DNA of 64,000 bases. Source: Desulfovibrio ferrophilus (GTDB taxonomy: Bacteria; Desulfobacterota; Desulfovibrionia; Desulfovibrionales; Desulfovibrionaceae). Within the stretch, counting starts at the first letter, position 1; each line of letters starts with the position of its first letter. The notes beneath the pieces are model-generated. The model searched no databases. It saw nothing but the letters and a program-made list of their open reading frames with translations, and was not told the origin of the DNA. The stretch covers positions 3,120,905 through 3,184,904 of the forward strand of contig NZ_AP017378.1 in the NCBI RefSeq assembly GCF_003966735.1. Reading direction: 5' to 3'. The position numbers and the translations under genes were made by a program. This document shows positions 1-64,000 of this stretch, piece by piece.

Positions 1-362
1 CTGTTTCTGTATTGTTTATCTTGGCTCCAGGTGTTTTTTTGGAGAGCCTGCAGGCTTTTGTGATTAGCTATTTTCTAAGTAGAGGGATGCTTTGGACTAG
101 AAGTATGATTGCTGGGGTGAGATTGGTGGTCAGCGCATTATTGATGGGGGGGCTTATCTTTGCTGGTTTTGATTTTTTTGGTTTCTGTTGGGTTCTTACT
201 CTCTCAGAAGTCATAATGACCCTGTTTTGCTTGGGATTGTTCATGCATAGTAATGTGTCCCGAAGTTGGCGTTTAATATTTGCCCCGAGTAAGGATGATT
301 ATCGAGAATTGGCTGAATTGTTTAAAGCAATGCGGCAACGGATGGGAATTAGAAAAGTCTAA
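1..362 (+). CDS. C-terminal end of a polytopic membrane protein, 5' truncated (possibly a polysaccharide flippase)
   Basis: The reading frame is open back to the window edge, so only the last 120 or so residues are visible and the true start lies outside. What remains has about three hydrophobic helices followed by a basic cytoplasmic tail rich in Arg and Lys. That fits the end of an oligosaccharide flippase or similar multi-spanning protein, but no family motif is left to prove it. The gene is AT-rich like the next two, and a glycosyltransferase follows 30 nt downstream, which supports a surface-polysaccharide locus. The flippase assignment is inference from context. Confidence 0.6.
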   Translation, partial: VSVLFILAPGVFLESLQAFVISYFLSRGMLWTRSMIAGVRLVVSALLMGGLIFAGFDFFGFCWVLTLSEVIMTLFCLGLFMHSNVSRSWRLIFAPSKDDYRELAELFKAMRQRMGIRKV

Positions 363-391
363 TAGGTCTGAATGTTAAAACTAAGTGTTGT

Positions 392-1497
392 ATGATTTCA
401 AGTAAGATTAAAGTCGGTTACCTCGTTCATGCGTTGGTGAACATCGGGGGCATTGAGCGGAGGATTCATCACGTACTCACTGGTTTGATGGGGCTGTTGA
501 GCCGGTCTTTTATTCTATGTTTCATTCACCGATGTCTCATTGGATCGAAGAGTTGGGGGTGCCTTTTCATTGCCTGGGAATGAAGGGACTCTATCCATGG
601 GAGGTATTGAAAGCTGGACGCATGATGGCCAAACAACCCGTGGACTTGTTTCATGCATACGGGCCGGTACCAACGCTTCCTGCGGCTGTGGCGGCAAGGC
701 GTATGGGAGTCCCTTTGATTTCCGAGCGATATAATTTGGGGCATGGCAGAAAGGCTCGGCACATATGGTTGGCTAAGATTGCTAATGCGACAGCATCCGT
801 GATTTCGGTCAATTCAGACGCTGTTGGCGAGGTTGTTGTCCGGGATGAAGGGGGCCGATCAGACAAGTTGCATCTGATTCGAACCGGTATTCCCATAGGC
901 CCCGCTCCAGAGCGATTGACGGACTTTGCGGTGCCTGCGAGTGATAGAGCGCCATTAGTGGTGATGTGTGTCGGGAATTGCCGTTGGGTAAAGAATCAAA
1001 AGATGATAATTGATTCGATCCCGCTAGTGCTCAAGCGATTTTCCGATGTAGAGTTTCATTTTGTGGGTGATGGGCCTGAGCTGGAGAATTTGAAAGCCCA
1101 GGCAGAAAGACTTGGGGTTTCAAATAAGGTTGTTTTTCATGGTAGACGACCTGATGCTCCCACATTGCTCACGGAGGCGGATATTTTTGCGTTGACCTCA
1201 AAGGCAGAAGGGCATTCTAGAGCTGTTCTTGAGGCTATGCAATGCAGTTTGCCTGTGGTGGCGACCAGGCTGGGTGGTTTTGTAGATGAAGTTATCGAAG
1301 GGGAAAACGGTTATTTGGTTGAGCTTGGAGATGTTGGTGCTTTGGCTCAATCGTTCCTTAAGTTGTTGGGTGATGCGGAGCTACGCATGAAGATGGGGCG
1401 TGCTGGAAGATGTCGTGTTGAAGAATTTTTTACTCTTGAAAAATTTTATTCTCGGCAATTGCAGTTGTATAAGGATTTGCTGGCAAGGGAGAGGTAG
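392..1497 (+). pseudogene. GT4-family glycosyltransferase with an apparent one-base frameshift near 484
   Basis: A start at 392 gives a typical GT4 N-terminus with the motif NIGGIERRIHHVLTG, but this frame ends at 583. The rest of the protein, from about 484 to 1497, lies in another frame. It contains the GT4 donor-site signature (SKAEGHSRAVLEAMQ, with the conserved Glu pair) and the glycine-rich VVATRLGG segment. Adding one T to the TTT run at 484-486 joins the two parts smoothly (HVLTGFDGAVEPVFYS). The gene is therefore either disrupted or misread at a homopolymer. It probably transfers a sugar from a nucleotide donor in surface glycan synthesis. A translated product starting at ATG 517 would lack the N-terminal Rossmann strand. 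Confidence 0.75.
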
Positions 1498-1599
1498 GCT
1501 TTGGTGCGTGGTGGCAGGTTCGCTCCGCAAGAGAAAGCTGTTTGATTTATTGTCCTGACTTTTATGGGTTATTTGATGCATGGTTGAGATGAATTCAAA

Positions 1600-1643
1600 C
1601 GCAACAAGGGCCAGTGCGCTTTACACTGGCCCTTGTTGCGTTT
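1600..1643. terminator. Perfect 17-bp hairpin between convergent genes
   Basis: Bases 1600-1616 and 1624-1640 are perfect inverted repeats around a 7-nt loop, followed by TTT on the plus strand and by GTTTG on the minus strand. The hairpin lies between the glycosyltransferase (plus) and the methyltransferase (minus), so it probably stops transcription from both sides. Confidence 0.75.
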
Positions 1644-1671
1644 GGCAAAGGATTGTGGCGGGAGGTTGTTG

Positions 1672-2577
1672 CTATTTGTAGGCAGCAATAAGGGCGCGAG
1701 TCCCGCTGTGGTAGTTTGCAAATCTTGGAGAAATTTCAGGAGGAAGCATTACTAATTGTAAGTTTCGGAACCCAACAAAATCCAGCAGTGAGGCAAGGGA
1801 ATTGAGAGAAGGTACAAGCGATGGGCCATGCAGGCTCGCTCGAGGTTTGGCGTTGTCTTCGAATTTCATGTGGAGGTAATTGTCTTCTCGGCCAGTGATG
1901 CGTGTGGCGATCAATGCGACTTTGTTTGTTATTCTATGTAGATTTCTAAGGAAGCGATGGTGATCGAATACGTGGTATAAAATTCCCAGAGCTAATACGA
2001 TGTCGTGTTGATCGTTGTAATTGTCGATGCCATATTCGACATCCATTGTTTCAAAACTACATGATTCATCTAATCCAAGCGTTTTGTGGAGGGTGTTAAA
2101 GATGTCTCGTGGGCTTTCCCGTGCCTCGATAACTTTTGTTTCCCGCATTCCCAATTGTTTGCCATGCAAGGCATAGTATCCGCAGCTCCCTGCAATATCT
2201 AAGAGACTGACATCGTCCAAGCCTTGTGGGAATGTTTCTTTGTATATTTGGAAAAGTCGTAACTGGTGACAAAAATATTGAGATGTTGAGTAATTATCAG
2301 TTATCGACCACGTACCATTTTCAATGGATGGTTTGAAATAGCTTTGAGCGTCTTCGCATTGAGCTAAGTCATCTATTGATGAGTAGTGAGATAGTGAGAC
2401 ATCTATATCCAGAGGCGTTGGGTTCGCGAATAAGAAAGGATTGTCTTGCTTGGCTGATGAGTAATTGCAGCATGTTTTTGTGGAGAGATGGACTGGAAGT
2501 TTGGTTTGACGATTAACTTCGATTCCTGCCATGCGGAGGAATGGCAATGCTGTGCGAAAAATACTAAGATAGTTCAT
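1672..2577 (-). CDS. Class I SAM-dependent methyltransferase
   Basis: The 301-residue protein has a methyltransferase core in its second half. There is a motif I-like strand and turn (VSLLDIAGSCGYYALHG) near residue 125, an acidic strand end (KVIEARESP) and the LALGILYHV segment typical of this fold. The first 100 residues match nothing I recognise. The family methylates small molecules, sugars or proteins, and the substrate cannot be told from sequence. The gene is AT-rich and convergent with the glycosyltransferase, so a role in modifying surface glycans is plausible but inferred. Confidence 0.75.
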   Translation of the reverse strand: MNYLSIFRTALPFLRMAGIEVNRQTKLPVHLSTKTCCNYSSAKQDNPFLFANPTPLDIDVSLSHYSSIDDLAQCEDAQSYFKPSIENGTWSITDNYSTSQYFCHQLRLFQIYKETFPQGLDDVSLLDIAGSCGYYALHGKQLGMRETKVIEARESPRDIFNTLHKTLGLDESCSFETMDVEYGIDNYNDQHDIVLALGILYHVFDHHRFLRNLHRITNKVALIATRITGREDNYLHMKFEDNAKPRASLHGPSLVPSLNSLASLLDFVGFRNLQLVMLPPEISPRFANYHSGTRALIAAYK

Positions 2578-2912
2578 GTGTTTATTGTGTGCCTTGTGGT
2601 GGACTTTAATAGAAGATAAGCCCTAGCCAGGGTTGAATAAAACGTCGGAGCATAGAGCTCGTGCGGATTTGGGTTGAATGGTTAAATTTTTTTGTTGGTA
2701 GTTTATAATAGAAAATATGTCAAAATGGAAAGTGTTCATCAAGAACAATTGAAGAGAATGTTCAGTTCGTTTTCAATATTTAATTAGCATAATTGTGTGG
2801 ATTTCTATTGGTAAGGTATGGCCTTGGGCGGCACAAATATATTTCTATTCTGAGTTGGTAAGAAACACTTGCCAATCCTGCCTTGATATGACATTCATTC
2901 CCTCCCTTTCGT
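2578..2912. other. AT-rich intergenic stretch upstream of tRNA-Leu
   Basis: This stretch of 335 bases has no convincing gene. It is clearly more AT-rich than the DNA to its right and must hold the promoters of the leftward methyltransferase and of tRNA-Leu. A TATAAT hexamer is at 2704-2709, without a good -35 partner at normal spacing. Confidence 0.4.
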
Positions 2913-2999
2913 GCCGAAGTGGTGGAACTGGTAGACACGCTATCTTGAGGGGGTAGTGGGGGAAACCTCGTGGGAGTTCGAGTCTCCCCTTCGGCACCA
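2913..2999 (+). tRNA. tRNA-Leu (anticodon GAG)
   Basis: The acceptor arms GCCGAAG (2913-2919) and CTTCGGC (2989-2995) pair perfectly, and CCA is encoded at 2997-2999. The D-arm (TGGAACTGGTAGACA), a long variable arm typical of tRNA-Leu and the T-loop GTTCGAGTC are all present. The anticodon loop TTGAGGG gives anticodon GAG, which reads CUC and CUU. The gene sits where the AT-rich surface locus ends and the GC-rich backbone begins. Confidence 0.95.
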
Positions 3000-3009
3000 T
3001 TCGATACCA

Positions 3010-3039
3010 AAAGCCGTAGTCAGATGACTGCGGCTTTTT
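3010..3039 (+). terminator. Intrinsic terminator after tRNA-Leu
   Basis: AGCCGTAGTC and GACTGCGGCT pair over 10 bp with one G-T pair around a 4-nt loop and are followed by TTTTTC. The hairpin begins about 10 nt after the tRNA. Confidence 0.85.
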
Positions 3040-3217
3040 CGTTTATGGGGAAAAGTTGATTTTCTGCTTCTATCTCTCTTGAATACCAAAGCTTGTATTA
3101 ATTTTCTTTCCTTTTAGTTGTTTGGTTGACTGATTAACTCTCAATAAACTATTCAAGTTGTGGGAAGTTTGAGAATCTCCTGATATTTGGTGTCGCAATA
3201 AGCCGGTCCTGAATGAT

Positions 3218-5635
3218 GTGGGGTTGATGTTCGTGGGGATCAAGTTCAATTCTTTAGTTCATTCGGGACGGTCTATCTCCAAGGACATGACCGCCTCGCT
3301 GGTGATGTTTACCCTAGTGGTAACAACGCTGATTTCCGTATTTGCCTATCAAACCCGTTCTCGTGAGATGCTTGGCGAATTGCATGCCAAGGCCGATGCC
3401 GTTATTTCCGATACAACCTCCGTTCTTGCTGTGCCCATGTGGAATCTGGACGACCAGAGCGTACGCATGGTGGGTGGTGCCTTTGCCAAGAACGAATTGA
3501 TCCAGGAGCTCATGATCTCGGATGCCAAGGGGCGCATCCTGTACTCCCTAACCAAGGCCATGCCGGAAAGCGGCGTCTTTGGCCGTGAACAGGGCGTCGT
3601 CTACAATGGCCAGACCATCGGCAACGTTCAGATCGCCTATTCCTTTGAAAACTACGAGCGCAACAAGCATGACCTGCTGGTCATGTCCATTGTTAGCGGG
3701 CTTGGGGCCATCATTGTCATCGCACTGGCCACGGGCATGCTACTGCGCATCTTCTTGCGCAAGCCTCTGGAGGCCCTGCAGTTGGGGGCTCGCCAGGTGG
3801 CCAGAGGCGATTACACCTGCGGCTTCGAGGGGGTGACGCAGCTGGAACTCGTTGAGATTGTGGAGCATTTCGGGGAAATGAGCTGCGAGGTTGAATCCCG
3901 CGAGCGGGAGTTGCAGCGCGTGAATATCGATCTGCGCCGTGCCGAACGTAAATACCATGGTATTTTTGAGAATGCCCAGGAGGGCATTTTCCAGACCACA
4001 CCCGAGGGCATTTTCGTGAGTGCCAACCCCTCTCTGGCCACCATGCTCGGCTACGATTCGCCCGGAGACCTGCGCCAGTCCGTCTCGGACATGGAGAACC
4101 AGCTGTATTTCGATCCCAAGGATCGCAAGCGTTATTTGACGAAGCTGCTCAAAGAAGGGCGCGTCCAGGATTACGAGCTGCGCCTGAAACGCAAGGATGG
4201 CTCCATGCTCTGGGTGCTTTTGCACGCGCAGGTCATCCGCAATTCCGATGGCACTGTGCGTATGCTGGAAGGTTCACTCATGGATATCACGGACAGGCGG
4301 CGCATGGAGGATGAATTGCGCCACAGGGCCTTGCATGATCCCCTGACCGCGTTGGCCAACCGGGCGTTGTGTCAGGATAGGATCAAGGGGGCTGTGGAGC
4401 GCGGTAGGCGCCGTGATGACTATTTGTTCTCCGTGTTGTTTGTGGATCTTGACCGTTTCAAGATCATCAACGACAGCCTGGGCCACCGCTTTGGTGACAA
4501 GTTGCTGGTCGAGGTCGGGCGCAGGTTGTCCGATTGCGTCCGCGAGCTTGATACGGTTTCCCGCTATGGCGGCGACGAGTTCATCATTCTTTTGGAAGAA
4601 CTTTCAAGTCAGCGCATGGCCATTCAGGCGGTCAAGCGCATTCGCGAAGAACTGCGAAAGACCTTTGCCCTTGGGGACCATGAGGTTCGCGTCACGGCCA
4701 GTATCGGCATTGTCATGGGCGGCGGGGATCAGCAGGCAACCCCTGAAGAACTGATTCAGCGTGCCAATATTGCCATGCATGCAGCCAAGGAGTCCGGCAA
4801 GAACCGCTTCAAGGTGTTTACTCCGCGCATGCTGGATAGGGCCGAGTTGGTGTTGACCCTGGAAAACGAGATGGAACCGGCCATTGCCAGGGGTGAGTTT
4901 TTCTTGGAATACCACCCAATTATTCATTACAACGGGTCTTCAAATTTGTTTGGCTTCGAAGCCTTGGTGCGATGGAATCATCCCACCCGGGGCCGGCTCA
5001 TGCCCGATGAATTCATTCCCGTGGCCGAGGAGTCCGGGCGTATCAGGGACTTGGGGATGTGGGTGCTGGGTGAAGCCTGCCGGACGATCTCCGGTTGGCG
5101 GCAGGATGTTGCAGGCGCTGGCGACTTGCTGGTCTCAGTCAATGTTTCCGGCCGTCAGTTCTCGCAGGTCGATCTGGTGGATCGTGTCGATCAGATTCTG
5201 CGCGAGACGGGCCTGCCCCCTGACAGGCTCAAGCTTGAGATCACCGAAACAGCCATCATGCAGAATGCGGAGATGGCCATCGACAAGCTGGCCGCCCTGC
5301 GCGAGATGGGCGTGCGCATCAGCGTTGATGACTTCGGAACGGGCTACTCGTCCATGAGCTATCTGCAGCGTCTGCCTCTGGATAGCCTGAAGATCGATCT
5401 GTCCTTTGTGCGGGCCATGGACGATTCCCAAAGCAATGTGGAGATCGTGCGGGCCATTATCAACCTCGCCCATACTCTGGGGTTGGAAGTCATTGCCGAG
5501 GGCGTGGAACGGGCCTCGCACCGGGATACCCTGCATGATCTGTCTTGCGAGTTGCTCCAGGGGTATTACTATTCACGCCCCTTGAGCGGTGAGAATGCCG
5601 CGGCGTTTATCAAGGATTTCGACCGGAAGGGTTGA
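3218..5635 (+). CDS. Membrane-bound diguanylate cyclase/phosphodiesterase (HAMP-PAS-GGDEF-EAL)
   Basis: The protein has 805 residues. Transmembrane helices at about 25-45 and 155-178 enclose a periplasmic sensor of about 110 residues. HAMP follows at 180-235, PAS at about 245-365, GGDEF at about 370-535 and EAL at about 545-800. The cyclase motif GGDEF is intact, and RELD lies five residues before it, matching the product-inhibition I-site RxxD. The EAL half keeps EALVRW, LEITET, DDFGTGYSS and VIAEGVE, so both activities may be present. It makes or breaks c-di-GMP in response to a periplasmic signal. A GTG at 3218 or an ATG at 3227 could be the start. The gene stands alone after tRNA-Leu. Confidence 0.93.
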   Translation: MGLMFVGIKFNSLVHSGRSISKDMTASLVMFTLVVTTLISVFAYQTRSREMLGELHAKADAVISDTTSVLAVPMWNLDDQSVRMVGGAFAKNELIQELMISDAKGRILYSLTKAMPESGVFGREQGVVYNGQTIGNVQIAYSFENYERNKHDLLVMSIVSGLGAIIVIALATGMLLRIFLRKPLEALQLGARQVARGDYTCGFEGVTQLELVEIVEHFGEMSCEVESRERELQRVNIDLRRAERKYHGIFENAQEGIFQTTPEGIFVSANPSLATMLGYDSPGDLRQSVSDMENQLYFDPKDRKRYLTKLLKEGRVQDYELRLKRKDGSMLWVLLHAQVIRNSDGTVRMLEGSLMDITDRRRMEDELRHRALHDPLTALANRALCQDRIKGAVERGRRRDDYLFSVLFVDLDRFKIINDSLGHRFGDKLLVEVGRRLSDCVRELDTVSRYGGDEFIILLEELSSQRMAIQAVKRIREELRKTFALGDHEVRVTASIGIVMGGGDQQATPEELIQRANIAMHAAKESGKNRFKVFTPRMLDRAELVLTLENEMEPAIARGEFFLEYHPIIHYNGSSNLFGFEALVRWNHPTRGRLMPDEFIPVAEESGRIRDLGMWVLGEACRTISGWRQDVAGAGDLLVSVNVSGRQFSQVDLVDRVDQILRETGLPPDRLKLEITETAIMQNAEMAIDKLAALREMGVRISVDDFGTGYSSMSYLQRLPLDSLKIDLSFVRAMDDSQSNVEIVRAIINLAHTLGLEVIAEGVERASHRDTLHDLSCELLQGYYYSRPLSGENAAAFIKDFDRKG

Positions 5636-5641
5636 GGTCGT

Positions 5642-6436
5642 TCAGCGGGCGTATTCGTCCACCAAATCCGAGAACCTGGTGCTTTGCTTGACCCTGTCCA
5701 ATGCTTGCTGAAAGCGCTGGACGAGGTCGTCTGGCGTGTCTTTATGGAAGGCAAAGTAGATGGGCACTTCCTCGAGGACGAAAGCGGTTTCGTAGTCATT
5801 GGGGTTCTTGCCGTGGCGCAGCAGGAGTAGACGGGTGCTGCTTTCTTCATAGGAAATGAGGTCCAGTCGTCCCATGTCGAGTTTTTTGAGATTCTGGTCC
5901 ACCGTGGCCACGGGCTCGACGGTGCAGATATCCCTCCATGGGTCCAGCAGTTGATCTCCCACGTCCTCCCGCAAGGTGCCGATGCGCAACCCCGTGAGAT
6001 CCGTCCCCTTGGCGATTTTGAGATGTCGGGATTTGGGTGCTGTGAGGACGAAGCGCACGTTGGCGATGGGGCCAGCCCATTTGAACATCTGTTCCCGCTC
6101 GGGGGTGCGGGCCATGCTGAAAAGCACCGTGCCGGGCTGGGTCTGGGCCATGCGATAGGCTCGTGCCCAGGGGTAGGCCGTGATGATGGTCAAGGGCTCC
6201 TGCATCTCCTCCCAGGTCATGCGCAGGAGGTCGACGGAGATGCCACTGACGAGGCCGTTTTCAGTGAAATTGTAGGGATAGTATTCTTCGGTGATCCAAT
6301 TCAGTGAATTGAAGGAATGCTGCTGTGCCGTGGCGGTGCCCGGGAGCAAGGTCAGCATCACCAGCAGCACCAGGGAGGCCCAGTTCAGATACATGGCGTT
6401 GCGTGGATTTGCGTTGCAATGGAGGAATGGCATCAT
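5642..6436 (-). CDS. Orphan periplasmic substrate-binding protein (SBP_bac_3-like)
   Basis: An N-terminal hydrophobic segment ending in TATA-QQ looks like a signal peptide. It is followed by about 235 residues with the two-lobe pattern of family 3 solute-binding proteins: YYPYNFTENGLVSGISVDLL near the start, then RIGTLREDVGDQLL and a MGRLDLISYEE segment. No permease or ATPase lies beside it on this strand, and it converges with the GGDEF/EAL gene, whose stop is 6 nt away. Orphan proteins of this type often feed signalling proteins, but that is only a guess here. An internal ATG at 6394 (MYLNWASL) is an alternative and perhaps better start, because it puts the signal peptide at the N-terminus. 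Confidence 0.8.
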   Translation of the reverse strand: MMPFLHCNANPRNAMYLNWASLVLLVMLTLLPGTATAQQHSFNSLNWITEEYYPYNFTENGLVSGISVDLLRMTWEEMQEPLTIITAYPWARAYRMAQTQPGTVLFSMARTPEREQMFKWAGPIANVRFVLTAPKSRHLKIAKGTDLTGLRIGTLREDVGDQLLDPWRDICTVEPVATVDQNLKKLDMGRLDLISYEESSTRLLLLRHGKNPNDYETAFVLEEVPIYFAFHKDTPDDLVQRFQQALDRVKQSTRFSDLVDEYAR

Positions 6437-6639
6437 TACAAAACTGTTAGCACCTTTGTTTACGCAAGTGAATAGTGCGCGAACGAGCGGATAGATAAAA
6501 AAGTGTGCGGCTTAAAGTCTTGCCCGCGCTCATGCGCTCTGCTATTCGAAAGGCTTCCGGCAGAATGAATCTTTTGGCGTCAATAGCGGGGGCCGGCCCG
6601 GAGGTGATGGGCGCCTGATTTACAAAGGAGAGGATGGAC

Positions 6640-7389
6640 ATGGCTAAAAAATTCATGGCCCTGGTGGCCAGCGTGATGGTCAGCTTGATGCTGATCTCCG
6701 GCGCAATTGCCTCTGACAAGGTTGTTGTGAACGGTATTGACTTCGGTTTCCCCCCGTTTGGCTTCGTGGATAAGGACGGCAAGCCCGCAGGGTTCGATGT
6801 CGAAGCCATGAACTGGATCGCCAAGGAAATGGGCTTTACTGTCAAGCATCAGCCCACCGACTGGGACGGTATCATCCCCGCCCTGAACGCCGGTAAGATC
6901 GATTGCATCGCTTCGGGCATGAGTGCCACCGCCGAGCGCGCCAAGATCGTGAATTTCGCCATCCCTTACTACTCCGTGACCCAGGTAATGGTCGTGCGCG
7001 GTGACGAGAAGATGGACCTTGCTGCATTCATGAAGTCCGGTCGCAAGATCGGCGTGCAGCGCGGCACCAACACCTTCAAGCTGCTGACCGAACTCAAGGC
7101 CGCTGGTGCCAATATCGAGATCGTGCAGTACGACTCCACCGATCTGGCCATGCAGGACCTGCCCATCGGCCGTATCGATGCTTCCGGCATGGACAGCTCC
7201 ATTGCCTACGAAGTCATGAAGGGCCAGAGCTACAAGCTGGGCGGCACCTTTGACGCTGCTCCTGAGAACTACGCCTACGCCGTGCGCAAGGCTGACACCG
7301 AGCTGCTGGAGACCCTGAACATGGGCCTCAAGAAGCTGATGGCCGATCCTTACTGGGAAGAGCTCAAGAACAAGTGGGAAATCCACTAG
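6640..7389 (+). CDS. Polar amino acid ABC transporter, periplasmic binding protein
   Basis: After a signal peptide ending near AIAS, the protein shows the family 3 binding-protein pattern: GIDFGFPPFGFVDKDGKPAG, GFDVEAMNWIAKEMG, TDWDGIIPALNAGKIDCIASGMS and a TAERAKIVNFAIPYY segment. These match lysine/arginine/glutamine-type receptors. An AAGGAG ribosome site at 6625-6630 lies 9 nt before ATG 6640 but only 3 nt before ATG 6634, so 6640 is preferred. The permease and ATPase genes follow after a strong terminator, which suits the usual excess of binding protein over membrane parts. A weak promoter may lie at 6520-6548 (TTGCCC, 17 nt, TATTCG). Confidence 0.93.
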   Translation: MAKKFMALVASVMVSLMLISGAIASDKVVVNGIDFGFPPFGFVDKDGKPAGFDVEAMNWIAKEMGFTVKHQPTDWDGIIPALNAGKIDCIASGMSATAERAKIVNFAIPYYSVTQVMVVRGDEKMDLAAFMKSGRKIGVQRGTNTFKLLTELKAAGANIEIVQYDSTDLAMQDLPIGRIDASGMDSSIAYEVMKGQSYKLGGTFDAAPENYAYAVRKADTELLETLNMGLKKLMADPYWEELKNKWEIH

Positions 7390-7415
7390 GCTGCGGGCTT
7401 TGAATAGGTTTTGAC

Positions 7416-7467
7416 CGCCCGGTCGGGTTCGGGTATCCCGAACCCGACCGGGCGATTGTCTTTTTTT
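7416..7467 (+). terminator. Strong intra-operon terminator between binding-protein and permease genes
   Basis: Bases 7416-7433 and 7437-7454 form a perfect 18-bp GC-rich stem with a 3-nt loop, followed by a T tract at 7461-7467. It lies inside the transporter gene set, so it should limit read-through into the permease genes. Confidence 0.9.
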
Positions 7468-7491
7468 GTTTCATCTGCACCAAGGCCAATC

Positions 7492-8175
7492 ATGCATTTC
7501 GAAAAAGCTCTGAACGCCACCATTGAGGCCCTGCCCTACATGCTTGGGGGCGTGGGCTGGACCGCCATCATTCTGATTGGCGCTTTGTTGGTGGGGTTTG
7601 TGCTGGGCGTGCCCCTAGCCTGTTGTCAGGTCTATGGCCGGCCAGCGCTGAGCCGCGCGGTGGGGCTGTACGTCTGGTTGTTCCGCGGGGTTCCCATTCT
7701 GGTCCAGCTGTTCCTGTTCTACTTCGGGCTGCTGCCCCTGGTGGGTATCGACAGTGCTCTGGCGGCCGGGGTGATCGTGCTGGGGTTCACCAGCGCCTCA
7801 TATCAGTCGCAGATCGTGCGTGGTTCCATTCAATCCCTGTCTGCCGGGCAGTTGAAGGCCGCTCGTGCTTTGGGCATGAGTGATTTTACGGCCATCAAGA
7901 GCATCATTCTGCCTCAGGCTCTACGACTCTCCATCCCTGGCTGGTCCAACGAATTTTCCATCCTGCTCAAGGATTCGGCCCTGCTGATGGTTATCAGCGT
8001 GCCCGAAATCATGGCTCGGACCCGGTCCGTGGCGGGCCGCACCCATGAGCCGGTGGCCATGGCCCTGTTCGCAGCCATTTTGTATTTTATTCTGACCTAC
8101 GTGGGTATCCAGATCCTGCGCTGGATCGAGCGCAAGGTGCGCATCAAGGGCTATTCCCAAGAAGGGAGCATGTAA
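7492..8175 (+). CDS. Amino acid ABC transporter permease (HisM/GlnP family)
   Basis: This inner-membrane permease has about five helices and carries the family coupling loop ARALGMSDFTAIKSIILPQA before the conserved LRLSIPGWSNE segment. A longer frame opens at 7411 but would translate through the terminator stem. ATG 7492 gives a normal N-terminus (MHFEKALNATIEALPYML). The stop overlaps the ATPase start by one base (TAATG). Together with the second permease at 8940 it should form the transmembrane channel. Confidence 0.92.
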   Translation: MHFEKALNATIEALPYMLGGVGWTAIILIGALLVGFVLGVPLACCQVYGRPALSRAVGLYVWLFRGVPILVQLFLFYFGLLPLVGIDSALAAGVIVLGFTSASYQSQIVRGSIQSLSAGQLKAARALGMSDFTAIKSIILPQALRLSIPGWSNEFSILLKDSALLMVISVPEIMARTRSVAGRTHEPVAMALFAAILYFILTYVGIQILRWIERKVRIKGYSQEGSM

Positions 8176-8939
8176 TGTCTGGCAACGATATCATCCTGCG
8201 CACGGAAAGGCTCAACAAGAGCTTTGGCACCAATCACGTGCTCAAGGACGCCTCTCTGGAACTCAGGCGCGGAGAATTGAAGGTTCTGATCGGTCCCTCG
8301 GGCGGGGGCAAGAGCACGCTCCTGCAGTGCATGAATTTTCTGCTGCCCCCGGACTCGGGTCGTATCTGGCTGGACGGCCATGAGATCAAGTTCAGCAACA
8401 AGCGCGAGTTGTACGCCTACCGTCAGGAAGTGGGCATGATTTTTCAGGACTTCAACCTGTTTGATCACCTGTCAGCCATGGAGAACGTGCGCATCGCCCT
8501 GACCAAGGTCAAGGGCATCCCCAAGAAGGCCGCTACTGAGCGAGCCATGGCAGAATTGGAACGGGTTGGGCTGTCGGGCAAGGCCGCCCTGTATCCGGCT
8601 CAGCTTTCGGGAGGGCAGAAACAGCGTGTTTCCGTGGCTCGCGCTCTGGCCATGGACCCCAAGGTCTTGCTGCTGGACGAACCCACCAGTGCTCTGGATC
8701 CCGAACTCATCGGTGAGGTGCTGACCGTCATCAAGGATCTGGCCAAGGCCGGAATGACCATGGTTATGGCCACGCACCAGATCACCTTCTCATCGCAGTT
8801 GGCCAGCGAGTTCATTTTCATGGAGCAGGGCTGTATCATCGAGCATGATACCCCGGCCGTACTGCTGGCTGATTCAGTCAATTCTCGCACCAAGGCTTTC
8901 TGCGCCAAGATCAATGAGCTGACAGGGGAGCCGGTCTAG
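8175..8939 (+). CDS. Amino acid ABC transporter ATP-binding protein (GlnQ/HisP family)
   Basis: All nucleotide-binding motifs are present: Walker A GPSGGGKST near residue 40, Q-loop MIFQDFNLFDHL, signature LSGGQKQR, Walker B VLLLDEPTSALDPE and the switch His in MATHQ. The length of 254 residues is usual for the family. It powers uptake through the two flanking permeases. The stop TAG ends at 8939, directly before the next ATG, so the three genes are tightly coupled. Confidence 0.95.
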   Translation: MSGNDIILRTERLNKSFGTNHVLKDASLELRRGELKVLIGPSGGGKSTLLQCMNFLLPPDSGRIWLDGHEIKFSNKRELYAYRQEVGMIFQDFNLFDHLSAMENVRIALTKVKGIPKKAATERAMAELERVGLSGKAALYPAQLSGGQKQRVSVARALAMDPKVLLLDEPTSALDPELIGEVLTVIKDLAKAGMTMVMATHQITFSSQLASEFIFMEQGCIIEHDTPAVLLADSVNSRTKAFCAKINELTGEPV

Positions 8940-9635
8940 ATGGAAGAGTATTGGCTGTTTGCATCCGAGCGCATTGTCCCGGGGCTGAATGCAGCCCTGC
9001 TCGTCAGTGCCAAGCTGATTGTGCCCTCGGCCCTGTACGGGATGCTGCTGGGCGTGATTACCGGTGTGCTCAGGGTCTACGGGTTCCGCTGGGTTCGGCG
9101 TGTAGCCGACCTCTATGTAGCCCTGTTCCGTGGAACCCCGTTGGTTGTGCAGCTCTACTTCTGGTATTTCGCTTTGCCGTATATCGTCATCGGCGGACAT
9201 CGCATCGTGCTGGACGCCATGGAGGCATCCATCCTCGGGTTTGCCCTGTGCAGTGCGGCCTACCAGTCCGAATACATCCGCGGTGGATTGCTCTCCATCC
9301 GATCGGGCCAGTTCAAGGCCGCCAAGGCCCTGGGCATGACCCCCTTGCAGACCGTGTTGCACGTGGTCCTGCCACAGGCCGTGCGCCGCTCCATGCCCGG
9401 CATCGGCAACGAGATCATCTACCTGGTCAAATACTCTTCCCTGGCTTCCATCATCACCGTGGAAGAGCTGATGGGCGCGGCCCGCAGCATTGCCAAGTCC
9501 ACCTGGCGGCCCGTGGAAGCCTACGGCACGGTTGCCATCTACTATCTGCTTCTGGTCACCATCGCCATGTGGCTGCTCAGATGGGCTGAGGACTACTTCT
9601 CGATCCCCGGCTTTGAAAGGTCGAAGGAAGACTAG
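8940..9635 (+). CDS. Amino acid ABC transporter permease, second subunit
   Basis: This permease of 231 residues carries the coupling loop AKALGMTPLQTVLHVVLPQA and the LFRGTPLVVQLYFWYFALP segment characteristic of HisQ/GlnP permeases. It abuts the ATPase gene with no gap and closes the operon. A long structured repeat starts on the base after its stop codon. Confidence 0.92.
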   Translation: MEEYWLFASERIVPGLNAALLVSAKLIVPSALYGMLLGVITGVLRVYGFRWVRRVADLYVALFRGTPLVVQLYFWYFALPYIVIGGHRIVLDAMEASILGFALCSAAYQSEYIRGGLLSIRSGQFKAAKALGMTPLQTVLHVVLPQAVRRSMPGIGNEIIYLVKYSSLASIITVEELMGAARSIAKSTWRPVEAYGTVAIYYLLLVTIAMWLLRWAEDYFSIPGFERSKED

Positions 9636-9760
9636 AAAGTCGTTGAAAATACTTCGCTCGCGGTGTCGCTGTGGGCGATGGACCCTCTCACCTATGTCCA
9701 GATAGGTGTCGAGCGTCCATCTCCCTGGCTCCTACCGAGCGAAGCTTTTGAACGACTTTT
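9636..9760. repeat. Long structured inverted repeat directly after the ABC operon
   Basis: The outer arms AAAGTCGTT (9636-9644) and AACGACTTT (9751-9759) are perfect complements. The next block inward, CTTCGCTCG against CGAGCGAAG, also pairs. A nested hairpin (CACCTAT with ATAGGTG, flanked by GATGGA and TCCATC) fills the centre. The 125-nt unit looks like a miniature inverted-repeat element or a structured RNA and may act as the operon terminator. No reading frame runs through it. Confidence 0.7.
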
Positions 9761-9762
9761 GG

Positions 9763-9910
9763 CGTTGCTGTTCGTTGGTTCATAAGCTGAAATTCCCGCG
9801 CTCGTGGTGTCACTGTAAAATATCCAAACTCTCACCCATGTATCAATAGGCATCGAGCTTGGGTTTTTCTGGTTCCTGGCGAGCCCTGTTTTTGAGCGGC
9901 CTTTTGCCAT
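9763..9910. repeat. Diverged second copy of the structured repeat
   Basis: This segment follows the order of the 9636-9760 unit (CGCTCGTGGTGTCACTGT, CTCACCCATGT, ATCGAGC, TGGTTCCTGGCGAGC) with many changes, and the arms no longer pair well. It seems to be an older copy. The remaining bases to 10138 hold no gene I can see, apart from an AAGTCGTT at about 9921 and the leader of the next gene. Confidence 0.45.
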
Positions 9911-10138
9911 TGAGGTCTTGAAGTCGTTGTATGTTGCTCTGAGGCCTTTCGATGTTGCCGCTGGCATTGAGCCTCAAGCGTCGTCCCGCTGTCACCATCC
10001 CCCTTCTATCTGCTTCGTTTTTCCCCTTTGTTTTCATCCAAATACGGTTTTTGGGCGGTCTTGCATCTTGCCTTGTCCTGCATCGTTCCTCTAGAGTATT
10101 TCTTTGCTCCGAAGACCGCTTAGAAAAGGAATATTCTT

Positions 10139-11530
10139 GTGTCTGACCTTCCGAAATATACTGCCCTGACTCCCGATATTATCGAGCGCATCCGCCAGGC
10201 CGTTGGCCCCGACGCCGTGGACCTGAGCCCCGAGGCTCTGGATGAGGCCGCTCGCGATGCCTCTACCGAAGTTCATGCTCCCGTCGCCATTGTCCGCGTG
10301 ACCACGGTCGATCAAATTCAGGCTTTGTTGAAGTTGGCCAACGAATTGAATTTCCCCGTGACTCCGCGGGGAGCGGGCACCGGCCTGGCTGGTGGCGCGT
10401 TGGCCGTGGATGGCGGGGTGGTTCTGGCCCTGGCTGGCATGAACCGCATCCTGTCCGTTGACGAGAAGAATCTCATCGCCGTGGTTGAGTCCGGGGTGAT
10501 CGTGGCGGACCTGCAGGCTGCGGCCCGGGCCAAGGGCCTGTCATATCCGCCGGACCCGGCCAGTCTGGACACCGCAACAATCGGCGGCACCGCCGCAACC
10601 AACGCGGGCGGACCGGCTTGTGTCAAATACGGAGTCACCAAGCACTATGTTTTGGGTCTTGAAGCCGTGCTGCCCACGGGTGAGCTTGTGGGAGCGGGTA
10701 CGGCCACGCGCAAGGGTGTGGTTGGCTATGATCTGGCGCAGCTGCTCGTCGGTTCCGAGGGCACTCTGGGCGTGATCACCAAGCTCATCCTGAAGCTCAT
10801 CCCCTTGCCCGAGGAGACCTGCTCGCAGGTGGCGGTTTTTGCGGACCTTGAAACGGCCATGGGCGCCGTGTCCGCCATCATGGCGGGCGGGGTGACTCCC
10901 TCTGCCGTGGAGTTTCTTGATAGTCGCTGTCTGCATCTGGTGGGTGATCTGTTACCCTTCGGCGACTTGCCGCCCGCCGGGGCGCTGCTGCTGGTGGAAA
11001 CCGATGGAGCCAAGGGGGCGGCCCGGGCCGAGATGGAACGGGTGGGGGCCATTTGCAGTGAGCAGGGTGCCCTGCATCTGCTGCCCGCCGGGGATGAGGC
11101 TCAGCGTCAGGAGTTGTGGGGTGTGCGGCGTCAGGTCTCGCTCCGTATTCACGACAGCGCCCCAATCTATGTTCCCGAAGATGTGGTTCTGCCCCTGGCT
11201 TCCATTGCTGAATTCGTGGGACGCCTGCCCGAGTTGGCAGAGTGCCACGGCCTGACCATCTATGCCTTCGGTCATTCCGGGGACGGCAACATCCATATCA
11301 ACGTCACTGCTGGCGAGGGCCAGGAAGCCTCGGTGGAGGCCTGCGTACTGGAACTGCTGAAGCTGGTGCTGACCATGGGCGGGACCATGAGTGGCGAGCA
11401 TGGCATTGGCGTGGCCAAGAAACGTTTTCTGCCCCTGGAGTTATCCGCGCCTTCCATGCGTGTTCAACGTGATCTGAAGCGAGTCTTCGATCCCAAGGGT
11501 ATACTCAACCCCGGAAAACTTTTCAGTTAG
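10139..11530 (+). CDS. FAD-linked D-lactate/glycolate dehydrogenase (GlcD-like)
   Basis: The protein has 463 residues. The N-terminal half is a PCMH-type FAD-binding domain (PRGAGTGLAGGAL near residue 75, PDPASLDTATIGGTAATNAGG near 140, YDLAQLLVGSEGTLGVIT near 200). The C-terminal FAD-oxidase domain ends with FGHSGDGNIHINV, the GEHGIGVAKK motif and FDPKGILNPGK. The family oxidises D-lactate or glycolate to the 2-oxo acid and passes electrons to a partner or the quinone pool. Lactate is the classic substrate of sulfate reducers, but no partner Fe-S subunit lies beside it. It starts with GTG, with AAGGA upstream. Confidence 0.9.
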   Translation: MSDLPKYTALTPDIIERIRQAVGPDAVDLSPEALDEAARDASTEVHAPVAIVRVTTVDQIQALLKLANELNFPVTPRGAGTGLAGGALAVDGGVVLALAGMNRILSVDEKNLIAVVESGVIVADLQAAARAKGLSYPPDPASLDTATIGGTAATNAGGPACVKYGVTKHYVLGLEAVLPTGELVGAGTATRKGVVGYDLAQLLVGSEGTLGVITKLILKLIPLPEETCSQVAVFADLETAMGAVSAIMAGGVTPSAVEFLDSRCLHLVGDLLPFGDLPPAGALLLVETDGAKGAARAEMERVGAICSEQGALHLLPAGDEAQRQELWGVRRQVSLRIHDSAPIYVPEDVVLPLASIAEFVGRLPELAECHGLTIYAFGHSGDGNIHINVTAGEGQEASVEACVLELLKLVLTMGGTMSGEHGIGVAKKRFLPLELSAPSMRVQRDLKRVFDPKGILNPGKLFS

Positions 11531-11814
11531 CAGGCTGGCGGGCGCCTGAATATGCGTGATTGTGGCGGTACCGTGGCAAAGTAAGATCCTCGTGTATTAG
11601 GAATATACAGCTCTGCTCTCTGTATCCGTAGGACTCGCAGACTCGTCTGACGGCGAACGGGTCGTCGTTTCTGACTTTGCCTTGGGCCTGGCACTCGCAT
11701 CATTTTGAGCCATCCGGAAGAAGAGAAAGAATCCTTTTGAACAGTTTGCTGGGGACCAGGGCTTCGGCCTAAGCCGGAAATGAAAGAGTGACCTTCAACA
11801 GTAGGACAAGAACC

Positions 11815-12978
11815 ATGCCTTCCATCAGTCGTCGCGTGCAGGCCATCAAGATTTCGGACACCAAGCTCATGCCCATGATCGCCGCCAAGGTGGGCGGTTG
11901 TGTTTCTCTGGGGCAGGGCGTGCCGTCCTTTGCCACCCCGGAACACGTGGTGGACGCAGTGTGTTCCGCCCTGCGTCAGGACTCTGCCGCTGGCAAGTAT
12001 ACCTTGCAGCCGGGGCTGCCTGCCCTGCGCGAGGCCGTGGCCGAACTGCTGGGCAGCGAGAAGGGCGTGCAGGCTGACCCCGAGACCGAGATCGTGATCA
12101 CCGTGGGAGCCATGGAAGCCCTGTTGGCTGCGATTCTGACCCTGGTGGAGCGCGGTGACGAGGTGCTGATCCCCTCGCCGTACTACGCTTCGCATGTGGA
12201 GCAGATTCTGTTGGCCGAAGGTGTTCCCGTGCCTGTTCCCCTGCGCTCCGAGGACTGGGGGCTGGACCTGGAAGCCATGGAGCGCGCCGTGACATCGCGC
12301 ACCAAGGCCGTACTGCTCTGCAATCCGTCCAACCCTACGGGCGCGGTCTATCCCGATGCGGACCTTAAGGCTCTGGCAGCGCTGTGCGAGCGCCACGGCC
12401 TGTTCGTGATTACGGACGAGACCTATGATTCCCTGACCTTTGACAGCCCCATGCCCATGAGTCTGGCCTCGTTGCCGGAACTGGCCGGGCGGGTGATTTT
12501 GGTCAACAGCTTTTCCAAGCGTTTTGCCCTGACGGGGTGGCGTGTGGGCTATGCCTATGCCGCCAAGCCGTTGATGGATGAGATGCTCAAGGTCCATGAT
12601 TGCACAGCCATCTGCGCCCCGGCACCTTCGCAGGCGGCGGCCCTGGCTGCATTAACGGGGCCGCAGGATATTTTTGTTCAGATGGGTGCGTCCTTGAAGG
12701 CGCGTCGTGAGCTGGCCTGTGCCCGGTTGGATGAGTTGAGAGACCATTTTTCGTATGTCCGTCCCGGCGGAGCCTTTTATATAATGGCTCGTTATCTTTT
12801 CTCATCCGAGTCTTCTCGCGAGATGGCCCAGCGCATGATCCGCGAGGCTCGCGTGGTCACCATTCCCGGCGGGGCTTTCGGACCCGAGGGCGATGGTCAT
12901 CTCCGGCTGTCGTACGGTGCGAGCGAGAAAGAGATCAATGAAGCCTTTGACCGTATCCAGAGCTGGGTGTTATTGTAA
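11815..12978 (+). CDS. Class I/II PLP-dependent aminotransferase
   Basis: Fold-type I aminotransferase of 387 residues. The PLP lysine is in SFSKRFALTGWRVGY, the phosphate-site region is around VGAMEALLAAI, and NPSNPTGAVY and DETYDSLTF are the usual cofactor-contacting motifs. The closing GGAFGPEGDGHLRLSYG carries the carboxylate-binding Arg. The family transfers amino groups from aspartate, aromatic or branched amino acids, and the substrate cannot be set from sequence. A GTG at 11788 is in frame, but AGGA before ATG 11815 favours the later start. Nothing recognisable lies in the 284 nt before it. Confidence 0.92.
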   Translation: MPSISRRVQAIKISDTKLMPMIAAKVGGCVSLGQGVPSFATPEHVVDAVCSALRQDSAAGKYTLQPGLPALREAVAELLGSEKGVQADPETEIVITVGAMEALLAAILTLVERGDEVLIPSPYYASHVEQILLAEGVPVPVPLRSEDWGLDLEAMERAVTSRTKAVLLCNPSNPTGAVYPDADLKALAALCERHGLFVITDETYDSLTFDSPMPMSLASLPELAGRVILVNSFSKRFALTGWRVGYAYAAKPLMDEMLKVHDCTAICAPAPSQAAALAALTGPQDIFVQMGASLKARRELACARLDELRDHFSYVRPGGAFYIMARYLFSSESSREMAQRMIREARVVTIPGGAFGPEGDGHLRLSYGASEKEINEAFDRIQSWVLL

Positions 12979-13043
12979 CGGGACGATAGAGGCTTTTCAC
13001 CTCTGGATGGGAAAGAGTGTTCAGGAACAAAGGAGCCACGTAT

Positions 13044-13475
13044 TTGCTCAATATTCTGATTGTTGACGACAGTGATTCCCTGCGGTTCATCCTCAAGGCT
13101 TTTTTTAAGAATATCGGTCATTGCCAGGAAGCGGTCAACGGTCGTCAGGCTGTGGCTCGTGTCAAAGCAGCTCTGGACAAAGGCGAGCGGTTCGATGTGA
13201 TCCTGATGGATATCATGATGCCTGAGTTGGACGGGTTGGATGCGACCAAGGCCATTGTTGCCTTGTTCGAGGAACGAGATGTGCCCAAGCAGGATCGCCC
13301 CAAGGTCATCATGCTGACTTGTCTGAACGATCCCAAGCACATGATCGAAGCCCAGTATCAGTGCGGAGCCTGTTCCTACATCACCAAGCCCTTTGAGCGT
13401 GAAATCCTGTTTGAGACCTTTGCCAATCTTGGCCTGATGCCCAATCCCCTGGACGGGGAGGACGACGAAGGCTGA
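13044..13475 (+). CDS. CheY-like single-domain response regulator
   Basis: A stand-alone receiver domain of about 143 residues: acidic pair in LIVDDSD, phosphoacceptor Asp in VILMDIMMPELDG, conserved Thr in MLTCLND and Lys in ITKPF. AAGGAG at 13030-13035 lies 8 nt before a TTG at 13044, which gives the normal receiver start (L-N-I-L-I-V-D-D), so TTG is preferred over the upstream GTG at 13017. Its stop overlaps the cheD start by one base, which suggests translational coupling and a role in chemotaxis. Confidence 0.88.
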   Translation: MLNILIVDDSDSLRFILKAFFKNIGHCQEAVNGRQAVARVKAALDKGERFDVILMDIMMPELDGLDATKAIVALFEERDVPKQDRPKVIMLTCLNDPKHMIEAQYQCGACSYITKPFEREILFETFANLGLMPNPLDGEDDEG

Positions 13476-13978
13476 TGCATAAAGTCATCGATGAGTATCC
13501 CGGGATTCAGCACATTTCGCTGGGTGTTGGAGAAGGTGTCATAGCTGGCAAACCGACGGCCGTATCCACGGTGCTGGGGTCTTGTGTAGCGGTGACCTTT
13601 CATGATCCCGTGCGCCGCTTGGGCGCTGTTTTCCATGCGCTTCTGCCCAATTGGGGGGACTACCCCAACAGCAAGAATCCGGGCGAGTTCAAGTATGTGG
13701 ACGCCGCCATCCAGCACTTTGCCAATGCCATGTATCTTCAGGGATCCAGCCGGGCCAATGTGGTCTGTAAGGTTTTTGGCGGGGCCAATGCCATGTTCAA
13801 GGAACAGTTCGGGGTGGGCCAGCGCAACGTGTTGACGGCTTTCAAGACTCTGGAAGGCGAGCGCCTGCGGGTGGTGGCTTCGGATGTGGGCGGAAACCGT
13901 GGTCGTAAGTTGATCTTCATCACCCATACGGGTGAGGTGTTCATGAAGCGCCTGCGTACCCAGCAACTCTCCAGCTAG
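13475..13978 (+). CDS. cheD: Chemoreceptor glutamine deamidase CheD
   Basis: The 167-residue protein has the CheD signature. The catalytic Cys is in TVLGSCVAV, the catalytic His in GAVFHALLPNW, and the VVCKVFGGANAMF segment is typical of the family. CheD deamidates selected glutamines on chemoreceptors and tunes their signalling, often with CheC or a CheY as partner. The receiver gene overlapping its start is therefore a natural partner. No other che genes are near, but a chemoreceptor lies at the far end of the window. Confidence 0.94.
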   Translation: MHKVIDEYPGIQHISLGVGEGVIAGKPTAVSTVLGSCVAVTFHDPVRRLGAVFHALLPNWGDYPNSKNPGEFKYVDAAIQHFANAMYLQGSSRANVVCKVFGGANAMFKEQFGVGQRNVLTAFKTLEGERLRVVASDVGGNRGRKLIFITHTGEVFMKRLRTQQLSS

Positions 13979-14009
13979 TTTTTTATCGCGCCCGGTCGGG
14001 CATTTTCCC

Positions 14010-16397
14010 CTATTCGAACAGCAGATCAACCTTGCCCTTGTCATCGAGCTTCAGGAAGGCATTGAATTTCTTGCCTGCCTTGGACACGAATCGGGCGCGC
14101 TTGTAGGTGCGGCCCGTGGAAAGCAGGTCGCGGGCCATGGCTTCGCGCACTTTGCCGCCGAACAGGGATTTCTTGATGCGCAGGGTGCACGAATCGTCAT
14201 CGCGACCCGAGCAATCAAATGCCTTGGGCTGTTCAAAGACCTCTTTACCGCAGAGCGGGCAGACGCCGAGAGGCTCGCCCGAGGGCTTTTTGACGGCTTT
14301 TGCATCACGAGGGAAGCCGTCGCGGTCCAATGGTGGTGTTGATCCATTGACCTGACTGCTGGTGTTCGCAGAGCCCGTGGACAGACCCTGAGGGTGTGGA
14401 GCGGACGCGGCGCTGCTGCCCGTTGTACCAGGTGTCTGCTGCTGTCCGTTGCCCTTGGGCGGGGCGTCTCCGATGGGGAAGCCGTCACGATCATAGCGGC
14501 GCGATGCGGCCTGAGTCGCACGCGAGGGAGCAGCTTTTGGGTTGGCAGGTTTCTGGCCCGGCGGGGGTAGGGGAAAGCCGTTTTCATCAAAGGCCCGGTG
14601 GTTGCGCACCAGTTGAACGCCATTTTGGACCGAGGTCCGGATGTCCTGCATGAAGGCCGGATAGGTGTCTTCACCCTGTTCGATGTCTTTCAAGCGTTTT
14701 TCCCAGTCTCCGGTCATCTGTGGCGAGACCAGATGCGGCAGGAAGGATTCGATGAGGTCCACGGCGTGGCAGCCGAGGTCCGAGGCAATGAGCTTTTTCT
14801 TTTCCTTTTCTATGTACTTGCGCGAGAGCAGGGTCTCGATGATCTGAGCGCGGGTGGCCGGGGTGCCCAGGCCACGTTCCTTCATGGCCTCGCGCAGTTC
14901 CTCGTCATCCACCAGCTTGCCTGCAGTTTCCATGGCGGCCAGCAGCGAGGCGTCGGTGAAGTGGGCCGGAGGCTTGGTCTGGTGCTTTTTGCTGGAGAGG
15001 TCCAGGGCCTTGACCTCGCTGCCCTTGCGCAGGCTGGGCAGAGGGTTGTCGGCAGCTGTGCGCCAGGGCTCGGCCTCCAGCCAGCCGCGGTCTTTGAAGA
15101 CCTTGCCCGTGGCCTTGAACTTGTGCTCCTCGATCACGGCCCAGATTGTGGACGCCGAGAACTTGGCCGGGGGCATGAAGGCCGCACAGAAGCGGCGGGC
15201 CACCATCTCGTAAATCTTCCACTCATCCCCGGACAGGGCGTCCTTGCTGGCGGGCTTGGCCGTGGGGATGATGGCGTGGTGATCGCTGACCTTCTTGTCG
15301 TTGACGCATTCAAAGCGGTGTTTGCCATTCTTGATGCGGTCGGCAGCGGCAGCGGAAATTTCGGGGAAGACCTTGTAGGTGGCGCGCAAATGCCCCAGGG
15401 CTTCTTTGAACAGTTCCCGGGTCAGGTAGCGCGAATCCGTACGCGGGTAGGTGATGACCTTCTTCTGTTCGTACAGGGCCTGGGCAATGGTCAGTGTGTC
15501 CTTGGCCGAGAATCCGTGGCGCGAGTTGGCTTCGCGCTGCAGGGTGGTCAGGTCAAAGGGCAGGGGCGGTTTCTGCTGGCGGCTTGCGCTTTTGACGCTT
15601 TCGACCTTGCCGTCCTTGCCCGTGCAGACATCGAACACGGCACTTGCTTCGTCCTCGGAGTCGATGCGCGTCTGCGTGTATTCGGGGGGCGCATGCCAGA
15701 TGGCCTTGAACGTATCCTCGTTCTTGGCGAGTACGGCCTCGATGGTCCAGTAATCCTTGGGCGTGAATTGTTCGATTTCGCGTCGGCGGTCCACAATCAG
15801 CTTGAGCACCGGCGTTTGCACGCGGCCTACAGTGATCAGGGAGTGGTCCTTCAGGGTGAACAGGCGCGAGAAGTTCATACCGATCAGCCAGTCGGCCTCG
15901 GCCCGGGCAAAGGCGGCCAACCCGAGGTTGCGCTTCTGTTCGTCGGGCACGGTCTTGGCCAGGGCCTTTTTCAGGCCCTGCTCGGTCATGTCGTTGGCCC
16001 AAAGGCGTTTGACCGGTTTGGCGCAGCCCGCCATGACCGCAATGCGTCGGAAGATCAGTTCGCCTTCGCGTCCTGCGTCAGTGGCGTTTATGATCTCGCT
16101 GACGTCGTCACGGCCGATGAGGCCCTTGACGATGGAAAACTGTTTTTGCGTGCCGGGCAGGATACCAAGTTTGAAGCGCAGGGGAATCATGGGCAGCTGC
16201 TTCATGCTCCAGCGCCCGGCCCAGGCCGGGTCCTGCTCTTCGGGTTCGGCGATGTTCACCAGATGGCCAATGGCCCAGGTGACCATAGTGTCGCCATCGG
16301 CGATATGCCCATCGGCGCGCGACGGGCGCAGGCCAAGGACCTTGGCGATTTCCCGAGCGACGGAGGGCTTTTCTGCGATGATTAGGGTTTTGCTCAT
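14010..16397 (-). CDS. topB: DNA topoisomerase III (type IA)
   Basis: The N-terminal Toprim domain starts LIIAEKPSVAREIAKVLG. The catalytic Tyr is in VITYPRTDSRYL near residue 320, and a C-terminal zinc ribbon (CPLCGKEVF, later CSGRDDDSC) is followed by a basic tail. At about 795 residues it is longer than the E. coli enzyme. Type IA enzymes pass single strands and resolve recombination or replication intermediates. ATG 16397 (MSKTLIIAEKP) is preferred over an in-frame start eight codons upstream. The linker at about 600-700 contains three copies of a D-x-(D/N)-G-F-P motif. Confidence 0.95.
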   Translation of the reverse strand: MSKTLIIAEKPSVAREIAKVLGLRPSRADGHIADGDTMVTWAIGHLVNIAEPEEQDPAWAGRWSMKQLPMIPLRFKLGILPGTQKQFSIVKGLIGRDDVSEIINATDAGREGELIFRRIAVMAGCAKPVKRLWANDMTEQGLKKALAKTVPDEQKRNLGLAAFARAEADWLIGMNFSRLFTLKDHSLITVGRVQTPVLKLIVDRRREIEQFTPKDYWTIEAVLAKNEDTFKAIWHAPPEYTQTRIDSEDEASAVFDVCTGKDGKVESVKSASRQQKPPLPFDLTTLQREANSRHGFSAKDTLTIAQALYEQKKVITYPRTDSRYLTRELFKEALGHLRATYKVFPEISAAAADRIKNGKHRFECVNDKKVSDHHAIIPTAKPASKDALSGDEWKIYEMVARRFCAAFMPPAKFSASTIWAVIEEHKFKATGKVFKDRGWLEAEPWRTAADNPLPSLRKGSEVKALDLSSKKHQTKPPAHFTDASLLAAMETAGKLVDDEELREAMKERGLGTPATRAQIIETLLSRKYIEKEKKKLIASDLGCHAVDLIESFLPHLVSPQMTGDWEKRLKDIEQGEDTYPAFMQDIRTSVQNGVQLVRNHRAFDENGFPLPPPGQKPANPKAAPSRATQAASRRYDRDGFPIGDAPPKGNGQQQTPGTTGSSAASAPHPQGLSTGSANTSSQVNGSTPPLDRDGFPRDAKAVKKPSGEPLGVCPLCGKEVFEQPKAFDCSGRDDDSCTLRIKKSLFGGKVREAMARDLLSTGRTYKRARFVSKAGKKFNAFLKLDDKGKVDLLFE

Positions 16398-16744
16398 GTG
16401 TGTTACCGTGGCGGGCAACATAGCAGCCCCGGGCCATGGGGGGAAGCCCCCGCTTCGTTGACAAACCTGTATTGGTTCTTACTTGATTTATGCCCGGTTG
16501 CCGGAGCATCCCGGTCGTTCTACCTCCTCAGAATGCACTTGGTTTCTGCCTCATCAACCGTCAGCCGGGCTCTGTTCTTGTAGGCCACTGAAAATGAACA
16601 TCTGCTTTGTTGCTGTGCAAAAAAAGGCGCAACGTACGGGAAGTACGCTGGGCCCTTTCTTTTTACTGGCGCTTTGCATGTGCACATTTTTGAATGGCCT
16701 GATGTGCACCTTAATGTTCTCCCCTGATTTTCCTGGTCTGGAAT
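16398..16744. other. Intergenic stretch between topB and the tail-fibre cassette
   Basis: I see no gene here. A run of A at 16619-16626 is followed by an irregular hairpin (AACGTAC, GTACGCT), and GGCGC occurs at both ends of a 50-nt segment. It should hold the topB promoter and possibly the end signal of the leftward tail-fibre genes. Confidence 0.35.
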
Positions 16745-17299
16745 TTAAGCCATGAACGGATTGTGTGGCCAGTTCACTTCTTCAGGCATCCACGGAAACC
16801 CCTGCTGCATCGGCAGATCGCGCAGGGCCTGACGATAGTCCAGCCATGCCTGGCGGGCGGCATCGTCGGCATGGGGATAGTCGGGCAAAGTCGTGGCGTC
16901 GCAGGCGCCCAAGCGAAAGTTGCGCTCGCTACGTACGGCCAGCGCCCAGGCATCCACGTCCAAGGTCCAGTTCCTGCTGACTTCGTCCCAGACCTCATAG
17001 TCCTGCGCTGCGGAGTCGGTCAGTCCCTGGGGCAGCGGCCCTAAATCCTCGATGGTCAGGGCCTCCCCCGTGGCCGTCCGGTAATGGGTTTCTCCCCGGT
17101 GATCCTCCATGATCTCCCAGCCGTTATCTGTCCAGACGGGCACGAATCCTTCGTTCGTCTCGGGCGGTGCCGTTTCCGTAGCTCCTTCGGGCAGCAGATA
17201 CACGGGCTGTCCGGCCTGCTCAGTCTCCAAAGGATCGATGGGTGGGGTGTCCGTGCTCAAATATTCCCCGGTCTCGGGGTGATAGCTATGGATATCCAT
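16745..17299 (-). CDS. Phage tail-fibre assembly chaperone-like protein
   Basis: The protein has 184 residues from ATG 17299, which has a good AGAGGAG ribosome site. The first part (PVWTDNGWEIMEDHRGETHY and TATGEALTIEDLGPLP) and the last part (ARQAWLDYRQALRDLP, then GFPWMPEEVNWP) match phage tail assembly chaperone proteins of the Phage_tail_APC type. Such proteins are needed to fold or attach the adjacent fibre. It is the last of three minus-strand tail genes with no other phage genes around. The specific role as fibre chaperone is inferred from order. Confidence 0.75.
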   Translation of the reverse strand: MDIHSYHPETGEYLSTDTPPIDPLETEQAGQPVYLLPEGATETAPPETNEGFVPVWTDNGWEIMEDHRGETHYRTATGEALTIEDLGPLPQGLTDSAAQDYEVWDEVSRNWTLDVDAWALAVRSERNFRLGACDATTLPDYPHADDAARQAWLDYRQALRDLPMQQGFPWMPEEVNWPHNPFMA

Positions 17300-17373
17300 A
17301 CAAAGGCTCCTCTTTAGGATGTTTATCGTCCTCACGCGCAAAACACTCGGAAGCGTTTAGATGTAAGGCGCAA

Positions 17374-17426
17374 AAGAAGTTTAAGGTTGATGCGTATTTG
17401 GGCATACGTGAGAGCTTAAACTTCTT
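17374..17426. repeat. Long hairpin between tail-fibre genes
   Basis: AAGAAGTTTAAG (17374-17385) and CTTAAACTTCTT (17415-17426) are perfect 12-bp inverted repeats around a 29-nt loop that itself holds CGTAT and ATACG. It is AT-rich and lies between the collar-domain gene and the chaperone gene. It could be a processing or termination signal or a recombination remnant. Confidence 0.55.
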
Positions 17427-17463
17427 GCAGTAACGCTGCAGATAAGTGCTTTTGGGCGTTTTG

Positions 17464-18237
17464 CTAGTATTTGATGAGGTAGATGAGGGCAATATTCCGA
17501 GGCCGGGTCTCGCTGCCGCCGCTGCTGCCCGACGTGATGGACGTGGCCCCACTGCTGGTCATGTAGATCAGACCTCGGCCACTGCCTTCGCTTATGGCAT
17601 TGGGAATGCTGGCGGCGTGGGTGTGACTTTTATAGGCTTGCGCCTGGGTGCTGCCGACGGTGCGACCGGAGTCCACGCCGCGGTTATGGTCCCAACCGCG
17701 TAGGAACTCGCCACGCAGGTCTGGAAGTTTGAAGGTGCCCGTACCTGAGCCGAAGGTGGTCCCGATAACGGCATAGAGATCAGCGTAGGTGCTGGTGGAC
17801 AGGCTTGCACCGTTGCATTCCAGCCAGCCGTCGGGGCGAGTGCTGGATGCCATGGCCACTACGGTGCCAGCGGGGATGGATGGTGGCGTTTCTGTCAGCG
17901 CTGCGATGGCAGCGCTTGTCAGGGCCGGGGTCATCCATGTTTCATCGTCCATGCCGGCCTCGGCCTGGATTGTGGATGCCTTGGCGGTGGTATCAAGCTT
18001 GCCGCTGATCGCAGCCATCAGGCCCATTGGAGTCACGGCCTTGGTGTCGATTGCGGGGTCCTGAGCCTGGGCTTCGGTAGCAAGAAGAACAAGCCCGGGT
18101 AGGTCATGCGCTGCTGCCCCATCGAGGGCGATGTTTTGTCCATTCAGGGCGTGGGTTTGGATATCTCCCCATCGTTTTGTATCCTTGCCCAAAGCGCTGT
18201 CGCCGTCTGCCGCCGGGCAGAGTCGTTTTGTAGCCAT
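17464..18237 (-). CDS. Phage tail collar-domain protein (tail-fibre tip)
   Basis: The protein has 257 residues. The C-terminal half is a clear phage tail collar domain: PAGTVVAMASSTRPDGWLEC near residue 130, then FKLPDLRGEFLRGWDHNRG and SHTHAASIP. The N-terminus contains short fibre-like repeats. Collar domains form the receptor-binding end of tail fibres in phages and tailocins. A GGGAG site precedes ATG 18237. It lies 53 nt downstream of the fibre-shaft gene and shares its strand. Confidence 0.88.
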   Translation of the reverse strand: MATKRLCPAADGDSALGKDTKRWGDIQTHALNGQNIALDGAAAHDLPGLVLLATEAQAQDPAIDTKAVTPMGLMAAISGKLDTTAKASTIQAEAGMDDETWMTPALTSAAIAALTETPPSIPAGTVVAMASSTRPDGWLECNGASLSTSTYADLYAVIGTTFGSGTGTFKLPDLRGEFLRGWDHNRGVDSGRTVGSTQAQAYKSHTHAASIPNAISEGSGRGLIYMTSSGATSITSGSSGGSETRPRNIALIYLIKY

Positions 18238-18290
18238 AGTATCAGCTCCCGTATTGATAAGTCATGTAATGTTGCGCTTTGTGCCGCTGA

Positions 18291-19166
18291 TCAGCCAACA
18301 AAAATCACGTCACCATCCATGTCCTGATCGAACAGAGGGCTCACATCCAGGGTCAGGCGCGTCCAGATCTCGGAACCGGAACCCGGCTCCTGCCCCTGGA
18401 CCGGGCTGATGGCGCGATAGGTGTGCCCATCCGGTCCGGCCACCACGTCAGGGAAATCATAATTTATAGTCGGATCATAGGCAGAGGCTGCTGCGCCGAA
18501 GGCGGCACTGGCCGCGCTGGTGGCCAGTTGGGCACTGGCTGCTGCACTGCTTTCCGCGGCGGCAGCGGCTTCGGACAGGGCGGCCGCATTGACCGCAGCG
18601 GTGGCGGCATTGAGGGCGTCCTCGGCGGCTACCGAGGCCGATGTGTTTGCGTGGGCTTCAGAGATGAGCGCCGAGTCGCGTGCTGCCAGCGCCGAGTCCC
18701 GGACCGCGAACAGGTCCTCGGGATTGATATCGGTCTCCGGGGTCGGGGCTGCAACGGGCAGCTTGATGCAACGCCCGAGCTCCTCCTTGAGTTGCAGGCA
18801 GATGCGGGTCAGCTTGTCATCTGCTTTTTCGATTTCCGTGGTGTCGATGGCGTCGAGGTTGTTCCAGGCTTTTTCCTGAGTGATGGCAACGTCACTGTAG
18901 ATGGTCAGGGTGTGTCCCTCGGGCAGTGGCGTCCCGGACAGGGGATAAACGAGTGTGCCCGACAAGCCGGTCCCGGCCCCTTCAAGGCTGTAGTCGGTAC
19001 CCAGCGTCAGAGGCGTGTCCAGATATCCTGAATCCGTTGCCGCTGCGAGGCTGCGCACCACGGCCCGAACATGCTCATCATGGGCGAAGACAAAAAGTGT
19101 GGGAAAACGGGTGGCCTGTGAATTGCCCTCATAGCGAATCTTGGTTGTCGTGGATTCGACAGTCAT
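18291..19166 (-). CDS. Phage tail-fibre protein with Ala-rich coiled-coil shaft
   Basis: The start is ATG 19166, with AGGAGG 6 nt upstream. The first 130 residues match the virion-attachment domain of many tail fibres (TKIRYEGNSQATRFPTLFVF, then YSDVAITQEKAWNN and LTRICLQLKEELGRCIKLP). A long Ala/Ser-rich stretch follows (about 150-220), as expected of a trimeric coiled-coil shaft, and then a short YDFPDVVAGPDGHTYRA module. It would attach the fibre to a baseplate, but no structural phage genes lie nearby. Confidence 0.82.
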   Translation of the reverse strand: MTVESTTTKIRYEGNSQATRFPTLFVFAHDEHVRAVVRSLAAATDSGYLDTPLTLGTDYSLEGAGTGLSGTLVYPLSGTPLPEGHTLTIYSDVAITQEKAWNNLDAIDTTEIEKADDKLTRICLQLKEELGRCIKLPVAAPTPETDINPEDLFAVRDSALAARDSALISEAHANTSASVAAEDALNAATAAVNAAALSEAAAAAESSAAASAQLATSAASAAFGAAASAYDPTINYDFPDVVAGPDGHTYRAISPVQGQEPGSGSEIWTRLTLDVSPLFDQDMDGDVIFVG

Positions 19167-19304
19167 TGTCGGCCTCCTGGGTTGTGCGGAATCGACGTTT
19201 CCTGGCTTGGAAGCGCTGGGGTTATAGCACAAACCGGGTGGCTGGTGATGTCAGATGTGCATTGGCAACGAACCGGGGCGGTCCAGTCAAATGGAGAAGG
19301 AAAG

Positions 19305-22499
<3,195 letters not shown>

Positions 22500-22593
22500 T
22501 GTCCGCCAGCGATAGGTAATGATGTGCACAAAAAACGTAGCATAACTTGCCTTGGCAGGAAACAGAGAGAAGCATGAAAAGGCTGGAATGGGG

Positions 22594-22625
22594 AATAACA
22601 AAGGGGCCTAAACCCCTTTGTTATT
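22594..22625 (-). terminator. Perfect 13-bp terminator after the small Cys ORF
   Basis: AATAACAAAGGGG (22594-22606) and CCCCTTTGTTATT (22613-22625) pair perfectly around a 6-nt loop. On the minus strand it follows the 60-residue ORF and precedes the hybrid kinase, so it separates the two transcripts. Confidence 0.75.
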
Positions 22626-22643
22626 CAATGGATGAGTTCGCAG

Positions 22644-22826
22644 TTACAGGATGTTCCAGGGGGCGTCAGTATCGACATTGACGATATTCTCTTCCCGGGA
22701 CAGATGGTTCCAGAACGGGGTGGGCTGCTTGCCTGAGGATGCGTTCCTGTTGATGGAATCTTCCGGAAGGAAGCATTCGCTCTCGATGCATGAAAAGCAC
22801 GGAGCGGGATAATCCATATTAGCCAT
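22644..22826 (-). CDS. Small Cys-containing protein of unknown function (60 aa)
   Basis: This short frame has a GGAGG ribosome site 5 nt before ATG 22826 and a perfect terminator just after its stop, so it is likely a real single-gene transcript. The N-terminus has Cys residues in a C-x2-C-x4-C arrangement (PCFSCIESECF), which could bind a metal or form disulfides. The rest is polar with no membrane segment or signal peptide. I do not recognise a family. Confidence 0.6.
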   Translation of the reverse strand: MANMDYPAPCFSCIESECFLPEDSINRNASSGKQPTPFWNHLSREENIVNVDTDAPWNIL

Positions 22827-22902
22827 GTGGCCTCCGCTTGATAATCGTTTTCAGTGTTAATAGGTAAGAATGGTATAAGACTTGGCAAGAGGGCGGTCCG
22901 AA

Positions 22903-22932
22903 AAAAGCCCCACACTACTGTGTGGGGCTTTT
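22903..22932 (-). terminator. Intrinsic terminator after the DUF2959 gene
   Basis: AAAAGCCCCACAC (22903-22915) and GTGTGGGGCTTTT (22920-22932) form a perfect 13-bp stem with a 4-nt loop. Read on the minus strand it ends in a T run, 22 nt after the stop of the lipoprotein gene. Confidence 0.9.
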
Positions 22933-22954
22933 GAAAGGACGGGGGCAGGGCGGG

Positions 22955-23605
22955 CTAATCGCCGAGCATCTGCTCAATGAACTGGTTGGCCTCATTGATG
23001 GAAACTTCCATGGTCTTGACCAGGGAGGCCACGTCGCGTTCCACGGTGTCCAGTTCGTTCTTGATGGAGGCGATGGCCCGGGCGTTCAGGTTGTGTTTCA
23101 GAAACAGCACCTGATCATGCAGGGTGCTGAGCACCGGGTGCATGGATTTTTCCGCCTTGCGCATGGCGCTCAAGAGTTTTTTATATTCGCGTTTGGTTCG
23201 GGTTAGTTGGCTGGCGCTTTGCTGCCTGAGCTTGGCGCTGGAGTATTGATTCAGCTCGGCCTGCCATTCCTCGAACAGGGCTTCGGCCACATCCTGGACC
23301 TTGGCAATGCGTGTGCTGACGTTCTGGGCCTTGTCGTCGCAGTCCTCGTAGGTGCTGTTCAGGCGTTCGTATGTTTCCTGCAATTCTCCGCCATCGACTT
23401 TGACGACGCTTTGAAAGCGTTCCAGAGCGTTGGCAAATTCCTCTTTGGCCTCGGCCTGTGAATCGCGGGCGTCTTCCACACGGTCCACCAGGATGTCACG
23501 CTTGTGAATCCCCACTTTTTCCATGGCGCCATAGTAGGCCTTCTGGCAGGCAACGAGGGTCAACAGGCAGAGCAGGAGGGGGATTACTCGGACGACAGGT
23601 CTCAT
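22955..23605 (-). CDS. DUF2959-family lipoprotein
   Basis: ATG 23605, preceded by AAAGGA, gives a signal peptide with lipobox LVAC (Cys about residue 20). The mature protein is almost entirely helical and charged, with long heptad-like stretches (SQAEAKEEFANALERFQSVV, TRTKREYKKLLSAMRKAEKS), as in the DUF2959 family of periplasmic coiled-coil lipoproteins. The family has no defined function that I know of. It is monocistronic, with its own terminator. Confidence 0.85.
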   Translation of the reverse strand: MRPVVRVIPLLLCLLTLVACQKAYYGAMEKVGIHKRDILVDRVEDARDSQAEAKEEFANALERFQSVVKVDGGELQETYERLNSTYEDCDDKAQNVSTRIAKVQDVAEALFEEWQAELNQYSSAKLRQQSASQLTRTKREYKKLLSAMRKAEKSMHPVLSTLHDQVLFLKHNLNARAIASIKNELDTVERDVASLVKTMEVSINEANQFIEQMLGD

Positions 23606-23740
23606 GATGCTAATCCTTTGAGTTGATGTGAACAGATGTATGCAAGGAAGAATAGTTGCTTGCTGGCATTCTGCCAACCCTTGATTGAGGGCGATGGTCT
23701 GTCAGGGGTAAAGGGCTTGATGCTGAAACCTGAGACCCAG

Positions 23741-23978
23741 GCAAGCAAAAGCCCCTTCGGATTGCTCCGAAGAGCGCCCGGTGGCGGAATGAAGGATTTG
23801 ACTCGGGCCGTCCTGGCCCTCGCCCTGCGGGCGCAAGATCGCTCTCCTGCGAATTTGTGACTCGGGCCGTCCTGGCCTTCGCCCTGCGGGTGGTACGCTT
23901 CGCTGCCCCGTCCTCCATCGCAGTCCTGCGATGGAGTGAACCCCAAGAGTCGATTGGAGCTTGAAGCCTGGACACGGA
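23741..23978. repeat. Eroded third tRNA-cassette remnant with direct repeats
   Basis: A broken copy of the tRNA terminator (CCCCTTCGGATTGCTCCGAAG) at about 23751-23772 is followed by GGTGGCGGAATGAAGGATTT, which reads on the minus strand like a decayed tRNA 3' end. Two 32-nt direct repeats with one mismatch lie at 23800-23831 and 23859-23890. A related but diverged stretch occurs at about 24410-24515. No gene is seen. Confidence 0.5.
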
Positions 23979-23980
23979 AA

Positions 23981-24008
23981 AGCCCCTTCGGATTGCTCCG
24001 AAGGGGCT
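23981..24008 (-). terminator. Terminator of tRNA-Glu copy 1
   Basis: AGCCCCTTCGGA (23981-23992) and TCCGAAGGGGCT (23997-24008) form a 12-bp perfect stem with loop TTGC, followed on the minus strand by TTTT. It lies 10 nt past the tRNA 3' end. Confidence 0.9.
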
Positions 24009-24018
24009 GTGCTTTGCG

Positions 24019-24096
24019 TGGCGTCCCCAGGGGGATTTGAACCCCCGTCGCTAGCGTGAAAGGCTAGTGTCCTGGGCCAGGCTAGACGATGGGGAC
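24019..24096 (-). tRNA. tRNA-Glu (anticodon TTC), copy 1
   Basis: On the minus strand the acceptor GTCCCCA pairs with TGGGGAC, CCA is encoded, the anticodon loop is CTTTCAC and the T-loop is GTTCAAATC. The sequence is identical to the copy at 24577-24654. It keeps its own promoter (24158-24186) and terminator, so it is probably expressed even though the neighbouring tRNA-Gln has decayed. Confidence 0.95.
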
Positions 24097-24102
24097 GCTT
24101 TA

Positions 24103-24150
24103 AGTGGCTGGTGGTTGTACGTTCTTCAAAACAAACAGTCCGCCAGCAGG
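24103..24150 (-). pseudogene. Remnant of a deleted tRNA-Gln
   Basis: At this position the intact cassette (24663-24737) has tRNA-Gln. Only the two outer ends survive here: AGTGGCTGG on one side and TCCGCCAGCAGG on the other. The middle of the tRNA is replaced by about 25 unrelated bases. Flanking promoter and spacer sequences still match the intact copy. Confidence 0.7.
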
Positions 24151-24157
24151 AAAACGG

Positions 24158-24186
24158 TGCTTACAGGCTCCCCTCTCGGGTGTCAA
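24158..24186 (-). promoter_or_regulatory. Promoter of tRNA cassette copy 1
   Basis: On the minus strand TTGACA (24186-24181), a 17-nt spacer and TAAGCA (24163-24158) form a sigma-70 promoter. The spacer matches that of copy 2 except for one base. It should drive tRNA-Glu copy 1. Confidence 0.7.
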
Positions 24187-24536
24187 GGTCGTTGGCATCA
24201 TCTGGTCGCATACTTAGTGCTTGGGCTTATACTGGTTTGGCGTTGGTTTCGCTTTCCCCTGAACTACTTGGGAGAGATGCTAATGATTTAAAACTTTTTG
24301 TTGCCTGTGTTCTGGGAGGAAAGGGCGTGACAGACCAGTCTGATATGGGGCGTGATAAGAGGCCGATGACCATACCCGAGGAGTTGTCACGACGGATTCA
24401 TATTGCCGCTCCTGCAATTTTGTGATCCTGGCCCTCTACCCTGTGGGCGGTGCGCCTCGCTATCCAGTCCGTCATCGTTGTCCTGCGATGGAGTGACCTC
24501 CACCAAGGAGGCTGGAATCTGAAACTCGGGCAAGCA
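24187..24536. other. Spacer between the two tRNA cassettes
   Basis: There is no convincing gene. The part from about 24410 to 24515 is a diverged copy of 23845-23945 (shared TCCTGCGATGGAGTGA and similar blocks), so it belongs to the duplicated unit. The part 24190-24400 has no recognised content. Confidence 0.45.
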
Positions 24537-24566
24537 AAAGCCCCTTCGGATTGCTCCGAAGGGGCT
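24537..24566 (-). terminator. Terminator of tRNA-Glu copy 2
   Basis: This is the same 12-bp stem as at 23981-24008 (24539-24550 with 24555-24566, loop TTGC) and ends in TTTT on the minus strand. It is part of the duplicated cassette. Confidence 0.9.
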
Positions 24567-24576
24567 GTACTCTGCG

Positions 24577-24654
24577 TGGCGTCCCCAGGGGGATTTGAAC
24601 CCCCGTCGCTAGCGTGAAAGGCTAGTGTCCTGGGCCAGGCTAGACGATGGGGAC
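24577..24654 (-). tRNA. tRNA-Glu (anticodon TTC), copy 2
   Basis: Identical in all 78 bases to copy 1, including encoded CCA. It follows tRNA-Gln by 8 nt and shares its promoter at 24750-24778, so the two are cotranscribed. Confidence 0.96.
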
Positions 24655-24662
24655 GCTCTGAG

Positions 24663-24737
24663 TGGCTGGCGGACAAGGACTCGAACCTTGACTACTGGAA
24701 CCAGAACCCAGCGTCCTGCCAATTAGACGATCCGCCA
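24663..24737 (-). tRNA. tRNA-Gln (anticodon CTG)
   Basis: On the minus strand the acceptor TGGCGGA pairs with TCCGCCA, CCA is encoded, the anticodon arm is CTGGG-TTCTGGT-TCCAG (anticodon CTG) and the T-loop is GTTCGAGTC. It is the first gene of the intact cassette. The matching position in the other copy is deleted. Confidence 0.95.
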
Positions 24738-24749
24738 CCAGGAAGACGG

Positions 24750-24778
24750 TGTTTACAGGCTCCCCTTTCGGGTGTCAA
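24750..24778 (-). promoter_or_regulatory. Promoter of the tRNA-Gln/tRNA-Glu cassette
   Basis: TTGACA (24778-24773 on the minus strand), a 17-nt spacer and TAAACA (24755-24750) lie 13 nt before tRNA-Gln. The -35 box is a perfect consensus. Confidence 0.75.
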
Positions 24779-24796
24779 GCCTGCAATGCAATTTTT

Positions 24797-25144
24797 TTAT
24801 ACGCTGGCTGCTGCGAGGCGACGCGAACGTTTCTTCAGGCGGTTGATCTTCTTGCGGAGGATCTCGCGCTGGGTGCGGTCCGTGGTGCTGGTCTTCTTCT
24901 CGCGCAGGCTGGCGATGTCTTTCTTGACGATAACGATCTGCTCTTTGAAGGGATTCTTGGGCTCTTCCTCTTCCTCGATGCCAAGGACTTCCTTGATGGC
25001 AGGAAGGAGTTCTTCCTTGGACATGCCAGAAGCACCGGTGATCTGGGTGATCTTTTCGATGCAGAGCTCGCGGAGCTCTTTCTGGGTCATCTTGTCGAGG
25101 TCTTTCTTCAGCTCAAGGCTTTCAAGGGTGAGTTCTTCGCTCAT
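24797..25144 (-). CDS. Small Rho N-terminal-domain-like protein
   Basis: ATG 25144 follows AAGGAGG by 9 nt and gives 115 residues. The segment MTQKELRELCIEKITQITGA with SKEELLPAIKEVLGI resembles the SAP-like Rho_N domain found at the start of Rho and in small stand-alone proteins. An acidic patch (IEEEEEP) and a highly basic C-terminal helix (REILRKKINRLKKRSRR) follow. It may bind RNA or DNA. It lies 13 nt downstream of the DciA-like gene and probably shares its transcript. The function is unproven. Confidence 0.75.
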   Translation of the reverse strand: MSEELTLESLELKKDLDKMTQKELRELCIEKITQITGASGMSKEELLPAIKEVLGIEEEEEPKNPFKEQIVIVKKDIASLREKKTSTTDRTQREILRKKINRLKKRSRRLAAASV

Positions 25145-25157
25145 GTGTATATCCTCC

Positions 25158-25664
25158 TTAGGAATGATCAGAATTTGAGGGCGGTGTGTCGCGCCCCTTG
25201 CGGGCTTGTTCCCGCCGGGCGAAATATTCGACATACGCCCTGTAACACTTCGCCATCGGGGAATCCGGGTCCAGTTTCCCCACGAGCCCCCCCAGTTGTT
25301 CCGGCTTTTGCGGTTCAAGGGGGTGCGCCTGCCGGGTGTTCTCCGGTAGTGCGTCAAGTGAAACGTGGTCTCCTATCAGGTCTACATGGACCTTGTCAAA
25401 GAAATTCATCCCGAGGAAGGTGTTGACCTGTTCCAGGATGGCAGGGCTGTAGTGGACAAGCTCCTGCATCAGCATGTGGTCTTCCACGCCGATCAGCAGG
25501 GTTGTTTTGCGATGCCCCAACGGACGAGCGACCTCGGCAATGTGGTCACCCACCACCTCTTCCCAGTGTTTCCACAGTCGGGTTAGATGATAATGAGTGC
25601 CCTCGCCGTCCTTGTCCTGCAGGAGCTTGGTGAGTGCGGAAGAGAATCTTTTCATGCGTTTCAT
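25158..25664 (-). CDS. DciA-like (DUF721) protein
   Basis: 168 residues from ATG 25664 (MKRMKRFSSALTKLLQ). The central part has the DUF721 pattern: LWKHWEEVVGDHIAEVARPL, then TTLLIGVEDHMLMQELVHYSPAILEQVN. DciA of this family helps load the replicative helicase in bacteria without DnaC or DnaI. The C-terminal 60 residues are polar and poorly conserved. It starts a two-gene unit with the Rho_N-like gene. Confidence 0.8.
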   Translation of the reverse strand: MKRMKRFSSALTKLLQDKDGEGTHYHLTRLWKHWEEVVGDHIAEVARPLGHRKTTLLIGVEDHMLMQELVHYSPAILEQVNTFLGMNFFDKVHVDLIGDHVSLDALPENTRQAHPLEPQKPEQLGGLVGKLDPDSPMAKCYRAYVEYFARREQARKGRDTPPSNSDHS

Positions 25665-25774
25665 GGGGCAACCTGCTGCGCAGTAGCGTATCCGTACATC
25701 AAAACCACAGACCGTGTCCGCTGGCAAGGTGTATTAAGGGTTTGGGCAGGGGCTTGCCAAGGCCTGATGAAATG

Positions 25775-25798
25775 TATATAAAGATATCTCAATATATG
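25775..25798. promoter_or_regulatory. Palindromic operator candidate upstream of sahR-ahcY
   Basis: An AT-rich region centred on the perfect palindrome AGATATCT (25782-25789), flanked by TATATAA and CAATATAT, lies about 20 nt before the regulator start. ArsR-type regulators bind AT-rich palindromes near their own promoter, so autoregulation is likely. The exact site limits are inferred. Confidence 0.5.
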
Positions 25799-25809
25799 GA
25801 TGAAAGAAT

Positions 25810-26754
25810 ATGAGCGAAGCAACAATACTCCATTTTTCCAAGGCGCTGGCTGATGCCACACGCTTGCGACTGGCCCGGATTCTCATGGATCATGAGCTGT
25901 CTGTGGGTGAGATTGTCGCGGTGCTCGGCTTGTCGCAGCCTCGTATATCGCGGCATCTGAAGATCATGGCCGAGGCTGGATTGCTCGTGTCTCGTCGCGA
26001 TGGACAATGGGTTTTTTACGGTGCTGCCGAGTCGGGCGAGGGGCGCGATTATCTGGATGCCGTGGGGCCGTTCCTGAGCCGCGATGACGACTTGGGCAGG
26101 GATGCCGAAACTGCCTCCAGGGTGGTGGCCGAACGACGCAGCCATTCCAGGCATTTTTTTGAGCGCCATGCCCGGGAATGGGATCGCCTGCGCGACAGTA
26201 CTCTGGGTGGATTTGATGTGGCAGCCGAAATTTTGGCGCGCATGCCCGAGACTTCGGTGGCGGCGGATTTGGGCTGTGGCACCGGCGGGCTTGCCAAGGT
26301 CCTGCGCGAACGTGCCTCCCGGGTGATCGGAGTGGACAACTCGCAGGAGATGCTGGCCCGGGCCCGTGAGGTTCTGTCCGCCAGCGGTGAGAGTGCTGAC
26401 AGCGTCAGTCTGCGCATCGGTGATCTGGAGCATCTGCCTCTGGCCGATGCCGAAGCCGGATTCGCAGTGATGTGTCTGGCTTTGCACCATTTACCTTCCC
26501 CGGAGCGCGGCATACAGGAGGCCCTCAGGGTTCTGACGCCGGGCTCAAGATTTGTGCTCGTTGATTTCGAGCAGCACACGGATGAATCCCTGCGCGAGAG
26601 TGCAGGAGACCATTGGCTGGGTTTTGCACCCGAACGCATTGAGGGATGGCTCTCAAGCGCCGGGTTCGCTATAGTTGAAAATACCCGCTTCCCTTTGCCG
26701 TCCGGTCTTACCCTGCGGCTTTACGAGGCGGAAAAACAGATCACGGAGGAATAA
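25810..26754 (+). CDS. sahR: ArsR-type regulator fused to a SAM methyltransferase domain (SahR-like)
   Basis: The protein has 314 residues. Positions 1-95 form an ArsR winged helix (LSVGEIVAVLGLSQPRISRH). Positions 150-300 form a class I methyltransferase fold with motif I in AADLGCGTGGLAKVL and ALHHLPSPE. In Proteobacteria, SahR regulators of this design sense S-adenosylhomocysteine and control its recycling. The gene sits 3 nt before ahcY, which fits that role directly. The fused domain probably serves as ligand sensor rather than enzyme. The name rests on architecture and position. Confidence 0.85.
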   Translation: MSEATILHFSKALADATRLRLARILMDHELSVGEIVAVLGLSQPRISRHLKIMAEAGLLVSRRDGQWVFYGAAESGEGRDYLDAVGPFLSRDDDLGRDAETASRVVAERRSHSRHFFERHAREWDRLRDSTLGGFDVAAEILARMPETSVAADLGCGTGGLAKVLRERASRVIGVDNSQEMLARAREVLSASGESADSVSLRIGDLEHLPLADAEAGFAVMCLALHHLPSPERGIQEALRVLTPGSRFVLVDFEQHTDESLRESAGDHWLGFAPERIEGWLSSAGFAIVENTRFPLPSGLTLRLYEAEKQITEE

Positions 26755-26757
26755 CCA

Positions 26758-28185
26758 ATGTCCAACGTCACTCCCCTGGACCTGTCCCTGGACTACAAGG
26801 TCGCGGATATGTCCCAGGCCGATTTCGGTCGCAAGGAAATGCAGCTGTCCGAGCGCGAGATGCCCGGCCTGATGGCAATCATTGAAAAATACGGCAAGGA
26901 CAAACCCCTGGCCGGATTGAAAGTCACCGGTTCTCTGCATATGACCATTCAGACGGCCATGCTCATCAAGACCCTGCACGCTCTGGGTGCTGATCTTCGT
27001 TGGGCTTCCTGCAACATTTTCTCCACTCAGGATCACGCTGCCGCGGCCATTGCCGCTGATGGTCTGGCCAAGGTTTTTGCCTGGAAGGGCGAGACACTGG
27101 AAGACTACTGGTGGTGCACCGAGATGGCTCTGACCTGGCCCGATGGCTCCGGCCCGGACCTGATTGTGGACGACGGCGGCGATGCCACTCTGCTGATTCA
27201 CCAGGGCGTGAAGGTCGAAGCCGACCCTACCCTGTGTGACAAGACCTATGATGTGCACGAGTTCCAGCTGATCATGGATCGCCTGGCTGCCTCGGTGAAG
27301 GATACCCCGCAGAAGTGGACCAAGATCGCTGATGTCTGCCGTGGCGTTTCCGAAGAAACCACCACCGGTGTGCATCGTCTGTATCAGATGCAGGAGCAGG
27401 GCGAACTGCTGTTCCCGGCCATCAACGTCAACGATTCGGTCACCAAGTCCAAGTTCGACAACCTGTATGGTTGCCGCGAGTCCTTGGCCGACGGCATCAA
27501 GCGCGCTACGGATGTCATGATTGCTGGCAAGGTTGCGGTTGTTGTGGGCTACGGCGACGTGGGCAAGGGCTGCGCCCAGTCCATGCGTGGATTCGGCGCT
27601 CGCGTGCTGGTGACCGAGGTTGATCCCATCTGCGCCTTGCAGGCCGCCATGGAAGGCTATGAAGTGACCACCATGGAAGAAGCTCTCAAGGAAGGCGACC
27701 TCTACATCACCTGCACCGGCAACTATCATGTCATTACCGGTGCGCACATGGAGAAGATGAAAGACGAGGCCATTCTCTGCAATATCGGTCACTTCGACTC
27801 CGAGATTGAGATGGACTATCTGGAGAAGAATCCCAAGTGCACCAAGCTGGAGATCAAGCCTCAGGTGGACAAATGGACTCTGGAGTCCGGCAATTCCCTC
27901 ATCGTGCTGGCCGAAGGCCGTCTGGTGAACCTGGGTTGCGCCACCGGTCACCCCTCGTTCGTGATGTCCAACAGCTTCACCAACCAGGCCCTGGCACAGA
28001 TTGATCTGGCCAAGAACACCTACGAGCCCTGTGTCATGACCCTGCCCAAGTCTTTGGACGAAGAGGTTGCGCGTCTGCACCTGGAGCGCATTGGCGTCAA
28101 GCTGGAGACCCTGACCAAGGAACAGGCCGATTACATCGGTGTGGCGGTTGAGGGGCCCTATAAGCCCGATCATTACCGTTATTAG
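26758..28185 (+). CDS. ahcY: S-adenosylhomocysteinase
   Basis: 475 residues with all family landmarks: the NAD-binding [20 protein letters not shown] near residue 265, the substrate region [10 protein letters not shown] near 92, [13 protein letters not shown] and the closing KPDHYRY. It splits S-adenosylhomocysteine to adenosine and homocysteine, relieving product inhibition of methyltransferases. GGAGG precedes ATG 26758. It is cotranscribed with sahR. A GC-rich imperfect hairpin at about 28243-28277 without a T run may end the transcript. Confidence 0.97.
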
Positions 28186-28400
28186 CCAGTTGTTTTAGAG
28201 CAACCGAGTCCGAAGCATAAAGACTTCTGGAAAATGAAATGATCAGCGCCCTGTCCGGTATCGCCGGGTGGGGCGCTGTCTTGTGGTATCCGTTTGGGAT
28301 GGGCGAAAAGGGGGGGCTTTGATGAAGCAGGGGGAGGTCTCTTTGTCTATCTGGATGGCGTGGAGCAGGAAAAATTGCTGACAGCCGCGTGTTTCAGGGG

Positions 28401-28446
28401 TTGACAGCCTGTCTTTTGCTGCATAGTAAACAAGTCAACAGTTGAC
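28401..28446 (+). promoter_or_regulatory. Promoter with overlapping MarR-type palindrome
   Basis: TTGACA at 28401-28406 is followed after 17 nt by TAGTAA. Just downstream is the perfect palindrome GTCAACAGTTGAC (28434-28446), and a second AACAGTT half-site appears a few bases further. A palindrome at the start of transcription and 28 nt before a marR gene suggests autorepression. Confidence 0.6.
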
Positions 28447-28473
28447 ACGTTAACAGTTCGTTTTGGGGGAGAT

Positions 28474-28935
28474 ATGGAAGAGTTCAGGTCCTTGCGTCGG
28501 GTTTCGCTGGGGTATCGGATTTCACGCCTGCACTGGCTCAAGTCGAGTCTGGTGGATCGGTGGCTGGGGCACACGGGTGTCAGTCAGGGGCAGGTGCCTT
28601 ACATCGCTGAGTTGTTCGACGAGGATGAATTGTCTCAGGACGAATTGGCCGGGCGGATCAAGGTCAACCGGGCGGCGACGGCGCGTGCGCTGAAAGCCCT
28701 GGAGGAGTCCGGGCACGTCAAGCGGCGCGAGAACCCGGACAATCGTCGCCAGAAGCTGGTCAGCCTGACGGCGAAGTCCTGGGCCATGAAGCCCGAATTT
28801 CTGGATGTGATTGCGCGTATGAATCTGGCCCTGTTTGCAGGGTTCAAGGATGAAGAAAGAACCACGATGCTGAACCTTTTGGATCGGGTCATGGTGAACA
28901 TAGAACAGGAACTTGCCACAGGAGAAAAGGATTGA
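28474..28935 (+). CDS. MarR-family transcriptional regulator
   Basis: 153 residues with the winged helix at about 40-115: LSQDELAGRIKVNRAATARALKALEESGHVKRRENPDNRRQKLVSLT includes the recognition helix and the D-x-R wing. A dimerisation helix ends the protein. It overlaps the downstream transporter by four bases, the normal arrangement for a local repressor of an efflux pump. Confidence 0.92.
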   Translation: MEEFRSLRRVSLGYRISRLHWLKSSLVDRWLGHTGVSQGQVPYIAELFDEDELSQDELAGRIKVNRAATARALKALEESGHVKRRENPDNRRQKLVSLTAKSWAMKPEFLDVIARMNLALFAGFKDEERTTMLNLLDRVMVNIEQELATGEKD

Positions 28936-30320
28936 AGGATTCGATGACCAGCCAGCAGCGCGCTGGCCTGTATACCATTACGATCACCCAGTTTTCCTTG
29001 GTGTTCATGCTTTCTGCCGTGGCTGTGGCCGTGCCTACCATGGGGCGCGAATTCGGGGCCAAGGCCTCGGAGTTGGGCCTTGTGGAATCGGCCTATATCT
29101 CATCGGTGGCCATGCTGCTCTTTCCCGTGACTCGGCTGGCTGATTGGCTGGGCCGGTCTTTTGTTTTCGCCTTGGGCGTGGCGGTATTCACCGTGGTCAG
29201 CGTGCTGCTGCCCGTGACCCGAACCATTGATCAGTTCAATTTTCTGCGCGTGTTCCAGGGGGCGGGTGGGGCCATGATGGTCTCCACCGGCTTGGCCATC
29301 CTCGCGGATCTTTTCCCCCATGGGCAGGGTCGAGGCAAGGCCCTGGGCATCGCCAGCGCCGGAGTCTATCTTGGCTTGTCGGCCGGCCCCTGGTTGGGTG
29401 GACTGATCACCACCTATCTTGGCTGGCGCTATATCTTCTATATCGGCGCTGTGCCCTGCGCCATCTGCCTTGTGGTGACTCTGCGTTCGCTGCGTTGGCG
29501 GCCTCGGCGTACTTCGGGAGTGCGTTTCGACTGGCTGGGGGCCCTGCTCTGTGGGGCGGGCATGGTGCTACTGTCCCACGGCGGCTCGCATTTTCATGAT
29601 CTGACCGGGCGTCTCATGTTGTTGGGTGCCATCATGTTCTTGGTTGCATTCGTGGCCTGGGAGGCCCGCAGCGATTGCCCGTTGGTGGACCTCAAGCTGT
29701 TCGCGGGCAACAAGGCCTTTGCCTACGGCAGTGGGGTGCAGTTCATCAGTTACGCTGCCACCTTCGGCATCACCTTCCTAGTCAGTGTGTACCTGCAGAT
29801 GGTGCTGGGACTTTCCGCCAGTCAGGCCGGTCTGATTCTGCTGGCCCAACCCGTGATGCAGGTTCTGTTTTCTCCTCTGGGAGGGAACATGGCCGATCGA
29901 TGGCCCCCGCATCAGGTGGCGGCTTTGGGCATGGTCCTGGCCACGCTCGGGCTGGGCACGGCGCTCATGTTGTCACCTGAGTCCGCCCGTCTGCTCGTGG
30001 TTGTGGCCTTGGCCTTGTGCGGCTCTGGAACGGCCGTATTTGCCACAGCGAATACGACTGTTATCATGGGCAGTGTGGGGGCTTCGCATTACGGCGTGGC
30101 AAGCGCCATGGTGGCCGCCGCGCGTACCACGGGCATGACCGTGAGTTTGGTCTCCATCAGCGTAGTGCTGGCGCTGACTGTTGGGGCCCAGGCCGTGGAC
30201 CTTCAGAGTATGCCCCAGTTTATGTCTGCCATGCGCATTGTCTTGACGGGTTTTGTGTTCTTTTCGGCCCTTGGCATCGTGATGTGCCTGAAGGCCCCGC
30301 TCTTGAAGCGGGCGGAATAG
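28932..30320 (+). CDS. MFS transporter, multidrug efflux (DHA2-like)
   Basis: The 462-residue protein has about 14 hydrophobic helices and the MFS loop motif RLADWLGRSFVFALG near residue 60. FQGAGGAMMVSTGLAILADLFP and GIASAGVYLGLSAGPWLGG are typical of drug-proton antiporters with 14 helices. TTG 28932, with GGAG upstream and overlapping the marR stop, is the likely start, and ATG 28944 is the alternative. It probably exports a toxic compound that also relieves the MarR repressor. The substrate is unknown. Confidence 0.88.
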   Translation: MKDSMTSQQRAGLYTITITQFSLVFMLSAVAVAVPTMGREFGAKASELGLVESAYISSVAMLLFPVTRLADWLGRSFVFALGVAVFTVVSVLLPVTRTIDQFNFLRVFQGAGGAMMVSTGLAILADLFPHGQGRGKALGIASAGVYLGLSAGPWLGGLITTYLGWRYIFYIGAVPCAICLVVTLRSLRWRPRRTSGVRFDWLGALLCGAGMVLLSHGGSHFHDLTGRLMLLGAIMFLVAFVAWEARSDCPLVDLKLFAGNKAFAYGSGVQFISYAATFGITFLVSVYLQMVLGLSASQAGLILLAQPVMQVLFSPLGGNMADRWPPHQVAALGMVLATLGLGTALMLSPESARLLVVVALALCGSGTAVFATANTTVIMGSVGASHYGVASAMVAAARTTGMTVSLVSISVVLALTVGAQAVDLQSMPQFMSAMRIVLTGFVFFSALGIVMCLKAPLLKRAE

Positions 30321-30489
30321 AAGTGGTCGCTTCTATTCTGCGAAAAAGCCCCTCTGACTGGGGAAATGATTGTTAAGTAATCGCTTAACCCTTGCGCACT
30401 ACAACGTCATTGGCTAGGGATTGACCCACGGCAAAGGATCAGCGTGGTTGATTTGCGACTGTCCCCCGGCCAAGAACAAGATAGGGTTG

Positions 30490-31587
30490 ATGATTTTGAA
30501 GAATGCTCGGCGTGTTTGTGCCGTTGTCCCGGCCTTGAATCCCAATCGGACTTTGCTGACGGTTGTTTCAGGATTGCTGGAAAGTGGCGCCGCTACAGTT
30601 GTTGTGATCAATGACGGCAGCGAGGTTTCGCTGTGTCCGCTGTTCTCCGAGATTGGGCAACTCTCACCCAAAGTCACCGTGCTCGCGCATGCCGTGAACA
30701 TGGGCAAAGGCCAGGCCCTGAAGACCGCCTTCAATCACATTCTGGTGAATGCTTTGGATTGTGATGTGGTGGTCACGGTGGACGCCGACGGGCAGCATCT
30801 GCCCGAAGACGCCATGCGCTTGGCCTCCAGCGTTGATCCGGATCATAAAAGCCTGCATATCGGCTGCCGTGAGTTTGGCGGTGACGTGCCGCTCCGGAGT
30901 CGTTTCGGCAATATTATGACCCGTCAGGTCGTGCGCCTGTTGATGGGACTCAAGACCTCGGACACCCAGTCAGGGCTCAGAGCCTTTCCCCTGGAAATGC
31001 TCAAGCCGTTTTTGCGGATTCGCTCCGCGGGGTACGATTACGAGTTGGATATGCTGCTTGGCTGTCACGAAGAAGGTGTGCCCCTGCACGAACAGCCCAT
31101 CACCACCATCTATGAGCCAGGCAACCCGAGCTCACACTTCAATCCCGTGCTCGATTCATTCCGTATCTATTTTGTGTTCCTGCGGTATATAGGAGTTTCT
31201 CTGGCTTCGTTCCTGCTGGATTATCTGGTGTTTTCAATGGCGATACTTGCCTTTAGCAAGACGGCCTGGGTGACGCACCTGGTCGTGCGGCTGTTCACCT
31301 CCGGGGTGAACTTCTACTGGAATCGCAAGCATGTGTTCAAAAGCAGGGGCAGGGTTGGCCACGAGTCGATCCGCTACTTCATGTCCATGCTCTATGTCTT
31401 ATTTGCAAGCACCTGCCTGCTCTATTTCTTCTCTGAGGTCATGGCTCTGAATTCCTTTGCAGCTAAGCCTTTGGCGGAATTGATTACCTTCCTGATCAGT
31501 TTCGCATTGCTCCGGAACTGGGTGTTTCGGAAAAAGACCACTGCCGGCCCTGATGAGGGTGTCGCTGGCGCGGGAGAGACCACATGA
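30490..31587 (+). CDS. GT2 glycosyltransferase fused to a GtrA-like membrane domain
   Basis: 365 residues from ATG 30490. The N-terminal 220 residues are a family 2 glycosyltransferase like dolichyl-phosphate mannosyltransferase: VVINDGSE, NMGKGQALKTAFN and the metal-binding VTVDADGQHLPED. The last 130 residues hold four membrane helices with the GtrA pattern (RYIGVSLASFLLDYLVF, FTSGVNFYWNRKHVF, LLRNWVFRK). Such fusions load a sugar on a polyprenyl phosphate and flip it. The palindrome GTTAAGTAATCGCTTAAC lies upstream at about 30372. An in-frame TTG at 30421 would add 23 residues. Confidence 0.87.
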   Translation: MILKNARRVCAVVPALNPNRTLLTVVSGLLESGAATVVVINDGSEVSLCPLFSEIGQLSPKVTVLAHAVNMGKGQALKTAFNHILVNALDCDVVVTVDADGQHLPEDAMRLASSVDPDHKSLHIGCREFGGDVPLRSRFGNIMTRQVVRLLMGLKTSDTQSGLRAFPLEMLKPFLRIRSAGYDYELDMLLGCHEEGVPLHEQPITTIYEPGNPSSHFNPVLDSFRIYFVFLRYIGVSLASFLLDYLVFSMAILAFSKTAWVTHLVVRLFTSGVNFYWNRKHVFKSRGRVGHESIRYFMSMLYVLFASTCLLYFFSEVMALNSFAAKPLAELITFLISFALLRNWVFRKKTTAGPDEGVAGAGETT

Positions 31588-32204
31588 CCTATGACGCAGA
31601 CTATTATTCCGGGAAGAACTCCGGTTATATCCTTTCGTACCGCGTGATGCGTCACCCCGTGATGTGGCGTTCGGAAAAGAGGCATATTGCTCGCTTCATT
31701 AGCGGTGGCGATGCCTTGGACATCGGCTGTGCTTATGGATTCTTCCTGGAGAATCTGGGCGATGGGTTCAACCGCCACGGGATCGATGTTTCCGAACACG
31801 CCGTGACCACGGCCCGGTCCATCCATGGTGATGCCATGCGCTTTGACGTCTGTGACGTCACCGAGCGGGAACCCTTCGAGGGGCAGCAGTTTGATCTGGT
31901 TACTTGTTTCAATGTATTGGAACATTTCGAGGACCCGGGTCCGGTTTTGGAGCGGATTGCGCAGTGCGTGAAGCCCGGCGGGTTGTTCTATGCCCGGTTT
32001 CCGTTCAAGGATCCTCTGTTCTGTCGGGACAAGTATCATCATTACCGCCCGGCTCAGGAATGGATCGCTGATTTCCAGCGGCATTTCGATGTGGAGATGG
32101 TCAAGTACGTTTATACGTTGTGGGGCAAGATGAGCGATATTCCTGTTCCGGCGCCCATGGCCAATTTCATGGCGATCATGCTTCGCAGGCGAGGTGGTGA
32201 ATAG
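31584..32204 (+). CDS. Class I SAM-dependent methyltransferase
   Basis: 206 residues: motif I in ALDIGCAYGFFLENLG near residue 48, acidic motif II in GIDVSEHAV, and LVTCFNVLEHFEDPG near 105. The start overlaps the glycosyltransferase stop in ATGA, so the two are translationally coupled. In this context it probably methylates a glycan or lipid-linked sugar, which is inference. Confidence 0.85.
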   Translation: MTYDADYYSGKNSGYILSYRVMRHPVMWRSEKRHIARFISGGDALDIGCAYGFFLENLGDGFNRHGIDVSEHAVTTARSIHGDAMRFDVCDVTEREPFEGQQFDLVTCFNVLEHFEDPGPVLERIAQCVKPGGLFYARFPFKDPLFCRDKYHHYRPAQEWIADFQRHFDVEMVKYVYTLWGKMSDIPVPAPMANFMAIMLRRRGGE

Positions 32205-32207
32205 GTC

Positions 32208-33593
32208 ATGCCTGTGATGGGGAGGAAGTACTCGATCTGGATTCTCGCCGTTGTGGTGACCGTCCCCGTTCTTGTGACCCTGCTCACGGCTGGCCGCTCC
32301 GGCCTGTATGACGATCTTCTGGTGCTTCGGACCTCCGCCTTACTCTCTCCCGTGGCCGAGGATGTGGCTCCGGCCATGCTGGATCATCTTTCCCGCCACG
32401 AAGACGGTCTCGCCCCAGGGCAATGGCTGCGTTACAGCGCCCGAGTGGATACCCTGATTAATTACCCGGCCAACTCCATCCTGGTTCGGCTGGCAGAAGG
32501 CCTGCCCTCCCTTTTCATCTATCAGAGCAATATCCTTTCCCATTCGATACTCAAGTTGCTGGCCATGCTGGCTCTTGTGCTGGTTGCGGCCCGGACCCTC
32601 GGTAGCCCGACCATCCTTTTTCTCGTGCTCATGTCCAGCCTGATTGTGGGAGCCCTGCCTCAGGGGCACTTGCTCAATCCTTTGGGGAAGAGTGGATTCC
32701 TGTGGTATCAGGCGCCGCTGCGCTGTACGGCCATTGTCTGGTTTATGGCCCTGCTGCTGCAACTTGGGACCATGGACAGAAGTGGAGCGGGGCGTCACTC
32801 CTGGTTGTGGGCGGTCGGACTGGCCCTGCTGGGCATCTCCATGAATGTCGGCTTGGCGGGGGTGTACCTCCCTCCGATCATAATGGCCCTCGTTTTGCGC
32901 CGGTTTGTCTTTCCGGATGATGCGGTTCAGCCTCGCGCTGGTGCCATGTGTGCCGTCTTTCTGGGAGCAGTGTGTCTGGCCTGTGCTGGATGGTGGGCAT
33001 TCATCACCTTCGGGGGTGGGACATTCCGCTTCGGTTCCCAGCGCTGGTTCCTCTTTTTTTACTGGCTGCTGTGTTCGCTGGCGGTCATTGTGATCTGGCT
33101 CCGAGTCCGGCCCGCAGTGAACCTTCAGAATCCGGGGCGGCGCAGGCTGGGTGATTTTCTGCTGGTGCTGATGTTGATCTTTGCCGTGGCTATTCTGGGG
33201 TTGAATTGGATTCAGGCAGACCGCACATGGATGACCAGTTCGCTGTTTTCTTTTATATTAGTGGAGTTGGGAACCAGGGCCACGGGACCGGCCAACGCCG
33301 TCTTCCTGCTGCTGGGCACGGTGATGCTGCCCTATATGGGCTTGGGTCGATTGCGGCGCTATGTGGCCCTGGCGGCCTGCACCGTGCTTGTGGTGATGCC
33401 CATCAAATACGGCTTGGTGGCCTACAGGAACTGGGACAGCACCATGGATCAGCGCCTGCTTTCCCTGCGTCTGGAAGATTTGGGGCAGGGCGGCGAAATC
33501 TATCACAGTGAAACCGACTTCTACGCCTCACTCTCCAATGAATTGAAGCGGGATCCTACTGGCAGTATGGTGCGAGAATATTTCAGGCGATAA
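32208..33593 (+). CDS. Polytopic membrane protein of a glycan operon, function unknown
   Basis: 461 residues with about 10 to 11 hydrophobic helices. After the first helix the loop reads SGLYDDLLV. An acidic pair at this place is a feature of GT-C glycosyltransferases, which use polyprenyl-phosphate sugars like those the GT2-GtrA protein could make. No family can be named with certainty. It begins 3 nt after the methyltransferase and is followed by a terminator, so it is the last gene of the operon. Confidence 0.7.
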   Translation: MPVMGRKYSIWILAVVVTVPVLVTLLTAGRSGLYDDLLVLRTSALLSPVAEDVAPAMLDHLSRHEDGLAPGQWLRYSARVDTLINYPANSILVRLAEGLPSLFIYQSNILSHSILKLLAMLALVLVAARTLGSPTILFLVLMSSLIVGALPQGHLLNPLGKSGFLWYQAPLRCTAIVWFMALLLQLGTMDRSGAGRHSWLWAVGLALLGISMNVGLAGVYLPPIIMALVLRRFVFPDDAVQPRAGAMCAVFLGAVCLACAGWWAFITFGGGTFRFGSQRWFLFFYWLLCSLAVIVIWLRVRPAVNLQNPGRRRLGDFLLVLMLIFAVAILGLNWIQADRTWMTSSLFSFILVELGTRATGPANAVFLLLGTVMLPYMGLGRLRRYVALAACTVLVVMPIKYGLVAYRNWDSTMDQRLLSLRLEDLGQGGEIYHSETDFYASLSNELKRDPTGSMVREYFRR

Positions 33594-33634
33594 CGGGTAG
33601 TATGTCTATTCCCCGACGTTGCCGAGAGCATTGT

Positions 33635-33664
33635 AAAGGGCCGCCCCGAGAGGAGCGGCCCTTT
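33635..33664. terminator. Bidirectional terminator between the glycan operon and metK
   Basis: AAAGGGCCGC (33635-33644) and GCGGCCCTTT (33655-33664) pair perfectly around a 10-nt loop, with T-rich sequence on the plus side. It lies between convergent genes. Confidence 0.8.
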
Positions 33665-33692
33665 GTCTTGCTGATTGTATTTTGCTGCGTGC

Positions 33693-34859
33693 TTAGCAGG
33701 CACCCTTGAGAGCTTCCACCATGTCGGTGGCTTCCCAGGTGAACTCGGGCAGCTCCCGGCCGAAGTGGCCGTAGCAGGAGGACGCCTTGTAGATGGGGCG
33801 CCTGAGGTTCAGCTTCTGTTCGATGAAGTAGGGACGCAGGTCAAAGACACTCGTCACGGCCTTGGTCAGGACATCGTCGGGGATGTCGCTGGTGCCCTGG
33901 CTGGTGACCAGCACGGACACGGGCTCGGCCACGCCGATGACGTAGGCGATCTGCACCTGGCAGGTAGGAGCCAGGCCAGCGGCAACAACGTTCTTGGCGA
34001 TGTAGCGGCCCATGTAGGCACCGGAGCGGTCGACTTTGGAAGGGTCCTTGCCGGAGAACGCGCCTCCACCGTGGGCGCCCATGCCGCCGTAGGTGTCCTG
34101 AATGATCTTGCGTCCGGTCAGACCGCAGTCACCCATGGGGCCGCCGATGACGAAACGACCGGTGGTGTTGATGTAGATGCGGGTCTTCTTTTCATCCACG
34201 AACTCACCGGGCAGGGTGGCGAAGATGACTTCCTTCTTGATGCCTTCGACCAGCTCGTCCTGAGCGACTTCCGGAGCATGCTGAGAAGCGATGACCACGG
34301 TGTCGATGAACTTGGGTTTGCCGTCTTCGTAGGTGAAGCTGACTTCGGTCTTTCCATCGGGGCGCAGGTAATCGAGGATGCCTTCCTTGCGCACTGCGGT
34401 CAGGCGCTCGGACAGCTTGTGGGCCCAGTAGATGGGAGCGGGCATCAGGGTTTCGGTCTCGTTGCAGGCGTATCCGAACATCATGCCCTGGTCACCGGCG
34501 CCCTGTTCTTCGGGGGCCTTGCGGTCAACGCCCTGGGCGATGTCCGGGGACTGCTTGTCGATGGTGGACATCACGGCGCAGGTCTCGGCATCGAAACCCA
34601 TGTCGGAGCTGGTGTAGCCGATCTCGCGAATGGTATCGCGCACGATCTGTGGCAGATCGGCGTAACCCTTGGTGGTGATTTCACCGGCGATCATTGCCAG
34701 ACCGGTGGTGACCAGGGTTTCGCAAGCCACGCGGGATTCGGGGTCCTGCTCCAGCAGGGCGTCCAGCACGGCGTCAGAGATCTGGTCGGCGACTTTATCG
34801 GGATGGCCCTCGGTCACGGATTCGGAAGTAAAGTGATACGTGCCTTTGTTGCTGATCAT
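33693..34859 (-). CDS. metK: S-adenosylmethionine synthetase
   Basis: 388 residues with family signatures: [20 protein letters not shown] at the N-terminus (ATP and Mg binding), [16 protein letters not shown] near residue 115 and [16 protein letters not shown] near 265. It makes SAM from methionine and ATP. Its start overlaps the DUF502 stop by four bases, and panC lies upstream in the same unit. The operon is headed by a SAM-I riboswitch and terminator, which would give end-product control. Confidence 0.97.
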
Positions 34860-35518
34860 TCTGATCCTCCAGAGCGTTTGACCTCGTCCGGATTGATGAT
34901 CCCACCCGAAATGAGAATCTTGAAGGAGTCTTCCACGCTGATGTCCAGGGTGATGACGTCTTCTTCGGGCACCAGAAGGTAGAAGCCCGAGGTCGGGTTG
35001 GGAGTCGTCGGCAGGAAGAGGTTGATGACGGGTTTGTCTGTCTTGTTCTGAAATTCGGGGTATGTCTTGCCGGTGACATACGCCAGGGCGTAGATGCCCT
35101 TGCGCGGATACTCGATGAGAACCACTCGCTTGAAATCCTTACCGCCGCCGATGAAGATGGTCTCCACCAGTTGCTTCACCGCCTGGTAGAACTTGTTCAC
35201 CAGGGGGATGTTGTTCATGATGCGTTCACCCAGACGGACCAGGGTCCTGCCCAGGATGTTGCGGGCCAGAAAGCCGATCAGGAACAGGGCCATGACCAGC
35301 AGGATGATCCCCAGCCCCGGAATATTGAAGGGCAGGTAGTTTTCGGGCCGGAAAGGTTCGGGGATGAGCAGCAGGATCTTGTCCGCCCACCTGAAGATCA
35401 CCCCTAGGAAAAAGGCAGTGGCCGCCAGAGGGATGACCACGAGCAGTCCCGCAATGAGGTTGGTCTTCAGGGCGCCTTTGAGGAGCCCCAGGAGGCCTGT
35501 CCGCTGCTTGCTGCACAT
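34856..35518 (-). CDS. DUF502-family membrane protein
   Basis: 220 residues with two strong membrane helices near residues 20-45 and 65-85 and a soluble C-terminal part. [20 protein letters not shown], then [19 protein letters not shown] and [21 protein letters not shown] match DUF502 proteins. Function is unknown; plant members of the family relate to membrane traffic. It sits 5 nt after panC and overlaps metK, so it is expressed with SAM and pantothenate genes for no obvious reason. Confidence 0.88.
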
Positions 35519-35523
35519 AAATT

Positions 35524-36378
35524 CTACTCGCCGCCTAACAGGAGCAGGTTGTCGATGAGCCGGGCCTTGCCCAGGCGCACGGCGACTGCCGCCAGGGTGG
35601 GACCGGTCAGAGTCTGCACCGGCTGAATATTCTCGGGGTCCACCAGTTCCAGATAGTCGATGTCCCCACCGGGCACGTGCTTGGCATAGAATGCCTGCAG
35701 GGCCTGCTTCAGGGCCTCGGCGTCGTGCTCGCCGCTTTCGGCCAGGGTCGCGATATGCTGGAGGCCGCGCTGCAGGCCTGGAGCCAGGGCGCGTTCGGCT
35801 GCGGTCAGGTAGACATTGCGCGAGCTCATGGCCAATCCGTCGGCCTCACGCACGATGGGGCTGCCCATGATCGTGGTGGGGATGTGCAGGTCGCGCACCA
35901 TGCGCCGGATGATGGCCAGCTGCTGCCAGTCTTTTTGTCCGAATACGGCCAGGGTCGGCTGGGCCAGATTGAGCAGGATGGTGACGATGGTGGCCACGCC
36001 GCGGAAGTGTACGGGGCGGCTGGCACCGCACAGATGTTTGCCCAGCTCGGGGATTTCTACCCAGGTGGCGTGGTCCGGGGCATAGACGTCTTCACGCGTG
36101 GGTGTGAAGAGCAGGTCCACTCCGGCCTCTTCGGCCAGGCGCGCATCGCGTTCCAGGTCCGCCGGGTAGGCGTCCAGGTCTTCGCTCGGTCCGAACTGCG
36201 TGGGGTTCACGAACAGGCTGACATACACCCGGTCCGCATGTTCACGGGCCCAGCGCATGAGAGACAGATGTCCCTCATGAAAGAAACCCATGGTGGGCAC
36301 CAGCGCTGTGGTCAGTCCCGCTGCGCGGTCTGCCATGGCTTGTGCCTGAAAAGATTGTGCATCGCTTAAGCGCTTCAT
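35524..36378 (-). CDS. panC: Pantothenate synthetase
   Basis: 284 residues with the nucleotidyltransferase signature PTMGFFHEGHLSLMRWA near residue 30, FVNPTQFGPSEDLDAYP near 60, FGQKDWQQLAIIRRMVRDL near 150 and SSRNVYLT near 185. It joins pantoate and beta-alanine with ATP in coenzyme A synthesis. It is the first gene after the riboswitch-terminator on this strand. Confidence 0.96.
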   Translation of the reverse strand: MKRLSDAQSFQAQAMADRAAGLTTALVPTMGFFHEGHLSLMRWAREHADRVYVSLFVNPTQFGPSEDLDAYPADLERDARLAEEAGVDLLFTPTREDVYAPDHATWVEIPELGKHLCGASRPVHFRGVATIVTILLNLAQPTLAVFGQKDWQQLAIIRRMVRDLHIPTTIMGSPIVREADGLAMSSRNVYLTAAERALAPGLQRGLQHIATLAESGEHDAEALKQALQAFYAKHVPGGDIDYLELVDPENIQPVQTLTGPTLAAVAVRLGKARLIDNLLLLGGE

Positions 36379-36453
36379 CAGTATCCTTTGGCCGTCGAGC
36401 CGGGTTGGTTGATACTCCCTGTCCCGTTCCTTGGCCGGTGTCCGTTGGACACG

Positions 36454-36481
36454 AAAAAACCCCTCCTGTGGGGGAGGGGTT
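36454..36481 (-). terminator. Intrinsic terminator, expression platform of the SAM riboswitch
   Basis: AACCCCTCC (36458-36466) and GGAGGGGTT (36473-36481) form a 9-bp stem with a 6-nt loop. On the minus strand the stem is followed by six T. It lies 20 nt after the aptamer and 75 nt before panC, where it would stop transcription when SAM is bound. Confidence 0.85.
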
Positions 36482-36501
36482 CACGAGTGTTTCGTTTATC
36501 C

Positions 36502-36600
36502 ATCATGGTCCCTCACGGGCTGGCGGTAGCACCTTGACCTCAATGGGATCAGGTTGCCGGGCGGTCAGCGGGCCAGTACCCTCGCGCCTCTCTTCATGAT
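36502..36600 (-). promoter_or_regulatory. SAM-I (S-box) riboswitch aptamer
   Basis: Read on the minus strand, this segment shows the conserved SAM-I blocks in order: AAGAGAGGCGCGAGGG, ACTGGCCC, TGACCGCCCGGCAACC, then AGGTGCTACCGCCAGCC. Stem P1 closes through ATCATG (minus strand from 36600) and CATGAT (to 36502). The aptamer of about 99 nt has normal length. SAM-I binds S-adenosylmethionine and favours the terminator. The downstream genes are panC, DUF502 and metK, so feedback control of SAM synthesis is the likely purpose. The P2 strand carries one or two extra bases compared with the common consensus. Confidence 0.88.
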
Positions 36601-36678
36601 TGTTCAAATCGCCACCAGCATGGCTGCGGCTGGCAACACCGTTACCTCAAACCGTTTCGGTCAGCAAGAGTTTTTTGT

Positions 36679-37770
36679 TTAGGGAGGGCTATTGCATAAG
36701 TCATTCGGGGCCAGCAGCTTGTCCCGGAGGCATTTCAACTGAGTGAGGGTCTGATCGTGGTCAATGGAGGCCGCAATGATGTTGAGCATGGATCGTTCCC
36801 ACTCAAGGGCTTCGGCTAGTTTTTCCGGGTTCGTGGTCAGGGCGTTCTGTAAATCGAAAATGGTGCGGATGCCCACGGTTCGGAGTTGCTCGATCCGATC
36901 TCGGACGCGGACATAGAGCATTGCTTGGGCCATCCAGTCCATGAGGAGGTTGGGGGTAAATGGAGTTTTTATCAATATTTCAATGAAGTTGGCTTCCGCC
37001 AGATTCTGGGCATTGTCAATGCCCAGTTCACTGAGTCTGGTGTGGGTGAAGAGATTGATACCCTCGATCATTCCCAAGTGTAGGGCGTGAGCTTGTTTGC
37101 CTTCTTTGAAGGTGGGACTGAATCTGTTTTGCAGATAACGCAATCCCCGCTGGGGAAACATACCGATGAAAAAGGCCAGAGGTGGAAGGATGATCAGACT
37201 GCCCTCAGCATTGGCAAAGAGCAGGTGACGCAAGGCTAGAGCGATGAAAGTGGAGAAGACCAGGCGGGTGGCAATGGTGTAGAACGCCGAGGGGAAAAGA
37301 TCCAGTGTCACCAGTCTGCGTGCAACATATTGGATGGACCAGACATAACAGCCCAGAACTGCGACGAGGGTGGCGACAAGACTGACTTTGGCATAGGTGA
37401 AAGGGATTCCCTGATAGGGGAAAATTCCCTGCAGGATGAGGTTCGAGGTGTCGATGGGTGAGCAGTCTTTGCTCAGGCCAAGGGTGTGGCAGTCGAACAG
37501 CAGCCAGAAGGCGCAGAAGCAATAGAACATGCAGAAGCCCATGGGCAGAACATAGTCTCTGATGGAATATTCGTCTTGTGGTTTGAACAAAAAATAGGGG
37601 CATTTTTCGTCGTCAGCCTTTATACCCAGCGCAGTGCAGAGTGCTTTGAGTTCATTCTTCTTCTTGGGCATGCGGTAGCACAGGAAGGAAATGGCGGCCA
37701 AGGGGAAGAAGGAACAGAGCAGAAGTGCACCCACAAGGCTCCAAGGGATATTAGTTACATCAGGTATCAT
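36679..37770 (-). CDS. Membrane protein of unknown function
   Basis: 363 residues from ATG 37770, which has AAGGAG 9 nt upstream. The N-terminal two-thirds hold about six hydrophobic helices (VGALLLCSFFPLAAISFLCY is the first). The last 120 residues are soluble and helical, including VGIRTIFDLQNAL, which resembles a helix-hairpin-helix-like turn. I do not recognise a family. It is monocistronic and precedes the SAM riboswitch on the same strand. Confidence 0.7.
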   Translation of the reverse strand: MIPDVTNIPWSLVGALLLCSFFPLAAISFLCYRMPKKKNELKALCTALGIKADDEKCPYFLFKPQDEYSIRDYVLPMGFCMFYCFCAFWLLFDCHTLGLSKDCSPIDTSNLILQGIFPYQGIPFTYAKVSLVATLVAVLGCYVWSIQYVARRLVTLDLFPSAFYTIATRLVFSTFIALALRHLLFANAEGSLIILPPLAFFIGMFPQRGLRYLQNRFSPTFKEGKQAHALHLGMIEGINLFTHTRLSELGIDNAQNLAEANFIEILIKTPFTPNLLMDWMAQAMLYVRVRDRIEQLRTVGIRTIFDLQNALTTNPEKLAEALEWERSMLNIIAASIDHDQTLTQLKCLRDKLLAPNDLCNSPP

Positions 37771-37936
37771 CTTTCTAACTCCTTGTAGTAAAAGTGCACG
37801 GAGGAGAGAGATGAGAGGAGAGTGGAGAGCGAAGAGATGGTGGCTGGTCGCTTGAGGCTGTGGGTCGAGATAAAATCTGTGACTATATATTCTTTTATCT
37901 GTTTTGAGCAAAAGGTCAATGCGCTATAGCGCAATA

Positions 37937-40015
37937 TCAGGACTCGGAATCGAAGATTCGCCCGGTGTCTGGCATGTTGGCCAGAGCTTCCATCTGCTCA
38001 TGTCCCTGGCGGATGATGTCGGCCATCAGGTTGGAGAATTCGACATAGGGACTTTGCTCCGGGCGTGGGACATCGGTGCCAGCGGCGATGACGTCCTGCA
38101 TCTGGCTTTGTCTGGAGAGATCCGCCTCGGTGGCAGGCGCGGGACCGGGATCGACCAGCACCTTGGGGTGCACCAGATGGTCTTCCAGGGACGGCTGGCG
38201 GTTGGTGCTGGAGACCTGGGCCAGACGTGGAGCAAGACCACCGGGGGCATCGAACAGGGTCGCTCTTGCTCGCTGGGAATCCTGAACCAGTGCCTGGGCA
38301 AAGTCGTCGGAGCGGACCCAGAGGTTGCCCGAACCGGGGAGTTCCTCAACTCCCATCCATTCCAGTTCCGTGGACAGATCGGAGACGGGATCACGCCAGG
38401 TGTCTGGAAATCCGGCCTCGAACAGGTCCGCGTTGGGCAGCAGGAAATCTCGCAGGCCGTTGTAGGCGGTGACCATGTCCGTGAAGCGGTCTTGGATCTC
38501 AGCGTAGCCCGACTCCACCTTTAAAGGCAGGTTTTGCCCCAGCGGGGCCTGGGCTTCAATGGTCATTCTACCCTGATCCAGACTGAAGATGCCCGTTTCC
38601 GAAACCATGTCGCGACCATTGATGTGCGCCTGGGCGTCCTGTCCGGGGCTGGCGGTGGTATTCAGACCCAGAGAATCCACCAGATTGCCCGAAGGGGTAG
38701 TGGACCAGGATGTCCCGTCATTGAACCAATCCTGGCCGTCGTCCATGTTTGACACGGCGTTATTGGTTACTGTGGCGGTTTCGGACCAGGCCGAGCCGTC
38801 GTATTCGTAGACGTTGCCTTCGGTCCAGCCGTTCGCCGTGGCCGAGGCAATGTAGCGCTCTCCACCCGTGACCCAGTTGGGCAGGCCATTGGTGGGATCG
38901 TGGAAGCCATCGATGTCGTCCAGCCAGGGGCCACCGTATTCGGACAGGGCCAGACGGTCCCCGCGCTTGGGCGAAGCCAGACTGACCTCCAGTTGGATGG
39001 AACGCTGACTCAGGGGCTCCAGTTGCCCCGAGGACATTTCACCATCCATGACGCGGGCAGATAGTTCCGTGCTGGTGGAATTGATGCGGTTGGCGACGTT
39101 TTCCAGTAGTTCTTCCCAATCCATGTCGTTGTCCACGGTCACGGCAACGGTGTTGGTGATGTCCCCCACCGTGAACAGCAGGCGGTGCTCTCCGGCTGTG
39201 AGGCCGGGATCGCCAATGGGATTGACGGGGGTGGTGGTGTAGGTGCTGGCGCTGGCAGGGCTGGCAGAGGCCACGTTGTGTGTGCGTATGGTGGGCGCGG
39301 CCACGGGGCGTTCGGTGGCGTCCAGTTTCAGATTCGTGGTCAGCAGGCCCTCCAGATCCCGGAAGGACACGTCCTGATCCTGATGCCCGGCATTGACGGT
39401 GACAGCCAGAATGGAGCCGGTCTTGTGCAGAAAATCCAGATCCTGATACGGCCCGGTCTGGCGGATGACCTCGGCCTGTACCGGCAGGCTTGTCTGGTTG
39501 ACAGCCTCGGCCACGGAATCCAGAATTTCCCCCCAGTTCTGCCCCTCGGCAATGGAGATATCGATTTTTTCGGTGCTGTCACCCTGGGTGATGGAGAAGC
39601 GGTAGTCCTTGCCGTCCAGGTTGGTGTTGGTGGCGGCGTTTCGGCCCGTGGAGAAGTATTTGTAATAGCGCTGGGCATCGTCTCCGCTACGCAGCTCGGT
39701 GCGTAGCAGGCCCTTGATGTCCGAACTGGCGTTGGCGGGGGTGACCAGCCGGGCCTTGCGTTGGGAATTGCCGGAGACAGGCCAACTGAAATTGGAGGTG
39801 GCGGACTCCAGATCCGAGATGCGGTTGTCCAGGGTCTCCACAACCAGATTGCCCAGGCGGCTGTAGCGGCCCTGACGTTCGGCATTCTCGAAGCGCCAGG
39901 CCACGCGGGAGAGCAGCGCGGAACGTTCCAGAGACGTGGTGGCCTGGGTGGCCGTTCCCTGGGAGAGCCTGCTGGTGGTGAACTCCTGGTTGAGCCCTTC
40001 GAATTCAATGGCCAT
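37937..40015 (-). CDS. FliD-like flagellar protein with a phage-like insert
   Basis: 692 residues. Two segments resemble flagellin hook IN motifs: KDYRFSITQGDSTEKIDISI near residue 137 and EHRLLFTVGDITNTVAVTVD near 280. The region from about 500 (TMTIEAQAPLGQ-like block, then a helical MVTAYNGLRDFLL) recalls the C-terminal part of the filament cap protein FliD. Between them, at about 375-440, GERYIASATANGWTEGNVYE and DGTSWSTTP look like a DUF2793 module seen in phage tail proteins. A flagellar role fits the nearby motE-like and fliJ genes. The exact function is uncertain. Confidence 0.6.
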   Translation of the reverse strand: MAIEFEGLNQEFTTSRLSQGTATQATTSLERSALLSRVAWRFENAERQGRYSRLGNLVVETLDNRISDLESATSNFSWPVSGNSQRKARLVTPANASSDIKGLLRTELRSGDDAQRYYKYFSTGRNAATNTNLDGKDYRFSITQGDSTEKIDISIAEGQNWGEILDSVAEAVNQTSLPVQAEVIRQTGPYQDLDFLHKTGSILAVTVNAGHQDQDVSFRDLEGLLTTNLKLDATERPVAAPTIRTHNVASASPASASTYTTTPVNPIGDPGLTAGEHRLLFTVGDITNTVAVTVDNDMDWEELLENVANRINSTSTELSARVMDGEMSSGQLEPLSQRSIQLEVSLASPKRGDRLALSEYGGPWLDDIDGFHDPTNGLPNWVTGGERYIASATANGWTEGNVYEYDGSAWSETATVTNNAVSNMDDGQDWFNDGTSWSTTPSGNLVDSLGLNTTASPGQDAQAHINGRDMVSETGIFSLDQGRMTIEAQAPLGQNLPLKVESGYAEIQDRFTDMVTAYNGLRDFLLPNADLFEAGFPDTWRDPVSDLSTELEWMGVEELPGSGNLWVRSDDFAQALVQDSQRARATLFDAPGGLAPRLAQVSSTNRQPSLEDHLVHPKVLVDPGPAPATEADLSRQSQMQDVIAAGTDVPRPEQSPYVEFSNLMADIIRQGHEQMEALANMPDTGRIFDSES

Positions 40016-40080
40016 GGATGGTCCGCCGTCACAGTTGGGCGCGGCTCATGCTCGCGCCATGCAAGGCGGAAAGGGTGGAA

Positions 40081-40833
40081 TCAGGCCGGGTAGTGCACCG
40101 CCACCAGGGTCAGTCCCTGTGGTGGTGCCGTGGGGAACGCCACCGTGCGATCCTGCCCCGCGATGATTGTGGGCACGTCCTCCGGGCTGAAGCGTCCACG
40201 TCCGATCCATACGAGCAGACCGACCATGTTGCGCACCATCTGCTTCAAGAAGCCGTCGGCCTCGAAGCGATAGCACACCTCGCCGGGGAACTGCCCCGGC
40301 TCCCGCGCCACAAGGGTCACGGTGCGCACGGTGTTGTCCACTGGAGTGCCTGTATTCTGGAAGCATTTGCAGTCATACTGCCCGACCATCAGCCGGGCGG
40401 CTCTGTCCATGGCCTCCAAATCAAGCGCTCCAGTCGCCCATACGAAATTCCGCCTTTGCGGTATATCGTATCGGTTCTCGGGCCATAAACTATAGGTGTA
40501 GGTTTTGGAAAGGGCATCGAATCTGACGTGAAAGTCTTGCGGGGCAAGGCTTGCGTGCAGAACGGAAATATCAGCGGGCAACAGCGCGTTGAGTGCCCGT
40601 TGCCAGGGAGCATCCACGCGGTTGTCCGGGATGTCGGCGTGAACGACCTGCCCCAGGGCGTGCACCCCGGTGTCCGTGCGACCCGAGCCATGGGCCCGGA
40701 TATGTTGGTTGCAGATCTTTGAGAGGGCTTTTTCCAGGCTGCCCTGTACCGTACGCTGCGTGCTCCCGGCCTGAATCTGCCAGCCGTTGAAGTTGGTCCC
40801 GTCATAGGCCAGGATCAGTTTCAGGCGCGGCAT
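40081..40833 (-). CDS. truA: tRNA pseudouridine(38-40) synthase
   Basis: 250 residues from ATG 40833, preceded by GGAG. AYDGTNFNGWQIQ opens the protein. The catalytic Asp lies in GSGRTDTGVHALGQVVH near residue 55, and the FLKQMVRNMVGLLVWIG segment near 200 is diagnostic. It modifies uridines 38 to 40 in the anticodon arm of many tRNAs. It lies between flagellar-type genes on the same strand. Confidence 0.96.
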   Translation of the reverse strand: MPRLKLILAYDGTNFNGWQIQAGSTQRTVQGSLEKALSKICNQHIRAHGSGRTDTGVHALGQVVHADIPDNRVDAPWQRALNALLPADISVLHASLAPQDFHVRFDALSKTYTYSLWPENRYDIPQRRNFVWATGALDLEAMDRAARLMVGQYDCKCFQNTGTPVDNTVRTVTLVAREPGQFPGEVCYRFEADGFLKQMVRNMVGLLVWIGRGRFSPEDVPTIIAGQDRTVAFPTAPPQGLTLVAVHYPA

Positions 40834-40866
40834 GAACAACACTCCAAGACAGGAACCAGTTCCCGA

Positions 40867-41490
40867 CTACTCAAAGGGCACCTGCAGCCGGGTCAGGGCC
40901 TCGGCCAATTTGGCGGCCTTTTCGGCCTGGACAAAGGTCAGGATTTCACCGGCCTGACGTCCGCGCATGCCGGACAGAATCTTGACAGCCTGACGTTCGT
41001 CCATGGATTCCAGAACCTGTGCAGCCTGCTTGGATTTCATGTTGGAGAAGACATCGACCAGATGACGGTCCTTCTTGTCGCGCACGGCCTTGGCATCCTC
41101 CAGCATGCGCTCCATCTGAGCGCGGCGCTTGTCCAACTCGGCCATGTCGCGTTTGATTTTGGATTCCAGGGTGTTCAGTTCGCGTTCGCGGCGGTCAAGT
41201 TCTTCCTGGCGTTTCTGCAAGGCCGCAGCCCCCATGGGCGCTGTTTTGGTCTTTTCCTGATCTTCCATGGTCAGCATGTTGTCCTTGACCCCGTCCTGAG
41301 CCTGTGCCGGGCTGGACACGCCCACAGAGGCCACCTTGACCACGGTTTGCGACGGAGCCGTGCCCGGAGGAACGGACAGGGTATGCCAGCCCACCATGGC
41401 CAGCAGACAGAGTTTGATCATGGCCAGGGCCAGCAGGCCCTTGAAGAGCTTAGACAGCCCCATGCTGGAAACGAACCGTCGCCATTTCAT
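40867..41490 (-). CDS. MotE-like flagellar chaperone protein
   Basis: 207 residues from ATG 41490 (GAGGGA upstream). One N-terminal membrane helix (GLLALAMIKLCLLAMVG) is followed by a long coiled coil (about 80-145, rich in E, R and K). The C-terminal domain MKSKQAAQVLESMDERQAVKILSGM with RQAGEILTFV has the MgtE_N-like pattern of MotE, which helps the stator protein MotC or MotA. It overlaps fliJ by 41 nt, which supports a flagellar role. Confidence 0.78.
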   Translation of the reverse strand: MKWRRFVSSMGLSKLFKGLLALAMIKLCLLAMVGWHTLSVPPGTAPSQTVVKVASVGVSSPAQAQDGVKDNMLTMEDQEKTKTAPMGAAALQKRQEELDRRERELNTLESKIKRDMAELDKRRAQMERMLEDAKAVRDKKDRHLVDVFSNMKSKQAAQVLESMDERQAVKILSGMRGRQAGEILTFVQAEKAAKLAEALTRLQVPFE

Positions 41491-41890
41491 CTGATTCCCT
41501 CTGTTCCTTGATGTTTTCTTCTTTCCTGAATTCACTTTCCTGGTTCGCCTTCAGGCGTTCCAGAAGTTTTTTATCTCTGGACCGGGCCACCAAACGTTGG
41601 CGGGTCTCGGTAAGGATTCGGGCCAGCTTCTGCAACTGTACTTCGGCCTTGGCGATGTCTTCGCGCAGAGCGGTGTGATAGCGGCGCCAGAGCCAGAGGT
41701 CATTTTGCGTCACTGCCTCTGTGCTATACAACGAAGCCTCAAGTTGCGCCAGTTTCCCGCGCAGGCCGTCCATGTATTCCGCTTGAGCATTATGGGCCGC
41801 CAGAGCCTTGGCCACGTCCATTTGGGCTTGGTCTTCCAGCTGGCAGCGGTATTCGAGCACCCGCTCAAGTGAAAAGCGAAATCTGGCCAT
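41450..41890 (-). CDS. fliJ: Flagellar export protein FliJ
   Basis: 146 residues from ATG 41890, preceded by AAGGA. MARFRFSLERVLEYRCQLED at the start is characteristic of FliJ, and the whole chain is a charged coiled coil. FliJ stimulates the export ATPase FliI, whose gene is not next to it here. An upstream in-frame start would add 14 residues with no ribosome site. Confidence 0.85.
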   Translation of the reverse strand: MARFRFSLERVLEYRCQLEDQAQMDVAKALAAHNAQAEYMDGLRGKLAQLEASLYSTEAVTQNDLWLWRRYHTALREDIAKAEVQLQKLARILTETRQRLVARSRDKKLLERLKANQESEFRKEENIKEQRESDEMATVRFQHGAV

Positions 41891-42021
41891 GCGGTTTCCT
41901 TTTGTGGGTCGGGGCTGCCAAAAAGCCGCCACTCATCACCCGGCTGTGGAAAGAATAGCAATAACCAGGCCGAAAAAGCGAGAAGCAGGACAGGGGCAGA
42001 CAGGAAGGTATGATGACCGGG

Positions 42022-43182
42022 CTACAGAACCAGTATCGACAGGCATGCTCCCACCAGCACCACCCACAGGATATCGACCTTGGCGCGTAAGGCCAGGAAG
42101 GTTCCCAGGCAGAGTATGGCTCCCAGAGGCGACCAGGCCGTGGTCACGGCAAATCGAGCGAAGACCGCAGCCATGAGTCCCACCAATGACGCCAGGCTGG
42201 CCCGTACGGCTCGTCGGAAGAGGGGCGAGGCCTGGAGGTGGTCGAAGTATGGAGTCACGCCCACCAGGATGACCAGCGAAGGCACAAAGGCGAAGATCGC
42301 ACCGATGGCTGCACCAGCCAGGCCGTAGAGGTGGTGGCCCACGAAGGCCGAGGTGATGACAATGGGCCCGGGAGTGATCTGCCCGAGGGCAATGCCATCC
42401 ATGAACATCTCGGGGCTCATCCAGGCCCGGGCCGTGGTCACCTCGTGCAGCATGAGCGGCAGGGAGACGTAACCACCACCAAAGGCGAACAGGTCTACCT
42501 TGAACATGACCATCGCCAGCTCGAACAGGCCGGGGTTCAGTGCGGCCAGTGTGGCCAGCAGGATCGCCAGGGGTATGCAAAGCAGGAGCAAACGCTTGAT
42601 GGGGTTATCGTGCACGTGGCTGTGTGCGGGGGCCTGCCCGTCCATGTTGCGATACAGGATCAGACCGATCAGGCAGGCTCCGACGATGGCCAGGATGGGG
42701 TTGCCCTTGAGGCCCAGCACGACGCCCGTGCCCAGGGCAATGAGCTTGTCCGGCGTATGGGTCAGATACTTGCGCGAAAAATTGATGGAAGCGTGGGCGA
42801 TGAGCGCAACCACGATGAGTTTCAACCCGATAAAGGCCGCCAGCACGGGCTCCACAGTCCGGGAGGCCGCATACACTACGGACAGGGCAGTGATCAGGCA
42901 AAAAGCAGGGAGGCCAAAGCCCAGATATGCGGCAATGGCGCCGGACAGTCCACGGGCACGCAGGCCTACGTACGCAGCCATTTGCATGGCCGTGGCCCCG
43001 GGGATGGACTGGCACAGGGCCATGCCTGTGCGAAAGAGTTCTTCGTTCAGCCAGCCTTTTTTGTCGACGGCAATCTGGCGGATATAGGGAATCATGGCCG
43101 GGCCGCCAAAGGCTGTGCTGCCAAGGCGCAGGAAGGTCAGGAACAGGGTCTGGAGGCTGGGGCTGGCGTGGGGTTTGGGCAT
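42022..43182 (-). CDS. chrA: Chromate transporter family protein (two-domain)
   Basis: 386 residues from ATG 43182, with about 10 to 12 helices arranged as two homologous halves. Each half starts with the family pattern: FLRLGSTAFGGPAMIPYIR with SIPGATAMQMAAYVG in the first, and KVDLFAFGGGYVSLPLMLHE with QITPGPIVITSAFVG in the second. Members export chromate, but many have unknown anions as substrate. It begins 7 nt after the cobS stop and ends the operon. Confidence 0.9.
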   Translation of the reverse strand: MPKPHASPSLQTLFLTFLRLGSTAFGGPAMIPYIRQIAVDKKGWLNEELFRTGMALCQSIPGATAMQMAAYVGLRARGLSGAIAAYLGFGLPAFCLITALSVVYAASRTVEPVLAAFIGLKLIVVALIAHASINFSRKYLTHTPDKLIALGTGVVLGLKGNPILAIVGACLIGLILYRNMDGQAPAHSHVHDNPIKRLLLLCIPLAILLATLAALNPGLFELAMVMFKVDLFAFGGGYVSLPLMLHEVTTARAWMSPEMFMDGIALGQITPGPIVITSAFVGHHLYGLAGAAIGAIFAFVPSLVILVGVTPYFDHLQASPLFRRAVRASLASLVGLMAAVFARFAVTTAWSPLGAILCLGTFLALRAKVDILWVVLVGACLSILVL

Positions 43183-43189
43183 GTTGGGC

Positions 43190-43954
43190 CTAGAACAGGG
43201 GCAGGAGGTCTGCGCGTACAGCCAGCAGCCACCCCACCAGTGCAGAGAGTTCTCCCCAAATGATGGCCGCGCCAAGGAAGTCGCCGTTCAGGCCTCCGGA
43301 TTTGCGGGCCAGGGTGTGCAGCTCCACCATCCCCAGCAAACTGATCATCAGTGCCGGAGCCAGGGCATGAAGGGGTCTGAGTCCGAGTCCGACAAAGATC
43401 GTCAAGGCCAGGGCAAAGATCAGGCTGGGCAGGGTCGCCCCTTGCAGAGTCAATTTGCCCAGCCCGGCACTGCGTGAAAGTCCCTTGCTGCAATAGGCCA
43501 GCCCGACGCATAATCCCCGCCCCAGAACAAAGGAGAAGGCGATGGTTCCAAAGGCCTTGGCTGCCAGCGCTTCGTGCAGCAGCAGGACCTGTCCGCCCAT
43601 GCCCATGATCAGGCCCATGACGCCAAAGGCTCCGATATGGCTGTCCTTGATGATTTCCCAGAAGCGATCACCGGATGCGCCCGAGCCCCAGGCATCAAAA
43701 AGATCTGCCCAGCCGTCCCAGTGCAGACCGCGTGTGGCCCAGAGAGAGGCTCCTGTCAGCAGCCAAGCCTGAATCCAAGCATATCCACTCAATAACCCGA
43801 GGGCAAAGGGCAGGGTTAGCAGACCGCCAAGAACCAGACCGACCAGAGGAAAATATTTGACCGACGCGGCGATGGTCTTTTCGTCGTGGATGCGCGCGGG
43901 AGCGAGTCGAGTCAGGAAGTCCATGGCTGCCATGAACGGGGTGATCACTTTCAT
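43190..43954 (-). CDS. cobS: Adenosylcobinamide-GDP ribazoletransferase (cobalamin synthase)
   Basis: 254 residues with about six helices. TRGLHWDGWADLFDAWGSG near residue 70 is the conserved acidic motif, and KSGGLNGDFLGA near 220 is also typical. The enzyme completes vitamin B12 by joining adenosylcobinamide-GDP to alpha-ribazole in the membrane. No other cobalamin gene is near. Its start overlaps the SAM hydrolase stop by four bases. Confidence 0.95.
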   Translation of the reverse strand: MKVITPFMAAMDFLTRLAPARIHDEKTIAASVKYFPLVGLVLGGLLTLPFALGLLSGYAWIQAWLLTGASLWATRGLHWDGWADLFDAWGSGASGDRFWEIIKDSHIGAFGVMGLIMGMGGQVLLLHEALAAKAFGTIAFSFVLGRGLCVGLAYCSKGLSRSAGLGKLTLQGATLPSLIFALALTIFVGLGLRPLHALAPALMISLLGMVELHTLARKSGGLNGDFLGAAIIWGELSALVGWLLAVRADLLPLF

Positions 43955-44772
43955 CGGGACTCGTCCTCTTTGGTGCTAAAAATGATGGATTCTCCAGGGG
44001 TCAGCGCTGTTGCCGTCGCGGCAGAGGCCTGATTCATGGAGAGCTCAAGGTAGCCCTGACTGCAAAGGATCAAGCCGATTCTGTTGCCCTGTAGCGTGGC
44101 ATAAGTGTTTACCCGCAGCACCTGGAGGAATTGTCCTGAGTCAAGAGTCATGCCCAGTTCCGTGCCCAGGGTCAAACGAGTGGCCCAGGGGGTGGCAGCC
44201 AGATTGGTCAGGCAGTTTCCGAAGCGGTCCACGTGCAGGATGGTGGCTTTGACCTGGAAGGGTTGCTCCGTGACCAAGGGCTCAGCCCAGGGCAGGCGCA
44301 TCAGGCTTGCGGGATCGATCTCAGGCCCCAGATCCGATGGCAGCGTGCCTGCGCCAAGGCTCGCTGCCAAAGGCGCAAAGACATCCCGGCCATGAAAGGT
44401 GGAACTTATGGCCGGGTCCTGCACGTGTCCAGTAACATCCCAGGCTCGGACCTTGCCCGGGACTGCCAGCACAAGACTGAGTAGTCCATTGTCCGGGGCC
44501 AGGAAGTATTGTCCGTCCCTTTCCAGGGTCACGATGCGTCGCTCCGAGCCCACTCCGGGATCGATGACGCCGACAAAGATGGCCCCCTGCGGGAAATGCT
44601 TTCGGCTGGCCTCCAGGAACAGAGCGCCTCGTGCGAGGTCATATGCAGGATTTGTGTGGCACAGGTCCACCAGCACAGCATCCGGGTGGCGCGACAGGAT
44701 CGCACCCTTCATCTGGGCGACATAGGGGTCGTCCAGGCCGAAGTCCGTGAGCAGAGCGATGGTGGGACGCAT
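43951..44772 (-). CDS. SAM hydrolase / SAM hydroxide adenosyltransferase (DUF62)
   Basis: 273 residues of the chlorinase/fluorinase superfamily: LLTDFGLDDPYVAQMKGAIL at the N-terminus, FVGVIDPGVGSERR near residue 68, FLAPDNGLLSLVL near 90 and VDRFGNCLTNL near 180. Non-halogenating members cleave SAM to adenosine and methionine. The protein therefore links to the SAM genes elsewhere in the window (ahcY, metK). It lies in a tight operon with YitT, cobS and chrA. Confidence 0.92.
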   Translation of the reverse strand: MRPTIALLTDFGLDDPYVAQMKGAILSRHPDAVLVDLCHTNPAYDLARGALFLEASRKHFPQGAIFVGVIDPGVGSERRIVTLERDGQYFLAPDNGLLSLVLAVPGKVRAWDVTGHVQDPAISSTFHGRDVFAPLAASLGAGTLPSDLGPEIDPASLMRLPWAEPLVTEQPFQVKATILHVDRFGNCLTNLAATPWATRLTLGTELGMTLDSGQFLQVLRVNTYATLQGNRIGLILCSQGYLELSMNQASAATATALTPGESIIFSTKEDESR

Positions 44773-44774
44773 GA

Positions 44775-45629
44775 TCAGTAAGTTTTCCTCTTGGAGAAGC
44801 GGTTTCCCAGCACGTTCATGGCGTTTCCGAAGATGGTGAAGGCTTCGGGGTCGACATTGTAGACGGTTTCTTCCAGCCGTTTGACCTGCATGTTGTTGAC
44901 CACGGTCAGGAGCACCTTCTTGGAGTTTCCTGAGTAGGCACCTTGTCCATGCAGGTAGGTCACGCCCCGGTGTACATTGTCCATGATGGCCTTGGCAATT
45001 TCTTCACCATGATTCGAGATGATGATGACGTATTTGCGCTGGTTGAACATACCCAGGAAATATTCGGTGACCTGGCTGTATATGAAGACGACCACCAGAG
45101 AGTACAGCATGCGGTCCACGTCCAGGAAGAGCAGGGCACAGGTGAACAGAACCGCGTTGAAGGCAAAGGAAACCTGGCCGATGCGGAGATTGTAGCGTTG
45201 GTTGAGTGCCACGGCCACAATATCCAGCCCGCCGGTGGACCCCAATGATCGAAAGGCGATGCCGGACCCTGCGCCAATGAGGCCACCTGCGGCAATGGCA
45301 GCCAGCATGGGGTCCTTGACCGGGATTTGGCCCTGCGTCAACTCCATGGCTGCTACAACCACAAGCAGGCCGTACAGGCTGTAAAAGAAAAAGCGCCTGC
45401 TGACGCCGAACCAGCCATACAGGAACACAGGAACGGAGAAAAGGAACAGCCAACTTCCGGGGCTGAGCTTGTCCGTCATGTAGTAAAACAACAGGCCGAC
45501 ACCGGAAACACCACCCGAGACAAAACCGTGGGGCACTGCCAGAGCCTTGATGCCGTAGCCCACGATGGATGCACCCAATGTGATGAGCAGGACGTTCCAC
45601 CAGATGGAATATGTATAGTCGCGATTCAT
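44775..45629 (-). CDS. YitT-family membrane protein
   Basis: 284 residues with five or six N-terminal helices (LGASIVGYGIKALAVPHGFVSGGVSGVGLL, GSGIAFRSLGSTGGLDIV) and a C-terminal DUF2179 domain (VIIISNHGEEIAKAIMDNVHRG, LLTVVNNMQVKRLEETV). The family is widespread with no settled function. It is first in the operon YitT-SAM hydrolase-cobS-chrA, 2 nt before the hydrolase. Confidence 0.9.
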   Translation of the reverse strand: MNRDYTYSIWWNVLLITLGASIVGYGIKALAVPHGFVSGGVSGVGLLFYYMTDKLSPGSWLFLFSVPVFLYGWFGVSRRFFFYSLYGLLVVVAAMELTQGQIPVKDPMLAAIAAGGLIGAGSGIAFRSLGSTGGLDIVAVALNQRYNLRIGQVSFAFNAVLFTCALLFLDVDRMLYSLVVVFIYSQVTEYFLGMFNQRKYVIIISNHGEEIAKAIMDNVHRGVTYLHGQGAYSGNSKKVLLTVVNNMQVKRLEETVYNVDPEAFTIFGNAMNVLGNRFSKRKTY

Positions 45630-45721
45630 TGTCTTATTTCCTCAATAGTGAATTAAGCTCGGCGAGCTACACCCGTGAGTCTGCAATGTCCAGATTCTTT
45701 TTGCATGCATTTTGATAATGA

Positions 45722-45752
45722 AAAACCCGGCCCTGCGCGAGCGGGACCGGGT
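45722..45752 (-). terminator. Terminator after the tetraheme cytochrome gene
   Basis: AACCCGG and CCGGGTT enclose a partly paired GC-rich segment. On the minus strand the hairpin is followed by TTTTT, about 25 nt past the stop codon. Confidence 0.75.
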
Positions 45753-45776
45753 TGATGTCTGGTGGCGAGTTCAGCC

Positions 45777-46322
45777 TTACGGTTGGACGCGCACGATGGG
45801 TGCCACGTTGGGGTCAGAGGTAATGGCCGTCTGGGCAGAGGCGCCTACGGTCATCTTGTCCGACTGGTCGGGGTGGCACTTGGCACAGAACACACCCATG
45901 TCGCCGCCCTCGTCGCCCGTGGGCACGATGAGGTACTTGTAGTTGGCGTTGGAAGGATGCGGGTTGTGGCAGCTGACACAGGTGAACTTGCCTTCCCACA
46001 ACAGTTCCGAGGGAACCGGAGTGTAGGTGGGCTTAACACCTGTGGGGTGCGTGGTGGAAAGATTGACGGGCATGATGCCTTCGTCTTCATTGTGGCAACC
46101 CAGGCAGGTGGCATCGATTCCGGCTGAGGTCATTGCCATGCGGGAGCGTGCCGGATTTTCAAGGTCGGTTTTGGGCGTCACACCAATGGCATAGTCTGCC
46201 TTGGCATAGTGGGTATGGTGACAGTCCATACAGTCCATATCGTGCGGCCCTTCGGCGAATGCAGTGGCCGCGCCCAAAGCGATCAGTGCAAGCAGACAGA
46301 TCAAAAATACCAGCTTCCTCAT
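45777..46322 (-). CDS. Periplasmic tetraheme c-type cytochrome
   Basis: 181 residues from ATG 46322, with GGAGG 7 nt upstream. A signal peptide ends near TAFA. Four heme-binding motifs follow: CMDCH, CLGCH, CVSCH and CAKCH. CVSCHNPHPS resembles the paired-CxxCH family of multiheme cytochromes. It is probably an electron carrier in the periplasm, but the sequence is not the tetraheme cytochrome c3 fold I know, since motif spacing differs. It is monocistronic. Confidence 0.88.
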   Translation of the reverse strand: MRKLVFLICLLALIALGAATAFAEGPHDMDCMDCHHTHYAKADYAIGVTPKTDLENPARSRMAMTSAGIDATCLGCHNEDEGIMPVNLSTTHPTGVKPTYTPVPSELLWEGKFTCVSCHNPHPSNANYKYLIVPTGDEGGDMGVFCAKCHPDQSDKMTVGASAQTAITSDPNVAPIVRVQP

Positions 46323-46752
46323 TACGAACCCTCCTCGCAGGAAACAGTCGATGCGGCCAGGTAGGTCCCCATCCAGCAACCCGGCAACGCAGTATCCACG
46401 CAGTATCTGATACAGGGATGGGACCTTGTATCACAGTTACACATGCCTTGCCAACGGAGAATCAACCGAAATGATTCATGAAAAAGTCTAGAGGGAGTAT
46501 TGTTGCAATGCAGCGAAACAGCAATTGACTTCGGAATGTTTGGCGCAGTGGCGCTGCCGATAAATTCCGCTGGCAGTGAGCCGTTTGCTACGGTCATGGC
46601 ATGGATGAGGGGCTTCGTGGTCAATGATGTTCAGCAGATTCAGAGCGGGAAGACTCATAGGGTTATGGTTCCACAATTACAATGATGAAGAGGGACAGGG
46701 TTGAGTCCTCATCGGGATGACTGACCCAGGAGGCGTTTTGCCTGAGTGAACC
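46323..46752. other. Intergenic stretch between the cytochrome gene and rex
   Basis: This stretch of about 430 nt has short frames on both strands, but none has a ribosome site or familiar residues. It should contain the cytochrome promoter near 46330-46400. I see no RNA gene. Confidence 0.35.
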
Positions 46753-46782
46753 AAAAAAAAAGGGAGATGATAATCATCTCCC
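46753..46782 (-). terminator. Terminator after rex
   Basis: GGGAGATGA (46762-46770) and TCATCTCCC (46774-46782) form a perfect 9-bp stem with loop TAA. On the minus strand nine T follow. It lies 24 nt after the rex stop. Confidence 0.92.
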
Positions 46783-46805
46783 AATGCACAAAATTTTGGA
46801 TGTGA

Positions 46806-47450
46806 TTATTCGGATTCGATGTTCAGGGTCACGTTGAAGGCAACGGCATAGAGATGGTGGAAGAAGTCCACATACTCCACAGTCACGTCATCGGGGACAT
46901 TGATGCGTGCCGGGGCGAAGTTGATGATGCCCTTGACCCCTGCGTCCACCAGATAGTTAGTGGCTCGCTGAGCCCGTTCGGGTGGGGTTGTGATAATGCC
47001 GATTTCGATGCCGATCTCATCGGCTTTTTCTTTCAGCCTGCGTGAGCAGATGACTTCCAGGCCCGAGACAATCTCCCCGATCTTGAATGGGTCGCAATCG
47101 AAGGCACCCACGATGTGGAAGCCACGCAGTTTGAACTCGCGGTGATTGAGGAGCGCCCGGCCAAGGTTTCCGATGCCGACCACGGCGGTCTTCCAGACCC
47201 GGTCGACTCCAAGAGCCTGTTTGATGCTGCTAATCAGGTCCTGGACATAATAGCCCACACCGCGCACACCAAACTCACCAAAATAGGCGAGGTCCTTGCG
47301 AATCTGAGAGGGGTTCACCGAGCAGGTCTTGGCCAGCAGCTCAGAGGAGATCACATCTTTGCCGTCACGCTGGAGGCTTTCCAGAACCTGGATGTAGACC
47401 GCCATGCGCTGGATGGTCGCTCTCGGGATATGTTGGCTTTTAAGAGTCAT
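46806..47450 (-). CDS. rex: Redox-sensing transcriptional repressor Rex
   Basis: 214 residues. The N-terminal winged helix includes IPRATIQRMAVYIQVLESL and VNPSQIRKDLAYFGEFGVRGVGY. The NAD-binding Rossmann domain starts at VVGIGNLGRALLNHREF near residue 90. Rex senses the NADH/NAD ratio and represses energy genes in anaerobes. It lies just downstream of the F0 ATP synthase genes, an arrangement known in Desulfovibrio, but a terminator and a Rex-like site separate it from atpE. Confidence 0.95.
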   Translation of the reverse strand: MTLKSQHIPRATIQRMAVYIQVLESLQRDGKDVISSELLAKTCSVNPSQIRKDLAYFGEFGVRGVGYYVQDLISSIKQALGVDRVWKTAVVGIGNLGRALLNHREFKLRGFHIVGAFDCDPFKIGEIVSGLEVICSRRLKEKADEIGIEIGIITTPPERAQRATNYLVDAGVKGIINFAPARINVPDDVTVEYVDFFHHLYAVAFNVTLNIESE

Positions 47451-47534
47451 TGCACCCTGATTCTAGCAGAGATTTGTGGAAAACAGGACCCTTATCACAC
47501 ATTTTTATGAAAAGTGCATTGGATTCTGTAAGTC

Positions 47535-47552
47535 ATGTGAAATTTTTAACAA
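47535..47552. promoter_or_regulatory. Rex-binding site candidate upstream of rex
   Basis: ATGTGAAATTTTTAACAA matches 16 of 18 positions of a canonical Rex palindrome (TTGTGAAATTTTTCACAA). It lies in the rex promoter region, 85 nt before its start, and would permit autoregulation. Confidence 0.55.
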
Positions 47553-47560
47553 AAAACGGG

Positions 47561-47590
47561 AAAAAGAAGGCCGTGACGAGCACGGCCTTC
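47561..47590 (-). terminator. Terminator after atpE
   Basis: GAAGGCCGTG (47566-47575) and CACGGCCTTC (47581-47590) pair perfectly with a 5-nt loop. On the minus strand five T follow. It ends the F0 transcript 20 nt after the atpE stop. Confidence 0.92.
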
Positions 47591-47609
47591 CTTGAAAGCG
47601 AGTTGCTCT

Positions 47610-47930
47610 TTACACGAAGGGGTTCGCGAACAGGAGCAGGAGGTTGACGACCAGGGCGTAAATAGCCAGGGACTCAACGAAGGCCAGACCCAGAATCAGC
47701 ATGACCTGGATTTTGCCGGAAGCCTCGGGGTTGCGGGCGGTGCCTTCACAAGCAGCCTTCAGGCCCAGGCCCTGGCCGATGCCACAACCAGCGGCGGCGA
47801 TAGCCATACCGATGGCGGAACCCCACATGATGTTGCCCAGGACTTCAGGGGCAGCGTCAGAAGCAAATGCCAGGGAGGCGATGGACAGCAGGGCCACGGT
47901 GTTCAGAGCGATCATCAGGAACTTACGCAT
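47610..47930 (-). CDS. atpE: ATP synthase F0 subunit c
   Basis: 106 residues from ATG 47930, with GAGGAG upstream. An N-terminal signal-like helix (residues 1-23) precedes the usual two-helix hairpin. The ion-binding carboxylate is Glu86 in [11 protein letters not shown]. Gln53, Ser87 and Tyr91 occupy the positions used for Na+ binding in Na+-type rings, but Leu88 replaces the usual Thr. The subunit forms the rotor ring. The F1 genes are not in this window, so the F0 genes are a separate cluster. Confidence 0.94.
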
Positions 47931-48005
47931 GATATTCTCCTCAGAAATACAGGTTATATAAGGTTGGTCTATGACCATTTCCCCTAAGGTTAGCTAAGGC
48001 CGGTT

Positions 48006-48692
48006 CTAATGCGCGTGATCCAAGGAACCCTTCAGGTAGATCATGCCGAGCATGAAGAAGATGAAGGCCTGGATGAACTTGGCAAGCACGAACAGGAAGT
48101 ACATCGGCAGAGAGCCGACGACGGGTGCCAGCATGAACATCAGGATCAACACGATTTCCTCACCCTTGATGTTACCGAACAGTCGCAGAGTAAGCGAAAG
48201 CGGACGGGACAGGTGAGAGACGACTTCGATGATCATCATCAGCGGAGCCAGGGCGGGCATGGGGCCCATGAAGTGTTTGACGTAGCCGAAGCCCCACTTC
48301 TTGATGCCAATGTAGTTGTAGTACAGGAACAGGAACAGGGCCAACGCGGCGTTGGTGTTCACGTTCGCGGTCGGAGCATCGAGTCCGGGGATGAGGCCGA
48401 ACCAGTTGCAGGGCAGGATGAACAGGAACAGTGCGCAGATGACGGGGAAGATCTCACGACCTTTCTCGCCAATGTTTGCAACACAGAAGTCCTCTAGCCC
48501 TCCGATAATCAACTCGAAGGCGTTCTGCAATTTACCAGGGACCATCCGGAGCTTGCGGCTCGCCAGGAAGGACAGGGTAAAGAGCAGCAGCATGACGACC
48601 CAGGTGTAGGCTACATGCGTAGGAACGTGGATTCCGAGGGACTCGAGAGCCATCGGAACGATAAACATTGGGTGCGGAAGTCCACCTGCCAT
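48006..48692 (-). CDS. atpB: ATP synthase F0 subunit a
   Basis: 228 residues from ATG 48692, with AAGGAGG upstream. The stator Arg is in [17 protein letters not shown] near residue 165. [22 protein letters not shown] near 60 and [16 protein letters not shown]-type segments are also typical. It forms the two half-channels next to the c ring. It lies between atpI and atpE in the expected order. Confidence 0.95.
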
Positions 48693-48697
48693 TTCAG

Positions 48698-49123
48698 TTA
48701 CGCCTCCTTGATATTTTTCCCCCTCATCCGGGTAACTGCCCAGATGAGTACCGTAACCACAACCGTGGATAGACCGGCCAGCAACGCGATGACTGAGCTG
48801 CCACCCATGACGATCAACGCGTACAGGGCAACCCCGGTCAAGATCAGGCGTCCGTAGAACCGGAACAGCATCCCGGTGACGGCCGCCTGTTGTTTCTCCA
48901 AGACTCGATGCACGAACTTGGAGAGGAAATAAAAGTTCCAGCTGGCCAATACGGCTCCAGCTGCAAAATCGAACAGTCTGGGCCAAGCCCAGCCCCCTAT
49001 ACAACCAATGAGCACGACTACAAGGGTCAGCGCCAACTGGTTACGCACCAGGATTCGCGTTTCCTCATGAACGAACCCACGGCGATAGAGCCCGGCCTCA
49101 ATCTTCTGAATTATCCTTGTCAT
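48698..49123 (-). CDS. atpI: ATP synthase subunit I (AtpI)-like membrane protein
   Basis: 141 residues from ATG 49123, four hydrophobic helices. [20 protein letters not shown] and [15 protein letters not shown] match ATP synthase I proteins, which help assemble the c ring. It overlaps the end of atpZ by 26 nt and precedes atpB by 5 nt. The longer frame upstream lacks a ribosome site. Confidence 0.8.
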
Positions 49124-49349
49124 CTGGCATCTCTGTACGTCGCTGCAGACGTTGGGCCTGTTCGTACACGTTTTTGAACCCGGCCGCAATTCCGATAAAC
49201 AGGAATATGAGCAGCATCACGGGCTTTGTGCCAAGCCACTTGTCCAGATAATACCCCATGGCAAGACCGACGAAAGTACAGACAACCATGTGGGTGCCTA
49301 GCGTACCAACGTCAACAACCAGATCGACTATCGGCTTTCTATTCTTCAT
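49098..49349 (-). CDS. atpZ: AtpZ/AtpI-family membrane protein
   Basis: 83 residues with two helices. VGTLGTHMVVCTFVGLAMGYYLDKWLGTKP and FLFIGIAAGFKNVYEQAQRL fit the ATPase gene-1 family found at the head of F0 operons, sometimes linked to Mg2+ or Ca2+ transport and ring assembly. ATG 49349 is preferred over an in-frame TTG five codons upstream. It is the first gene of the operon. The leader (49365-49568) contains a Rex-like half-site TTCACAA at about 49430. Confidence 0.8.
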   Translation of the reverse strand: MKNRKPIVDLVVDVGTLGTHMVVCTFVGLAMGYYLDKWLGTKPVMLLIFLFIGIAAGFKNVYEQAQRLQRRTEMPDDKDNSED

Positions 49350-49568
49350 ACTTTCCGTTTCCAAAGAGCGTTGTGACGCCTGCGGCTGTCCCGCTGGTTA
49401 TGGATCAAACCGCTTCGTTCAAACGTTCACAAACATCGCGGACCTACCACAGCAGAAGTGGCCTCGTCAACGGGAATTCACCCAATTGAGCCACGAAAGT
49501 GCGTTTTTTCACGATCGGTCCGTTGCCTGAAAACGTTGACGAAAATACCTGCATTTCAATGCTGAGGC

Positions 49569-51026
49569 TTAATCCTCGGGCAGGACGCAGGCATTGCCCT
49601 TGTAACTGAAGAAGAACTTCAGGGTCTTCTTGATCTTGTCGGAGAATATCTTTGGGCCGAGGTAACTCCCGGCCACACGCTTGTTGATCTCGGAGAGTGT
49701 CGGGTAGGGGTGGATGGCACCGGCCAGAGTGGAGAGTTTGACTCCTCCATTCTGTATGGCTACCCATTCTGAAATCAGCTCCCCTGCATGAGGACCAGCG
49801 ATTTGTATGCCTACGGGCTTGCCCTTGTCCAGCAGCAGCTTCAACTTGCCTCTGTTTTCCCCTTCTGCCAGGGCACGGTCGTTGCCTTCGAAATTTTCGG
49901 TCATGACTTCCACTTCGCGCCCGGCGGTCTGAGCAGACTTTTCGTTCAGCCCGATGGAGGCCAGCTCCGGCCATGTGTAGGTGCACCAGGGCATGTGGGT
50001 GTAATCGGCCTTGCGCGGCAGGCGGAAGATGGCGTTGGAAACCACGATGCCACCCTCATAACCTGCGGCGTGGGTGAATTGGTGTTGGCCCGTGACGTCC
50101 CCGGCCGCGAAAATATGCTTCTGGCTGGTGCGCATGCGGGAGTCCACGGGGATGCCCCGCTTGGTCATGTCAACGCCAATGGTTTCCAGGCCCAGTCCTG
50201 CGGTATTGGTGGTGCGGCCCAGGGCAACGAGCAAGACCTCTGCCCTAACGGTCTTTCGATCACCGTTGCCCAACTCGAATTCCACCTCGCGCTGGCCGTG
50301 GGCGTCACGTACCTCGATCACCGATGCCCCGAGGTGGAAGACCACGCCCTCGGCAGCCATGGCGTCCATTACAACACCAGCCATGTCCTGATCTTCCTTG
50401 GAAAGGATCTGGGTGCTGCGCTGGACGACTTCGACCCGGGTCCCCAGCCGGTTGAAGGCTTGGGCCATCTCGGTGGCAATGGGGCCAGCCCCGAGCACAA
50501 TCATGGACTCGGGCAGCTTCTTCAGGGAAAAAATCTGCTTGTTGGTAATAAACGGGGTCTGGTCCAGTCCTTTGAAGGGAGGGATTCCGGGTGAGGAACC
50601 GGTGGCAATGGCCCAGGTTCTGGCCGAGATGGTCTTGCCGCCGAAGGTGATGGAGTGTTCATCGGCAAAGCGGGCGTCACCGAATTCAACCTGGGCACCG
50701 AGTCCGCAGAATCGCTCCACGGAATCGTGGACCTGAATGGTCTCGATGACTTCGGCAATGCGCGCGGTCACCTTGGAAAAATCAACGGGAGGGATCTCCG
50801 GCTGAGGCAGGCCGAACCGGGAGGCGTTCTTCATTTGATGATAGACATGCGCCGAATGGATCAGGGTCTTGGAAGGCACGCAGCCATAGTGCAGGCAATC
50901 GCCGCCCAGTTTGTCGTCCTTTTCCACCAGCAGGGTCTTGGCCCCGAGCTGGGAACTGCCTGCCGCAATGGTCAACCCCGCAGCGCCGCCGCCGATGACA
51001 CCTATGTCATAATCATACTTGGTCAT
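49569..51026 (-). CDS. FAD-dependent pyridine nucleotide-disulfide oxidoreductase (mercuric reductase-like)
   Basis: 485 residues from ATG 51026. The FAD site is IGVIGGGAAGLTIAAG, the redox-active disulfide is in GGDCLHYGCVPSK, the NAD(P) site is VLGAGPIATEMAQAF near residue 175, and a second FAD motif is IFAAGDVTG near 310. The C-terminal dimer domain has HPYPTLSEI. There is no terminal Cys pair, so true mercuric reductase is unlikely; the relatives are dihydrolipoamide-dehydrogenase-like proteins of unknown substrate. It follows a TVP38 gene by 19 nt, a common pairing. Confidence 0.9.
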   Translation of the reverse strand: MTKYDYDIGVIGGGAAGLTIAAGSSQLGAKTLLVEKDDKLGGDCLHYGCVPSKTLIHSAHVYHQMKNASRFGLPQPEIPPVDFSKVTARIAEVIETIQVHDSVERFCGLGAQVEFGDARFADEHSITFGGKTISARTWAIATGSSPGIPPFKGLDQTPFITNKQIFSLKKLPESMIVLGAGPIATEMAQAFNRLGTRVEVVQRSTQILSKEDQDMAGVVMDAMAAEGVVFHLGASVIEVRDAHGQREVEFELGNGDRKTVRAEVLLVALGRTTNTAGLGLETIGVDMTKRGIPVDSRMRTSQKHIFAAGDVTGQHQFTHAAGYEGGIVVSNAIFRLPRKADYTHMPWCTYTWPELASIGLNEKSAQTAGREVEVMTENFEGNDRALAEGENRGKLKLLLDKGKPVGIQIAGPHAGELISEWVAIQNGGVKLSTLAGAIHPYPTLSEINKRVAGSYLGPKIFSDKIKKTLKFFFSYKGNACVLPED

Positions 51027-51045
51027 GAGAGATCTCCAAACATGG

Positions 51046-51741
51046 CTACAGGTCCTGGCTTTTGCCCTGGCGTTGTCGGATCCGGGTGATGATCTTCTTG
51101 GCAACAAGGGGAAACAGACCCAGCAGAACAAATGAAGCGATCAGGCTGGGGGACAGGATGCCCGAGAGCGAGTCGACGCGCCCCAGTTCCTTGCCGGCAT
51201 TCACATAGACCATGGTCCCTGGGAGCATGCCCAGCTGCGAAACCCAGTAGAAGCTGCGCAGGGGCATGGCGGTCAGGCCCATGGCCAGATTGATGACGAA
51301 AAAGGGGATGACCGGAATCAGGCGCACGGTGAAGAGGTAAAACGGCCCCTCGCTCTGGACCCCCTTGTTGATGGCGTCGAGCCGGTGACCGAATCTGCTT
51401 TGAACCCAGTCGCGCAGAATGAATCGGGCCGCAGTGCAGGCCAGAGTGGCACCGATGGTGCTGGCAAAAGAGATGACCAGCAGGCCTGTCCAGAATCCGA
51501 AGAGTGCACCACCAGCCAAGGTCAGTACTGCTGCTCCGGGCAGGGACATGGCCGTGGCCGTGACGTAGATCAGGAAATAGACTCCGAGCACGGAGCCCCG
51601 GTTGGCGGCGTACAGTGCTGCGAAGTCGGCTTGGCGGGATTTCAGGTAACCCAGCGTCAGGTACTGACCGAGGTCGAAGGCAAAGAACGCAATTGCCAGG
51701 AGAGCAATCACGATCAGCAGAGCCAGTTTCTTGGTGTTCAT
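51046..51741 (-). CDS. TVP38/TMEM64-family membrane protein
   Basis: 231 residues from ATG 51741 with about five helices. LPGAAVLTLAGGALFGFWTGLLV near residue 70 and RLIPVIPFFVINLAMGLTAMPLRSFYWVSQLGMLPGTMVYVNAG near 140 contain the conserved G-x-x-x-P and F-x-x-x-R-like features of the SNARE-associated (VTT/DedA-like) domain. The family is linked to lipid scrambling or flipping in other organisms. It shares an operon with the disulfide oxidoreductase. Confidence 0.88.
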   Translation of the reverse strand: MNTKKLALLIVIALLAIAFFAFDLGQYLTLGYLKSRQADFAALYAANRGSVLGVYFLIYVTATAMSLPGAAVLTLAGGALFGFWTGLLVISFASTIGATLACTAARFILRDWVQSRFGHRLDAINKGVQSEGPFYLFTVRLIPVIPFFVINLAMGLTAMPLRSFYWVSQLGMLPGTMVYVNAGKELGRVDSLSGILSPSLIASFVLLGLFPLVAKKIITRIRQRQGKSQDL

Positions 51742-51837
51742 CAGGTGGTTTCCCAGCAAAGGTTGTCCGGCTTTGGAGCCAGGTTCAGCAATACATTATT
51801 GTAGCAGAGAAGACGTGAGCTTGACCAGCCGCAGGGG

Positions 51838-52581
51838 ATGGCTTACCGCAATCAGATGTCCGCAGATACAGGGAAAGACAAGGGAAAACAGCCATCGAGC
51901 CAGGGCGAGGACCAATGCCGCCTGCTGGTGGCCGATGATGATCAGGCTGTGCGTGCGCTGGTGGCTCATCATTTTCGTGCTGCGCCGTGGCAGACTGTCT
52001 TTGCAGAGGATGGCCTGCAGGCCGCTGATCTCTATGAAGCTTCGGCCTTTGATCTGGTGCTCTTGGATCTGGAAATGCCTGGGGGAGGTGGTCAGTCCGC
52101 CGTATTGACCATGCGTCAGATCGAGCGCGCCAAGGACAGGCCCGCTGTGTCGATTCTTGCCTTGTCTGCCCATGCAGATGAGGTTGAATTTGAATTGCCC
52201 GAAGGTTTCGATGGCCTGATCGCCAAGCCTTTCAGTGCAGAGAAGTTGTTGCAAGAAGTGCGGCAGCGTTTGTGCCTCGCCCCGAAAGGGGAGCCTTCCG
52301 CCTTGTCCACGGACAAAGCCTTGCTGCACCTGATGCCCAAGGTAGCCGTGTCGTTGGCAGATCTTGGCGCCGAGGCTGGTGCTGCCTTGGAGGCCGAAGA
52401 TTATGTTGCTCTTGGGAAGGCCGGGCACACCATGCTGGGCACCGCATCCTGTTTCGGGATCGGCGAGGCTGCCAGTATTGCCCGGGATCTTGAGTTGGCG
52501 GCAAAAACAAAAAGCGCCGCTCTGGCGGCGGCAGCTCTGGAGCGTCTGCCGGATGTTCTGGGCAGGCTTCCGATCTCCTGA
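51838..52581 (+). CDS. Response regulator with C-terminal Hpt domain
   Basis: 247 residues. The receiver spans about 25-145 (VADDDQAVR, phospho-Asp in LVLLDLEMPGGGG, IAKPFS). The Hpt-like helical bundle spans about 165-245, with the phospho-His in LGKAGHTMLGTASCFG, close to the HxLKGxA consensus. It could relay phosphate from a hybrid kinase to a final regulator. No kinase is adjacent, but a LuxR-type regulator converges from the right, and a hybrid kinase without Hpt lies at 19305. Confidence 0.85.
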   Translation: MAYRNQMSADTGKDKGKQPSSQGEDQCRLLVADDDQAVRALVAHHFRAAPWQTVFAEDGLQAADLYEASAFDLVLLDLEMPGGGGQSAVLTMRQIERAKDRPAVSILALSAHADEVEFELPEGFDGLIAKPFSAEKLLQEVRQRLCLAPKGEPSALSTDKALLHLMPKVAVSLADLGAEAGAALEAEDYVALGKAGHTMLGTASCFGIGEAASIARDLELAAKTKSAALAAAALERLPDVLGRLPIS

Positions 52582-52591
52582 GGCACTCAGC

Positions 52592-53227
52592 CTAACTGAA
52601 TAATCCGTATTCGCGAATAAAGGCCAGCAATTCGCTGGCAGAGTCCAGCCCCAGCTTGCGAGTCAGGTTGGCTTTGTGCTTTTCCACGGTCTTGACGCTG
52701 ATGCACAGCTCACCAGCAATGGACTTGTTGCCCTTGCCCTCTGCTGCCAGACGGATAACCTGGAGTTCCCGTTCCGTAAGTTTGTCCAAAACCGATTTCT
52801 GGTTGTTGCCGATGCCTGTTCCCAGCAGGGTGATGGGAATCTCCGGACAGATATAGGTCTGGCCGCGCAGGACGGTTTCCATGGCTTGGACCAGAGTTGG
52901 GGCAGAGGTGCTCTTGAGGATGAAGCCGTCAGCACCTGCCGCCAGTGCTCCCCGGACAACGTCTTCACGCTTGTGCGCGGTCAGGGCCAGGATCTTGGTG
53001 CCGGGGAAACGGCGCTTGATGTCCCGGATGGCCAGGGTGCCATCCATGCGGGGCAGGGAGAGGTCCATAAGCACGATGTCAGGCTCAAGGCGCTCCACGA
53101 TACGCACGGCCTCGATGCCATCTCCGGCTTCACCGACGACGGAAAACGCTGAATACGCCTCGAGCAGGGTGCGAATCCCTTCCCGAACAATTTCATGATC
53201 CTCGACCAGGACCACAGTGCGTTTCAT
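52592..53227 (-). CDS. NarL/FixJ-type response regulator (REC-LuxR)
   Basis: 211 residues from ATG 53227, with AAAGGAG 7 nt upstream. The receiver has LVEDHEIVREGI, phospho-Asp in DIVLMDLSLPRMDG and ILKSTS. The LuxR-type helix-turn-helix at about 145-205 has LTERELQVIRLAAEGKGNKSIA and CISVKTVEKHKANL. It regulates transcription under an unknown kinase. Confidence 0.93.
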   Translation of the reverse strand: MKRTVVLVEDHEIVREGIRTLLEAYSAFSVVGEAGDGIEAVRIVERLEPDIVLMDLSLPRMDGTLAIRDIKRRFPGTKILALTAHKREDVVRGALAAGADGFILKSTSAPTLVQAMETVLRGQTYICPEIPITLLGTGIGNNQKSVLDKLTERELQVIRLAAEGKGNKSIAGELCISVKTVEKHKANLTRKLGLDSASELLAFIREYGLFS

Positions 53228-53293
53228 CGCGTCTCCTTTTGACTGTTCCTCAACCACCCAACAGTATTGATAAAAGCACAATACAAACGGGGT

Positions 53294-53340
53294 GACAAGC
53301 CCAAAACATTTCGGCTGTGTGGGGCTTGTCTGCTGATATC
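53294..53340. repeat. Hairpin between divergent regulator and small-protein genes
   Basis: GACAAGCCC (53294-53302) and GGGCTTGTC (53332-53340) pair perfectly around a 29-nt loop. It lies in the region shared by the promoters of the LuxR-type regulator (minus) and the small Cys-rich protein (plus). Confidence 0.45.
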
Positions 53341-53420
53341 AGGGGATTCCCCCATTGTCATTGCTTTGCGCCCGAATAGAGTATGCAGGATTATTCCATG
53401 AAAAGATGGGGGACCTTGGC

Positions 53421-53717
53421 ATGTGGAAGAGTATCTTTGTTTTCATTGTTTTTGCCGGGATCGCCTGGATGGTTTTGTGTTTAATGCCTTGTGAAGTGGG
53501 TGCAACTTCGTTGCATTGCGTGATCATGGAGGAATGCCAGAGGCAGGGCCTGGATGATCGTGAATGCCTGGCCCGATACGAACCCGAGTTGCTCAGTCAT
53601 ATCACCACCAATGTTCAGACGCTCAAGGCACCTTGTCAGTATTCGGCAGAATACTATCCGGTGCACAAGCCCCTGTGCGAGGCCGTCTGTGCACGTGTCG
53701 AAGAGTGGGGCTACTGA
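53421..53717 (+). CDS. Small membrane-anchored or secreted Cys-rich protein, unknown
   Basis: 98 residues from ATG 53421, with GGGGGA upstream. One hydrophobic helix (SIFVFIVFAGIAWMVLCLM) is followed by a soluble domain with Cys residues at CVIMEEC, DDREC, APC, LCEAVC. Even spacing suggests disulfide bonds in the periplasm. No family is recognised. In-frame starts upstream (53406 and 53355) lack good ribosome sites. A shared terminator follows after zwf. Confidence 0.65.
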   Translation: MWKSIFVFIVFAGIAWMVLCLMPCEVGATSLHCVIMEECQRQGLDDRECLARYEPELLSHITTNVQTLKAPCQYSAEYYPVHKPLCEAVCARVEEWGY

Positions 53718-53793
53718 GTTGATTGCCGGGTAGAGGCGATTTGGCCTGTCGTACGTGACAGGGATATCCCCTTCAGTGATGTGGACCATATCG

Positions 53794-53829
53794 AAAATCC
53801 CCCAGACCTTGATGGTCCAGGGGATTTTT
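53794..53829. terminator. Bidirectional terminator between the small Cys gene and zwf
   Basis: AAAATCCCC and GGGGATTTT enclose an inner GACC/GGTC stem with loop TTGAT, with T tracts on both strands. It lies 4 nt past the zwf stop. Confidence 0.85.
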
Positions 53830-53832
53830 GGC

Positions 53833-55377
53833 TTAGAACAGGGTATTGACCATTTCCAGTGCAGGGGGCGGCCCCCACGATCCGGCACTGTAGGGATGAA
53901 GATGCTCGCGCACGTCTCCGCATTCCTCGCACAACTCCAGAATGGGTGTCAGGAATCCCCAGCATAATTCCACGCTGTCCTGGCGCCAGAAAAGCATCTG
54001 GTCTCCCAGCATGCAGTCCAGCAGGACCTTTTCGTAGGCATCAAGCCCCTCGCCGCTTCCGGTGGCGAAATCAAAACTCATGGTCACGGGCGACAGGCAG
54101 GGTTTGGCACCCGGAGCCTTGGTTTGGAAGGTCAGCGAAATGGAGTTTTCCGGATGGATATCCATCACCAGTCGGTTGCCCGCGATGTCCTGCCCCAGAA
54201 CATCTCGGAACATGGAGTGCGGCACTTCGCGGAACTGGACCACGATGCGCGTGATCTTCTCGCGCAGGCGTTTGCCGCTCATGATGTGAAACGGCACGCC
54301 CTGCCAGCGCCAGTTGTCCACCCAGACCCGCATCATGGCAAAGGTCGGCGTCTTGGAATTCGGGGCAACATCAGGCTCCTGCCGATAGCCCAGGACGGCT
54401 TTACCGTTCATGGTTCCTGGGCCGTATTGGCCAAGAATCAGATCGTCCCGCAACCGTTCGGGGGCAAAAGGCCGTAGTGATCGATAGACCTTTGATTTTT
54501 CGTCACGCACCCGGTCCGCCGCAAACAGGGATGGCGGTTCCGCCGCCACCAGCGCCAGAATCTGCATCATGTGGTTCTGAAACATGTCCCTCAAGACGCC
54601 GGCCTGTTCGTAGTATCCGGCGCGGTGTTCCACTCCCAGTTGCTCGGATGAGGCGCAGGTCACGTATTCGATATACTGGCGGTTCCAGACCGGCTCGAAA
54701 ATGGAGTTGGCAAACCGGAACATCAGGATGTTCTGGATGGTTTCCTTGGCCAGATAATGGTCGATTCGAAAAATCTGATGTTCGGCGAAGTGCGCATCCA
54801 GAGTGATGTCCAGGTGGCGGGCTGAGGGCAAATCGCGCCCAAAGGGCTTTTCCACCACAATGCGGGCAAAGGAGCTGGCTTTCTCGTGGGTCAGTCCGAC
54901 TTGTCCGAGCCGTGTGGCGATGGCCTCGTATACGGTCGGAGGGGTGGCGAGGTAGAAGATGCGGTTGTCTCTGGTACTGAATTCTTCACGTTGGTTGTCG
55001 AGCATTGTTTTCAGGGCGCCAAATCCCTGGGACTCATCGTAATCCAGTTGCTGATAGAACAGGCGGGATTCGATTTGATCCCAAAGGGCGGTGTCGAAGT
55101 TGTCTTGTGTGGACATGGCCTCACGCATGCGTGTTCTGAACTGGTCAGTACTCAGGTCCGTGCGCGCCGCACCGGTGATGGTGTAGGCCTCGGGCAAGCC
55201 ACCATTGCAGGCAAGATTGTAGAGTGCGGGCATCAGTTTGCGAGCGGTGAGATCACCGGATGCCCCGAAGATGACCAGGGCACACGGCGCAGGACGCTGG
55301 GTCAGTACGCAATGTGCTGTGATCTCCTCGGTCTTGCGGATTGCCTGTGCGGTGATGTGGGCTGTTGTTTCGTCCAT
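53833..55377 (-). CDS. zwf: Glucose-6-phosphate 1-dehydrogenase
   Basis: 514 residues from ATG 55377. The NADP site is VIFGASGDLTARKLMPALYNL near residue 36. The catalytic region IDHYLAKETIQNILMFRFAN near 210 carries the substrate-binding His-Tyr-x-x-Lys. It oxidises glucose-6-phosphate and makes NADPH. It lies 4 nt after gnd on the same strand and ends the oxygen-defence block. An in-frame ATG at 55407 would overlap gnd. Confidence 0.95.
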   Translation of the reverse strand: MDETTAHITAQAIRKTEEITAHCVLTQRPAPCALVIFGASGDLTARKLMPALYNLACNGGLPEAYTITGAARTDLSTDQFRTRMREAMSTQDNFDTALWDQIESRLFYQQLDYDESQGFGALKTMLDNQREEFSTRDNRIFYLATPPTVYEAIATRLGQVGLTHEKASSFARIVVEKPFGRDLPSARHLDITLDAHFAEHQIFRIDHYLAKETIQNILMFRFANSIFEPVWNRQYIEYVTCASSEQLGVEHRAGYYEQAGVLRDMFQNHMMQILALVAAEPPSLFAADRVRDEKSKVYRSLRPFAPERLRDDLILGQYGPGTMNGKAVLGYRQEPDVAPNSKTPTFAMMRVWVDNWRWQGVPFHIMSGKRLREKITRIVVQFREVPHSMFRDVLGQDIAGNRLVMDIHPENSISLTFQTKAPGAKPCLSPVTMSFDFATGSGEGLDAYEKVLLDCMLGDQMLFWRQDSVELCWGFLTPILELCEECGDVREHLHPYSAGSWGPPPALEMVNTLF

Positions 55378-55381
55378 GGCG

Positions 55382-56290
55382 TCATTCTCCGCTTTTCTTG
55401 ATGGCATGCCCGCCAAATTGGTTGCGCAGGGCGGCAAGCAGGCGGTCGGCAAAGGCACCTTCATCCCGCGAACGGAAACGCTCCATCAGGGACAGGGTCA
55501 GCACCGGGGCCGAGACTCCGAGTTCCACGGCCTGGTCCACTGTCCAGCGCCCTTCGCCCGAGTCCTCCACATACGGGGCGATCCCCTCCAGTCGACCATC
55601 CTGGGCAAAGGCGGTTTCCGCCAGCTCCAACAGCCAGGAACGGACCACGCTGCCCTGATTCCACAGGTGGGCCACCTCGCCAAAATCCATGCCCTTGCCA
55701 TAGGGCGAGGCCTCCAGCAGGGCAAAACCTTCGGCATAGGCCTGCATCATGCCGTATTCGATGCCGTTGTGGATCATCTTTACGAAGTGCCCGGCTCCCA
55801 CGGCTCCGCAGTGCAGATGTCCTTCGGGTGGTGCCAGGGTGTCCAAGGCAGGGCGCAGCCGCTCATAGGCCTCGGCAGGTCCGCCTACCATGGTGCAGTA
55901 TCCGACCGTGAGTCCCCAGATGCCACCGCTGACCCCGGCATCGGCATAGAGCAGCCCCATTGTCTTGAGCTGCTCCGCACGGCGGATGTCGTCCTTGAAG
56001 TTGGAGTTGCCGCCGTCCACGATCAGATCCCCGCGGTCCAGCATGCCGGTCAGCTGTTTGATGTGTTCGTCCACGGGTGTTCCCGCAGGCAGCATGATCC
56101 ATATGGTCCGGGGGGGCTCAAGCCGGGAGACAAACTCCTTGAGCGAATAGGTGGCCAAACCTCCCTCGGCAGCCAATTGATCCGTCTTTGCAGGGCTGCG
56201 ATTGAATGCCAGCACCTCGTGTCCGCCCTGCACCAGCCGTCGCGCCATATTCATGCCCATTCGACCAAGGCCGATCATTCCTATCTGCAT
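55382..56290 (-). CDS. gnd: 6-phosphogluconate dehydrogenase, decarboxylating (short form)
   Basis: 302 residues from ATG 56290, with GGAG 7 nt upstream. MIGLGRMGMNMARRLVQGGH is the nucleotide site. VDGGNSNFKDDIRRA, the YADAGVSGGIWGLTVGYC segment and VGAGHFVKMIHNGIEYGMMQAYAEG hold the catalytic Lys. The short length (about 300 rather than 470) is that of the GntZ/YqeC-type enzyme. It converts 6-phosphogluconate to ribulose-5-phosphate and makes NAD(P)H, following Zwf through lactonase. Confidence 0.93.
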   Translation of the reverse strand: MQIGMIGLGRMGMNMARRLVQGGHEVLAFNRSPAKTDQLAAEGGLATYSLKEFVSRLEPPRTIWIMLPAGTPVDEHIKQLTGMLDRGDLIVDGGNSNFKDDIRRAEQLKTMGLLYADAGVSGGIWGLTVGYCTMVGGPAEAYERLRPALDTLAPPEGHLHCGAVGAGHFVKMIHNGIEYGMMQAYAEGFALLEASPYGKGMDFGEVAHLWNQGSVVRSWLLELAETAFAQDGRLEGIAPYVEDSGEGRWTVDQAVELGVSAPVLTLSLMERFRSRDEGAFADRLLAALRNQFGGHAIKKSGE

Positions 56291-56440
56291 GGGATTCTCC
56301 ACGGGTTAGAGTTCCTTTCAGCATACCGCGATACACGGGAATGGCAAAGGGTTCTCATGAGATAGGTCGTAGGGTGATGTTTGTCACAGAGCAGTCCTGC
56401 CCTGGCGTGAATGGTTTCGCTTTGGGGTGAGACGTAAAAG

Positions 56441-56469
56441 AAAAACCCCGGCATCGTCTGATGCCGGGG
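56441..56469 (-). terminator. Terminator after cydB
   Basis: CCCCGGCATC (56446-56455) and GATGCCGGGG (56460-56469) form a perfect 10-bp stem with loop GTCT. On the minus strand five T follow. It ends the cyd transcript before gnd. Confidence 0.92.
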
Positions 56470-56494
56470 CGATCTCTTCAGGGGAAGGCAGGGG

Positions 56495-57523
56495 CTAGTA
56501 GGCTTCCTTGTAGTCCAGGTCTTCCTGAGTGATCTTGTGGGAGAAGGTCCGGTAGACCCAGGCCTGGTAGGCCAGGACAATGGGCACCATGACCAGGGCC
56601 ACACCCAGCATGATTTTCAGGGTCAGTGGGCTGGAGGCCGAATTGTAGATGGTCATGCTCCAGGCCGGGTTCAGGTTGGACGGCAGCAGGGCCGGGAACA
56701 GGCCGATGACCCCAAACAGTGTCACCCCGGCGATGAATACAGCAGAGCTGGTCCAGGCGCGCCACATCTTGCCGGAACCCAGGGCCGGGCGGACCGAGAT
56801 CAGGCCCAGCACGGCACCGAGCAGGACCAAGAACAGCAGCGGGTTCTTCATATAGTTATTGAAAAGCATGGTCTCGATGCTGGTGTAGGCCAGAAAGAGT
56901 ACCGTGCCCACCACGGCCACGGGCCAGGTTTTGATGGCCACGGCCTTGGCTCGCTCGTGCAGGTCGCCGCCGGATTTGATGGCTAGCCAGATGGCGCCGT
57001 GCATGGTGAACATCACCACAAAGAGCACGCCACCGAACAGGCCGTAGGGATTCAGGAGTTGGAGCAGCCCTTCCTGATTCACGCCCTGGGCATCCAGGGG
57101 GATGCCGCGGAAGATGTTGGCAAAGGCCACGCCCAGCAGCAGGGCGGGCAGGAAACTGCCCAGGAAGTGGCAGGTGTCCCAGACCTTGCGCCAGGAGTCG
57201 TTATCCACCTTGCTGCGGAATTCAAAAGATACTCCGCGCAAGATGAGTGCGAACAGCAACAGGAACAGAGCGGTGTACATGCCGCTGAACAAAGCTGCGT
57301 AGGCTGCAGGGAAGGCCGCGAAAGTCACACCGCCTGCAGTGATCAGCCAGACTTCGTTGCCGTCCCAAAAGGGGCCGGCCGCGTTGTAGATGGTGCGTTT
57401 TTCGGTTTCGTTCTTGGCGATGAAGGGCAACAGCGTTCCCATCCCGAGGTCGAAGCCGTCAAGGACGAAGTAGATGGCCCATAACACGCCCCACAGAAGG
57501 AACCAGATGGTTTCAAGAGTCAT
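56495..57523 (-). CDS. cydB: Cytochrome bd ubiquinol oxidase subunit II
   Basis: 342 residues with eight or nine helices. LWAIYFVLDGFDLGMGTLLPF at the N-terminus and WDGNEVWLITAGGVTFAAFPAAYA near residue 55 are family signatures. It pairs with CydA to reduce O2 to water with quinol electrons. GAGAGGG precedes ATG 57523. It lies 48 nt after cydA. Confidence 0.96.
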   Translation of the reverse strand: MTLETIWFLLWGVLWAIYFVLDGFDLGMGTLLPFIAKNETEKRTIYNAAGPFWDGNEVWLITAGGVTFAAFPAAYAALFSGMYTALFLLLFALILRGVSFEFRSKVDNDSWRKVWDTCHFLGSFLPALLLGVAFANIFRGIPLDAQGVNQEGLLQLLNPYGLFGGVLFVVMFTMHGAIWLAIKSGGDLHERAKAVAIKTWPVAVVGTVLFLAYTSIETMLFNNYMKNPLLFLVLLGAVLGLISVRPALGSGKMWRAWTSSAVFIAGVTLFGVIGLFPALLPSNLNPAWSMTIYNSASSPLTLKIMLGVALVMVPIVLAYQAWVYRTFSHKITQEDLDYKEAY

Positions 57524-57571
57524 GATCGTACCCTCTCAGGTCTCAGGTTGTCGTCGATGCAGGGCATCGGC

Positions 57572-58867
57572 CTATTCCGGTCCCTTGCGGGCGTATTTCA
57601 TCATCAGGAAGATATCCACGGCCCCGAGCAGGGCGTAGATCAGGCTGAGCATCACGAAGGAGAACACCACCTGTGATGTCGCCAGAGGCGACACGGCATC
57701 CGAGGTGCGCATCAGGCCCTGCACGATCCAGGGCTGACGGCCGACTTCGGTTACGGTCCAGCCTGCGAAGATGGCGATGTAGGGCAGTGGGATCATCCAG
57801 GGCAGGAACCTCAGCAGCGGGAATTTGTCCAATCTGTTGCGGAACAGGAAGGCCAGCCCGGCAACCAGAGGGAACAGTGTTCCCAGGCCCACCATCAGCC
57901 GGAACGAGAGGAAGGTCAGCAGCACAGGCGGACGGTCCTGTTCCGGGATGTCGTTCAGCCCGGTGACCTCGGCGTTGACGTCATTGAAGGCCAGAAACGA
58001 CAGCAGCCCTGGAATGGGCAGCGCCTGAATCATGTTGCCGTCCTCGGTCAGGCTGGGCATTTGCAGCAGATACATGGGCGCGTTGGTCTGGGTCTCCCAG
58101 TGCGATTCCATGGCCGCAAGCTTGGCAGGCTGCATCAGGGCGGTATTGTTGCCGTGGATATGTCCCCCGGCTGCAACGAGAACCGAGAAGATCAGTGCGG
58201 CGCCCATGCCGATCTTGAAAGATCTGGTGAAAAAGGCTTCTTCGTTTTTACGCAACAGATGCCAGGCGGAGATGCCCATGATGAAGAAACCGGCCAGCAT
58301 GATAGCGGCGGGGATCATGTGCATGAATTGCAGCAGTCCGGTGGTGTTGGTGATGACATCGAAAAAATTGTCGAGTTCGGCACGACCGTTGCGCATCACA
58401 TAGCCCACGGGGTTTTGCATGAATCCGTTGGCTAGCAGGATCCATAGTCCGGAAAGATTGGAGGCAATGGCCACGATCCAGATGGCGAAACAGTGCATTT
58501 TGGGGGACAGCCGATCCCAGCCGAAGACCCAGACAGCAATGAATGTGGATTCCAGGAAAAAGGCCACGGTAGCTTCGATGGCCAGGAGCGAGCCGAAGAT
58601 GTCGCCCACATAGGCCGAGTAACGCGACCAGTTGGTGCCAAACTGGAATTCCAGGGTGATGCCGGTGACAACGCCCAGAGCAAAGTTGATGAGGAAGAGT
58701 TTGCCCCAGAACTTGGCCATGCGTTTGTACGTTTCGTCACCTGTGCTCACGTATCTGGTTTCCATGATGGCAACCAGAATCGACAGGCCCAGGGTCAACG
58801 GCACGAAGATGAAGTGGAACATCGTGGCCGCAGCAAACTGGAGCCTGGACAGCATCAAAACGTCCAT
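57572..58867 (-). CDS. cydA: Cytochrome bd ubiquinol oxidase subunit I
   Basis: 431 residues. The heme-ligand His is in RLQFAAATMFHFIFVPLTLG, LEFQFGTNWSRYSAYVGDIFG near residue 75 and the quinol loop with GRQPWIVQGLMRTSDAVSP near 375 are conserved. The short Q-loop form is suggested by total length. AAGGGGGG precedes the ATG. It lies 80 nt downstream of roo, with only a GC-rich hairpin without a T run between them, so read-through is possible. The oxidase has high O2 affinity and protects an anaerobe. Confidence 0.96.
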   Translation of the reverse strand: MDVLMLSRLQFAAATMFHFIFVPLTLGLSILVAIMETRYVSTGDETYKRMAKFWGKLFLINFALGVVTGITLEFQFGTNWSRYSAYVGDIFGSLLAIEATVAFFLESTFIAVWVFGWDRLSPKMHCFAIWIVAIASNLSGLWILLANGFMQNPVGYVMRNGRAELDNFFDVITNTTGLLQFMHMIPAAIMLAGFFIMGISAWHLLRKNEEAFFTRSFKIGMGAALIFSVLVAAGGHIHGNNTALMQPAKLAAMESHWETQTNAPMYLLQMPSLTEDGNMIQALPIPGLLSFLAFNDVNAEVTGLNDIPEQDRPPVLLTFLSFRLMVGLGTLFPLVAGLAFLFRNRLDKFPLLRFLPWMIPLPYIAIFAGWTVTEVGRQPWIVQGLMRTSDAVSPLATSQVVFSFVMLSLIYALLGAVDIFLMMKYARKGPE

Positions 58868-58947
58868 GGAGCCCCCCTTTGGTTGAAGAGTTTTAGTAAG
58901 AATGTATGGGTCATCGGGGGGCGCGGGGCCCCCCGGTGGTATTCATC

Positions 58948-60153
58948 TTATTTGAGCTTGGCCTTCAGGGCTTTGCCCACGGCGCGTCCCTGCTCGACGC
59001 ATTGGTCCAGCATCGCCTGATCGGGTACATGTTTGATTTTTACTGCGGGGTCCACGACCTCGAATTTCATATCTTCCAGCCACTGGGTGATGACCTTGAC
59101 GCATTCGCCACTCCAGCCAAAGGAACCAAAGGCCGCGGCGATTTTGTTCTGGGGCTTCAACCCCTTCATGTAGGTCAGCAGATCGGCCACTAGTGGCAGG
59201 ATGCCATTGTTGTGAGTGGGTGATCCCACCACCACGGCTCCGGCCTGGAAGATTTCGCTCATCACCTCGGAGTGGTGGAATGATTTGAGAGCCATGATCT
59301 TCACGGACACGCCTTCGTCGGTCAGGCCATCGGCAATGGCCTGTGCCATTTTCTCTGTGGAGTGCCACATGGTGTCGTACACGACCACGGCCCGGTTGGT
59401 GTCTTCCTGTGCGGCATATTCGCGGTAGGAATCCAGGGCAAAGGCCACGTCTTCGGCGCCACGGAAGATCAGTCCGTGGTCCGGGGCGATCATGTCGATC
59501 TCCAGGTTCATTTCGTCCACGGCATCGAGAATCTTGTCCACGACCTGCGAGAACGGAGTCACGATGTTGCCGTAGTATTCGGTCATGCGGCGTTTGACGA
59601 AGCTGCGGTCCATCTCGTCCACAAAGCGTTCGGTGGATGCGATGTTCTGACCGAAGGCGTCGTTGGGAATGAGCAGCTTGTCTTCGGGAATGTAGGACAG
59701 CATGGAGTCGGGCCAGTGCAGCATGCGTGCTTCGATGAAGTGCACGTTGCGCTTGCCCAGGGAAATGGATGAACCGGACTTGACGGCCTCCACGGGCCAT
59801 CCCTGGGGATGGAAGTGGGCATCAATGGCGCGCACGCCCATGGGCGAACAGAAGACTTTTTCAGGGCTGCAGGCCTGGATCATTTGCGGCAGGGCGCCGC
59901 TGTGGTCGGGTTCCAGGTGGTTGGCCACGATGTAGTCGATTTTGCAGGGGTCCACCACCTGGGCGATGGTATCCAGGAACTGCTCGACGAACGGTGCCTT
60001 GACCGTGTCGAACAGGGTGATCTTCTCATCCATGACGAGATAGGCGTTGTAGGTGGTTCCGTGGCGCGCCAGGGAATAACCGTGGAAGTCGATGGTGTTC
60101 CAGTCCACGGCTCCTACCCACCAGATGCCTTCTTTGATTTCAACGGGTCGCAT
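58948..60153 (-). CDS. roo: Rubredoxin:oxygen oxidoreductase (flavodiiron protein)
   Basis: 401 residues from ATG 60153. The metallo-beta-lactamase-like domain binds two irons through HLEPDHSGALPQ near residue 80 and further His or Asp in MLHWPDSM and APDHGLIF. The flavodoxin domain begins at AVVVYDTMWHSTEKMAQAI near 255. It takes electrons from rubredoxin and reduces O2 to water, or NO. The rubredoxin gene lies 93 nt upstream on the same strand, as expected of partners. Confidence 0.95.
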   Translation of the reverse strand: MRPVEIKEGIWWVGAVDWNTIDFHGYSLARHGTTYNAYLVMDEKITLFDTVKAPFVEQFLDTIAQVVDPCKIDYIVANHLEPDHSGALPQMIQACSPEKVFCSPMGVRAIDAHFHPQGWPVEAVKSGSSISLGKRNVHFIEARMLHWPDSMLSYIPEDKLLIPNDAFGQNIASTERFVDEMDRSFVKRRMTEYYGNIVTPFSQVVDKILDAVDEMNLEIDMIAPDHGLIFRGAEDVAFALDSYREYAAQEDTNRAVVVYDTMWHSTEKMAQAIADGLTDEGVSVKIMALKSFHHSEVMSEIFQAGAVVVGSPTHNNGILPLVADLLTYMKGLKPQNKIAAAFGSFGWSGECVKVITQWLEDMKFEVVDPAVKIKHVPDQAMLDQCVEQGRAVGKALKAKLK

Positions 60154-60246
60154 GCTTGGTCTCTTTTTCTGATAAGTGATGCCGGGCGTCCCCGGCCAGG
60201 GATGTATCGGGAGGGCCAAGGCCCTCCCGCTTGTCGTCAATGCTGA

Positions 60247-60405
60247 CTATTCCTTTTCGAACTGATCTTTGGGTGCTCCGCAGACAGGGCAGACCCAGTC
60301 CTCGGGGACGTCTTCGAACTTGGTGCCCGCTGCAACGTCGGAATCGGGATCGCCTTCGGCGGGGTCATAGACATAGCCACAGATGGTGCAGACGTATTTA
60401 TCCAT
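60247..60405 (-). CDS. rub: Rubredoxin
   Basis: 52 residues: the start [20 protein letters not shown] carries the first C-x2-C pair and [17 protein letters not shown] the second. Four Cys bind one iron. This is a full normal rubredoxin, overlooked easily because of its size. It carries electrons to Roo and possibly to SOR, whose genes flank it. Confidence 0.97.
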
Positions 60406-60434
60406 GATGTTTTATCTCTCTTCTCTGGTTGAGG

Positions 60435-60815
60435 TTAGGCCTCGGCCTTCCACAGGCCGTGCAGGTTGCAGTACTCGCGTGCGCTGACCTTGTCGGCCTT
60501 GACGCAGAATTCGGCGACAGGCTCCTGCCCGGGGTTCAGGAACTGGGTATAGGACTTGCCGTCGGCGATGAGCTCGATCCATTCAATCCAGTGTTTTTCT
60601 TCCATGGGGTGTGCCACACTGCCCACGGTGACCTTGTAGCCGCTCTCGGTCTTCTCGATAACGGGCACGTGTTTTTCCTGGGCTGCATCAACGGTGTTTT
60701 CCTTGAATAGCTTCATGTTCTCGCCACAGCAGACCAGGTCACCGGCGCCGCCATGAAGCACTTCAACGATATTCCCGCACGCTTGGCACTTATACACTTC
60801 GAGCAATTCTGGCAT
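60435..60815 (-). CDS. dfx: Desulfoferrodoxin (superoxide reductase, 2Fe type)
   Basis: 126 residues. The N-terminal desulforedoxin-like centre has Cys at YKCQACG and LVCCGENM. Centre II has the iron ligands in [11 protein letters not shown], a VAHPMEEKH stretch and CNLHGLW. It reduces superoxide to peroxide, with electrons from rubredoxin. GGAG precedes ATG 60815. Also called rbo or sor. Confidence 0.96.
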
Positions 60816-60855
60816 GTCACTTCTCCAGATGTTGAGGGGTCTCCCCCACTTGGTT

Positions 60856-60868
60856 ATTAATTGCTAAT
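60856..60868. promoter_or_regulatory. AT-rich palindrome upstream of desulfoferrodoxin
   Basis: ATTAATTGCTAAT is an inverted repeat (ATTA with TAAT) located 41 nt before the dfx start. It loosely recalls AT-rich boxes of peroxide regulators such as PerR, which control this gene set in Desulfovibrio. The match is weak. Confidence 0.3.
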
Positions 60869-60885
60869 GGTTCCTATTACCTGGA

Positions 60886-61467
60886 TTACCAGTTTTTGCA
60901 AGCGATTTCGAAGTGTGCTCGTGGATGGACACAGGCGGGGCACTCATCAAGGGCCTCAGGGCCGTGGTGAATGTAGCCGCAGTTACGGCAACGCCACATG
61001 ATGTCCTGACCCGGGCGGGCGAAGACGATATCCTTCTCGATATTATGGATAAAGGCCCGGTAGCGTTCCTCGTGGAAGGCCTCTGCCACGGCAATGGCCT
61101 TGAAGGTGTTGGCGATTTCGACAAGTCCTTCCTGTTCGGCGATCACGGCAAACTCAGGATACATGATCTCGTGTTCGTGTTTTTCACCTTCGGCAGAAGC
61201 GTAGAGATTTTCCAGGGTCGAGCCCATTTTGCCTGCAGGGAATCCTGCGGAGATGGTGACCTCATGCCCTTCGGTCAGGTACTTGAACAGACGCTTGGCG
61301 TGCTCCTTCTCCTGTAGGGCAGTTTCCTGGAAGATATGCATGATCTGCACGTAGCCGTCCTTCTTGGCGATGGAGGCAAAATAGTCGTAGCGATTGCGAG
61401 CCTGGGACTCACCGGCGAAGGCCGTGAGCAGATTGACTTCTGTTTTGGTGCCTTTGAGGGGTTTCAT
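60886..61467 (-). CDS. rbr: Rubrerythrin
   Basis: 193 residues from ATG 61467, with AAGGAGG 7 nt upstream. The diiron four-helix bundle contains AFAGESQARNRYDYFA and ALQEKEHAKRLFKY, then the second pair in EGLVEIANTFKAIAVAEAFHEERY. The C-terminal rubredoxin-like domain has CRNCGYIHHG and CPACVHPRAHF. It reduces hydrogen peroxide to water. It is first in the block rbr-dfx-rub-roo-cydAB-gnd-zwf. Confidence 0.97.
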   Translation of the reverse strand: MKPLKGTKTEVNLLTAFAGESQARNRYDYFASIAKKDGYVQIMHIFQETALQEKEHAKRLFKYLTEGHEVTISAGFPAGKMGSTLENLYASAEGEKHEHEIMYPEFAVIAEQEGLVEIANTFKAIAVAEAFHEERYRAFIHNIEKDIVFARPGQDIMWRCRNCGYIHHGPEALDECPACVHPRAHFEIACKNW

Positions 61468-61544
61468 CGGCAACCCTCCTTGTGATGTGTTCGAGGTTAT
61501 CGGGCATCTGCCCTGTTGACGGACGTCGTTATACTAAAAAATGC

Positions 61545-61560
61545 TATCCGTTAAAGGATA
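61545..61560. promoter_or_regulatory. Inverted repeat in the rbr promoter region
   Basis: TATCC and GGATA are separated by GTTAAA at 61545-61560. On the minus strand a possible -10 box TATAAC (61533-61528) lies just downstream, so a regulator bound here would cover the -35 area. The regulator is unknown. Confidence 0.35.
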
Positions 61561-61645
61561 TACAGCCTTTGAATACACGTGGCAACCAGCCTTGAGTTTG
61601 TGAGGTCGTGTCCCGGAGAGAAGTCAGGGGTGAGAACCCCGAGAG

Positions 61646-61989
61646 TCAGGTTCGGGCGTCGATGAGGGCTTGGAGTTCTGCTGTACTGATTTCCAGTTCG
61701 GGGTTGAAGGCCACGCCGAATTCATCGTTGTTGGTCCAGCAGACCGTGGCTGCCAGATGGTTCAGAGGCTGACGCGTGTTGGGGAGCATGGTGTCCAGGA
61801 TCAGCTGTGTGCCTTTTCCCGGGGGGCGGCCACAATAGTCTTGAGTCGTGCGCCTCCGGGGCTCAGGTCGATGAGTGTGACGTCCGTCTTTGCTGATTCA
61901 ACAGTGAATTGGCATTTGGTCTTGAAGCCGAAGGCTTTGAGGATGATGCGCGGATGGCGCCTGCGGTCGGAATCGGCGGTTGTGGACAT
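61646..61989 (-). pseudogene. PilZ-domain protein with an apparent one-base frameshift
   Basis: From ATG 61989 the frame gives the PilZ start RRRHPRIILKAFGF and LIDLSPGGARLK, then hits a stop at 61801. The proper PilZ continuation lies in another frame (QLILDTMLPNT, then AATVCWTNNDEFGVAFN) and ends at 61646. Adding one C to the run of six C (minus strand, about 61818-61823) restores a full protein of about 115 residues. PilZ binds c-di-GMP. The gene is either disrupted or affected by a sequencing error in a homopolymer. It follows the chemoreceptor gene on the same strand. Confidence 0.75.
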
Positions 61990-61995
61990 GAAAAA

Positions 61996-62048
61996 TCCCC
62001 CGGGCTTGGTTTGTCACAGTCATTGCAACATACCTTATGCCCGGGGGA
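61996..62048 (-). terminator. Long-loop hairpin between the chemoreceptor and PilZ genes
   Basis: TCCCCCGGGC (61996-62005) and GCCCGGGGGA (62039-62048) form a perfect 10-bp stem with a 33-nt loop. On the minus strand TTTTT follows directly, then ATG 61989. The stem holds the GGGGGA that would serve as PilZ ribosome site, so it may act as terminator, as an RBS lock, or both. Confidence 0.6.
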
Positions 62049-62064
62049 AAATCCAAGGTGTATA

Positions 62065-64000
62065 TTATTCCTTAAACTTCTCCACCAGAGTGGACAGCTT
62101 TTCGGACATGGCCGCCACTTCCTGAATGGAGGTGTTGGCCTCGTTGATGCGCGTCGAGATGCTTTGTGAGAGTTCGTTGATTCCGGTGACGTTGATGTTG
62201 ATCTCTTCACTGGTCGCGGACTGTTGCTCAGAAGCGGTGGCGATGGAGCGAACCATGTCGGCGATGGAGTCGGATTGTTCCACGATCTCCTTGAGGACTT
62301 GGCCAGCAGCTTCTGCCATCTGTTCGGTATGCCCCACACGCTCGCGTGTGTTGGTCATTTCTTCCACGGCTTCCTTGGCGCTGGACTGAATGGCGGTGAT
62401 GGCAGAGTCGACTTCCTGGGTCGCGCCCATGGTCTTTTCCGCCAGCTTGCGTACTTCGTCTGCCACCACGGCAAATCCGCGTCCGGCTTCGCCGGCACGT
62501 GCGGCTTCGATAGCGGCATTGAGGGCCAGGAGGTTGGTCTGGTCGGCAATGTCGTTGATGACCGCCATGACGGCACCAATGTTTTCGGCCTTGGTTGAGA
62601 GATCGTTCAAGGTCTCGGCCAGAGCCTCGGTGGTGCGAGCCATTTCGCGGGTTTCCTCGACCGTGCGTTCGACCTCTTTCCCGCCGCCCTTGGCAACGCT
62701 GGAAGCTGCGTCAGAAGCATCAGAAGCCTTGCCCGCATTCTGGGCCACTTCCATGACTGTGGCGTTCATCTCTTCCATGGCCGTAGCCACCTGGGAGGTC
62801 TGGCCGGCAGTCTCTGCCATGCCGTTGGTCACTTCATTCATCTGGCGTGAGAGTTCACCCGCAGAGTCGTTCAGGTTGTTGGCGACACCGGCCACTTCAT
62901 TGGCAACCTGAAGCAGGTTTTCTCGCTGGGCGCGGATGCGCTCCTTGTCGCGCTCTTCCTGGGTCAGATCGATCATCATGCCAATGGCGCCAACGATATT
63001 GTCTGCGGCGTCCTTGAGTGGCGAGATCTCGTAGTGCAGCGGGAAGGCGACTCCATCACTGCGGGTATATTCCATCTGGCCGTTCTTGCTCTGACCACTG
63101 GCAATGACCTGGTTGGCAACGTCACCGTGTTCGCTGTCCGTGAAGATCGAGGCCAGGGTATGGCCGACGATTTCATCCTCAGACAGGCCAAGGATATTGC
63201 GTAGCGGAGCGTTGATGTAATTGAAACGGCTGTCGTTGTCCGTGACGAACAAGGGGATGATGATGCCTTGCAGGACGCCCTTGTTGTATTCTAATTGGTC
63301 CTGAACCGTCTGGACCATAACCTTGAGGTTGTCGGCCAGATTGGCGAGTTCATCATGTCCAACGACTTCGAATTGTGCGCTGTAGTCGCCCTCGCGGATA
63401 CGGTCACTAATGGCGGCGATGGTCACTATTTTGCTGATGACGATCTTCTTGATGAACAGCCCGAGCAGGAGCAGCAGGAAGATTGCGCCAGCAAAGGAGA
63501 TGATGGCGGTCGTGCGCTCGGAGGCCGCGACCTTGGCCATCTGGGGGCTGATATCCTGGAACAGGACCATGGTTCCCAAAATTTCCTGTGAACTGCCGTG
63601 GCAGTGGTAACATTCCTTGTGGTTGGGAATGGTGTCCACCGCGACGAAAAAGGATTGATCGCCGTGCTTGAGCTGCACGCCTTTGCTCATGTCCTGCTTC
63701 AGACTTTTTTCGAGGCAGGGCAGGAACTCTGGAATATTGCGAACTTCAGCCATGTCCCGGCGCAGCGTGCCTTCGTCCGTGGAGTAGGTGATGTTGCCTT
63801 TGTAGTTTGTCAGATAGACGGTGACGTCTGGATAGTTTTTGGCCACTTTGCGCAGCTGGCCCACCGTGCCTTCGTTGTCTCCGATTGCCATGGGCTCCTC
63901 AATGGCGGAGAGGAGGATGGAGGCCATTTGCGTCGCGGAATGGTTGATGAGTTCAGCGGTGGCAGAGCGATGCTGCTGCGAGTTGGTAAACCCGAGGATC
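62065..64000 (-). CDS. Methyl-accepting chemotaxis protein with periplasmic c-type heme motif (DcrA-like), 5' truncated
   Basis: The frame is open to the window edge, so the N-terminus with the first membrane helix is missing. Visible in order: a periplasmic domain with the heme motif ECYHCHGSS, a membrane helix ([18 protein letters not shown]), HAMP, a PAS domain ([22 protein letters not shown]) and a long signalling domain with the hairpin tip [40 protein letters not shown]. DcrA of Desulfovibrio vulgaris has this layout and senses O2 or redox state. Next to oxygen-defence genes, an aerotaxis role is likely. The visible part is at least 640 residues. Confidence 0.92.

Follow-up and report, generated by a model that had tools for sequence, protein, structure and literature searches.

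Does a SAM-sensing riboswitch control panC and metK in Desulfovibrio ferrophilus, and how does it relate to the SahR-type regulator encoded nearby? The 64,000 nt stretch of contig NZ_AP017378.1 analysed here (the window) carries both, and the same panC-metK operon was followed in a sample of panC loci from the order Desulfovibrionales.

The panC-DUF502-metK operon and its SAM-I aptamer

Three genes lie head to tail on the minus strand. The first, panC (pantoate--beta-alanine ligase, 284 aa, 35524..36378), matches TIGR00018 (297.7 bits vs 212.75) and PF02569. A 220 aa DUF502 protein (34856..35518; PF04367, 120.4 bits; no NCBIfam family) follows after a gap of 5 nt, and its gene overlaps by 4 nt with metK (methionine adenosyltransferase, 388 aa, 33693..34859; TIGR01034, 578.3 bits vs 309.4). 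Family models and spacing thus bear out the preliminary description, which placed panC first in an operon with DUF502 and metK.

A cmscan search of the whole window placed the Rfam model of the SAM riboswitch or S-box leader, RF00162, on the minus strand at 36602..36500, covering model positions 1-108 of 108 with 59.1 bits against the Rfam gathering score of 44.4 (E 3.8e-11), and this is the only SAM-I match in the window's genome. S-box blocks had been read from the letters on this strand, and AAGAGAGG, ACTGGCCC, CCCGGCAACC and AGGTGCTA are indeed present in the order quoted; the covariance search proposed as a check gave a match above cut-off over the whole model, and the range first assigned to the element, 36454-36600, spans the aptamer plus the terminator described below to within 2 bases.

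The assignment of stems P1-P4 to 36500..36602 rests on the RF00162 match and on pairing across all 49 SAM-I copies detected in Desulfovibrionales, which were aligned and scored against a control in which the partner was slid by 1-3 positions. The window's Rfam pairs were standard in 1274 of 1416 cells (90%), compared with 30-42% for slid partners, and compensatory changes were seen in P2 and P3. The outer pairs of P1 were poorly kept (1-103 in 28/49 copies, 2-102 in 7/49, 3-101 in 33/49). The pseudoknot between the P2 loop and J3/4 was standard in 144/196 cells versus 42-78 of 194-196 when slid; its outer pair was standard in just 20/49 copies, and in the window all four of four pairs are standard. 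The pocket blocks GCAACC and AGGUGC occur in 49/49 copies, and the longer GGCAACC in 45/49. The SAM-I structural signal in the window leader is well beyond chance, and by sequence the element is a canonical member of the SAM-I class on a known type of target, predicted to bind SAM.

One departure from the common pattern is in J3/4, which reads AGGUGCUAC in the window and in its relative G074 compared with AGGUGC(C/U)AA in 41/49 copies. A changed ligand, such that the aptamer no longer reports SAM, would have a precedent in the spermidine-binding SAM-I variants, but according to the available part of PMC10853860 the changes in those variants fall in J1/2 and in the internal loop of P3, whereas the window has the common blocks. 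The operon also ends in metK, and AGGUGCUAC recurs in four SAM-I metX leaders; it was on the g5 metX leaders that a ligand change was rejected, and we consider it extremely improbable.

Distribution of SAM-I elements in Desulfovibrionales

SAM-I elements above the cut-off were found at 49 loci in 44 of the 297 genomes of the order, representing 9 of 55 genera; the other 253 gave no match under the stricter filters that apply to searches over more than 40 genomes, by which weak copies may be lost. A search at family level found them in 44/288 genomes and added G301 (genus g9) relative to the order search. Sorted by downstream gene, 34 of the 49 loci precede a small orphan gene, four precede metX and five precede panC-(DUF502)-metK, while the remaining six (three in g18, two in g8, one in g51) are not assigned to a downstream gene. 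The five panC-metK cases belong to the window's genome and G074, the only two genomes of genus g1, to G106 (g15), and to G213 and G217 (both g31); in G106, no DUF502 match was found between panC and metK. Aptamer and terminator are kept across these five genomes and three genera, and the spacer between them varies.

The orphan gene found at most SAM-I loci starts 131-328 nt after the aptamer in 34/49 cases (g13, g5, g9) and encodes a conserved protein of 88-90 aa with 21 invariant columns in 15 rows (e.g., L065:2367-2636, G175). It is present in 36/288 genomes of the family, as 35 strong matches and one weak partial match (G277, E 4e-4); 34 of the strong ones were seen directly behind a SAM-I element, and the G301 gene lies behind one by coordinates. 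No Pfam match better than E 0.1 was obtained for three of these proteins, and none in NCBIfam or PHROGs for two. The predicted structure (mean pLDDT 79.6) matched no PDB fold at E<=0.001, and sequence searches gave only weak matches. A search of the window's genome found no copy. In Oleidesulfovibrio alaskensis G20 the SAM riboswitch is followed by a gene called hypothetical, which may be a copy of this orphan gene.

G148 (g8) has a pair of SAM-I loci, L054 and L055, whose aptamers are identical. They lie on two contigs, each no more than about 600 bases from a contig end, and represent either one place split or repeated in the assembly, or a duplicate.

Terminator, leader folding and proposed mechanism

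The intrinsic terminator noted behind the aptamer was confirmed at 36482-36454 on the minus strand, with a stem at 36482-36457 and a T run to 36454, and the panC start (36378) is downstream of it. In all five panC-metK SAM-I leaders a hairpin rich in GC, with a T run, lies 16-18 nt 3' of the aptamer. Across the order, 45 of the 49 SAM-I loci have a hairpin and T run at a distance of 6-30 nt, and the remaining four, in which no terminator was detected, are the metX leaders. Terminators so regularly close to the aptamer support transcriptional attenuation.

Very probably, then, a canonical SAM-I riboswitch serves as a transcriptional off-switch for panC-DUF502-metK in one lineage (g1, g15, g31). 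Bound SAM would stabilise P1-P4, allowing the downstream hairpin to form, and transcription would end in vivo at the T run ahead of panC. With little SAM, strands of the aptamer would pair with the 5' arm of the terminator, and RNA polymerase would read through into panC, DUF502 and metK.

The exclusion of one state by the other is the weak step of this mechanism. The minimum free energy fold of the window leader (-54.9 kcal/mol, z -1.58 vs shuffles) does not contain the aptamer. If the terminator 3' arm is kept from pairing, the leader folds best (-36.7 kcal/mol) with the 5' arm paired to aptamer positions 15-24 in the P2/P3 strands; enforcing the aptamer gave -25.6 kcal/mol, so that the alternative is 11 kcal/mol lower in a model that contains neither pseudoknot, tertiary contacts nor SAM. 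This pairing of arm and aptamer was matched by 33/300 arm shuffles and 110/300 aptamer shuffles, and in a second run by 40/100 shuffles, and hence is not above controls. Among the 45 terminator-bearing leaders, those of g5 (n=10, mean z 1.85) and g8 (n=2, 1.89) stand out, and those of g15 (0.0) and g18 (-0.59) do not. In g5 leaders the 5' arm pairs with the 3' strand of P1, and among the five panC-metK leaders its aptamer partners vary. The folding proposed as a check on terminator/antiterminator exclusion thus turned up an alternative fold but does not show exclusion for the window leader, the pairing being within the range of shuffled sequences. No specific antiterminator is proposed.

Ahead of the leader, a block, TTGCTGACCGAAACGGTTTGAGGTAACG (36640..36667, minus strand), contains the inverted repeat ACCG-AAA-CGGT, is shared with G074 (there ACCG-ATT-CGGT) and is single-copy in the window's genome at up to 3 mismatches. 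It is a putative promoter or operator region. A consensus scan found no sigma-70-like promoter ahead of the leader, the TTGCTGACCGAAACGGTTTGAGGTAACG block included. An open frame without family match ends on the same strand 76 nt before the aptamer, and no terminator-like site was found between the two. The lack of a promoter match and the open frame would suit a switch of weak effect, with panC-metK transcribed mainly from elsewhere, for example an internal promoter. Transcripts from upstream would still have to cross the terminator, however, and five genomes in three genera have retained both aptamer and terminator despite changes in the spacer, so that a weak effect appears very improbable beside control of the operon by the riboswitch.

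The SahR-type regulator and its putative binding sites

The SahR-type regulator gene that had been noted in the vicinity was recovered on the plus strand at 25810-26754, 10.8 kb from the aptamer. It encodes 314 aa with an ArsR HTH and a methyltransferase domain, has homologues (E<=1e-20) in 250/297 genomes of the order, and is directly upstream of ahcY (adenosylhomocysteinase, 26758-28185, plus strand; TIGR00936, 619.9 bits). A SahR-type box, ATATAAAGATATCTCAATAT (25776..25795, plus strand; palindrome 16/20), precedes the sahR-like gene, from whose start codon it is separated by 14 nt. It is the genome's sole match to ATATNNAGATATCTNNATAT without mismatch; nine further sites occur at 2-3 mismatches, against five for a reversed-pattern control, and no methionine-like gene was seen at the five of these nine that were placed by open frames, without a family search. 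The window also carries a pair of minus-strand tRNA genes (24022-24096 and 24580-24654) whose matched sequences are identical and which lie 558 bases apart, and another tRNA at 24666-24737.

SahR-type boxes were scored in a sample of 55 panC loci, the window's own and 54 that were fetched, picked to spread over genera of the order. In 44 of them the sequence retrieved has metK downstream of panC, a count limited in some cases by contig ends. Since the arrangement is common without SAM-I, panC at the head of a metK operon is not special to the riboswitch. The preliminary description had argued that SAM would also limit pantothenate synthesis here; such an effect may follow from the predicted termination ahead of panC, but the point is weaker than stated, as panC-metK occurs in many genomes without the riboswitch. 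The riboswitch is not the origin of the link between pantothenate and SAM genes.

A box scoring at least 15/20 is present upstream of panC in 16/55 loci, 15 of which have panC-metK. Twelve have it at -18, over the panC start (three loci each in g3 and g5, one each in g9, g14, g23, g25, g26 and g38), with scores of 15-17/20. In three g7 loci it lies 81 to 85 before panC, and the sixteenth (g47) has it at -248 with no metK adjoining panC. Shuffled upstream regions reached a maximum of 14 (0/275 at 15 or more), and with a second consensus 1/275 reached 15. The box consensus agrees with boxes before several sahR genes, a clear box not being present in all 30 sahR upstream regions, and with the published 20-bp palindrome, ATC-10-GAT (PMC4239095, in part). 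Another 24 panC-metK loci have neither a SahR-type box nor, by Rfam scans, SAM-I upstream of panC. Apart from four tRNAs, the scans of the 54 fetched loci returned nothing but SAM in the four relatives whose elements had been found before.

The five genomes with a SAM-I panC-metK operon all have a sahR homologue, the G217 match spanning one stop codon. For each of the five, the 200 nt before the aptamer were scored with a matrix built on 19 boxes, and the best site was compared with 1000 shuffles. No SahR-type box was found ahead of the aptamer in the window (934/1000 shuffles as good), G074 (314/1000), G106 (511/1000) or G213 (172/1000), and the best consensus score in the 500 nt before the window's panC was 11/20. 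In G217 (L070), a SahR-like box, ATATTGAGTTTGCCTCATAT, lies 37 to 18 nt before the aptamer and was equalled by 0/1000 shuffles; it overlaps a good sigma-70-like promoter, TTGTCA-17-TATATT, as read by eye. In that genome panC-DUF502-metK may be under both SAH and SAM control. Extending this arrangement to the window, with SahR repressing the promoter and the SAM-I leader attenuating the same transcript, is very improbable: such a box is missing from the window, G074, G106 and G213, and even that of G217 scores 12.3, under the weakest training box (17.2). In the window, predicted SahR binding most likely concerns sahR-ahcY only. The earlier idea that two sensors act on neighbouring genes fits the window in this form, but in another clade the box is over the panC start itself, where the window has none.

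Phylogeny of the operon and a possible exchange of control

The five SAM-I operons form one clade in the metK tree (91/94), and eleven boxed rows (g5, g9, g25, g26, g14, g38, g3) form another (81/77); these two, g23 and a group of g37, g12 and g36 meet in an open fork. In the combined panC and metK tree, the SAM-I clade (100/99) is joined to g37, g12 and g36 (93/88), and all twelve rows with the -18 box, the box being present in 12/12, group together as a clade (93/91). In this tree g23 sits on a long branch, and the root is placed only by midpoint. The nearest relatives g37, g12 and g36 have neither SAM-I nor a SahR-type box. A sister relationship of boxed and SAM-I rows was rejected because the combined tree places g37, g12 and g36 in that position.

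The sensor that acts on this operon thus seems to differ between lineages, being SAM-I in one and, in another, a SahR-type box that would serve as an operator over the panC start. With g37, g12 and g36 beside the SAM-I clade and the boxed rows elsewhere, one gain of SAM-I plus one gain of the -18 box would be as simple as a swap. Control of metK by SahR may be the older state, as the wide core regulon in the available part of PMC4239095 and the case of G217 suggest. It is possible, though on the whole unlikely, that a SAH-sensing repressor once controlled panC-metK in one lineage and gave way to a SAM-sensing riboswitch, with G217 retaining both. The product SAM, in place of the inhibitory by-product SAH, would then govern SAM synthesis, and G217 would be an intermediate in which the exchange can be studied. 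An unchanged operon that appears to be under an RNA sensor of SAM in one lineage and a DNA-binding sensor of SAH in another offers a small, testable case of regulator exchange or recruitment in an essential pathway.

Comparison with known systems

No paper with SAM-I on panC-metK was found among the open-access articles searched. PMC3766115 is a survey of RNA motifs in 10 Desulfovibrionales, and its additional files may already list such sites. The available portions of PMC12121620, PMC2864571, PMC5343134 and PMC8877191 hold nothing further on a panC-DUF502-metK operon. SahR control of metK and panC is already known: in the part of PMC4239095 available, metK, ahcY and sahR are among the SahR targets, with metK in the core regulon, panC is named as an expansion, and a 20-bp palindrome is given. 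Its table row for Desulfovibrionales lists 10 genomes and 9, the second number being read here as the SahR column, and the riboswitches covered are SAH, SAM-alpha and SAM-SAH. The genes described here, metK, ahcY, sahR and panC, are among these targets. SahR is a SAH-responsive DNA-binding protein, however, and no such box was found on the window operon.

S-boxes with a hairpin and poly(T) are reported on metIC and metX in Geobacter and Desulfuromonas (PMC545781, in part), and the table there shows none for its two Desulfovibrio species. The window element likewise combines SAM-I with a hairpin and poly(T) in a delta-proteobacterium, but the targets differ. The Desulfovibrio-type genome of O. 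alaskensis G20 also has a single SAM-I riboswitch, in that case before a gene called hypothetical (PMC11124144, available portion). SAM-I with a terminator is described on Firmicute met genes and metK (PMC4239095, in the same part). The window leader resembles these in its full-length aptamer, covarying stems and pseudoknot, adjacent terminator and metK target, and differs in that panC is the first gene and that 253/297 genomes of its order gave no SAM-I match under the stricter filters.
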